From: a virus
DNA length: 30,036 nt
Strand: one strand, 5' to 3'
Virus record (IMG/VR): IMGVR_UViG_3300027734_000233
Span: 1-30,036 of that record
Made by a program: the position numbers and the translations under genes. Position 1 is the stretch's first letter; every line of letters starts with the position of its first letter. Of this stretch, positions 1 to 30,036 are shown one piece after another. A model generated the notes under the pieces. That model saw only the letters and a list, made by a program, of their open reading frames with translations. It made no database searches and was not told the origin of the DNA.

Positions 1-1
1 T

Positions 2-604
2 CTCGTGACGTCCTCCGTTACGATCCCCGGCGGCGGGATCGCGACGTACTCGCTGGCTGCGGCGACCACGACGTCCGAGCAGCTCGGCGAGGGCTGGCTC
101 GTGGAGTGGGCGCTCGTCATGCCTGACAGCGTGACGCACACATTCCGCAACGACGCGGCGCTCTGCCGTCGCACGCTCTACCCGGTCGTCAGTGATGCCG
201 ACCTCACGATGCGGCACAGCGACCTCCCGAACCTGCTGGCATCGGGCACGACGAGCTATCAAAGTTACCTGGACGAGGCTTTCGCCACCATCTGCAATCG
301 CTTGATCTCTCAAGGGCGCAGGCCGTTTCTGGTGATCCAGCCCAGCGCCCTGCGCGAGGCGCATGTGGCCATGGCGCTTCACCTGATCTTCCTCGACTTC
401 TCGACTTCGGCCGGAGACTCTGGACGCTGGCAGGCGCTCGCGGATCATTACCTGCGCGCCTATACCGAGGCGTGGAACCAGCTCAAGTTCACCTACGATG
501 AGGCTGACGCCAACAAGGTGGACGCCACGATGAAGAAGGGCGCCGCGAGCACAGTGTGGCTCAACGGGCGCGGTGGCCAGAACTATTGGACGCGGTGGTA
601 CTGA
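2..604 (+). CDS. Head-tail connector protein, 5'-truncated (allele A)
   Basis: This is the C-terminal part of the connector gene that is complete at 27934-28695; the window edge removes about the first 53 residues. The visible part pairs residue for residue with the complete copy at an offset of 28,091 bp, with about 11 substitutions in 199 residues. It has the end of a beta-rich N-terminal domain followed by a helical segment (QALADHYLRAYTEAWNQL region) and ends in an aromatic tail (NYWTRWY). Head-to-tail joining is inferred from its place between the capsid block and the tail terminator, not from a recognised family motif. The stop overlaps the next start by one base. The in-frame GTG at position 5 is internal, not a real start. 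Confidence 0.7.
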   Translation, partial: LVTSSVTIPGGGIATYSLAAATTTSEQLGEGWLVEWALVMPDSVTHTFRNDAALCRRTLYPVVSDADLTMRHSDLPNLLASGTTSYQSYLDEAFATICNRLISQGRRPFLVIQPSALREAHVAMALHLIFLDFSTSAGDSGRWQALADHYLRAYTEAWNQLKFTYDEADANKVDATMKKGAASTVWLNGRGGQNYWTRWY

Positions 605-1047
605 TGGCCAGCAAGTCGATCCGACAGCTGCGCGAGGACGTCACTGCGCGGATCCTCACGCTCTCTGGCTGGCGTGAGAGTCGCGTGGCTCCCGACAACT
701 TCGGCCGTGACGCTGACAGCATCGCGCACAAGGCGTTCGCGGTGCTGCCGGCAGAGACGACGGACATGCGCTCCTATCGTGGCCGGCCTGCCGAGGGGCT
801 TCTGGTCGAGACTGCGCTGACGGTGCATTATTGCTGGCGCCTCGCGCCCAAGGGCATGAGCGACAGTTACGACGACGCCCTCGACGGAGAGCAGGCCGTG
901 GTCAACGTCCTGATGGCCTATGACAGCACTTGGCCTCTGTCCTACAAAGTGCAGGTCGTTCGCACCACGCGCACCACGTCGGATAGTGGCGAGTGGGTGC
1001 TCGGTCAGGTCGAGTTCCGCATCGTTCACACACTACCGCTTCAATAG
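604..1047 (+). CDS. Tail terminator-like protein (allele A)
   Basis: This 147-residue protein starts at an ATG overlapping the upstream TGA (TGATG). A helical N-terminus (KSIRQLREDVTARI) is followed by alternating strands, and it lies directly before the tail tube gene. That size and position are usual for the tail terminator (lambda gpU-like or HK97-type), which caps the tail tube and joins it to the head. It is about 92% identical to the copy at 28695-29138 (12 differences in 147). Assignment rests on synteny and general fold pattern, and a head-completion role is the main alternative. Confidence 0.62.
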   Translation: MASKSIRQLREDVTARILTLSGWRESRVAPDNFGRDADSIAHKAFAVLPAETTDMRSYRGRPAEGLLVETALTVHYCWRLAPKGMSDSYDDALDGEQAVVNVLMAYDSTWPLSYKVQVVRTTRTTSDSGEWVLGQVEFRIVHTLPLQ

Positions 1048-1056
1048 GGGGATCTC

Positions 1057-1551
1057 ATGCCTATCAGCAGCATCGTGAAGAATTTTCGGGACGGGTCTAT
1101 CATTTTAAAGGACGGAACGGGCACGCCCATCGCGCTGACCGTCGAATTCGAGGCCGGAGACTTCTCGATCTCGTCCTTGTCGGCAAATGCTCATGCCGAA
1201 ACGACGACCTACCTCGACCGAGGGTCGCTGGGGTCTGTGAGGCTCACGAACCAGACGTTCCCGACGTGGTCGTTCACGGCGCACATGACCGACCTGTCGG
1301 ACGCGACCAACAAGACGCTGTGGGATGCGGTCAACAAGACCGGCACCTTCGCGGCGGCCGTCTCCACGATCACGAACAGCGATGTCTACGGCCTCGACGT
1401 CGTGATCAGCATCGAGGGATCGAACCTGGGCGACCCGACCGATCACGTCCTCACGCTCGTCGGCAACCGTCTGACGATCGATTTCTCGGAGGGAGATCCG
1501 AACTCGTTCACGGTTAACGGAACCACGTTCGGGTCGATCACAGCCGCCTGA
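1057..1551 (+). CDS. Major tail tube protein (allele A)
   Basis: This 164-residue protein is the likely building block of the tail tube. It is rich in beta strands, with the WDAVNKTG segment and a C-terminal EGDPN..F..NGT pattern seen in small siphovirus tube proteins. It sits between the tail terminator and the chaperone pair, the standard place. An AGGGGG Shine-Dalgarno precedes the ATG. The second copy at 29148-29642 has the same length but only about 57% amino-acid identity by eye (94 of 164), far lower than the neighbouring genes, with two compensating one-codon indels. Tube identity is a synteny-supported inference. Confidence 0.72.
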   Translation: MPISSIVKNFRDGSIILKDGTGTPIALTVEFEAGDFSISSLSANAHAETTTYLDRGSLGSVRLTNQTFPTWSFTAHMTDLSDATNKTLWDAVNKTGTFAAAVSTITNSDVYGLDVVISIEGSNLGDPTDHVLTLVGNRLTIDFSEGDPNSFTVNGTTFGSITAA

Positions 1552-1580
1552 TCCACGCGCGAGGTCGAACCTCTCGCACG

Positions 1581-1613
1581 ACGCCCTCCCTGCCGGTTAG
1601 GCTCGGAGGGCGT
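1581..1613 (+). terminator. Stem-loop between tail tube and chaperone genes
   Basis: A perfect 9-bp stem (ACGCCCTCC / GGAGGGCGT) has an inner GCC/GGC pair around GGTTA and is followed by TTT. It could be a partial terminator or an RNA processing or stability element that keeps tube mRNA more abundant than chaperone mRNA. The same 33 bases recur unchanged at 29672-29704 although the flanks differ. Confidence 0.65.
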
Positions 1614-1629
1614 TTCCATCGGAGGGATT

Positions 1630-1968
1630 ATGGACGTCACGCTCGGTCGGTTCACTGTCGCGCTCAAGAAGCCCGGATCGTTCACGCTCGCCCGTGAGGT
1701 CACGATGTGCGTCGGAACGAGCGCCATTCGCGGCCTCGGCGCGGCGCTCGGCGCGTGCTGGGCCGGTAAGCCGCTCAAGGCGACGTATAAGTACGATGCG
1801 CTCGCCTACGGTGGCGCTGTCGTTGACGAGCTCATGGCGCTCGGCGTGCCGGAAGCGGAGATCTATGCGGCCGGCAAGATCGCCCTCGACCTGGTGATCG
1901 ACAGCCTCCCACGCGAGGAGGCCGTCGCGCAGGCCGAGACTTTTACCGAGGCCCAGACGGAGGGCTAG
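1630..1968 (+). CDS. Tail assembly chaperone, short form (gpG-like)
   Basis: This 112-residue protein starts at an ATG behind GGAGGGATT. It lies directly before the tape measure region, with a second open frame continuing past its stop in the -1 frame. That is the arrangement of lambda G/GT and of most siphovirus tail chaperones, which bind the tape measure and tube protein during tail assembly and are absent from the finished virion. Sequence conservation within this family is low, so the call rests on position, size and the frameshift layout. The copy at the window end (from 29721) differs at about six of the first 63 residues. Confidence 0.72.
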   Translation: MDVTLGRFTVALKKPGSFTLAREVTMCVGTSAIRGLGAALGACWAGKPLKATYKYDALAYGGAVVDELMALGVPEAEIYAAGKIALDLVIDSLPREEAVAQAETFTEAQTEG

Positions 1969-2171
1969 ACGCCGTCGCTCTCGAGATCGGCCTGACCTAC
2001 TGCGGCGACCCGGATGCGTTCTACTCGTGGACACGCGAGCAGCAGGAGCGCGTCCTGGCGTGGTGGCGCGTCAAGCACACGCCGCCGAAGCCGAAGGCGC
2101 GTCCGAGGGCGCGCGAGGGTGATAGTGTGTCGCCAGAGGCGCGAGCCTTCTGGGGGATCGGTGGCGGGTAA
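1630..2171 (+). CDS. Tail assembly chaperone, -1 frameshift product (gpGT-like)
   Basis: Beyond the short-form stop, the -1 frame stays open to a TAA at 2169-2171. It encodes about 75 residues with a coherent protein pattern (YCGDPDAFYSW, then REQQERVLAWWRVK and a basic Pro-rich tail). No ATG or GTG lies in that frame for a long way upstream, so an independent start is unlikely. The best slip site is the run CTTTTACC at 1940-1947, where a ribosome decoding TTT (1942-1944) could slip back one base. Slippage there gives a fusion of about 180 residues. The A-site codon re-pairs poorly (ACC to TAC), so the exact site is uncertain, but the -1 extension itself is well supported. Confidence 0.68.
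1819..1945 (+). repeat. 127-bp exact repeat, internal copy
   Basis: These bases are identical to the last 127 bases of the window (29910-30036). The first upstream mismatch is T at 1818 against G at 29909. The repeat lies within the chaperone gene. Confidence 0.97.
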
Positions 2172-2736
2172 GCGGATCACGGTAGGGCGCGCCAGCACGA
2201 CCATAGGGCCGGAGCTCGAGCGCGCCCTCGACCGTATGCTGTCCACGACCTACGCAGAGGTCAAGCGCGAGGTCGAAGCCATCGCCGCGGACGTCACCGA
2301 GCACGCACGCGGAGAATGGTACGACAACGTGCAGGAGCGCACCGGCAGGACGCGCGCCGGCATCGACTACGAGATGCGGCTCACGCCTACGTCTCTGCGT
2401 GGCGTCGTGTTCTCCAGCAACCAGGCGACGTACATGGTGAGGCGTCGTGGGCCTCTGTCGAAGCTCGGGCGCGGAGTGTACGCCGAGGAGTTCGCAGAGG
2501 TGATGCGCGTGTTTCGCGCGACCGGCCGCGTCCCTGACGGCTACGCCTTCGCTCGCGTGACGCGAACGCGCCGGCCGGTCGGCGTGATCAAGCTCGAGCC
2601 TGACGGCAAGTACCCACGCGACGGAAAGAACGTCTGGAAGGTGCTCGTGCTCGACTTCGGCAAGCGGATCATCCGCGAGCGTCTGGACGACATTGACCGC
2701 GCACTGCAAGCCGTCGCACGCCGCGCCGTCGCATAA
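2161..2736 (+). CDS. HK97 gp10-like tail/neck component
   Basis: The GTG at 2161 follows a GGGGG Shine-Dalgarno (CTGGGGGATCG) and overlaps the end of the frameshift product, giving 191 residues. The N-terminal half is helical (TTYAEVKREVEAIAADVTEH), followed by ERTGRTRAGIDYEM, a strand, and SSNQATYMVRRRGP. This resembles the HK97 gp10 family, which has a TGxLxxSI-like strand and a terminal aromatic-centred strand. The C-terminus is basic and helical. Family members act in tail completion or at the neck. Its place between chaperones and tape measure is less usual, so the family call is tentative. Confidence 0.45.
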   Translation: MAGKRITVGRASTTIGPELERALDRMLSTTYAEVKREVEAIAADVTEHARGEWYDNVQERTGRTRAGIDYEMRLTPTSLRGVVFSSNQATYMVRRRGPLSKLGRGVYAEEFAEVMRVFRATGRVPDGYAFARVTRTRRPVGVIKLEPDGKYPRDGKNVWKVLVLDFGKRIIRERLDDIDRALQAVARRAVA

Positions 2737-2745
2737 GGAGATCTC

Positions 2746-4755
2746 ATGGCAAACGTCGAACTGTCGATTGATGCGAACCTCGCCGGCCTACGCGCTGAAC
2801 TGGCGAAGATCCCGGAGATCGGAGGCGCGCAGGCGAAGCTCCTGACGGCCGAGCTCAACAAGTCGATCAAAGCATCAGAGCGTGCGGCAAAGTCTGCGGC
2901 CGAAGCATCTAAGAAGGCGATGGAGCAGACTCGCATCGCTGGAGACGCCGCTGCCAAGAGCGTGGGCGACGTCGGCGACAAGTTCGGCCACGTAGGCTCC
3001 GCAGCCGGAAAGCTCGCGGGTGGCCTCGACCTTCTCGCGCCAGGACTAGGTGACGTCGCGCGCGGAGTCGCGGATCTCGCGGATGTTGGCGAGGTCGGTG
3101 CTAGCCTCCAGGTGTTCGGCGTCGTCGCTGGCTCTGCGGCTGCGGCTGTGGGCCTGCTCGCTCTGTCGCTCGCGCCTATCGCCGAGCTGATCCTCGAGGA
3201 GCGGCGCGAGGCCGAAGCCACGCAGGCGGCGCTTGATGCCTACACGAGCGCCACTGAGGCCGCAAAGTCGGCCAATGACCAGTTCGCCACGAGCCTCCAA
3301 GGCGTGAACGACTACATCAAGCTCGCCACTGGACTCGAGACGCAGGCCGAGCAGACGGCACGCAAGCGCATCGAGGCGCTCCGTACCGAGGCACAGGTGC
3401 AGACCGACGCCACGCGCGCTCTCATCGCCAGCGCAGAGGCGCTGAAGGCGCGCAAGGAGGAGGAGCAGGCCACGCTCCTAGCGAAGGCTCGATTGGGCAC
3501 GGCCAGTGAGGCCGAGATCGCGCAACTGAAGGCGAACCGCTCGATGCTGGAGGACCTCAACGACGGCTTGACCGACAACCGGCGCCGGCTCGAGGAGGTC
3601 GCCACGGCGACGGAGGCTAGTGCCGAGTTCCTGACGCTCGAGGCGCAGGCCATCGAGCACGCCGCGCGCAACAGCGAGCGCAAGGCCAGCGCAGACAAGG
3701 CTCGTGCGAAGGCTGCGGACGAGGCGCGTGCCGCGGAGATGCGGAACGCCGAGGCCATCAAGGCGCTGGTCGATCAGATCGCGGCATACGATGCCATCGA
3801 CGCAGAGTTCCAGCGGTCGCTCGAGGATGCTGCCGCGCTGCACGAGGCCAATGCGAAGGCGATTACAGACAAGCATGCCGCGGCCCTTGATGGGTTCAGC
3901 AGCAAGCTTGCGGATCTCGTCCCGACGCAACCGCTCGATGAGCTCACGAAGCTCGAGCTGCTTCTGTCCGACGTCTCGCTCGCAATGTCTCGGGCACCGA
4001 CCGAGGAACTCGGGATGCGCTACTCGGCGATGGCCGACGAGATCACGGCGCAGATCGAGCGCGTGAAGATGGCGCAGTCGGGATGGTACGCGCAGACGCT
4101 CCAGATCTCCGATGGCGTCAACGGCGTAGCGCAGACAGGGGCGGCGCTGTTTGAGTCGCTTGGGACCATCAGCGAGTACGCGATGGAGCGCGCCTCCACG
4201 GCCTATGCGGAGGCCATCGCCGACCGCAAGCGCCTCGGGAAGGACGCCACCGACGCGGAGAAGAAGGCCGCGAAGGAGGAGGTCGAGAACCGGCGCAACG
4301 CGCTGATCAAGGCGTTCATGGTCGATAAGGCTGTGAAGATGAGCCAGGCGCTTATCAATACGGCACTTGCGATCACTTCTGCACTCACGGCTGGCCCTGT
4401 CGCAGGCCCGATCCTCGCCACTGCGGCAGGCGCGGCTGGCGCTGTGCAGGTCGCAGCCATCGCCAGCGAGGCGCCGAGCTTCCACCGCGGCGGTCTTATC
4501 GGCCAGCCTGACGAGATGACCGCCACGGTTCGGTCTGGTGAGGCCGTGCTCAACCCGATGGGCCGCTCGCGCCTTGGCGACCAGACGATCCGCGACCTCA
4601 ACGCTGGAGCTAGCGACGGAGGTGGAGGTCAGGCCATCCAGGTCGTGTACGGCCACAAGGCTTTCGACTACTTCATTCGGGATCACTTGCGGTCACGCAT
4701 GACGCTGCCTCGGGCGTTAGGGAAGGGCACCCGTACAGGCCAGCGAGGGGGATAA
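2746..4755 (+). CDS. Tail tape measure protein
   Basis: This 669-residue protein starts at an ATG behind AAGGAGATCTC. It is mostly helical and Ala/Glu/Lys-rich, with predicted coiled coil at about residues 20-70 and 200-350. A hydrophobic segment lies near residues 120-150 (GVVAGSAAAAVGLLALSL) and a second Ala/Gly-rich hydrophobic stretch near 535-575. Near the C-terminus is the common tape-measure motif FHRGGLIG, then VRSGEAVLNPMGRSRLG. Tape measures set tail length and are ejected with the DNA. At the usual 0.15 nm per residue the tail would be about 100 nm. It follows the chaperones, as expected. Confidence 0.9.
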   Translation: MANVELSIDANLAGLRAELAKIPEIGGAQAKLLTAELNKSIKASERAAKSAAEASKKAMEQTRIAGDAAAKSVGDVGDKFGHVGSAAGKLAGGLDLLAPGLGDVARGVADLADVGEVGASLQVFGVVAGSAAAAVGLLALSLAPIAELILEERREAEATQAALDAYTSATEAAKSANDQFATSLQGVNDYIKLATGLETQAEQTARKRIEALRTEAQVQTDATRALIASAEALKARKEEEQATLLAKARLGTASEAEIAQLKANRSMLEDLNDGLTDNRRRLEEVATATEASAEFLTLEAQAIEHAARNSERKASADKARAKAADEARAAEMRNAEAIKALVDQIAAYDAIDAEFQRSLEDAAALHEANAKAITDKHAAALDGFSSKLADLVPTQPLDELTKLELLLSDVSLAMSRAPTEELGMRYSAMADEITAQIERVKMAQSGWYAQTLQISDGVNGVAQTGAALFESLGTISEYAMERASTAYAEAIADRKRLGKDATDAEKKAAKEEVENRRNALIKAFMVDKAVKMSQALINTALAITSALTAGPVAGPILATAAGAAGAVQVAAIASEAPSFHRGGLIGQPDEMTATVRSGEAVLNPMGRSRLGDQTIRDLNAGASDGGGGQAIQVVYGHKAFDYFIRDHLRSRMTLPRALGKGTRTGQRGG

Positions 4756-4756
4756 G

Positions 4757-7700
4757 ATGGGATCTGCCGTCAGCGTCAACGCTCTACGTGGACTGCTCGT
4801 CCACGACCCGCGGATCACTGAGGCGGCTTTCTCTGAGTCGCTCTCAACGTACTCGCAGGCCGGCGCTCAGCCTGGCGTGCCTGTGCCGCAGCGCGACTCG
4901 GACATGGTGCTTGAGACGGTCGGCACCACGACGGCGAGCGGTGGATCGCTCGAGGTCGTGACGGTTCGCGCAGGCGGCGCGACATACAACGTCAACGGCG
5001 AGGTCCAGCCTGGAGCGTTTGCATGGCGGCAGGCCGGCGGCTCGTGGCTCGGCAGCAACGGTCCCGGCGTGGTGTCTGGTTGGTCGCCTCTGCACACGTT
5101 CGGCAGCGGCACCACGGACTACAAGTACGCCTTCGCGCACGCGCTTCAGACAGCTGAGGGCACGTTCCTCATCGCAGCTCGCAGGTACTCCACGCTCGGC
5201 ACGTTCGCGAGCCTAGTCGTGCTTCGCAACGTCGGAGGAACAGTCACGACGATCTCGCTCGACACGCTGCCGGTCGCTGACGCGCTTTACCGGCCGTGTC
5301 TCGTGGCGCTTCCCAACGACCGCATCCTGCTGCTGTCCACGAACCCCAACCCGGACGGCGCGACCACGTACACGATCTCTGCGTGGGTGTCCGACGACGA
5401 CGGGGCATCGTGGAGCCTACAGGCCCCGACGACGATCCGGTCCTCCTTCACGACGGCAGACTACGCGCCTCGACGCCTGCGTGCCGCATATTCGCGCGGC
5501 CAGGTGATGATGGTGCTGGCTGTGCGCTCTGCGCTCGCCACGACGATCCCAGACTTGATGGTCCAGTACGCAAGCGCGGACGGCGGCGTGACCTTCTCCG
5601 AGGTCGATCGCACCGACGGCGATAGCAACAACGTCCACACAGGCGGCGCCCATGAGGTGCTCGGACTGACGTCGGGCTCGTTCGCGCTGCTTTACTGCGG
5701 ATCGTCCTACACCGAGTGGGGCGCATACAGCGCAGTCCTTAGCAAGCGACTCGCGAGCGCGTGGGCGCGCATGACGCGCACGACGCCGACGACGGTGAGC
5801 GAGCTGATCCGGCCGTCTCTTGCGCTCTCGGTGGGTAACCAGCTATCGGACTCCACCGAGCTCGCCGCGTGCGTGGACGAGAGTGGCGCCTGCTATGCCG
5901 TGACGCAGGACTTCCTCACGCCTGGCGAGACGCTCATGGCGCGTAGCATCGACGGCGCGACATGGACGCGCGTAACCGACTACGTCAACGCGGCGTTCAC
6001 GCACGCGACGGCCGGCTTCGAATGGCTGTACGGTTCGCTCACATCGTGGAATGGATCGCTCCAGCTCGTGTCCGCATGGGACTCCTCTGCGTGGCCGTAC
6101 CAACTCGGGACGACGCAGCTCGGTGGATACAGCACGGCGACTGTGCCTTACTGGCCTGTCTCGGATGCGGCGCCTGACCGGATGCTGCCATGCACGCTGC
6201 TGTGGGTTCCGTTCTGGCTGCCCGCGACTGCCGGATGGACACGCACTGTCGTCGGAGCACCCACGGACGTCCTCGCGACGAACGGCACGCTTACGCTGAC
6301 GACAGCACTCGGCGAAGCGATCTCCTACACCGACAACGGCACGGCATGGCCTGCCGGAGCAGACTTCACGGTCGCGGCTGTCGGCGAGTGGATCGCGACC
6401 TCTGGACGCAGCGAACTGCGCGTGCTCGGAGCTGACGGATCTGCATCTCACGGCATCCGCGTGCGGTACACAGGCACGACCGTCGATGTGATCGACCACT
6501 ATGGCGGCGGCACGCTTGGCACGTTCACGGTGACGGCCGGCACGAAGATCCACGTGCGCGCCACGATCACGGTAAGCGGCAGTCCCGCGGCCACGGTCTA
6601 CGTCGGTACGTCTGCCGGCGCGCTATCGCCTGTCAAGCCAGCGGTTCGCGTCGTCAATGGCGCCGCTCTGACCTCGGGTGGCGCTGCGGCCTCGAGCACG
6701 ACGGTCGTGTGGAATCAGGCCACGCAGGGCGCCTCGTCCTGGTCGATGGTCGCATGGGGCACGCGCCGCGACACGAGCAACCCGCACGCGGTCACCATTC
6801 CCGACACGATGCCGGGACGTCCGTTCTCGCCGCAGCCTCAACTGCTCGACTACGGCATGTCCATTCGCGCCGTGGCTGGACCCGCGAAGGTCGGCGACGG
6901 CTGGGACGTCAGCAACCGCTACGATTACGCGCTGTCAAACGTGCTCGCGTCGGTGGCTCCTTCGCCTCGTCAGACGTGGCGAAGCACGGACACCACGCAG
7001 CAGACGCTTGTGTGGGAGCTCGACACGACGGCCGCGAACGTGAGTCCGCTGCGTGGGCCGCTCGGCGCGCTCTACCTCGGAAACGTCAACTTCCGCACGG
7101 CCACGCTGTCGGGTCGCAACTCTGCAGGCTCGTGGATCACGCTCGGCACCATCGACACGAGCGCCTCGTCCTCGGGCCTGCGCTGGGTGCGTGCAGGCAC
7201 GATCGTGGAGCCTGACACGTCGGCCGCGACGAGCGCCGGCTACTACTGGCCCTATGCCAGCCTGCAAGGCGCGCGGTTCTCGTTCGACACGAGCACCGGT
7301 CCTGTGCGACCCATCGGAGCGAGCACCGAAGGCAACTGGACGAACGCCGCAGCGAAGCGCGTGCGTCTGCTCACGACCGGAAGCATGACCGGCGTAGGTA
7401 GCAGCGGCACGGCCGGCGCGATCCTCCACCGAAGCGCGCTCCTCGTGTGGAACACTGACGCAGATTACAGCGCGTTCCGTCTCGTGATCCCGTCGCAGCC
7501 CAACTATGAAGGCTACTACGAGATCGGGACGATGGTGCTCGGTCATGTGGCTGCCTTCGGGCGCCGCTACTCGTGGGGCCGTCAGCTCACGACGGAGGCC
7601 AACACGGCGCTGACTACTGGCCGCTCGGGCGTGCGCCGCTCGCAGGTCCTCGGGCCTACGCGCCGCTCGGTAGAGTTCGGCTGGACCGACGGGACGGACC

Positions 7701-8038
7701 TCACGCAGGTACGCCAGCAAGGGCCGGCCGACTACGTGCTCGCGACGTCCTCGGGCGGCACCGAAGCCGTCGCTACGCCGTGGGATGCTCCGCTTGCGAT
7801 GGCTGGCCTCGTCGCCGAGCTCAAGGGCGCAGACACTCCTATAGTGTACCTGCCTTGGATTGAGCGTCAGGCGAGCGGCACGACGTACACGGCAGCGCAT
7901 CCCGACCTGATGCTGTTCGGTCGCGTGGTATCTGACGTCTCGGTTGAGGTCGTGCAAGGCGAGGAGTGGATCGCGGCCGGCGCTGCTAACGGCGAGGTCG
8001 TGCGGACGTCCTCGGTGCGGATCGAGGAGGAGGTATGA
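4757..8038 (+). CDS. Large distal tail protein with Asp-box (BNR) beta-propeller
   Basis: This 1093-residue protein follows the tape measure by one base, with GAGGGGG upstream. After an N-terminal domain it carries at least three Asp-box motifs: SDDDGASWS near residue 212, SADGGVTFS near 273 and SIDGATWT near 397. This is the signature of sialidase-type or glycan-binding beta-propellers. A jelly-roll-like beta domain follows at about 490-650 (LTLTTALGEAISYTDNGTAW region). The C-terminal 150 residues (GRRYSWGR, VEFGWTDGTDL) look like a conserved tail-tip region. It occupies the slot of a Dit or upper hub protein, so a structural role with an embedded carbohydrate-recognition or cleaving domain is likely. 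Enzymatic activity cannot be claimed. Confidence 0.7.
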   Translation: MGSAVSVNALRGLLVHDPRITEAAFSESLSTYSQAGAQPGVPVPQRDSDMVLETVGTTTASGGSLEVVTVRAGGATYNVNGEVQPGAFAWRQAGGSWLGSNGPGVVSGWSPLHTFGSGTTDYKYAFAHALQTAEGTFLIAARRYSTLGTFASLVVLRNVGGTVTTISLDTLPVADALYRPCLVALPNDRILLLSTNPNPDGATTYTISAWVSDDDGASWSLQAPTTIRSSFTTADYAPRRLRAAYSRGQVMMVLAVRSALATTIPDLMVQYASADGGVTFSEVDRTDGDSNNVHTGGAHEVLGLTSGSFALLYCGSSYTEWGAYSAVLSKRLASAWARMTRTTPTTVSELIRPSLALSVGNQLSDSTELAACVDESGACYAVTQDFLTPGETLMARSIDGATWTRVTDYVNAAFTHATAGFEWLYGSLTSWNGSLQLVSAWDSSAWPYQLGTTQLGGYSTATVPYWPVSDAAPDRMLPCTLLWVPFWLPATAGWTRTVVGAPTDVLATNGTLTLTTALGEAISYTDNGTAWPAGADFTVAAVGEWIATSGRSELRVLGADGSASHGIRVRYTGTTVDVIDHYGGGTLGTFTVTAGTKIHVRATITVSGSPAATVYVGTSAGALSPVKPAVRVVNGAALTSGGAAASSTTVVWNQATQGASSWSMVAWGTRRDTSNPHAVTIPDTMPGRPFSPQPQLLDYGMSIRAVAGPAKVGDGWDVSNRYDYALSNVLASVAPSPRQTWRSTDTTQQTLVWELDTTAANVSPLRGPLGALYLGNVNFRTATLSGRNSAGSWITLGTIDTSASSSGLRWVRAGTIVEPDTSAATSAGYYWPYASLQGARFSFDTSTGPVRPIGASTEGNWTNAAAKRVRLLTTGSMTGVGSSGTAGAILHRSALLVWNTDADYSAFRLVIPSQPNYEGYYEIGTMVLGHVAAFGRRYSWGRQLTTEANTALTTGRSGVRRSQVLGPTRRSVEFGWTDGTDLTQVRQQGPADYVLATSSGGTEAVATPWDAPLAMAGLVAELKGADTPIVYLPWIERQASGTTYTAAHPDLMLFGRVVSDVSVEVVQGEEWIAAGAANGEVVRTSSVRIEEEV

Positions 8039-9603
8039 CCGACAGGTGGACTGAGGCGCAGCTCCGCAACGAGCTGTTCTGGGTGCTCGCCGTCACATTC
8101 GCGGGCGGCACGCGCTACCTCTCGACGGCTCCGCTCGAGATCATGGACGGCGTCGGCACGCTCCAGACGACGGCCAGCCTCGTGGACGTTCCAGACGTCG
8201 AGGAGGCGCTCGACCTGTGGGCGACAGACCAGCCATCGCTCTCGGTGGCGCTCTCCTTCGTATGGCCTGAGAACGTCGCTGCGCTCATCGAGGAGGGCCA
8301 CGCCCTCGACGGCGCAGAGGCCGAGCTAGCACAGCACGCCTACGGCGACGATTGGAGCCAGCGGCGCGTCGTGGTGCGCGGACAACTGGTTGATCCTGAG
8401 TACGACGCTGAGGGCGAGCCTGTGACCTGCTCGCTCCAAGAGCAGATCAGCGACGATCAGACAACGCTTCCCTTCGACCTGGTGACGATCACCGCGGGCA
8501 CGTTTCCTCTCGGCACAGGTCTGATCCTGACGCTGGATGATGAAGCGATCGGAAAGGTCGTGCCGATGGTCTACGGCACGCCAGGAGGAGGCGTGGTGCC
8601 GGGATCGCCGGCCTACTTCCTCGGGGCAGGGCCTGCGGGACTGTCGCTCATCTTCCTCATCGCGGCTCATACTGTCGCGGCGGCGACGGTCACTTTGCAG
8701 GACGAGAGCTACACGACCTCCACGCCGCAGACTGTCGAGCACTGGACACTCGATGACGGTCGCATTGTGGCCTACGTCGAGGTCACGGGTGGCTTCAGCG
8801 TGTCGCGCGATGTGCGCGTGATTTGGAATGACGGGCCAGCTCTCGCAGATGAGACACGCACAGGCATCGTGGGTGCCGGCGACCTCATGGCCTACGTGCT
8901 CCGACGCTCGACGCTGCGCGTGGATTGGGGCCGGCTCGGCGCTCAGTCCGATGCGCTCAACGCCTACACGCTGGGTGGGTACATCGATGAGCCTGTGCCG
9001 CTCGGCGAGTGGCTCCGCTCGGTCGTGCTCGACGTCATCCCGGCCGGCATCGTCATCGGACCTGAGGGCGTCTACCCGCTCGTCTGGCGATGGGATGCGA
9101 AGGCCACCGATGCCATCCTCGACCTTGACGCGGATGCTGATCCGAGCGTGGAGCGCGCCTCGCGCGTGTCCTACACGGGATCCGATGAGATCGCGAACAC
9201 GATCCGGCTCCGCTATCGCCTCGACGCGCGCCGCGATGACTACGCCGCGGACGAGGTGGCGACGGCACGGCCTGAGCTACCGTGGACGCCTACCTCGTCG
9301 GATCTCGTCCGCAGCTATGCGAGGTACGGCACGCGCGTACTCGAACGTGAGAGCGCCGTGGTCCACGACGAGGTGACGGCCGTGAAGGTCGTGCAGTGGA
9401 TGACGGCTAGGTACGCGCTGCCCTCGAGGTCGGTGTCCTACCTGCTCTCGCCGAGGCACGCTTTCCTCCAGCGCGGCGACGTCGTGACGCTCACCGACTC
9501 GGAGATCGCGGCCTCGTCGCAGGTCTGCATCGTGGAGTCGATCCGCTGGCTCGAGGAGAGTGGCCTCGAGGTGAGGCTGCGATACGTCGAGAGGCGAGGC
9601 TAG
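8035..9603 (+). CDS. Tail hub / baseplate protein
   Basis: This 522-residue protein starts at an ATG overlapping the previous stop by four bases, with GAGGAGG just upstream. The C-terminal half contains a long segment common in tail hub proteins: TIRLRYRLDARRDDYAADEV, then SYARYGTR, WMTARYALPSRSVSYL and LQRGDVVTLTD. It resembles the hub proteins of gene transfer agents and many siphoviruses, which form the base of the tube and carry fibres. The N-terminal half is beta-rich. It lies between the propeller protein and the fibre. The call combines motif resemblance with synteny. Confidence 0.65.
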   Translation: MTDRWTEAQLRNELFWVLAVTFAGGTRYLSTAPLEIMDGVGTLQTTASLVDVPDVEEALDLWATDQPSLSVALSFVWPENVAALIEEGHALDGAEAELAQHAYGDDWSQRRVVVRGQLVDPEYDAEGEPVTCSLQEQISDDQTTLPFDLVTITAGTFPLGTGLILTLDDEAIGKVVPMVYGTPGGGVVPGSPAYFLGAGPAGLSLIFLIAAHTVAAATVTLQDESYTTSTPQTVEHWTLDDGRIVAYVEVTGGFSVSRDVRVIWNDGPALADETRTGIVGAGDLMAYVLRRSTLRVDWGRLGAQSDALNAYTLGGYIDEPVPLGEWLRSVVLDVIPAGIVIGPEGVYPLVWRWDAKATDAILDLDADADPSVERASRVSYTGSDEIANTIRLRYRLDARRDDYAADEVATARPELPWTPTSSDLVRSYARYGTRVLERESAVVHDEVTAVKVVQWMTARYALPSRSVSYLLSPRHAFLQRGDVVTLTDSEIAASSQVCIVESIRWLEESGLEVRLRYVERRG

Positions 9604-9605
9604 CC

Positions 9606-11072
9606 ATGCGCGTACCGGTACAGCGAGACAGCACGGCGACAGGCGTGGTCGGCGCGAAGGTCGCGCTCATCAAGCCAGGTACGAACGTCACGTTCACCGA
9701 AGCCGTCGTCGGCGACAAGCTCGAGGTGACGATCGCGGCCTCGGGTGGAGGTGGCGGCACGCCGGCCTCGTCGGTCGTGTCGGAGACGTCGTTTGGGTTG
9801 TCGCCGATCGTTGGAACCAGCACGAACTACGCACGGCAGGATCACAGCCACGGAAGCCCGACGATCCCACTGGCCTCGTCGGTCGTGTCAGAAACGTCGT
9901 TTGGCCTGTCGTCCGCAGTCGGGACGAGCACGAACGTCGCACGACAGGATCACACCCACGGCACGCCTAGCCTTACGTTCGCGTCGTCTGTGGTCACCGA
10001 GACTGCGTTTGGTCAGTCGAGCGCGGTCGGCACGAGCACGAACGTCGCACGCCAGGATCACACGCACGGCACTCCGACGATCCCGCTCGCGTCTAGCGTT
10101 GTGACAGAGACGTCGTTCGGTCAGAGCAGCGCCGTAGGCACGAGCACGAATGTCGCGCGCGAGGATCACACCCACGGCACGCCGGCCTCGCCGATCTCTG
10201 CGTCGTTCCTCGCCGGCTACTTCGGAGACGGTAGCGACGGCGACGTCACGATCGCGGCAGGCACCACGACGTTGACGCGAGAGACGCACTACAACAACCT
10301 GACGCTTGCGGCGAACGCCATCCTCAAGCCGGCTGGGTTCCGCATCTTCGTCAAGGGTACGCTGACCTTCGGCACGGCCAGCTCGATCAACGACGACGGC
10401 AACAACGGAGCCGCGCAGGTCGGCGGCGCTGGCCTCGCGTCTCGTGGCTACCTGGGCGGTCAAGGCGGCGCGGGCGGCGATGGCTGGCGTGTACTCGGCG
10501 CCAGCGTCGCCAATGGAAACGCAGGCGCGAGCAGTGGCGGTGCATCGTCGCTCAACAACTCCAACCTCGCGCCGATCGGTGGCGCGGGCGGTAACAGCTC
10601 GTCGCGCACTGGCGGCAACGCCGGCACGGCAGGACAGCCATCACCGTCGCAGAAATGGTCTGGCCGTTGGCAGGATGGACGCTACAGCGGTGGCGCCTTC
10701 AGCGGCGGCAGTGGAGGCGGCGGCGGCGCAATCACGGTCACGGCGTTTACGTCTGGCGCGTTCGTCTCTGGAGGCGGCGGCAGTGGAGGTGGCATCGTGT
10801 GGGTCGCGGCCAACAACATCGTCGGTGGCGGGATCGGCTTCTCGGCGAAGGGCGGCAACGGTGCAAGCGCATCGCTCGGCGTCGGGACGGGCAACTGTGC
10901 AGGCGGCGGCGGCGGCGGCGGCGGCTGCGTTGCTGTGATCTGCAAGACATTTACATCCTTCACCGTCTCCGTCGCTGGAGGCACAGGCGGCATCGCCGCA
11001 TCCTCGGGCGGTGTCGCTACGGATGGCTCCGCAGGCCGCGACGGCGGCTACATCATCGTGGTGCTCGGATGA
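9606..11072 (+). CDS. Tail fibre with DHTHG repeats and glycine-rich tip
   Basis: This 488-residue protein has a short N-terminal anchor (about residues 1-53), then four 36-residue repeats (54-197), each ending in a DHSHG or DHTHG motif. A strand-rich segment follows (about 200-275). The last 210 residues are very glycine-rich, with runs of GG and GGGG alternating with short hydrophobic strands and ending DGGYIIVVLG. HTHG repeats occur in many phage fibres, where the His residues can bind metal along a trimeric shaft. The glycine-rich tip recalls adhesins built from polyglycine-II helices, such as T-even Gp38-type tips. Receptor binding is a reasonable inference, but the receptor is unknown. 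Confidence 0.82.
   Translation: MRVPVQRDSTATGVVGAKVALIKPGTNVTFTEAVVGDKLEVTIAASGGGGGTPASSVVSETSFGLSPIVGTSTNYARQDHSHGSPTIPLASSVVSETSFGLSSAVGTSTNVARQDHTHGTPSLTFASSVVTETAFGQSSAVGTSTNVARQDHTHGTPTIPLASSVVTETSFGQSSAVGTSTNVAREDHTHGTPASPISASFLAGYFGDGSDGDVTIAAGTTTLTRETHYNNLTLAANAILKPAGFRIFVKGTLTFGTASSINDDGNNGAAQVGGAGLASRGYLGGQGGAGGDGWRVLGASVANGNAGASSGGASSLNNSNLAPIGGAGGNSSSRTGGNAGTAGQPSPSQKWSGRWQDGRYSGGAFSGGSGGGGGAITVTAFTSGAFVSGGGGSGGGIVWVAANNIVGGGIGFSAKGGNGASASLGVGTGNCAGGGGGGGGCVAVICKTFTSFTVSVAGGTGGIAASSGGVATDGSAGRDGGYIIVVLG
9765..10196 (+). repeat. Four in-frame tandem repeats of 108 bp in the fibre gene
   Basis: Units begin at 9765, 9873, 9981 and 10089, exactly 108 bp apart (36 codons). Each encodes ASSVV-E-FG--S-VGTSTN-AR-DHTHG-P with a few changes. 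Unit 1 is the most diverged (DHSHG, NYARQ). No unit is broken, so copy number can change without a frameshift. Confidence 0.95.
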
Positions 11073-11275
11073 CGCAAAAGTGGCTAGTCGTCGATCCTGA
11101 GGTTGATGCCGACGTTAGCCTCGCGCTGTGCGAGTCGCTCGGGTGCAACGGCTTCTTCTCAGGCGTTCCTCCGTTCCTGCGCGAGATCGCAGAGGAAGAA
11201 GCGTGGGTTCTTCCTCATGTGTGGACAGAGACTGTCGAGGACGAACAGCCGGTCGATATCGCTCAACAGTCGTGA
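11069..11275 (+). CDS. Small hypothetical protein after the fibre
   Basis: This 68-residue protein has an ATG that overlaps the fibre stop (ATGA), so translation is probably coupled. It is acidic with no membrane segment, and it contains CESLGCNGFF and WVLPHVWTE. No family is recognised. Its place just after the fibre would suit a small fibre chaperone or an accessory protein, but nothing in the sequence proves this. Confidence 0.6.
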   Translation: MTQKWLVVDPEVDADVSLALCESLGCNGFFSGVPPFLREIAEEEAWVLPHVWTETVEDEQPVDIAQQS

Positions 11276-11299
11276 TAGCATCGGCTCATCACGGGGGTG

Positions 11300-11584
11300 A
11301 TGGTGGCCGACTCGACTACTCCAGCGTGGACGCAGCGCCTTGTGCCTGTGCCTGTGTGGGCCCTCATGCTGGTCGGTGCCGCGATGGCAGGCGGCGGCGG
11401 CGTCCTAGGGATGCAGTCTGCCGAGGCATCCAGCACGCAGCAGATCGACTCCGCGCAGATGGAGCAGATCCTCTCCAGCCAGCGCAGGATCGAGGGCCGG
11501 CTTGACGCTATCGAGCGTCAGCTTGCAACGGTCGCCGCGATGGCCCACACCCACACAGGAGTCAGCAGTGCCCCTATCCCCTGA
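11300..11584 (+). CDS. Small membrane protein with C-terminal coiled coil (holin candidate)
   Basis: The ATG at 11300 gives 94 residues; GTG codons at 11297 and 11303 are alternatives, behind an ACGGGGG Shine-Dalgarno. One transmembrane helix is visible at about residues 14-37 (VPVWALMLVGAAMAGGGGVL). A heptad-like helix follows (IDSAQMEQILSSQRRIEGRL) and the end is HTHTG. It lies four genes upstream of the endolysin. A one-helix protein here could be a holin or holin partner, but there is no family match by eye. Confidence 0.55.
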   Translation: MVADSTTPAWTQRLVPVPVWALMLVGAAMAGGGGVLGMQSAEASSTQQIDSAQMEQILSSQRRIEGRLDAIERQLATVAAMAHTHTGVSSAPIP

Positions 11585-11753
11585 TGAGATCGTAAAGCTC
11601 CCGGCCGAGGTCCTCGACCTGCTCGCCGCGATCAAGGACGCCCGCGCCGTGGACGGCGACGGCGGTGCAAAGATCACGCGCGGCGAGAAGAAGATCCTCC
11701 TCACGAAGGCCGCTCGCCTCGTGTGGCTACTCACCACTGACGCACTCGACTAG
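11568..11753 (+). CDS. Small hypothetical protein in the lysis region
   Basis: The GTG at 11568, seven bases after AGGAG, gives 61 residues and overlaps the upstream gene by 17 bases. An upstream ATG at 11502 in the same frame is less likely because it has no good Shine-Dalgarno and lies deep within the previous gene. The product is helical and soluble (SPDEIVKLPAEVLDLLAAI, then a basic ITRGEKKILLTKAARLVW). Function is unknown. Its first residues (SPDEIVKL) resemble TPDEIVKI in the gene at 12112, which may be chance. Confidence 0.6.
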   Translation: MPLSPDEIVKLPAEVLDLLAAIKDARAVDGDGGAKITRGEKKILLTKAARLVWLLTTDALD

Positions 11754-11761
11754 GAGTCACC

Positions 11762-12112
11762 ATGGCCGCTCTCGACCTCTCCGCTCCCCCTACTCTCCCG
11801 CTCGTCGCTTGGACGGCCACGCCTGGCACGGCTGGACAGGTGCGCTTGATCACTCTGCCGACCACGGGGCAGTACCAGGTGATCGTCCATAACCGCGACA
11901 AGGCGAGCAAGGGTCTCTACCTGTCCACCGACCAGACGCTCACCGATGGCGGCGCCGCGCCAGCGAATACTTACATCACGATCGACAACCAGTGGACGTT
12001 CAGCGTCGGGGCAAACCGCACCACGGGCCTCGCGCCGATCACGAAGCTGGGCCTGTTCTCGATCTCCCATACGTCCGTCAACATCGAGATCCTCATCAAC
12101 GAGATCCGCTGA
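11762..12112 (+). CDS. Hypothetical beta-rich protein
   Basis: This 116-residue protein starts at an ATG behind AGGAGTCACC. It is almost all beta by pattern (GQVRLITLPTTGQYQVIVHN, then YITIDNQWTFSVG) and has no signal or membrane segment. Such short beta-sandwich proteins in phage late regions are often virion decorations or tail accessory proteins, but no family is recognised. The stop overlaps the next start by one base. Confidence 0.6.
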   Translation: MAALDLSAPPTLPLVAWTATPGTAGQVRLITLPTTGQYQVIVHNRDKASKGLYLSTDQTLTDGGAAPANTYITIDNQWTFSVGANRTTGLAPITKLGLFSISHTSVNIEILINEIR

Positions 12113-12648
12113 TGCCCGAGCACTTCACCGTGCAGGAGGCGCCACCCGATGAGGTGGCGTCTGCCGTTACGGCTCCCGCACAAGAGCCATCCAAGGACGC
12201 CATCGTGGAGCAGGTCAGCGACGACGCTGGCCTCGTCGCGCATGAGGCGCAGGCTCCCACGCCTGACGAGATCGTGAAGATCGCTGATAACGCTGACGGT
12301 GGCACGGTCGGCGTCGTCCTGGCGCTCGTCGCTGTTCTCGGCGGCGGCGCCGCGTGGCGCTTCTACTCTCAGCACAGCAAGCAGAAGGCCGAGATCGAAG
12401 CCAAGCGCGCCGAGCAGGACCACGAGCTGGCGATGCGTCGGCTGGAGCTCGAGGCGCACTCAGCGTCTACGAGCCCTCCTACGTGCCTCGCCAAGCACGC
12501 CGCGCTGGAGGCCAGACTCTCAGCCATCGAGAGCAAGAGCGCATCCTTCAGCTTTCCAGACGGTTTCGACGCAGACGATCTGAGCGACAGGCTCGCCAAG
12601 ATCGAGAAGGCACTCAAGCCAAAACCCGCACCGAGGACGAAGCGATGA
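12112..12648 (+). CDS. Membrane protein with charged coiled coil (holin or spanin-like candidate)
   Basis: This 178-residue protein has a soluble acidic N-terminal part (about residues 1-62) and one transmembrane helix at about 64-82 (GTVGVVLALVAVLGGGAAW). A charged coiled coil follows (about 84-115), then a second helical region near the basic C-terminus. It lies immediately upstream of the endolysin, overlapping its start by four bases. A single membrane helix with a long coiled coil recalls inner-membrane spanins, but those anchor at the N-terminus, and no lipoprotein partner is seen. A lysis role is inferred from position only. Confidence 0.55.
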   Translation: MPEHFTVQEAPPDEVASAVTAPAQEPSKDAIVEQVSDDAGLVAHEAQAPTPDEIVKIADNADGGTVGVVLALVAVLGGGAAWRFYSQHSKQKAEIEAKRAEQDHELAMRRLELEAHSASTSPPTCLAKHAALEARLSAIESKSASFSFPDGFDADDLSDRLAKIEKALKPKPAPRTKR

Positions 12649-13097
12649 ACCTGTCTCCGCACTTCACGCTCGAGGAACTGACCCGCACGGGACAGACGGC
12701 GCTACAGGCGACGAACCGTCAGGAAGCAGGCAAGTACATCGCGTCCCTTACGCAGCTCGCCGCCATGCTCGAGGTCATTCGCGCGCACTTCGGCCGGCCG
12801 CTCAAGGTCAACAGCGCCTTCCGCGGCGCGGCCGTGAACGCAGCCACGCCAGGCGCCAGCAAGACGTCGCAGCACATGCTCGGCGAGGCTGCCGACATTG
12901 AGATCCCCGGCGTGGACGACGCCGACCTGCATCGCTGGATCTGCACGCAGAGCGGCCTCAAGTTCGGCCAGTGCATCCTCGAGCGCCCTCCGGGTCGGTC
13001 GTGGGTTCACGTTTCGATCTGCGGCACGCGCGACCCGAAGCGGTGCGGCGAGGCGCTCACCTTCGACGGCAAGTCCTACAAGCCGTGGAAGCCGTAG
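12645..13097 (+). CDS. Endolysin, peptidase M15 family
   Basis: This 150-residue protein begins MNLSPHFTLEEL, typical of phage peptidase M15 (D-Ala-D-Ala carboxypeptidase-like) endolysins. Zinc ligands are visible as H77 and D84 in SQHMLGEAADIE and H122 in SWVHVS, with E113 a likely catalytic residue. The enzyme would cut peptide cross-links of peptidoglycan at the end of infection. It has no signal peptide and no separate wall-binding domain, so it needs a holin to reach its substrate. It shares the lysis block with two membrane proteins upstream and starts in a four-base overlap. Confidence 0.92.
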   Translation: MNLSPHFTLEELTRTGQTALQATNRQEAGKYIASLTQLAAMLEVIRAHFGRPLKVNSAFRGAAVNAATPGASKTSQHMLGEAADIEIPGVDDADLHRWICTQSGLKFGQCILERPPGRSWVHVSICGTRDPKRCGEALTFDGKSYKPWKP

Positions 13098-13417
13098 ACC
13101 CTGCTTGTACATGGGAGGCCGGCGAGGTCGTCGGCGTCTATGACTCGCGCCTGTCGCTGGACGGATGCGAGATCCCGGTCGGCGTGGTCCTGCGACTGCA
13201 TGTCGTTGAGGTCACGCCTGTCGTCGTCCGCATCGAGGTGACGTCGCACCCGGACTGCGAGCCGGCACCTGACGAGCGCCAGAAGCTCCGCACACTGCGC
13301 CGTCAGGCTGTGCGAGAGGCGCACGACCGATGGGGCGATGCCTTCATCGTGGAGTACGCTACCGGCGACTGCACGGACACGCGCCGTGTGGACGTCGAGG
13401 TCACCGAGACACGTTAG
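13085..13417 (+). CDS. Hypothetical protein at the end of the rightward block
   Basis: The reading frame is open through the endolysin end. The GTG at 13085 is the most plausible start, giving 110 residues with a 13-base overlap, although no clear Shine-Dalgarno is seen. The protein has a strand-rich N-terminus (WEAGEVVGVYDS, then VEVTPVVVRIEVTS), a basic helix (DERQKLRTLRRQAVREAH) and a final strand. No family is recognised. It is the last gene before the convergent terminators. Confidence 0.5.
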   Translation: MEAVDPACTWEAGEVVGVYDSRLSLDGCEIPVGVVLRLHVVEVTPVVVRIEVTSHPDCEPAPDERQKLRTLRRQAVREAHDRWGDAFIVEYATGDCTDTRRVDVEVTETR

Positions 13418-13455
13418 TCTCACTCGTCGCGCCCTACCGGGAAATGACTGCGACA

Positions 13456-13487
13456 ACGCCCGCGAGCCATGGTGGCTCCGCGGGCGT
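13456..13487. terminator. Bidirectional terminator between convergent blocks
   Basis: The hairpin has a 9-bp GC stem (ACGCCCGCG / CGCGGGCGT) extended by AGCCA/TGGCT around a 3-base loop, with one bulged C. It lies exactly between the rightward lysis block and the leftward 3D-domain gene, so it can stop transcription from both sides. It lacks a long U-tract on either strand. Confidence 0.75.
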
Positions 13488-13492
13488 CAACA

Positions 13493-13509
13493 TGTAAGCG
13501 ATGCTTACA
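13493..13509. terminator. Second small hairpin at the convergent junction
   Basis: A perfect inverted repeat TGTAAGC-GAT-GCTTACA lies just after the first hairpin and overlaps the last codons of the leftward gene. It may assist termination or act as a protein-binding palindrome. Confidence 0.45.
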
Positions 13510-13807
13510 GGTTGTAGTCGTCGCAGTACTGGACCTGTATGGGCCGGCGCCCCCACGACACGGCCGCGTCATGGCTTCCGACGAGAATGTCGATCCGGTT
13601 CTTGCGACGGATCTTCCGTCCTCGGTCCTGCACGGTGTAGCGCGTCCACTGGCCGTCGATGAGTAGCTCGAGGCATGTGCCGATTGCCCAGTGCTTCGAA
13701 GCAGCGACCATGTGGTAAGGCGCATGAGCCTCGATTCCGGAGGCCGTGTAGCCAGAGCATCCGAGACACGACGCGGTGTAGGCCGTGGCGATCATCGTCC
13801 AGGTCAC
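13505..13807 (-). CDS. 3D-domain protein (RlpA/MltA-like barrel)
   Basis: The GTG at 13807, behind GAGGAGGCGCC, gives 100 residues and overlaps the upstream gene by four bases. The sequence matches the 3D domain: IATAYTASCLGCSGYTASG near the start, VAA near residue 35, then YTVQDRGRKIRRKNRIDILV and SHDAAVSWGRRPIQV. Conserved Asp residues are at 61, 73 and 80. This double-psi barrel is found in murein-cutting or murein-binding proteins (MltA, Sps/Rpf-linked proteins). No signal peptide is visible, so it may act only after membrane breakage. It is the last gene of the leftward block, facing the endolysin across the terminator. Confidence 0.8.
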   Translation of the reverse strand: MTWTMIATAYTASCLGCSGYTASGIEAHAPYHMVAASKHWAIGTCLELLIDGQWTRYTVQDRGRKIRRKNRIDILVGSHDAAVSWGRRPIQVQYCDDYNL

Positions 13808-14022
13808 GGCGCCTCCTCGCTGCGGTGCTGGCCGCGTTCGATCTCGTCGGCCGCAAGCCGAGAAAGGCAGCTCACGCGGTAGGACGGATGCTCGCAGCAC
13901 GCGCGGTTACCACGCAGCCACGCCACCACGGCGGCGCGCTCCTCGGCGACAGCACGCGCGACGGCATCCTCCACGCCTACGACCGCATCCCATCGCTTCA
14001 AACGCTCCAGTGCGTCACTCAC
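13804..14022 (-). CDS. Small hypothetical helical protein
   Basis: The GTG at 14022 with GGGAGGTCACC upstream gives 72 residues. The same frame is open further upstream, but the strong Shine-Dalgarno and short overlap favour this start. It is mostly helical and charged (DALERLKRWDAVVGVEDAVA), with two adjacent cysteines (NRACCEHPSYRVSC) that could bind metal. No family is recognised. Confidence 0.6.
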   Translation of the reverse strand: MSDALERLKRWDAVVGVEDAVARAVAEERAAVVAWLRGNRACCEHPSYRVSCLSRLAADEIERGQHRSEEAP

Positions 14023-14305
14023 GGTGACCTCCCAGTGCGGCGAGCTGCGCCGCGTCCTCTGTCTCGCTGGCGATGCGCTCGGCCTGTAGTAGGCCACGCT
14101 GACGAGCTGCCGTCATCACGCGCTCCTGCGCCTCTGCGCGCGTCTGTGCGCGTCCCTGCTGGTCGTCACGCTGGTCAGGCATGTTGAGGTGCCACGCCCA
14201 TCGATCGTGCATCTCCTGCACGATGGCGTAGGCCGTCGAGCCCGCGAACGACGCGGTGAACGTGGGCCGTCCGTTGACGTCGCTTCCGATGATGCGCCAG
14301 GTCAT
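14015..14305 (-). CDS. Small hypothetical protein
   Basis: This 96-residue protein starts at an ATG behind GGAGGCAGC. It has an N-terminal strand region (TWRIIGSDVNGRPTFTASF) and a helix-rich C-terminus with many Arg, Gln and Glu residues. It overlaps its upstream neighbour by four bases and its downstream neighbour by eight. No function is recognised. Confidence 0.65.
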   Translation of the reverse strand: MTWRIIGSDVNGRPTFTASFAGSTAYAIVQEMHDRWAWHLNMPDQRDDQQGRAQTRAEAQERVMTAARQRGLLQAERIASETEDAAQLAALGGHRE

Positions 14306-14523
14306 GCTGCCTCCTTCGTCTGCTCAAGCAGGTACGCCGGCACGGGCTTACGCGCGCTGTCCTTCCACGCGAGGCAAGCACGCAAGCGTGCGCCATGCTC
14401 GGTGCGCGAGAAGCCGACGATCTCCGCGTGGCCTGCGCCTTCGCGCACGACCCACATGATGCGTCCGTTGTAGTCGATGACCTCGAGGTCGCGCCCATCC
14501 GGCGCAGTGGCAAGCCAGCTCAT
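14302..14523 (-). CDS. Small hypothetical protein
   Basis: The ATG at 14523 gives 73 residues and overlaps the exonuclease stop by four bases, which favours it over longer readings of the same frame. The protein has two strand pairs (DLEVIDYNGRIMWVVREG) and a basic helix with one Cys (RLRACLAWKDSARK). It resembles many small phage early-region proteins of unknown function. Confidence 0.6.
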   Translation of the reverse strand: MSWLATAPDGRDLEVIDYNGRIMWVVREGAGHAEIVGFSRTEHGARLRACLAWKDSARKPVPAYLLEQTKEAA

Positions 14524-15161
14524 GCGGCCCCCACGAGCGCACGGTACACGGCGCGTGTGACCTCGACGTCCTGGAGGCAGTAAGCGGCGATCTCGTCGCG
14601 GCTTCCGGCGAGCCACATGTCCCACACCTGCGACCCGTCGCCCGACTTGCCCTCGAGGCCAAGGGCCGTGGCGAGGTCCCCGAGACGGCATCGCTCCGCA
14701 CCCATCGCGAGCCGCATGGTGTCTTGCACGGCGTGTCGGTGGCCTCGGTACTCGCAGAGGCGACGAGCCAGCGACGGCAGCGTGCGTGCGGCAGCGATGT
14801 GGAGACGCGGCAGGTCGAAGCCGACGATGTTGTGCCCGACGATCGTGTCGGGCGCGTACTGCACGAGGATCGCGTCCAGTTCTCCGAGCATCTTCCGCTC
14901 GCCATGCTCGTCCAGCATGATGACGGTACGCTCCTGGACGTCGTGGCCGATCTCCACGATCACGCCGATGCAGCAGATGCGCGCATAGCGCCAGTCGAGC
15001 GCCGTGCGAAGCCACTGCTCCATGCGGTGCTCCTCGACCCATTTGGCGATGGACTCGGGCTTCGTGTAGTTCCCTGGCACGCTCGCCAGCGCGTGCGCGT
15101 CAACCTGCTCGTCCGTCCATGCGGCTGGAAGCGTCTCAATGTCTAGGTAGAGTGTGGTCAT
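14520..15161 (-). CDS. DnaQ-like DEDDy 3'-5' exonuclease
   Basis: This 213-residue protein has the DEDD exonuclease motifs: YLDIET (D7, E9), GHNIVGFDLPRL (D116) and YCLQDVE (Y194, D198, the YxxxD of the DEDDy type). It is closest by pattern to the PolB-exonuclease-like family (DNA_pol_B_exo2). It would trim DNA 3' ends with two metal ions. It lies directly downstream of the ERF annealase, behind GAGGAGCACTACC. The pairing suggests a recombination or end-processing role for phage DNA. No polymerase domain is fused. Confidence 0.88.
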   Translation of the reverse strand: MTTLYLDIETLPAAWTDEQVDAHALASVPGNYTKPESIAKWVEEHRMEQWLRTALDWRYARICCIGVIVEIGHDVQERTVIMLDEHGERKMLGELDAILVQYAPDTIVGHNIVGFDLPRLHIAAARTLPSLARRLCEYRGHRHAVQDTMRLAMGAERCRLGDLATALGLEGKSGDGSQVWDMWLAGSRDEIAAYCLQDVEVTRAVYRALVGAA

Positions 15162-15172
15162 GGTAGTGCTCC

Positions 15173-15901
15173 TCAGAACGGGGTGCTGTCGAGGTCAGGG
15201 TAGTCATCAGGTGCAGAGGTCGGCGCAGGCGCGGCAGGTGCCTTCCAGATGCGCCCAGCACAGCTCTTGTCCTTACAGCCAAAGTCTGGAGCCTTCGGGT
15301 TGACCGCGCCGGAAAGCTTCTTGGGACGGTTGTCCCACATGGGGCCGGCGCAGACGGGGCACGGCGGCTTGTTGGGGTCGCTGGGCGCCACGCGCTCCAC
15401 GCTCTCGACCTTGGCGTCGAACGTCTTTGCGACCTTGGATGCCGTCTCCACGAGGCGGGCGGGCGGCTCCTCGCGCGGAGCTGCACGCTGCTGACGAGCT
15501 GGCGCAGATGCGGCCTCTCCGTCATCGTCGTCGCTGACCACGCCCACGACGGACGCCAGGGCGTAGCGACGAAGGTAAGTCAGGATCGAGCCGACTACCT
15601 GCGGGTTCTCCTGCGCCGGCCGCGCAGAGATGGTGCTGCCGAGATGCTCGCCGCTCTCGTGGAGCAGGATCGTCGTCAGCTGCACGCTGCCGTCTTCGCC
15701 ACGGCCGGGTAGTTGGGTGACAGCGAGACCATGCTTGGAAAGCGGCTCACGGCATGCATCCATGATGGATGACAGATCGGCGTACTTGGAACGAAAGTGC
15801 GGGTTAGAAGCGTCCTTTGCGGCCGCTCCCATCTCGCCCTGTGCCTTGGCAAGGGCAAGCGCGAGGTGCCCGATAGTGTCAGACTGATAGTGGAAGGCCA
15901 T
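15173..15901 (-). CDS. erf: ERF-family single-strand annealing protein
   Basis: The ATG at 15901 behind GAGGAGATCTGCTA gives 242 residues. The N-terminal 125 residues match the ERF superfamily: FRSKYADLSSIMDACREPL, GLAVTQLPG, LLHESGEHLGS and PQVVGSILTYLRRYALASVV followed by DDDDGEA. ERF proteins anneal complementary single strands, in genome circularisation and recombination. A Pro/Ala linker leads to a putative zinc ribbon (C181, C184, C209, C214), and the chain ends DDYPDLDSTPF, much like the acidic tip of SSB proteins. The partner exonuclease follows. Confidence 0.92.
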   Translation of the reverse strand: MAFHYQSDTIGHLALALAKAQGEMGAAAKDASNPHFRSKYADLSSIMDACREPLSKHGLAVTQLPGRGEDGSVQLTTILLHESGEHLGSTISARPAQENPQVVGSILTYLRRYALASVVGVVSDDDDGEAASAPARQQRAAPREEPPARLVETASKVAKTFDAKVESVERVAPSDPNKPPCPVCAGPMWDNRPKKLSGAVNPKAPDFGCKDKSCAGRIWKAPAAPAPTSAPDDYPDLDSTPF

Positions 15902-15996
15902 TAGCAGATCTCCTCGATGAGAGCGATGGTCGCGTAGACGCAGACCGTGAGAGGAATGAGGGCGAGGCAGAGCCATACGGCAGAGATCTCGATCAT
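15901..15996 (-). CDS. 31-residue membrane peptide, first gene of the leftward block
   Basis: The ATG at 15996 follows a strong ACAGGAGCACC Shine-Dalgarno. The TAA overlaps the ERF start by one base (TAATG), so it is probably translated and coupled to erf. The peptide is nearly all one membrane helix: acidic ends (MIEIS, IEEIC) flank a hydrophobic core (AVWLCLALIPLTVCVYATIA) containing two cysteines. Function is unknown. It could be a leader peptide for coupling or a small membrane effector. Confidence 0.6.
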   Translation of the reverse strand: MIEISAVWLCLALIPLTVCVYATIALIEEIC

Positions 15997-16022
15997 GGTG
16001 CTCCTGTGTGGACGTCGAAGGG

Positions 16023-16058
16023 TTGCCGCTCCGACACCCATCTATTAGTGTAGGGGTG
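16023..16058 (+). promoter_or_regulatory. Candidate early promoter and operator in the divergent gap
   Basis: TTGCCG (16023-16028), a 17-base spacer and TAGTGT (16046-16051) form a plausible rightward promoter for the XRE gene. An imperfect palindrome with CACCC and GGGTG ends (16035-16058) covers the -10 region and is a candidate operator for that regulator. The leftward block must start from the same gap, but its boxes are weak (TACACT on the minus strand at 16047-16052). A further inverted repeat CGGGC/GCCCG lies at 16060-16075. Confidence 0.45.
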
Positions 16059-16088
16059 CCGGGCAGGCAAGCCCGACAGGAGGAAAAA

Positions 16089-16298
16089 GTGAACATCATC
16101 GAGAAGCGCCGATCCGAGCTCGGCATCAGTCAGCGACGACTCGCCGAGATGATCGGCGTGGAGCGATACACGATCAGCAAGTGGGAGCGCGGCCATCGCC
16201 GGCCAGATCCGCAGGTGCTGTCGCGCCTGTACCTGGCTCTCGGGCTGGACGCAGAGGAGATCGCGAGCCTCTACCTGCGCGAGGAGGGCGAGCGATGA
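16089..16298 (+). CDS. XRE/Cro-type HTH regulator
   Basis: The GTG at 16089 directly behind AGGAGGAAAAA gives 69 residues, nearly all one Cro/C1-type helix-turn-helix domain: LGISQRRLAEMIGVERYTISKWERG at about 11-35, then PDPQVLSRLYLALGL. It sits at the divergent junction between the leftward recombination block and the rightward early block, so it probably binds there to set their balance. It is the only repressor-type gene in the genome and has no dimerisation or cleavage domain, so a Cro-like role is more likely than a full CI-type repressor. Confidence 0.85.
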   Translation: MNIIEKRRSELGISQRRLAEMIGVERYTISKWERGHRRPDPQVLSRLYLALGLDAEEIASLYLREEGER

Positions 16299-16675
16299 GT
16301 ACTGTGCTTTACACGCGCTCTGTGAGCGAGTCGGGACGCAGAACGTACCACGAATGGGGCCATGCTTACGACTCAGATGCACTACCGTTCGGCTGGCATC
16401 TCGTCGGCGTGCTTCATGGCGAACGGACTACCCGCTATGGGGTAGACCCAGCGCGCGCGACTCTGCTTGCTGCGCTGCGTGAGCAGAAAGAAGCCGTCGG
16501 TCGGGCGATCTTCGCTGCGCTGCAAGGACGCCCAGTGGTTGACTCCGAGAGGGCGCGCGATGCGTACCGAGCCTACCGTGCTGCAGGAGGCTGCGACGAC
16601 GATGTATGGTCGCACGCGAGCGTCGGAGAGATCATCACTGCGCTGGAGAGGGCGCTGGTGGAGGTGAAGCCATGA
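16295..16675 (+). CDS. Hypothetical early protein
   Basis: This 126-residue protein has an ATG overlapping the XRE stop by four bases. It has a mixed N-terminus with aromatic and His residues (RRTYHEWGHAYDSDALPFGW), then a helical C-terminus (TLLAALREQKEAVGRAIFAAL, later EIITALERALVEV). No family is recognised. It is co-transcribed with the regulator and RusA. Confidence 0.65.
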   Translation: MSTVLYTRSVSESGRRTYHEWGHAYDSDALPFGWHLVGVLHGERTTRYGVDPARATLLAALREQKEAVGRAIFAALQGRPVVDSERARDAYRAYRAAGGCDDDVWSHASVGEIITALERALVEVKP

Positions 16676-17121
16676 CCGAGCACACCTATACGATCCTGCT
16701 CGACCCACGCGGCAAGGGGCGTCCCGTGTTCACGCGGTCCACGGGGCACGCTCGCACGCCAGAGACGACGCGCTCGTGGGAGCACGAGGCCGCGCACCAG
16801 CTCCGCGAGCAGCACGGCGGCACAGGAATGCTCGACAGCCTGTCGCCGATGTGGGCCGTGAGGATCTCTGCCTACCATCCTCGCCCGAAGGCACGCCCCG
16901 GCTACCTGCCTCGCGCGCTGTGGTCCGTCGCTGACTACGACCTGCCGGCCACCAGCAGACACGACCTCGACAACGTCGTCAAGATCGTGCTCGACGCGCT
17001 CCAAGTCGGCGGCATCCTGCTCAACGATCGGTGCATCGTCGCCATCGACGCGGCGTCGTGGTTCGCCGGCCACGGTCAGCGCGGGCGTGTCGAGGTGACG
17101 CTGACGGAGGTGACGCCATGA
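16672..17121 (+). CDS. rusA: RusA-family Holliday junction resolvase
   Basis: This 149-residue protein starts with a four-base ATGA overlap. It begins with the RusA-type strand and basic loop (ILLDPRGKGRPVFTR) and contains the active-site pattern HDLDNVVKIVLDAL (D98, D100, K104) followed by LND (D119). The spacing agrees with the catalytic D70, D72, K76 and D91 of E. coli RusA. It would resolve four-way junctions made during recombination or replication, before packaging. In this phage it is on the opposite strand from the ERF and exonuclease genes. Confidence 0.9.
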   Translation: MTEHTYTILLDPRGKGRPVFTRSTGHARTPETTRSWEHEAAHQLREQHGGTGMLDSLSPMWAVRISAYHPRPKARPGYLPRALWSVADYDLPATSRHDLDNVVKIVLDALQVGGILLNDRCIVAIDAASWFAGHGQRGRVEVTLTEVTP

Positions 17122-17738
17122 GCAAGCATCGCACCAGGTGGAGCGCCGAGGAGAAGGACACGCTCCGCAGCCTCACGCGCGAGGGCCATACCTACGCGCG
17201 CATCGCGGAGATGATCGGGCGAACCGAGCACGCAGTCAACGTCATGGCTTACCATCTCGACCTCAAGCACCCGCGGGTGAAGGTGTGGACAGCCGCAGAG
17301 CTCGCCACGGCAACTCGCCTCTACCATGCCGGCAACACGGTGCAGGAGATCGGCCGCATCCTCAAGCGTACACCTACGGGCGTCTCGTCAACGCTGACGT
17401 TCTATGGCGTTCTGGACTCAAGAAGGCGCGGCTATGGGCGGCTAAAGAGCGAACCGCAGATCTACGTGCTCAGGAAGCGCGGCCTGATGCTGCGCGAGAT
17501 CCTCCTCGTGCTCGGCAGGGACGACAGCCCCAACGCTCGCAAGGCGCTGCGCCTGTGGCTCCAGGCGTACTGCGATCGCCTGGGCGTCGAGGTGCCGCCA
17601 GCCAGCACGCCGCGCAAGAAGCCTGACCTCGTGCTGGTGGAGAGCGTGCAGCTCGAGATCGCCTCGCTGACGGGAAGCATGAGCAAGTACACGACGTCAA
17701 TGGCGAACCAAGGCCGGTCGGCTCGAGGTGCGGCATGA
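17118..17738 (+). CDS. Protein with three HTH/SANT-like DNA-binding repeats
   Basis: This 206-residue protein starts with an ATGA overlap. Repeat 1 (about residues 6-50) is Myb/SANT or GcrA-like: RWSAEEKDTLRSLTREGHTY, then ARIAEMIGRTEHAV. Repeat 2 (about 57-100) is WTAAELATATRLYHAGNTVQ, then EIGRILKRTPTGV. Repeat 3 (about 118-150) is LRKRGLMLREILLVLGRD. The C-terminus is basic and unstructured. It is probably a transcription regulator or DNA-binding protein; no enzymatic motif is seen. Confidence 0.7.
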   Translation: MSKHRTRWSAEEKDTLRSLTREGHTYARIAEMIGRTEHAVNVMAYHLDLKHPRVKVWTAAELATATRLYHAGNTVQEIGRILKRTPTGVSSTLTFYGVLDSRRRGYGRLKSEPQIYVLRKRGLMLREILLVLGRDDSPNARKALRLWLQAYCDRLGVEVPPASTPRKKPDLVLVESVQLEIASLTGSMSKYTTSMANQGRSARGAA

Positions 17739-18016
17739 GGTGGACAGAGGCCAATGACGACTACCTGCGGGCCTGCGTGGACGAGGGCGTGCCGTACCCG
17801 CAGATCGCCGCGCATCTCGGACGCACGCCTTCATCGATCCGATGCCGAGTCTACCGGCTCTACAACAGGGCGCCGCGCAAGCGCCAGTGGTCCGCGATGG
17901 GGATCAGCGATGTGCTCAGGCTGCGCGAGCTTGGCCTCACCTGTCGCGAGATCGGCGACCTGTTCGGCGTCTCGAGGGCGGCGATCGCGAAGCTCGTGCA
18001 GCGTCACAGGGGTTGA
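17735..18016 (+). CDS. Small protein with two HTH motifs
   Basis: This 93-residue protein has an ATG overlapping the previous stop by four bases. A SANT-like unit (RWTEANDDYLRACVDEGVPY, then PQIAAHLGRTPSSIRCRVYR) is followed by a resolvase-type HTH (LRLRELGLTCREIGDLFGVS, then RAAIAKLVQRH). Its first unit resembles that of the preceding gene, so the two may have arisen by duplication. A DNA-binding regulator is likely; the target is unknown. Confidence 0.7.
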   Translation: MRWTEANDDYLRACVDEGVPYPQIAAHLGRTPSSIRCRVYRLYNRAPRKRQWSAMGISDVLRLRELGLTCREIGDLFGVSRAAIAKLVQRHRG

Positions 18017-18060
18017 CCGGTAGGTGCCGCCTCGGTATGCTCCTCATGTCCTCGCCGGAC

Positions 18061-18104
18061 GCGGGAGTCATGACCCGCTCGCGGGGGGCGTCAATGCCCC
18101 CCGC
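18061..18104 (+). terminator. Tandem hairpins after the HTH genes
   Basis: GCGGG/CCCGC (18061-18078) encloses the palindrome GTCATGAC. Immediately after it a perfect 9-bp stem GCGGGGGGC/GCCCCCCGC (18081-18089 with 18096-18104) has a 6-base loop and is followed by TCTT. The second is a credible intrinsic terminator or attenuator inside the early operon. Confidence 0.6.
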
Positions 18105-18130
18105 TCTTCCCGGCAGGACAGAGGCGAGAC

Positions 18131-18292
18131 ATGGAAGGAATCAAGTGCTCCTGCGGGAGCGAAGAAGTCGTGCGTCTTTACGGAGAGGTCGCGCGTCTGA
18201 AGGCGAACCTCGACCGCGCGCTGCGTGAGGTGCGCGACCAGGAGCGCGAGAACGCGGCGCTGCGTCGTCGGCTGAAGGAAGGCGGGCGGTGA
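18131..18292 (+). CDS. 53-residue coiled-coil protein with CxC motif
   Basis: The ATG at 18131 gives a short protein that starts MEGIKCSCGSEEVVRL. A charged heptad-like helix follows (VARLKANLDRALREVRDQER) and the chain ends RRRLKEGGR. The stop overlaps the methyltransferase GTG by four bases, which supports real translation. The CxC at the N-terminus could bind metal or form part of a dimer. There is no known family. Confidence 0.6.
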   Translation: MEGIKCSCGSEEVVRLYGEVARLKANLDRALREVRDQERENAALRRRLKEGGR

Positions 18293-19320
18293 GGTATCTC
18301 TCCGTCTGCTCGGGCATCGAGGCCGCGTCTGTCGCATGGCATCCGCTCGGATGGGAGCCTGCGGCGTTCTGCGAGATCGAAGCCTTCCCGTCTGCGGTGC
18401 TCGCGCACCGATACCCCAACGTGCCCAACTATGGCGACTTTACGAGGCTCACCGATGCAGCTCACCCTATTCACGACGCCGGCATCGACCTCCTCGTCGG
18501 AGGCACGCCATGCCAAGCATTCTCCGTCGCAGGACTGCGGCAGGGATTGGCCGACGCTCGCGGTGGCCTCGCGTTGGAGTACGTCCGCTTGGCTCGCGCA
18601 CTTAGCCCGCGATGGCTCCTCTGGGAAAACGTCCCTGGCGTCCTGTCATCAGGACAGGGACGGGACTTTGGTGCCTTCGTCGGGGCGCTGGTTGAGAGCG
18701 GGTATGGCGTCGCTTGGCGGGTGCTGGACGCTCAACTTGTGCGAGTGGACGGATACGCTGGTGCCGTCCCACAGCGACGGAAGCGTGTGTTCGTTGTCGG
18801 ATGTGCTGGAGGAGACGCAGCTCGTGCCGCAGCGGTTCTTTTTGAGCCCGAGGGCGTGCGCCGGGATTCTGCGCCGCGCCGAGAGACGAGGAAAGGAGCT
18901 GCCTCCGATGCTGCTGGAGGCTTTGAGGTCTGTGGCACACTCTCCGACGGAGCGCACCACGGAGGAGGACTGAACGGTCAAGACGCCTACACGGGGCGTG
19001 TGCTTCCGGTCGCCTTCGACACGTACAACCACGCCGTGTCGCATGTCTGCCAGACCATCAAGTCGCCTAGCGGTGGCGCGAACGAGAGTGTCGGTACAGT
19101 GCTCACATCAATGGCCGTCCGTCGCCTCACGCCGACCGAGTGCGAGCGGCTGCAAGGCTTCCCTGACGGATGGACGGCCATACCGTGGAAGAGCAAGCCG
19201 GCCAGCGAGTGTCCCTATGGGCCGCGGTACAAAGCTCTGGGCAACTCGATGGCCTGCAACGTGATGCGCTGGATCGGCACGCGGATCGCGATGGTGGATG
19301 CTGCTGTAGGTGGAGCATGA
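18289..19320 (+). CDS. dcm: DNA cytosine-5 methyltransferase (orphan, Dcm-like)
   Basis: The GTG start overlaps the previous stop by four bases, giving 343 residues. C5-methyltransferase motifs are in order: I LSVCSGIEAASVAW (SAM binding), IV GGTPCQAFSVAG (catalytic C75), VI WENVPGV, VIII QRRKRVFVVG, IX RRLTPTECERLQGFPDGW and X YKALGNSM. The target-recognition region (about 185-280) is short and low-complexity. It would methylate phage DNA, most likely against host restriction; no cognate nuclease is present. Its central part is also read in a second frame by another gene. Confidence 0.95.
   Translation: MRYLSVCSGIEAASVAWHPLGWEPAAFCEIEAFPSAVLAHRYPNVPNYGDFTRLTDAAHPIHDAGIDLLVGGTPCQAFSVAGLRQGLADARGGLALEYVRLARALSPRWLLWENVPGVLSSGQGRDFGAFVGALVESGYGVAWRVLDAQLVRVDGYAGAVPQRRKRVFVVGCAGGDAARAAAVLFEPEGVRRDSAPRRETRKGAASDAAGGFEVCGTLSDGAHHGGGLNGQDAYTGRVLPVAFDTYNHAVSHVCQTIKSPSGGANESVGTVLTSMAVRRLTPTECERLQGFPDGWTAIPWKSKPASECPYGPRYKALGNSMACNVMRWIGTRIAMVDAAVGGA
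18455..18973 (+). CDS. Overprinted gene inside the methyltransferase (RFFLSPRACAGILRRA family)
   Basis: In the +1 frame relative to dcm, the ATG at 18455 (GAGG upstream; an earlier ATG is at 18431) gives 172 residues. The product begins MQLTLFTTPA, contains DGTLVPSSGRW and CWTLNLCEW, and ends with VCSLSDVLE and QRFFLSPRACAGILRRAERR followed by GKELP. From memory, this C-terminal signature recurs in phage and prophage proteins annotated as hypothetical, often beside cytosine methyltransferases, so this frame looks truly coding. It spans methyltransferase residues 56-228, including motifs IV to VIII. Function is unknown. Confidence 0.68.
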   Translation: MQLTLFTTPASTSSSEARHAKHSPSQDCGRDWPTLAVASRWSTSAWLAHLARDGSSGKTSLASCHQDRDGTLVPSSGRWLRAGMASLGGCWTLNLCEWTDTLVPSHSDGSVCSLSDVLEETQLVPQRFFLSPRACAGILRRAERRGKELPPMLLEALRSVAHSPTERTTEED

Positions 19321-20207
19321 GGCCGTCGATCTCCACGCTGACCGGAGCCTTCGGCGTCGTGCCTGTTGCGCTGGCGACCTGCGACGAGGTGCAGGAGCTG
19401 CCTCTTCGTGCACTGCGCGTCTACCTCGTCCTGCTCTCGCGGTTCAATGCCAAGCGCGACGGATGGTCGTGGAGCAAGGCCGCGTTCGCGCGCGACACGG
19501 GCGTGCATCGCGACCACATCGGCGAGGTCATCAAGCGCCTCGAGGCTTCTGGCCTGCTCGCCGTCGAGCGTGGTCACGGACTCGTCTCGAGTCATTACCG
19601 GCTCACGGTGCCGCCCAGCCTGACGGTAGGGGAGGGGGCCAGTTTGGCCCCCACGGTGGGGGCTGGTTTAGCCCCCTCCCCCCTGCACGCTACCTCTGAA
19701 CTGGCCCCCAGGGTGGGGGCTGATTTGGCCCCCAGGGTGGGGGCTAGTTTGGCCCCCACATTACACAGAGATCACACAGAGGTCACAACAGAACCCCCTT
19801 ACCCCCACAGCGAGCCGGATCCGGTCAACCCCCCTAGCCCCCCTGCAAGCAGGGGGGGACAGAATGAGCCTTCGTTCAGTGAGGGGAGCAAGTTCCCGCT
19901 GCCGGAACGGTACAACAAGGTGAAGCGACCGCCTGGCCCATGGCAGAACCGGCAGGCTCCTGCGCCTGCGCCAGAGGTGCCCGTTGCTCGCACGGAAACG
20001 GCCTCTCCTGCCGACCTGATCCGTCAGGTGGCTCGCGACCTAGGCGTGCGTCCACGCGAGGCCAAGAAGCATCTGGCGAGGCAGGAGGCGGGTGCGGTCG
20101 AACGCGAGCGAACCGAGCGCCACGGGGCACCGAGCGCGCTGACGGTCGATGACGAGATCCTCCGCGAGATGCGCGAGCTTTACGGCTGGCCGCGCGGTGA
20201 TGCTTGA
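19317..20207 (+). CDS. Winged-helix replication initiator (lambda O-like organisation)
   Basis: This 296-residue protein has an ATG overlapping the dcm stop by four bases. Residues 15-100 form a winged HTH: LPLRALRVYLVLLSRFN, WSWSKAAFARDTGVHRDHIG, EVIKRLEASGLLAVERG. The middle (about 105-150) is an eight-residue peptide repeat (VGAxLAPR) encoded by palindromic DNA repeats. A Pro-rich linker follows, then a charged C-terminal domain (ADLIRQVARDLGVRPREAKK) that may contact a helicase or loader. The arrangement matches lambda O, whose gene contains the origin. No helicase loader is recognised nearby, so host proteins may be recruited directly. Confidence 0.7.
   Translation: MRPSISTLTGAFGVVPVALATCDEVQELPLRALRVYLVLLSRFNAKRDGWSWSKAAFARDTGVHRDHIGEVIKRLEASGLLAVERGHGLVSSHYRLTVPPSLTVGEGASLAPTVGAGLAPSPLHATSELAPRVGADLAPRVGASLAPTLHRDHTEVTTEPPYPHSEPDPVNPPSPPASRGGQNEPSFSEGSKFPLPERYNKVKRPPGPWQNRQAPAPAPEVPVARTETASPADLIRQVARDLGVRPREAKKHLARQEAGAVERERTERHGAPSALTVDDEILREMRELYGWPRGDA
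19634..19757. repeat. Palindromic iterons, probable replication origin
   Basis: Four near-identical 19-bp palindromes of form GGGGGCY-RRTTT-GGCCCCC start at 19634, 19658, 19715 and 19739. A fifth at 19691 keeps only the right arm. Neighbouring units are 24 bp apart (8 codons), except for a 33-bp step from the second to the third. They lie within the winged-helix initiator gene, as lambda iterons lie within O, so the initiator probably binds them. Confidence 0.75.
19763..19857. other. A-rich direct repeats and hairpin beside the iterons
   Basis: Immediately after the iterons two tandem 11-bp repeats (ACACAGAGATC, ACACAGAGGTC; 19763-19784) lie in the least GC-rich part of this gene, a candidate unwinding element. 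A perfect 9-bp hairpin follows at 19838-19857 (CCCCCCTGC-AA-GCAGGGGGG). Confidence 0.5.
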
Positions 20208-20209
20208 CG

Positions 20210-20226
20210 TCGGCACGCCGTGCCGA
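20210..20226. promoter_or_regulatory. Palindrome after the initiator gene
   Basis: A perfect 8-bp inverted repeat, TCGGCACG-C-CGTGCCGA, directly follows a TTGACG box (20204-20209). It could be an operator over a weak promoter or a short terminator. No good -10 box is seen. Confidence 0.4.
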
Positions 20227-20268
20227 TACGGCATCGAAGCAGGGGCTGCTAGGGGTCGCTGTCGTGTG

Positions 20269-20308
20269 GATAGGCGCGTCGGCAGATGGTCTGCCGGCGT
20301 GGCCTATC
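20269..20308 (+). promoter_or_regulatory. Two-tier stem-loop in the ssb leader
   Basis: An outer 7-bp stem GATAGGC/GCCTATC encloses a small internal loop and an inner 7-bp stem CGGCAGA-TGG-TCTGCCG. It ends about ten bases before the ssb Shine-Dalgarno (TAGGAG). It could be an RNA element controlling ssb translation or a protein-binding site. Confidence 0.55.
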
Positions 20309-20329
20309 TGCGTCTGTTAGGAGCGAACT

Positions 20330-20716
20330 ATGATCAACAAGGTGATCCTCGTCGGCAACCTCGGGCAAGACCCGGAGACTCGGCACACGAACGGCGGCAA
20401 CAGCGTCACGCAGCTTCGCCTCGCCACGACCGAAAAGTTCAAGGATCGCGACGGCGCCATGCAAGAGCGGACCGAGTGGCACACGGTGATCGTGTGGGGC
20501 AAGCAGGGCGAGGCGTGCGGAAAGCACCTGACCAAGGGCCGGCAGGTCTACGTCGAGGGCCGGCTCACGACTCGCAAGTGGCAGGACAAGGAAGGCAAGG
20601 ACCGCTACACGACCGAGGTCATCGGCGACAACGTGCGCTTCCTCGGTGGCTCGCCTGGTGAGCGGCGTGAGGCAGCGCCTGCCGACGATCTCGGCTACGG
20701 TAACGGGCCGTGGTGA
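20330..20716 (+). CDS. ssb: Single-stranded DNA-binding protein
   Basis: This 128-residue protein has the bacterial-type OB fold: [20 protein letters not shown], then [47 protein letters not shown] and a final strand. It would coat phage single strands during replication. The C-terminal tail is short and ends [10 protein letters not shown], not the usual DDDIPF tip that recruits host proteins. An Asp pair and terminal Pro-aromatic are kept, so the tip may be a variant. It overlaps the next gene by four bases. Confidence 0.95.
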
Positions 20717-20997
20717 AGGTCAAGTTCGAGGTCATCGCCGGCGGGCCGTGGCTCGGCTGGACTACGTGGGACCAGTACGGTCGCGCGGTCGAGGACGTCA
20801 CGCTGGACACCATGTCGGTGACGTCCATTCACTCGCGGTACGATGGCGTCACGCGGGTCATCACGACGACGAGCGTGCTGCTCGTGCATGAGACGATCAG
20901 CCAGGTCACGCGCTGGGTCATCGCAGCTCGACGCGGGCTGGCGCATGCTGACGAGGTCTACGCTGAGGATGTGCCGCACCCGGAGGCGACCGAATGA
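20713..20997 (+). CDS. Hypothetical protein after ssb
   Basis: The GTG at 20713 overlaps the ssb stop (GTGA), giving 94 residues; a GTG at 20710 is an alternative. It is a beta-rich protein with two Trp-rich turns ([14 protein letters not shown]) and a helical C-terminus that ends acidic ([10 protein letters not shown]). No family is recognised. Its tight coupling to ssb suggests a replication-linked role. Confidence 0.65.
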
Positions 20998-21497
20998 GCG
21001 ACCGTCTTCGCGCACAGCCGCTCACGCTCGCGCAGGCGAATGAGCTCGTCGCGCAGCTGCACAGGCATCACAAGCCGACGCGCGGTCATCGCTTCTCGAT
21101 CGGAGCATACGACGGCGACCGGTTCGTCGGTGCGGTCATCGTCGGTCGGCCTGTCGCTCGCATGGTCGATCAGTACGCCGTGGCTGAGGTCACGCGCCTC
21201 GTGACGGACGGCACGCGCAACGCATGCAGCTTCCTGTACGGACGCGCTGCTCAGGCCGCGCAGGCGATGGGCTTTGAGTCCATACAGACGTACACGCTGC
21301 CGGAAGAAGGCGGCGCTTCGCTGCGCGCTGTCGGCTGGGAGTGTGATGGCGTCGTCAGGCGCGACGGTCACGGCTGGCAGAGCCGCGAAGGTCGGCGTGA
21401 TGACCAGCCTACGCAGGCCAAGGTCAGGTGGAGACGCACGCTAAACGCGCCGAGAAAGGGCGTGTATACCGACGGACCCCCCCCCGACCCTACGTAG
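20994..21497 (+). CDS. XF1762-family protein (GNAT-like)
   Basis: This 167-residue protein starts with an ATGA overlap. It matches the phage family often annotated as XF1762: LTLAQANELVAQLHRHHKPT, then FSIGAYDGDRFVGAVIVGRP, EVTRLVTDGTRNACSFLYGR and YTLPEEGGASLRAVGW. The pattern resembles a GNAT acyltransferase fold; the substrate of the family is, to my knowledge, not established. It lies at the end of the early block, just before the terminase genes, as related genes often do. The C-terminal 25 residues are basic and Pro-rich. Confidence 0.75.
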   Translation: MSDRLRAQPLTLAQANELVAQLHRHHKPTRGHRFSIGAYDGDRFVGAVIVGRPVARMVDQYAVAEVTRLVTDGTRNACSFLYGRAAQAAQAMGFESIQTYTLPEEGGASLRAVGWECDGVVRRDGHGWQSREGRRDDQPTQAKVRWRRTLNAPRKGVYTDGPPPDPT

Positions 21498-21547
21498 TCC
21501 TCGACTTTCTCTCGCTAGCCTCAAACATTGACCATCAAAGGTGACGG

Positions 21548-21919
21548 ATGGGACGCCCAACAGCCCGCGGTAGCAAGCACAAGCCAAAGGACGTCGTGGA
21601 GATCTGCACATCCGCGACGACTGTGGAGTACCTGCGCGCCAGCCTGGAGCAGCTCGAGCAGGCCGTTGTCGATGCCACCGACAGCAAGTCATGGCAGGCG
21701 ATGGCCTCGCTCAAGTACCGCGCCCTCGAGACGCGGCAGAGGCTGGACGAGGAACTCGCGAAGGCCGCGCTGCCTGACGAGAGCATGAGCGACGAGGAGC
21801 TCCTCGGGATCATCGTGCAGGCCGTGGGTCAGTTCAGCGTGCAGCAAATCGAGCGCCTCGAGGATGCCATCGCGTTCAGGCGCGGCCGGCCGGTCGTGCG
21901 CCTGGTGGAGACGGGGTGA
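21548..21919 (+). CDS. Terminase small subunit
   Basis: This 123-residue protein lies directly upstream of the large terminase, overlapping its GTG by four bases. It begins with a basic segment (GRPTARGSKHKPKDVVE), followed by helices (YLRASLEQLEQAVVDATDSK, then LKYRALETRQRLDEELAK). Small terminase subunits bind the packaging site and load DNA on the motor. The call depends mainly on position and size. AAAGGTGACGG precedes the ATG. Confidence 0.75.
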   Translation: MGRPTARGSKHKPKDVVEICTSATTVEYLRASLEQLEQAVVDATDSKSWQAMASLKYRALETRQRLDEELAKAALPDESMSDEELLGIIVQAVGQFSVQQIERLEDAIAFRRGRPVVRLVETG

Positions 21920-23316
21920 GCGCAGGACTCTCCGCTATGGCGATGGCGGCAGCGCGTCTCTCGCGTCGGACGCAGACCGACCCGCTGGCGTACTTCACGC
22001 CGACGCAGCCGCAGTTGGACTTCCTGTCGCATACGTCGCGCATCCGGCTCGCCCGCTCGGGAAACCAGATCGGCAAGACCACGATGGGGCTGGTGGATCT
22101 CATTTACCGCGCGCTCGGCTCGCATCCGTACCAGCTCGTGCGTGCAGCTCCGATCGAAGCGTGGATCCTCTGTCAGTCGTGGGAGTCGTCGCTCAGCATT
22201 CAAGGCAAGCTGTGGGAACTCCTCCCGAAGGACAGTCTCGCACTAGACACGGAGTACGTCGCTGGACGCGGTTTTCGCGGCAAGACACCTGTGGTTCGCC
22301 TACGGAACGGAAGCGTCATCCGTGTCCGAACGGTCGCGCAGGGGTCATTAGCTCTCGCTGGCTCGACTATCGACGTATGCCTGATCGATGAGCCGTGCCC
22401 GGAGGAGATCTACAACGAGGTGATCCCGCGTGTGTTCGCCCGCAACGGCGTCGTGATGATCACGCTGACGCCGGTCGGCGCTGACCTCAAGTGGCTGAAA
22501 GCCCTTGTCGAGGCCGGCATCGTGACCGACCTGCACTTCCCGCTGACCCCGGAGAACACGCGGCCGATCGGCGCGAGGGAGCCACGCAAGACGCAGGCGC
22601 AGATCGATGAGCTGGCTAACCAGTTGCTCCCGCAGGAACGCGCCCAGCGCCTCGACGGGGAGTGGGAAGGCGAATGGGCAGAGGATCGCGTCTTCCGCGC
22701 GTTCGATCCGGCACGCCACGTTCGCGACGAGGCGCCTGTCGGCGAGGTGCTCATCGGCGTCGGAATCGACCACGGCACCGAGGCCGGCGCCCAGGTGGCG
22801 ATCCTCTCGGCCGTCTTGCGCGATGGCGGCGACGGACACCCGCGCATCTGGGTGCTCGACCAGGTGCAGAGCGATGGGATGACCACGCCAGAGCAGGACG
22901 CCGAGGCGATCCTCGGTATGCTCAAGCGCGCCGGCTTGCGATGGGAAAACGTCGATCGCTGGGTCGGCGACCGGCGCGTCTTCGGGCGCAAGAACGGTTC
23001 GCTCAAGAGCAACGCGATGCTGATGAGCGCGATGGAACGCCGGATGAACCTGCCGACCGGCTCGCTTCCGTTCCGCATCCAGACGGCGTGGAAACCGAAG
23101 GGATCGGTCTACTCGGCGTATCGACTGCTTCAGGCGTGCATGTTGCAGGGCGGCTTCCTCGTGCACCCGCGATGCAAGGGTCTGATCGATGACCTGCTCA
23201 AGTTCGACGGCAGAGAAGCCTCGGAGCACAAGCACGCGATCGATGCCCTCCGCTATGGCGCCGTCGAGCTTGTGAGCCGTCGCCTATACAACCCGACCGC
23301 GATACGGCTGGGCTGA
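21916..23316 (+). CDS. Terminase large subunit
   Basis: This 466-residue packaging motor has a Walker A motif RSGNQIGKTTMG (about residues 47-58), Walker B with catalytic acid DVCLIDEP (about 153-160) and a C-terminal RNase H-like nuclease domain beginning GVGIDHGTEAG (D285). A later conserved segment is KHAIDALRYGA near residue 440. It pumps DNA into the procapsid and cuts the concatemer. The GTG start overlaps the small subunit stop. The length is usual for siphovirus TerL. Confidence 0.95.
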   Translation: MSAGLSAMAMAAARLSRRTQTDPLAYFTPTQPQLDFLSHTSRIRLARSGNQIGKTTMGLVDLIYRALGSHPYQLVRAAPIEAWILCQSWESSLSIQGKLWELLPKDSLALDTEYVAGRGFRGKTPVVRLRNGSVIRVRTVAQGSLALAGSTIDVCLIDEPCPEEIYNEVIPRVFARNGVVMITLTPVGADLKWLKALVEAGIVTDLHFPLTPENTRPIGAREPRKTQAQIDELANQLLPQERAQRLDGEWEGEWAEDRVFRAFDPARHVRDEAPVGEVLIGVGIDHGTEAGAQVAILSAVLRDGGDGHPRIWVLDQVQSDGMTTPEQDAEAILGMLKRAGLRWENVDRWVGDRRVFGRKNGSLKSNAMLMSAMERRMNLPTGSLPFRIQTAWKPKGSVYSAYRLLQACMLQGGFLVHPRCKGLIDDLLKFDGREASEHKHAIDALRYGAVELVSRRLYNPTAIRLG

Positions 23317-23328
23317 ACAGGGGGCAAC

Positions 23329-25053
23329 GTGTACGCCTACTCTAAGATGCCGACTCCTCCAGCGCCCTCGAACCCAGAGGAGGCGATGAGGTGGGAGCAC
23401 ACGCGCCACCGACGCGCGCTGATGGAAGGACGCTGGCAGAGGTTGCTCGAGGACCGCCTTCAGGAGCAGCTCGGCAGCACGCGACGTCAGGCATGGGGAC
23501 GCCCCGACCTTTCGGCCAATCCGTTCAAGGTCGTGGCGACTGAACTTTCCACGCTCTATGACGCCGATCCCGACGTAAAGCACAACAGGGCCGGCGATGT
23601 CAGCGGGTTCACCGACCTCGTGTCGCGTGCGGCGCTGTGGCCGCAGATGTCTCGCTTTCAGTCGATGACCATCGCGCTGCGCGAGATGTGGATGCGCGTG
23701 GACGTCGAGGACGGACGCCTGATCTATCGGCCTGTCCCGCCCGACATGACGATCGCCGAGAGCGATCCGAGCCGGCCGACGATCCCGACGGCCTACGCCG
23801 AGGTGCGACTGCGCCATGTGCGTGGTGAAACCGTGTGGGCGTGGGATGTCCTGGACATTCGCGACCCTGCGAACCCGTCCTACACGGTTCGCCTGACGAC
23901 GGACGATGCGCGCTTCGGTGAGGACGTCACCGAGGAGGTGCTCGGTTCGCGCTTCGATGGGCCGGCCTACCCGTACCGACGCACGCCGCGCGGCGACGAG
24001 GTTCTCGGCGCCCCGATCCTTCCGGTCGTGCTGTACCACGCGAGCCTTTACGGCGATCGCCTGTTCGATGCGTACAACGGCGTCGAGCTCTACGAGGGCA
24101 GTCTCTCGCTGGCGCTGTTCTACAGCTACTTGAGCCATACCCTGCGGGACGCTTCGTTTCCCCAGAGGTACGCCATCGGCGTCCGCATCGCCGGATCCGA
24201 CATGGTGGATGGAGGCACGCGAGGCCAGCGCGTCGAGGTCATCAGTGACCCGACGACGATCCTTATGCTGGACGCTGCTATGGAACAGCAACCCCAGGTC
24301 GGACAGTTCCTCGCAGGCGCGGACTGTGAAAAACTGGAATCCACGATCAGCAGTATCGCCTACCGATTGGCGACGGATGCTGGCCTTGCCCCGTCCGAGC
24401 TCCAGCGCACGAGCGGCAGCGCGAAGAGCGGCTATGCGATCTCGCTTTCGCAGGATGGCAAGCGCACTGCACAGCGCAAGTACGTGATGCAGTTCCGCGA
24501 CTCTGACGAGCGCCTGATGGCAGTGTCGGCCACGCTCTACAACCGCGCGATGGGGACGCAGTTCCCGGAGGGCGGCTACTCTGTGCTGTACCGCGAGATC
24601 CCGCTCTCTCCGGAAGAACTCTCCAGCCGTCGCCAGCATGTGCTCGAGATGCTCGAGGCCGGCCTGATGACCCGCGTGGAGGCTCTCCGTTACTTCGGTT
24701 CGCTCTCCGAGGCCGACGCGAAGGCCGCGCTCGAGGCCATCGATGCAGAGAAGGCGCCGACCGTCGCGGAGCAAGAATCGGAGGGTACGAGGCCGGCGCC
24801 CGCGCCGCAGGTATCCACTGACGCGCAGCACGGCGAGGACATGGCCGAAGCGGCAGAGGAGATCACCGCGAGCACAGAGGCGATCCGCGCGCTCCTCGCT
24901 GGCGATGTGCCGGCGGCTACCCGTCGCGTTCTCGAGGCCGTCGCCGAGAGTCTCGCGGAGGCCGCGGGCTACCTCGGCGTGGCTCCGATGGTCGAGGCCG
25001 AGGTCGAGCTCTCCGACGAGGAAGACGACGCCATGCCAGAGACGGAGAGCTGA
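23329..25053 (+). CDS. Portal protein
   Basis: The GTG start gives 574 residues. The N-terminal half (RRQAWGRPDLSANPFKVVAT, then ELSTLYDADPDV) and the large central region match SPP1 gp6-like portals by size and pattern. The C-terminus is long, acidic and helical (AEAAEEITASTEAIRALLAG, ending SDEEDDAMPETES), as in portals that protrude into the head interior. Portals form the 12-mer channel for DNA entry. It follows TerL and precedes scaffold and capsid, the normal head order. Confidence 0.85.
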   Translation: MYAYSKMPTPPAPSNPEEAMRWEHTRHRRALMEGRWQRLLEDRLQEQLGSTRRQAWGRPDLSANPFKVVATELSTLYDADPDVKHNRAGDVSGFTDLVSRAALWPQMSRFQSMTIALREMWMRVDVEDGRLIYRPVPPDMTIAESDPSRPTIPTAYAEVRLRHVRGETVWAWDVLDIRDPANPSYTVRLTTDDARFGEDVTEEVLGSRFDGPAYPYRRTPRGDEVLGAPILPVVLYHASLYGDRLFDAYNGVELYEGSLSLALFYSYLSHTLRDASFPQRYAIGVRIAGSDMVDGGTRGQRVEVISDPTTILMLDAAMEQQPQVGQFLAGADCEKLESTISSIAYRLATDAGLAPSELQRTSGSAKSGYAISLSQDGKRTAQRKYVMQFRDSDERLMAVSATLYNRAMGTQFPEGGYSVLYREIPLSPEELSSRRQHVLEMLEAGLMTRVEALRYFGSLSEADAKAALEAIDAEKAPTVAEQESEGTRPAPAPQVSTDAQHGEDMAEAAEEITASTEAIRALLAGDVPAATRRVLEAVAESLAEAAGYLGVAPMVEAEVELSDEEDDAMPETES

Positions 25054-25481
25054 TGCCGTTCCTGTCCGAACGACAGCGCGACTACCTCAAGCGCGAGCAT
25101 CCGGCCGTCTACCGGCGGTTCCTGCGCGACGAGCGTGCGATGGGTTTTGAGTTGCGCGCGCCCGCTGACGTCGCCGAGGTGGCGAAGCGTGGCCTCGAGG
25201 CTCGTGAGCGGTACGGCCGTGGCGGTACGCTCGTGGGTGCGCGCAGGGCGAACCAGTTGGCGAACCGCGAGGTCGTGAGCATCGAGACGATCAAGCGGAT
25301 GCTGAACTACTTCAGCCGACACGCCGTGGACCTCGAGGCGCCTGCCGCGAGGCCGGGACACCCGGACTACCCTAGCCCCGGCCGCATCGCGTGGGATCTC
25401 TGGGGCGGTGCGCCTGGGCGAGCATGGGCACGCCGGCAACTTACTGTTTGGGAGCGCGTTCAGCGCGAGGAGGGCAAGTGA
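25053..25481 (+). CDS. Conserved phage protein with YGRGGT motif
   Basis: This 142-residue protein has an ATG overlapping the portal stop by one base. It contains KRGLEARERYGRGGTLVGAR, then ANQLANREVVSIETIKRML, YFSRHAVD and a C-terminal GRIAWDLWGGAPGRAWAR. From memory, this set of motifs recurs in proteins of many dsDNA phages; its function is not established to my knowledge. Position between portal and scaffold suggests a head-associated role. Confidence 0.7.
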   Translation: MPFLSERQRDYLKREHPAVYRRFLRDERAMGFELRAPADVAEVAKRGLEARERYGRGGTLVGARRANQLANREVVSIETIKRMLNYFSRHAVDLEAPAARPGHPDYPSPGRIAWDLWGGAPGRAWARRQLTVWERVQREEGK

Positions 25482-26008
25482 GCACAGAGGAAGGGACTGA
25501 CACGACGGGCGCAGAGGCTCGTATTCGGCAGCTGGTCGCGCGAGTCAAGGAGCTCGAGGGCCGCGTGGGCGAACTGACGCCGCTCGCCGAGCAGGCCGAC
25601 AAGTACCGGACGCAGATCGAGGAGGTCAAGGCGCAGAGCAAGGCCGAGCGCGAGGCGCTCCGCATCGAGCGCGAGATCTCCTCGGCCGGCATCACCGACG
25701 CCGAGGGCATGGAGTACGTGCAGCACGCCTACAACAAGCTGCCGCAGGAGGGCCGGCCTCCGCTTGCGGAATGGCTCGCTGCGAAGGATGCGCTGCCGAA
25801 GGCCGTGCGAGCGTACCTGCCGGAAGCCACGCCGGCCGCGGCGCCGGCACCGACGACGATGCAGATGCCGAAGGCCAACGCTGGCGTGACGTCGCAGCAG
25901 CCCGTCGTGTCGCCGAGCGCGTGGAACGAAGCGGCCATCGCGAAGATGTCGCCCAGCGAGTGGAAGGCCAACAAGGCCGCGATCCTCGCCTCGCTGTCCA
26001 CGGGTTGA
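25478..26008 (+). CDS. Head scaffolding protein
   Basis: The GTG at 25478 overlaps the previous stop (GTGA) with GAGGAGGG upstream, giving 176 residues. A charged coiled coil fills about residues 12-72 (RIRQLVARVKELEGRVGELT, then ADKYRTQIEEVKAQSKAERE). A helical domain, an Ala/Pro-rich linker and a short C-terminal helical region (SPSEWKANKAAILASLS) follow. This layout and the position directly before the capsid gene are typical of scaffolds that shape the procapsid and leave before packaging. No separate protease gene is seen. Confidence 0.82.
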   Translation: MSTEEGTDTTGAEARIRQLVARVKELEGRVGELTPLAEQADKYRTQIEEVKAQSKAEREALRIEREISSAGITDAEGMEYVQHAYNKLPQEGRPPLAEWLAAKDALPKAVRAYLPEATPAAAPAPTTMQMPKANAGVTSQQPVVSPSAWNEAAIAKMSPSEWKANKAAILASLSTG

Positions 26009-26034
26009 CAGACTGTCATAGGCGGTAGTACGGT
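26005..26034 (+). promoter_or_regulatory. Candidate capsid promoter
   Basis: A perfect TTGACA (-35; 26005-26010), an 18-base spacer and TACGGT (-10; T1, A2 and T6 of the consensus kept) lie just upstream of the capsid leader. The -35 box overlaps the scaffold stop codon. Confidence 0.55.
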
Positions 26035-26037
26035 AGC

Positions 26038-26057
26038 CGTGAGGTGAAAGCCTCACG
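26038..26057 (+). other. Stem-loop in the capsid mRNA leader
   Basis: A perfect 7-bp stem CGTGAGG-TGAAAG-CCTCACG lies right after the promoter-like boxes. The capsid leader is about 90-120 bases long and ends in CACAGGAGGCC before the ATG. A 5' stem-loop could stabilise a strongly expressed mRNA. Confidence 0.5.
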
Positions 26058-26127
26058 CGCTCGAGGCAAGCTCTCGTAAAAAGCGACAGGCGCGGCCAAC
26101 GTCAAACCTGCACAGGAGGCCACTACT

Positions 26128-27060
26128 ATGGCTGACGAGATCAAGTTTTCGACGCTGTCCGGCAACGCCCGCGTCAGCGCCGTTCTTCACCAGACCATCC
26201 TCGAGAAGCTCACCGACAAGGCGAGCCTCGTGAACCATCCGTACATTCTCGCGTTCCAGAACATGAACAACAGCGGCTCGTCCGCGCTTCAGGTTCCGGT
26301 CGTGGGTCTCGGTGGCTACAACGCCATGGCGGCTGTGGCTGACGGCGTTGCCGCGAGCAACACGGCGCTCACCACTAGCGCCGCTACCATCACGATCGCT
26401 CGTCAGGCGCTTGTCCGTCAGATCAGCGACCTCGCGAACCTGACAAACAACGTTGCCGGCGGCATGGGCGTTGGCATCGAAGGTCTCGCCGAGGACATGG
26501 TGGGCGCCTACAACAAGCGCGTTACCGCGATGCTCTGCGGCCTCTCCAGCGGCTTCACCAACTTCGTGGGATCCACGGGCTCTGACCTTACCGTCACGCG
26601 CTTCTATGACGCCATCTTCAGCCTCCAGCTGACGGCCAACGATAGTTTTATGGCTATCCTCCATCCCCAGCAGATCAACGATTTGATGACCTCGCTCCGC
26701 TCGGAAACTGGCCCTGGTCAGTACCTTGCGGCCACTCAGGAGCAGGTCAACGCGAAGGGGCCAGGTTACAGGGGCCAGTTGTTTGGCGTAGAGTTGTTTG
26801 GTTCCACGCAGGTGATTACTGCCAATAGTGGAGCCGATTACCTAGGTTACATGTTCTCCCGCGGTGCGGTTGGATATGCGACCGGCTCTGCCGCTCCCGT
26901 CCGCGGCGCTGGCGAGGTCATCCTCCCGGCCGGCACGCCGATCGTGGTGGAGCTCGCCCGCTCTGCCGAGGCTGGCCTCTCCACGATCGTGGGTTCCGCG
27001 TTCGTCGGCGTGGCCGAGCTTGACGACGCCCGCGGCGTCGGCATCCTCTCCGACCTCTAG
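26128..27060 (+). CDS. Major capsid protein
   Basis: This 310-residue protein follows AGGAGG. Pattern and position fit an HK97-fold capsid protein: an N-terminal arm and helix (VLHQTILEKLTDKASLVNHP), a beta-rich region (ALQVPVVGLGGYNAMAAVAD), an A-domain-like segment (DSFMAILHPQQINDLMTSLR) and a C-terminal strand block with GVELFGSTQV and IVVELARSAEAG. It directly follows the scaffold and has its own promoter-like leader. Codons at about 26640-26880 are more AT-rich than the rest (TTG, TTT, GTA, AGG). Confidence 0.88.
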   Translation: MADEIKFSTLSGNARVSAVLHQTILEKLTDKASLVNHPYILAFQNMNNSGSSALQVPVVGLGGYNAMAAVADGVAASNTALTTSAATITIARQALVRQISDLANLTNNVAGGMGVGIEGLAEDMVGAYNKRVTAMLCGLSSGFTNFVGSTGSDLTVTRFYDAIFSLQLTANDSFMAILHPQQINDLMTSLRSETGPGQYLAATQEQVNAKGPGYRGQLFGVELFGSTQVITANSGADYLGYMFSRGAVGYATGSAAPVRGAGEVILPAGTPIVVELARSAEAGLSTIVGSAFVGVAELDDARGVGILSDL

Positions 27061-27076
27061 GCTGTCCTAGCGTCGG

Positions 27077-27107
27077 GGCGTGTCCGTGCTTATTGTACGG
27101 GCACGCC
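27077..27107 (+). terminator. Stem-loop after the capsid gene
   Basis: An 11-bp stem (GGCGTGTCCGT / ACGGGCACGCC, one G-U pair) with a 9-base AT-rich loop lies 17 bases after the capsid stop and is followed by TTCG with no long T-tract. It probably acts as a partial terminator or 3' stabiliser, limiting expression of the genes downstream. Confidence 0.65.
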
Positions 27108-27128
27108 TTCGTGCGTAAGGAGGGTTCA

Positions 27129-27773
27129 GTGGCAGCAACGTTCACGACCGCTACCGGCGGCACTTTCGCGGGAGCACCCGCATCACGACCGCAGGCCATG
27201 CGCGAGGCGGTCAAGCTCGATCCGATCCCCGTGTGGTGGTACATCCATCACCCGGCACGCTGGCAGCTCGTCGGTGAGGATTGGATCCCTTGGCTGTCCG
27301 AGCTCCGCGCCGATCCCGGCGTGGGCAACGTGGATAAGGACGGGAACACCGACATGGCCGAGGTGATCAAGCGCCGTCAGGGCTGGACGATCATTCCGTG
27401 GGAGGCAGAGCCTGGTGGCTACTGCGTCGCCTATGATGGTTGGGCCGGGCCTGTGCATCTCAGCAAGTGGCAGACGCCGCGCATGGTGGCCGGTCAGGTG
27501 CGCGTGGCCTCCGATGAGGCCGGCTACTGGGCCTTCTGTCGTCGCCTCGTTGCGGAGGGCTACATCGCTAAGCCTGATCCGGATTTTATCGACGTCCTGA
27601 TCGAGCGTCAGGAGCGCAAACTCGCTGAATGGGAGGAGCGTGCCAGCGTGAACCCCTACATCGCGCAGATGCTTCCGGCCGAGCGCGCTCTCCTCGAGCG
27701 TATGCGAGTCGCGAAGGATCGCCTGTTCGCTGAGCCTGTCGAGGACGCAGCGCCGAAGCGGGTGCGTAAGTGA
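27129..27773 (+). CDS. Hypothetical head-region protein
   Basis: The GTG at 27129 behind AAGGAGGGTTCA gives 214 residues; an in-frame ATG at 27093 lies in the hairpin and is unlikely. The protein has many Trp residues (PIPVWWYIHHPARWQLVGED, then WIPWLSELRADPG and GWTIIPWEAEPGG) and a helical C-terminus rich in Glu and Arg (IERQERKLAEWEERASVNPY). It ends in a basic tail (PKRVRK). No family is recognised. Its place between capsid and connector suggests a minor virion or head-completion protein. Confidence 0.65.
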   Translation: MAATFTTATGGTFAGAPASRPQAMREAVKLDPIPVWWYIHHPARWQLVGEDWIPWLSELRADPGVGNVDKDGNTDMAEVIKRRQGWTIIPWEAEPGGYCVAYDGWAGPVHLSKWQTPRMVAGQVRVASDEAGYWAFCRRLVAEGYIAKPDPDFIDVLIERQERKLAEWEERASVNPYIAQMLPAERALLERMRVAKDRLFAEPVEDAAPKRVRK

Positions 27774-27916
27774 GCGGCGAGAAGCCGGGGTATCGGCAGG
27801 CCATGGAGCGCCTGACGGAGCGCCTCGTCAACAGCGGTGTGCCGGTTGACAAGGCGCGCAAGGAAGCACAGGACGCAGCGCAACGTGCGGATCGCAAGGA
27901 GCGCGATAAGCGGTAG
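27770..27916 (+). CDS. 48-residue charged protein
   Basis: The GTG at 27770 overlaps the previous stop (GTGA). The short product is helical and very charged: MSGEKPGYRQAMERLTERLV, NSGVPVDKAR, then KEAQDAAQRADRKERDKR. No function is recognised. The overlapping start, the head-block position and an intact reading frame support it as a real small gene. Confidence 0.55.
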   Translation: MSGEKPGYRQAMERLTERLVNSGVPVDKARKEAQDAAQRADRKERDKR

Positions 27917-27933
27917 CCAGGTGGAGGTCGGGC

Positions 27934-28695
27934 ATGTCCCTCGCAGAGACGGTCTACGCTGCTCGGTTCCGCTCGACGGAGACGATCGAGCGTGGACGCC
28001 AGCAGACGCTCACATGCCCGACCCAGCGTGCAGGCGCCACGGCCACGCCGACGAGTGGGACGATCACGATCTACCGGCCTGACCAGACGGTTCTCGTGAC
28101 GTCCGCAGTCACGATCCCCGGAGGCGGGATCGCTACCTACTCGCTGGCTGCGGCGACCACGACGGCCGAGCAGCTCGGCGAGGGCTGGCTCGTTGAGTGG
28201 GCGCTGGTGATGCCGGATGCGGTGACGCACACGTTTAGGAACGATGCGGCGCTTTGCCGCAGAACCCTCTATCCAGTCGTCGCAGATGCCGACCTGACGC
28301 AGCGTCACAGCGACCTTCCCAACCTGCTCGCGTCGGGCACGACGTCATACCAGGCCTACCTGGACGAGGCGTTCGCCACGATCGGGAACCGGCTCATCTC
28401 GCAGGGGCGCCGGCCGTACCTGGTGATCCAGCCCAGCGCCCTGCGCGAGGCGCACGTTGCGATGACACTGCACTTGATCTTCCTCGACTTCTCGACGTCG
28501 GCCGGCGACTCGGGACGCTGGCAGGCGCTCGCGGATCACTACATGCGCGCGTACACCGAGGCGTGGAACCAGCTCAAGTTTACCTATGACGAGACTGACG
28601 CCAACAAGGTGGACGCCACGATGAAGAAGGGCGCAGCCTCGACGGTGTGGCTCAACGGGCGCGGTGGACAAAACTACTGGACGCGGTGGTACTGA
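27934..28695 (+). CDS. Head-tail connector protein (allele B, complete)
   Basis: This 253-residue protein follows GGAGG. The N-terminal part (about residues 20-80) is a beta-rich domain (GTITIYRPDQTVLVTSAVTI). The middle and C-terminal part is helical (YQAYLDEAFATIGNRLISQG, then ALREAHVAMTLHLIFLDFST), ending NYWTRWY. The position after capsid and before tail terminator suggests a head-tail adaptor or neck protein; no firm family motif is seen. It is the full-length version of the truncated gene at the window start. Confidence 0.7.
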   Translation: MSLAETVYAARFRSTETIERGRQQTLTCPTQRAGATATPTSGTITIYRPDQTVLVTSAVTIPGGGIATYSLAAATTTAEQLGEGWLVEWALVMPDAVTHTFRNDAALCRRTLYPVVADADLTQRHSDLPNLLASGTTSYQAYLDEAFATIGNRLISQGRRPYLVIQPSALREAHVAMTLHLIFLDFSTSAGDSGRWQALADHYMRAYTEAWNQLKFTYDETDANKVDATMKKGAASTVWLNGRGGQNYWTRWY

Positions 28696-29138
28696 TGGCT
28701 GCGAAGAGCATCCGTCAGTTGCGCGAGGACGTCACTGCGCGCATCCTCACGCTCACGGGCTGGAAGGAGTCGAGGGTCGCGCCGGATAACTTCGGCCGTG
28801 ACGCTGACAGCATCGCGCACAAGGCATTCGCGGTGCATCCGGCAGAGACGGCCGACATGCGCGCGTACCGTGGCCGGCCTGCCGAGGGCCTCCTGGTCGA
28901 GACGTCGCTCGTCGTCCACTACTGTTGGCGCCTCGCGCCGAAGGGCATGAGCGACTCCTACGATGACGCACTCGATGGAGAGGCCGCAGTCGTCAACGTC
29001 CTGATGGCCTACGATGCATCGTGGCCTCTGTCCTACAAGGTGCAGGTCGTTCGCACCACGCGCACCACATCGGATAGTGGCGAGTGGGTGCTCGGGCAGG
29101 TCGAGACTCGGATCGTACACACACTTCCACTTCAATAG
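28695..29138 (+). CDS. Tail terminator-like protein (allele B)
   Basis: This 147-residue counterpart of 604-1047 has the same one-base start overlap and 12 substitutions, several of them conservative. The shared core includes RVAPDNFGRDADSIAHKAFA and RLAPKGMSDSYDDALDGE. It probably caps the tail tube and joins it to the head, by position before the tube gene. Both copies end in HTLPLQ. Confidence 0.62.
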   Translation: MAAKSIRQLREDVTARILTLTGWKESRVAPDNFGRDADSIAHKAFAVHPAETADMRAYRGRPAEGLLVETSLVVHYCWRLAPKGMSDSYDDALDGEAAVVNVLMAYDASWPLSYKVQVVRTTRTTSDSGEWVLGQVETRIVHTLPLQ

Positions 29139-29147
29139 GGGGATCTC

Positions 29148-29642
29148 ATGGCCGCTTCGACGGTGATCAAGAACTTTCGCGATGCAACCGTGATTTTCGC
29201 AGACGGCACTACGCCGACTCCGCTCTCTCTGACGCTCGCGCTGGAGGCTGGCGATCTCGCGCTCTCCGGTCTCAGCGAGAGCAATACCGAGGTCACGACG
29301 TACCTCGACCGTGGCGAGCTCGCGACCGTCAGGAAGACGAACCGCTCGTTCCCGACCGTGAGTATGACTTGTTCGATGGCAGATCTGAGTGATGCCACCG
29401 ACAAGCTGATCTGGGACGCGGTCAACAAGACCGGCGCCTTTGCCAGCGCGGTCAGCACGATCAGCGGTTCGGATGCGTTCGGACTCAAGATCACTGTCAC
29501 AATTGAAGGCACCAACTTCGGGGATTCGGCGGATCACACCATCGTCATGAACGGTGTTCACTGCTCGATCGACTTCGCCGAGGGCGACCCGAACACCTTC
29601 ACGATCAACGGCACGGTGTACGGCAGCATCACCGCGACCTGA
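29148..29642 (+). CDS. Major tail tube protein (allele B)
   Basis: This 164-residue counterpart of 1057-1551 has only about 57% amino-acid identity. Conserved islands are KNFRD, TTYLDRG, DLSDAT, WDAVNKTG, EGDPN and GSITA; the surface-like positions between them differ. It has the same Shine-Dalgarno (AGGGGGATCTC). The high divergence beside conserved neighbours points to allele replacement or strong selection on the tube. Confidence 0.72.
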   Translation: MAASTVIKNFRDATVIFADGTTPTPLSLTLALEAGDLALSGLSESNTEVTTYLDRGELATVRKTNRSFPTVSMTCSMADLSDATDKLIWDAVNKTGAFASAVSTISGSDAFGLKITVTIEGTNFGDSADHTIVMNGVHCSIDFAEGDPNTFTINGTVYGSITAT

Positions 29643-29671
29643 TCCACGCTCAAGGTCGAACATCTCGCACG

Positions 29672-29704
29672 ACGCCCTCCCTGCCGGTTAGGCTCGGAGG
29701 GCGT
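29672..29704 (+). terminator. Stem-loop between tail tube and chaperone genes (allele B)
   Basis: This is identical over 33 bases to the hairpin at 1581-1613, although the bases on both sides differ. It is the same candidate terminator or processing site. Confidence 0.65.
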
Positions 29705-29720
29705 TTCATTCGGAGGGAAT

Positions 29721-30036
29721 ATGGACGTTACGCTCGGTCGGTTCACCATCGCGCTCAAGAAGCCCGCATCGTTCACGCTCGCCCGTGAGGTCACGATGGC
29801 CGTTGGCACGAGCGCCATTCGCGGACTCGGCGCCGCGCTCGGCGCGTGCTGGGGCGGGAAGCCTCTCAAGGCCAAGTACGCCTACGATGCCCTTGCCTAC
29901 GGTGGCGCGGTCGTTGACGAGCTCATGGCGCTCGGCGTGCCGGAAGCGGAGATCTATGCGGCCGGCAAGATCGCCCTCGACCTGGTGATCGACAGCCTCC
30001 CACGCGAGGAGGCCGTCGCGCAGGCCGAGACTTTTA
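29721..30036 (+). CDS. Tail assembly chaperone, 3'-truncated (allele B)
   Basis: The first 105 codons of the gpG-like chaperone are present, cut by the window end exactly at the CTTTTA run proposed as the slip site. Before 29910 it differs from the other copy (for example A16, A27, G45); from 29910 to the end it is base-identical to 1819-1945. GGAGGGAAT precedes the ATG. Confidence 0.75.
   Translation, partial: MDVTLGRFTIALKKPASFTLAREVTMAVGTSAIRGLGAALGACWGGKPLKAKYAYDALAYGGAVVDELMALGVPEAEIYAAGKIALDLVIDSLPREEAVAQAETF
29910..30036 (+). repeat. 127-bp exact repeat, terminal copy
   Basis: This pairs with 1819-1945. It ends flush with the window edge, which implies the sequence continues at 1946 in a circular or permuted genome of 28,091 bp. 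Confidence 0.97.

Follow-up and report, generated by a model that had tools for sequence, protein, structure and literature searches.

The C5 cytosine methyltransferase gene described here encloses a second gene, termed ORF2, which lies in the +1 frame across the catalytic core of the enzyme. That ORF2 is a genuine conserved overlapping gene is nearly certain from the sequence evidence, with its translation being inferred in the absence of expression data. Judging from its homologues, it is shared by a single large clade of C5 cytosine methyltransferases from phages and seems to have been kept there for a very long time. Its product probably, if by no means surely, acts in trans as the second subunit of the methyltransferase, an inference that lacks data on expression, binding or activity. 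Long overlapping genes are rare in the DNA of cells and phages, and most of them are young or restricted to one lineage. In contrast, ORF2 appears to have arisen once and not to have been lost in the sampled clade, is found in phages and prophages of many bacterial phyla, and overlies the catalytic core of an enzyme family that has been studied in depth. Database records either annotate the methyltransferase alone or mislabel the second frame.

The window, by which we mean the entire 30,036-base virus record that was analyzed, encodes the methyltransferase at 18289-19320, on the + strand like all other features of this locus. The enzyme has a GTG start, comprises 343 aa, and carries motifs I-X. 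Its membership in PF00145 is supported by a significant profile match (E=6.5e-44) as well as motifs I, IV, VI, VIII, IX, and X in the translation, and it also matches PHROG 116 (E=7.7e-85). ORF2 extends from the ATG at 18455 to a stop codon ending at 18973 (172 aa) and was assigned on the basis of stop depletion bounded at its start region, synonymous constraint, and HMM scores beyond those of a methyltransferase shadow. The preliminary description of this DNA had placed a 172-residue +1 reading frame over motifs IV-VIII, and both this frame and the C-terminal strings quoted for it are indeed present. ORF2 thereby covers motif IV (GGTPCQAFS, 18499-18525) and ends just past motif VIII (QRRKRVFVVG, 18772-18801). 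A Shine-Dalgarno-like GAGG (18444-18447) is located 7 nt ahead of ATG 18455, and ACGAGGCTCACCG-ATG recurs in the same or near-identical form in loci L001-L006. An upstream ATG at 18431 is an alternative start from which the frame is likewise open (180 aa), and no GAGG-like sequence was found before it. A Shine-Dalgarno test revealed only a moderate shift and is of minor support.

Taken alone, the open frame of the window is unremarkable. The sequence is GC-rich and its +1 frame was open in 44% of synonymous shuffles (p=0.44); therefore, openness alone does not speak for a gene here and was rejected as evidence. We similarly rejected tblastn or HMM E-values alone as proof of ORF2, since shuffled shadows of the methyltransferase reach 91 bits. 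Both observations are what one would expect if ORF2 were a mere shadow of methyltransferase conservation in GC-rich DNA, as shuffled shadows do score significantly (null median 39 bits). However, that explanation is regarded as already refuted by the score, low-GC, stop-boundary, and openness tests, and we leave it next to no probability. Real genes, which were picked by methyltransferase similarity, have a median ORF2 profile HMM score of 182 bits, and each scores above the shuffles of its own locus, which confirms the earlier expectation of homologues beyond methyltransferase shadows. Along 202 distinct methyltransferases, observed +1 stops equal the expected number upstream of ORF2 and then collapse, with 4 observed vs 26 expected, 1 vs 39, 0 vs 19, 2 vs 35, 2 vs 48, and 3 vs 79 per seven-codon bin. 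Thus, relatives carry nearly no +1 stops from the ORF2 start on, a check on which the initial claim was to stand or fall. The boundary of the collapse is located about 11 codons before motif IV, which is the site of the ORF2 ATG. For a P1/gammaproteobacterial class of 16 genes, the collapse occurs only past codon +30, at that class's own ATG.

The same result can be observed from sets that were not chosen by ORF2, in which the frame is open through motifs IV-VIII in 43/45 genes (8.3 expected) and in 27/28 (0.17 expected). The latter set consists of viral relatives that were retrieved by querying with an ordinary methyltransferase and then scored as ORF2-bearing; the ORF2 labels in this test were assigned by scoring the ORF2 profile with stops masked, so there was no direct selection for openness. 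Among low-GC members, the frames of the Streptococcus and Solobacterium phages (~40% GC) are open for 189 and 218 codons, as compared to 0/5000 shuffles, which places chance openness at odds below 1 in 5000. Conversely, 60 ORF2-lacking methyltransferases (39 viral and 21 bacterial) have +1 stops at the expected rate and none is open. Ordinary methyltransferases exhibit none of the stop, codon, or wobble signals of ORF2. A second frame open beyond the expectation from the first frame is one criterion for an overlapping gene, and it is met.

A further criterion, excess synonymous constraint in the first frame combined with a codon-position pattern of the second, is met as well. At unchanged methyltransferase residues, codon agreement among sequences of 45-65% identity is 0.54-0.56 inside the overlap vs 0.39-0.41 outside. 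The strongest constraint is located at 18649-18912, where observed minus expected codon identity is mostly 0.13-0.51, as opposed to about 0.01-0.11 outside the overlap. Synonymous variation is therefore strongly reduced, as had been predicted from the window, but the reduction is concentrated in ORF2 residues about 66-153 rather than spread over the whole reading frame. Within the ORF2 core, the most variable position is methyltransferase position 1, which is the ORF2 wobble position, and not position 3; variability at positions 1/2/3 is 0.383/0.228/0.285 in the core vs 0.246-0.281/0.207-0.252/0.568-0.584 outside. Core identity is also higher in the +1 frame (0.63) than in the methyltransferase frame (0.53), and among ten P1-like copies the third-position excess is 2.5-fold outside the overlap and 0.87 inside. 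These codon patterns demonstrate protein-level selection upon the C-terminal core in the +1 frame, to the extent that selection can be read from aligned genes. ORF2 residues 1-65 are under almost no amino acid constraint, yet they are kept stop-free, and therefore probably constitute a translated, flexible leader. One might instead suppose that the +1 frame is read only via ribosomal frameshifting from the methyltransferase, or that it is a DNA or RNA element rather than a protein which is conserved. The start of the strongest constraint well inside ORF2 (18649) is compatible with this, as are three loci in which the ORF2 frame runs on into motifs IX-X. Nevertheless, we consider it very improbable, given that 1) stops are absent from the start region on, including the poorly conserved N-terminal part, 2) the stop boundaries differ between the two classes and each coincides with an ATG, and 3) variation in the core tracks ORF2 codon positions. 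All told, the earlier proposal that the methyltransferase is overprinted with another conserved gene is supported by homologue scores, stop absence, and synonymous constraint.

When examining the distribution of ORF2, tblastn detected the +1 product in 150 phage records and in 529 plasmids, mostly from Escherichia, and those plasmids that were read are P1-type phage-plasmids. The clade ranges over phages and prophages of Proteobacteria, Actinobacteria, Firmicutes, Acidobacteria, Planctomycetes, and others; the P1-type dam gene also belongs to it. In 488 complete E. coli genomes the larger part of the P7 dam version is present, and among the records listed for it the methyltransferase alone is annotated. 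The dmt genes of P1 were scored as non-essential by CRISPRi (PMC10695390). For a closer comparison, 175 loci were assembled from viral contigs and bacterial genomes fetched by ORF2 similarity, with phage records added, and in all 175 a methyltransferase frame overlaps ORF2 at the identical +1 offset. No free-standing ORF2 was found in these loci or in the genome samples searched. The preliminary description had pointed to separate phage and prophage proteins of this kind, which is not borne out; such proteins are probably annotations of the ORF2 frame itself, as with gp104 of mycobacteriophage Thibault. When 143 methyltransferases were placed in a quick tree based on motifs I-VIII, the presence or absence of ORF2 required 2 changes vs 46 with shuffled labels. 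L294 accounts for one of these changes; it was labelled ORF2-bearing with a score of 25 bits, but has stops in the frame and was treated as a probable false positive. The simplest reading of this tree would be one origin of ORF2 and no loss in the sampled clade.

It is the core of ORF2 (SLSDVLEETQLVPQRFFLSPRACAGILRRAERRGKELPPMLLEALRSVA, 18791-18937) that offers a clue to its function. The pattern LSDVLE..VPQRFFLS matches an in-frame segment of ordinary C5-methyltransferases (L.DILE..V.eKYyLS.K) found between motif VIII and the target-recognition region. The +1 cores of low-GC members (LSDILEEQVDQKYFLSE) exhibit the pattern carried in frame by ordinary enzymes, an example being RLRDILEDEVDERYYLSED from L344. 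In a profile comparison with ordinary methyltransferases, the core aligned to this post-motif VIII segment with E=3e-4 and a probability of 40%. A profile built only from +1 cores found the in-frame segment in 27/60 ORF2-lacking methyltransferases, 29-59 residues past motif VIII, vs 0/231 ORF2-bearing ones, and column-shuffled and reversed versions of the +1-core profile yielded no matches. Conversely, a profile constructed from in-frame segments alone matched the +1 frame in 186/251 ORF2-bearing genes (29/29 in the low-GC set) and the methyltransferase frame in 0/251. For ORF2-lacking genes the distribution is reversed, with 57/83 matched in the methyltransferase frame and 0/83 in the +1 frame; 27 of these 57 are the sequences that built the profile. 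Shuffles gave 23/3765 matches, all of which came from the low-GC set. The +1 frame of the window scored 17 bits and its shuffles were negative, while the segment sits in a constant register, 7-8 codons past the motif VIII glutamine, in 163 genes. The segment is thus found in the +1 frame and never in the enzyme's own frame when ORF2 is present, and the reverse when it is absent. These matches demonstrate, within the reach of profile detection, that the methyltransferase frame of ORF2-bearing genes lacks the segment, which is instead carried by the nested gene. In some members the match is weak (5.4 bits in P7 and 3.4 bits in Phoebus). The LSDILE portion lies partly over the tail of motif VIII, so convergence is not excluded. 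Whether the core is a displaced segment by descent or a convergent resemblance is not fully separable from present comparisons; either way, it resembles an enzyme segment.

AlphaFold2 predicts a confident helical C-terminal domain for ORF2 (helices 114-120, 132-145, and 151-161; block pLDDT 79-96 over residues 121-160) and a low-confidence N-terminal part. The predicted fold has no clear match in the PDB (Foldseek best E 1.7; VIA-align Z 4.9), although this should not be taken as a sign of a new fold, and when the ORF2 profile and its core were searched against PDB sequences, only chance matches came back. In the window methyltransferase modeled alone, the catalytic domain and motifs IX-X are confident, and residues 196-270 (18874-19098), the expected site of the small domain/TRD, are disordered (pLDDT under 50). 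Such predicted disorder, located where the small domain should be, is consistent with a missing segment. It remains weak support, because the TRDs of ordinary enzymes often model poorly too.

Based upon these features, we favor a split enzyme in which ORF2 supplies the second subunit. On a single mRNA, translation would initiate at the methyltransferase start and again at the internal ATG 18455 behind GAGG. The ORF2 protein would then bind the methyltransferase (alpha) chain and provide the missing small-domain element in trans, such that an active, or correctly targeted, methyltransferase would need both proteins, and their overlap in the DNA would link the subunits in both dosage and inheritance. 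Both two-polypeptide C5-methyltransferases and reassembly after a cut between motif VIII and the TRD provide precedents (PMC3404938). Counted in favor of a subunit are the complementary distribution of the segment, the absence of free-standing ORF2 from the 175 loci, and the lack of an ordered small domain in the alpha chain alone. Counted against it are the detection of the segment in only 57/83 ORF2-lacking enzymes, the little amino acid constraint in the N-terminal part of ORF2, the weak matches of some members, and the poor modeling common for TRDs. The broader historical claim, namely that a conserved part of the enzyme's fold was moved out into an overlapping gene, and that the enzyme has been a nested two-protein one ever since in phages of many bacterial phyla, we hold to be evenly poised between true and false.

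An inhibitory or regulatory role is the main rival to a subunit. The translated ORF2 product might bind its own or a competing methyltransferase and tune or block its activity, for example by delaying methylation. The fact that ORF2 is never found apart from a methyltransferase would suit such a protein equally, and its enzyme-like segment could compete for a binding site. However, a pure inhibitor would not require that the segment be absent from the methyltransferase frame of every ORF2-bearing gene (0/251), and no loss of ORF2 is apparent in the sampled clade. We consequently view regulation as unlikely, without dismissing it. It is also conceivable that ORF2 is translated and has a function unrelated to methylation, such as counter-defence or DNA binding, having merely arisen inside a methyltransferase gene. 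Its function is unknown and a compact helical domain is predicted, both of which leave room for this possibility, but standalone or relocated copies are absent from the 175 loci and the genome samples, and the core matches a methyltransferase segment, making it decidedly unlikely. The preliminary description had suggested an embedded partner that might modulate methylation or restriction. The nested gene is almost certainly real; with respect to the partner's nature, the profile matches are better explained by a displaced piece of the enzyme than by an unrelated modulator.

In M.EcoHK31I (YGGCCR), an overlapping alternate frame encodes the small subunit, which at 176 aa is close to ORF2 in size. 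Like the arrangement proposed for ORF2, M.EcoHK31I is a C5-methyltransferase of two polypeptides, but its small polypeptide carries motif IX (PMC3404938), whereas ORF2 carries the post-motif VIII segment and leaves motifs IX and X to the large chain. In the window, motifs IX (RRLTPTECERLQGFPD) and X (YKALGNSMA) are found in the methyltransferase frame at 19120-19254, as they are in 200/209 relatives; an M.EcoHK31I-type division, with motif IX in the small chain and none in the large, is therefore not what is seen. M.AquI (CYCGRG) is likewise a two-polypeptide C5-methyltransferase and is analogous to the proposed split, but is divided differently, as its second chain carries half of the variable region plus motifs IX-X (PMC3404938), which belong to the first chain in those 200/209 relatives. 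The idea that ORF2 carries motifs IX-X, as the second chain of M.AquI does, was also rejected, given that these motifs are contiguous with the ORF2 frame in only 3/209 loci and with the third frame in about as many, so random indels suffice. Another hidden second frame in a phage methylase gene is the out-of-frame HNH endonuclease of the mycobacteriophage ShiLan domain, which differs in being a mobile insertion, in the third frame, without a ribosome-binding site, and of patchy occurrence (PMC11855218). ORF2 is not of this type, as it is in the +1 frame over motifs IV-VIII, has neither an HNH nor any other Pfam match, and is found throughout its clade. PHROG 16143 is a profile of the same +1 frame, matched by P0001 (E=4.8e-7, residues 64-140) and by the ORF2 of L009 (6.7e-10), but it is labelled as the DNA methyltransferase itself, with no indication in the library of an overlapping frame. 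Among open papers, and with REBASE and subscription papers outside our scope, we found nothing on overlapping genes in C5-methyltransferases beyond PMC11855218 and the split enzymes.

Should the split be confirmed, the DNA of a catalytic core would encode both subunits at once. The complementary distribution of one segment over two frames affords an unusual view of how a protein piece can change its reading frame. There is a practical consequence as well. If ORF2 is needed for activity, recoded synthetic methyltransferase genes of this clade would lose their partner unnoticed.

Several variants of the locus were also observed. In L143, L064, and L139, it is the ORF2 frame rather than the methyltransferase frame that runs on into motifs IX-X, which could reflect natural frame-switch variants or sequencing errors. 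In the Omegavirus phages Phoebus and Lucky2013 (L010 3233-3430 and L292 2131-2526), the methyltransferase frame ends before motif IX, and motifs IX-X are encoded by an ORF of their own, which uses the ORF2 frame and varies at the wobble position of that frame, making this a naturally divided enzyme. In the mycobacteriophages Thibault, Schatzie, and Constella (L289, L290, and L291), an HNH endonuclease gene, annotated as located within a possible intron, splits the methyltransferase inside the ORF2 overlap, and past this HNH gene the ORF2 frame of Thibault is annotated as gp104. The P1-like phage-plasmids L279-L287 combine the last ~20 ORF2 residues and the downstream part of the methyltransferase in varying ways, with enzyme lengths of 673-1096 aa, as if modules had been swapped directly past the ORF2 core. 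Elsewhere in the window, a 108-base tandem repeat (9765-10184, 3.9 copies) lies inside an ORF without a PHROG match (9606-11072). The gene following the methyltransferase, which encodes a replication-initiation-like protein (19320-20207), contains a 24-base tandem repeat at 19702-19758 (2.4 copies, 93% match), the GC-rich palindromic units of which encode a repeated LAPxVGA peptide.

Follow-up and report, generated by a model that had tools for sequence, protein, structure and literature searches.

The window analysed here is the whole of the virus record IMGVR_UViG_3300027734_000233, 30,036 bases of about 66% GC that come from an uncultured tailed phage. Profile searches recognise tape measure, tail, terminase, ERF annealing protein, RusA, cytosine methylase, SSB and Mom-like genes among its contents. 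The two ends of the record (1-1945 and 28092-30036) are homologous over 1945 bp at 79% identity and a constant offset of 28,091 bp, a pattern that would arise if the genome is circular or permuted and the assembly continued past its starting point into sequence of another strain. The gene for an O-like replication initiator of 296 amino acids, P0001, is flanked by the cytosine methylase and SSB genes, and within the initiator gene lies an array of palindromic repeats followed by short tandem repeats and an inverted repeat. The features that we discuss are as follows.

19308..19815, plus strand: block of about 508 bp (DNA-binding domain, iterons and 11-mers) that is 95% identical in one related contig, with flanks diverged or absent
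19317..20207, plus strand: gene for the O-like replication initiator P0001 (296 aa), matching PF13730 and phrog_270/391/678
19389..19610, plus strand: winged-helix DNA-binding domain (DBD), about residues 25-98, from the AlphaFold2 model and a profile match
19634..19652, no strand: iteron 1, GGGGGCCAGTTTGGCCCCC, exact GGGGGC-N7-GCCCCC palindrome
19658..19676, no strand: iteron 2, GGGGGCTGGTTTAGCCCCC, exact palindrome of the same form
19691..19709, no strand: half iteron with the right arm only (GCCCCC at 19704-19709), in register 24 bp before iteron 3
19715..19733, no strand: iteron 3, GGGGGCTGATTTGGCCCCC, exact palindrome of the same form
19739..19757, no strand: iteron 4, GGGGGCTAGTTTGGCCCCC, exact palindrome of the same form
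19760..19792, no strand: three tandem 11-bp repeats, ATTACACAGAG / ATCACACAGAG / GTCACAACAGA, proposed DNA unwinding element
19838..19857, no strand: hairpin or 20-bp inverted repeat, CCCCCCTGC-AA-GCAGGGGGG, role unproven
20007..20183, plus strand: predicted helical C-terminal domain, about residues 231-289 (AlphaFold2 helices 231-242, 246-269 and 279-289)
20710-20994, downstream of the initiator gene: 95-aa ORF of no recognised family

Several neighbouring features were recorded alongside these. The cytosine methylase gene (18289-19320) is a clean cassette: in the related contig L011 it is missing, and the upstream gene abuts the initiator gene directly. As L011 cleanly lacks the methylase gene and keeps the iterons, we rejected a role for the methylase. 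A Mom-like DNA modification gene lies in the same region (20994-21497; phrog_1384, E 1.4e-33). Between the initiator and SSB genes there is a large imperfect inverted repeat (20267-20312), and the strand at 20205-20335 folds far better than shuffles (z -5.2); the inverted repeat might serve as a terminator or as a primosome site.

An earlier note, made from the letters of this DNA, had taken the repeats for iterons of a probable origin lying within the initiator gene, on the model of lambda O, and its description of them proved accurate. All four 19-bp palindromes are exact, the fifth unit is half degenerate, and the spacing it had given as mainly 24 bp resolves into steps of 24, 33, 24 and 24 bp, all multiples of 3, with the 33-bp step falling around the half unit. 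Counted from the start of the gene, the iterons occupy positions of about 320-440 bp; they correspond to residues 106-147, and their translation runs VGEGASLAPT-VGAGLAPS-...SELAPR-VGADLAPR-VGASLAPT, close to the repeating linker peptide VGAxLAPR that had been proposed (actual units include VGADLAPR and VGAGLAPS). No further GGGGGC-N7-GCCCCC palindrome occurs in the 30-kb record, where a first-order Markov model fitted to the dinucleotide frequencies of the window predicts 0.002; with no other copy, a dispersed genomic repeat element was rejected. The G runs are separated by 18-52 bp, for which reason a G-quadruplex was discounted.

The 11-bp repeats adjoin the last iteron on its right and lie, as had been noted, in a less GC-rich patch (53% AT). 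Their tandem signal is reached by none of 100 synonymous-codon shuffles. Nearest-neighbour energies place the 35-bp window that begins at 19760 among the least stable 0.05% of the genome's DNA, and a 45-bp window at the tract among the least stable 0.14%; we propose that the tract is an easily unwound element beside the last iteron. The hairpin reported after the repeats is also present, and in the relative L006 it is kept with both arms shortened together, in diverged flanks.

P0001 belongs with phage replication initiators. It matches PF13730 (HTH_36; E 5.5e-6, 26.5 bits, just over the cut-off of 25) and three phage replication-initiation families, phrog_270 (E 1.1e-6), phrog_391 (E 1.6e-4) and phrog_678 (E 3.5e-4), and its DBD profile matches that of ten other phage O-like DBDs (E 1.4e-6). 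The AlphaFold2 model, built from a five-sequence alignment and of low confidence (mean pLDDT 51), predicts the H-E-H-H-E-E order of a winged helix at residues 30-97 (modest pLDDT, 56-68) and nothing structured at residues 100-230. The array is thus encoded within a predicted disordered linker between the N-terminal winged helix and the helical C-terminus, a domain that presumably contacts the helicase or primase. Foldseek returned no match to the model below E 0.001; among its top matches, at E 0.02-0.09, are structures that bear the titles 'Structure of initiator' and 'Structure of Rep-DNA complex', which we take to be pSK41 RepA. Sequence searches found nothing significant among solved structures, no relatives among phage records by tblastn, no relative in cellular genomes and no plasmid relatives by DNA.

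Among related viral contigs, repeats stand at the same place in the initiator genes of L005, L006 and L007, which carry the array or the part of it that they cover; L008 ends before the array position. One of these relatives (L006/L011, contig 3300020162_001076) aligns to the window at 90% up to 18294, then at 95% across 19308-19815, at about 60% over the C-terminal domain, with identity rising again at 20202. The upstream edge of the block is a cassette difference, since the methylase gene is absent from this contig, and the downstream edge is a change of C-terminal domain: that of L006 has diverged, and its DBD is about 99% identical to that of P0001. The alignment pattern therefore indicates that DBD, iterons and 11-mers are conserved together.

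Could the DNA repeats be a mere side effect of tandem duplications within the disordered linker, with no function as DNA? The peptide is indeed repetitive and its segment predicted to be disordered, yet its sequence does not account for the palindromes. In 200,000 synonymous recodings with the protein held fixed, no palindrome arose in 198,522, one in 1,476 and two in 2, and four were never obtained. A gentler shuffle that only permutes the linker's existing codons gives four palindromes in 625 of 200,000 cases, since the linker is already rich in GGG and CCC, the rare codons from which the arms are built. Substitutions among the window, L005 and L006, three related phages, tell a similar story. 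The 312 bp that encode the DBD contain 21 variable sites, 19 synonymous and 2 nonsynonymous, as expected for a constrained protein, whereas the 8 variable sites of the iteron region comprise 1 synonymous and 7 protein-changing ones, with none in the 54 bp of palindrome arms and none in the following 58 bp that hold the 11-mers. Fisher tests on these small samples, whose sites are not fully independent and whose counts are low because only two sequence-distinct relatives cover the whole array, give p 1.7e-4 for the DBD against the iteron region (19:2 versus 1:7), p 3.7e-4 for arms plus 11-mer tract against the rest of the iteron region (0/112 bp versus 8/70 bp), p 0.0095 for the arms alone and p 0.056 for the 11-mer tract against the DBD. 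We saw no relative in which the linker peptide is kept and the palindromes are lost. On this comparison the linker's amino-acid sequence seems to matter little and the constraint acts at the level of DNA, so that a purely protein-level repeat is very improbable.

Two further explanations would give the DNA or its transcript a role apart from replication. If the winged-helix protein bound the palindromes solely to control transcription of its own operon, with the origin elsewhere, palindromes typical of dimeric winged-helix repressors would be expected, and P0001 does belong to a DNA-binding protein family. The depth of the sites within the gene is, however, no promoter position, an unstable 11-mer tract follows them, the protein families that P0001 matches are those of replication initiators, and in-gene arrays recur in O-like genes; we consider such operators unlikely. 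RNA hairpins acting in the early transcript, through antitermination, attenuation or translational control, draw on the fact that each palindrome could fold into a stem topped by a 7-nt loop and that the strand folds better than shuffles (z -2.65). That z is modest given the composition, in the minimum-energy fold the iterons pair among themselves instead of giving four separate hairpins, and no Rfam family matches; the 11-mer tract and the joint retention of DBD and repeats would also be left unexplained, and we give this reading very little credence.

We therefore favour the reading that the gene for the phage's own initiator also contains a theta replication origin of the lambda type, at a probability of roughly 0.86. 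This reading is supported by the initiator family, the domain layout, the confinement of the palindromes to this spot, the exclusion of a protein-level explanation, the substitutions, the duplex stability, the repeats at the same place in relatives, the conservation of DBD and repeats as one block, the in-gene arrays of other initiators and the lambda control. Counting against it, the putative unwinding tract is only 53% AT, and no helicase, helicase loader (P-like or DnaC-like) or primase was recognised among the subset of ORFs scanned. The GC-skew inflection that the earlier note had proposed as a check is absent at the locus, the skew passing from 0.049 to 0.032 over 5 kb on each side (25th percentile); the detrended minimum, at 15122, coincides with a change of gene orientation, and we discarded GC skew as an origin marker here. 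In a lambda control, the skew does shift at the lambda origin.

In the mechanism that we envision, the N-terminal winged helix of P0001 would bind each GGGGGC-N7-GCCCCC palindrome as a dimer, and the bound iterons would assemble an O-some-like complex that melts the weak 11-mer tract on the right-hand side of the array. The C-terminal domain could then recruit the host replicative helicase or primase, and the same DNA would double as the code for the disordered linker. Binding, tract opening, helicase loading and actual use of the origin are steps that we infer. A probable origin is thereby placed to the base in an uncultured phage to which nothing in the phage collection searched is closely related, and the array offers a candidate binding site that is open to testing.

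To place the array in a wider setting, we compared it with in-gene repeats of other phage initiators. Arrays count here if 5 or fewer of 100 codon shuffles reach them, so that they exceed 95 of 100, in tallies that ignore relatedness: in a non-redundant set of 57 Pseudomonas-type O-like genes, 41 carry them above codon-shuffled controls, and so do 36 of the 41 phrog_2509 genes (L129-L208, from aquatic viral contigs). Tandem 10-13-bp repeats pass the shuffle test in only 11/57 and 5/41, respectively, and by this measure the 11-mer tract is therefore recurrent rather than general. The wider sample suggests that O-like initiator genes commonly contain an origin, and that linker repeats can be read from sequence as putative initiator binding sites.

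The phrog_2509 genes carry palindromic iterons at 22-bp steps whose half-sites (GGGGGC, GTGCGC, ACGCGC and CTGCGC) vary between lineages and are uniform within an array. The half-site types are told apart by residues at about 108-116, directly before the iterons; at residue 101, L157 has the state that is common among GTGCGC genes, yet it carries G5 iterons and a G5-type segment. The link between residues and half-sites may be simple co-inheritance, with four types on related sequences. Such co-varying half-sites are natural material for asking how winged-helix initiators choose their DNA. More speculatively, the block of about 0.5 kb that holds DBD, palindromic iterons and 11-mers could be a cassette that sets specificity and is exchanged between initiators whose C-terminal domains are unrelated, and phage initiators might carry a readable code that links a short protein segment to the iteron half-site; we regard this as possible and rather doubtful.

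The closest model for the layout is lambda and the oriL-type origin, ori-lambda, in its gene O. In lambda the iterons are hyphenated inverted repeats of 18-19 bp around an A-tract, each bound by one O dimer, and the lambda AT-rich tract adjoins them (PMC6022878, PMC7466680). They are thus of the same palindromic type as those described here, and the suggestion in the earlier note that this is an unusual kind of iteron falls. In both phages the site lies inside the gene, between N-terminal DNA-binding and C-terminal partner domains; in both there are four hyphenated inverted repeats of 18-19 bp with an A/T centre, those in the linker of lambda O standing at steps of 20, 24 and 23 bp in our control. 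The least stable DNA also lies immediately to the right of the last iteron in each, the least stable 45 bp of lambda gene O starting at 39130, just right of iteron 4 (39101-39118). The phage described here differs in its arms (GGGGGC rather than TCCCTC), in the half iteron and 9-bp offset in its array, in having 11-bp tandem repeats in place of a plain AT-rich tract, and in having no recognisable P gene among the ORFs scanned; unlike lambda O, which matches phrog_277, P0001 has no match to that family at E 0.001.

Other initiators share parts of this arrangement. Pseudomonas-type O-like initiators (phrog_391) and L042, like P0001, have a winged helix and then in-gene arrays (at steps of 16-22 bp), and in many Pseudomonas-type genes the arrays precede tandem 11-12-bp AGAACC-type repeats, which go beyond shuffles in the 11 genes counted above; these initiators and L042 differ in their half-sites and C-terminal domains. 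The O-like gene of L042 (1501-2481), from a Pseudoroseomonas deserti prophage, has GGGGGC/GCCCCC repeats and then the 11-bp repeats AGAACCATCAT/AGAACCATCAA/AGAACCATCAG. The phrog_2509 initiators also resemble P0001 in their in-gene palindromic iterons, many with GGGGGC/GCCCCC arms, followed in their case by a purine-rich low-GC tract, and differ in step length and in their CGC-type centres. A comparison of P0001 with phrog_2509 by hhalign detects no protein relationship (probability 0.1%), and common ancestry of the two sets of GGGGGC iterons finds no support in it.

Staphylococcal plasmids provide a parallel for the unit as a whole. In the pSK41 RepA_N replicon and the hybrid Rep of pPR9, origin boxes lie inside the rep gene and the origin-encoded linker is dispensable, and in pPR9 a DBD + origin segment of about 500 bp with a PF13730 domain has replaced that of pSK41 (PMC5703833). 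P0001 resembles the pPR9 protein in its N-terminal PF13730 domain, of the same Pfam family, and in the retention of DBD and putative origin as a unit of about 500 bp; it differs in that those replicons are plasmids with AT-rich Rep boxes, whereas P0001 has no Pfam match to RepA_N and only a weak fold resemblance. The array very probably belongs to the lambda-type in-gene origins, a known layout that is seen here in a phage lineage not described before.
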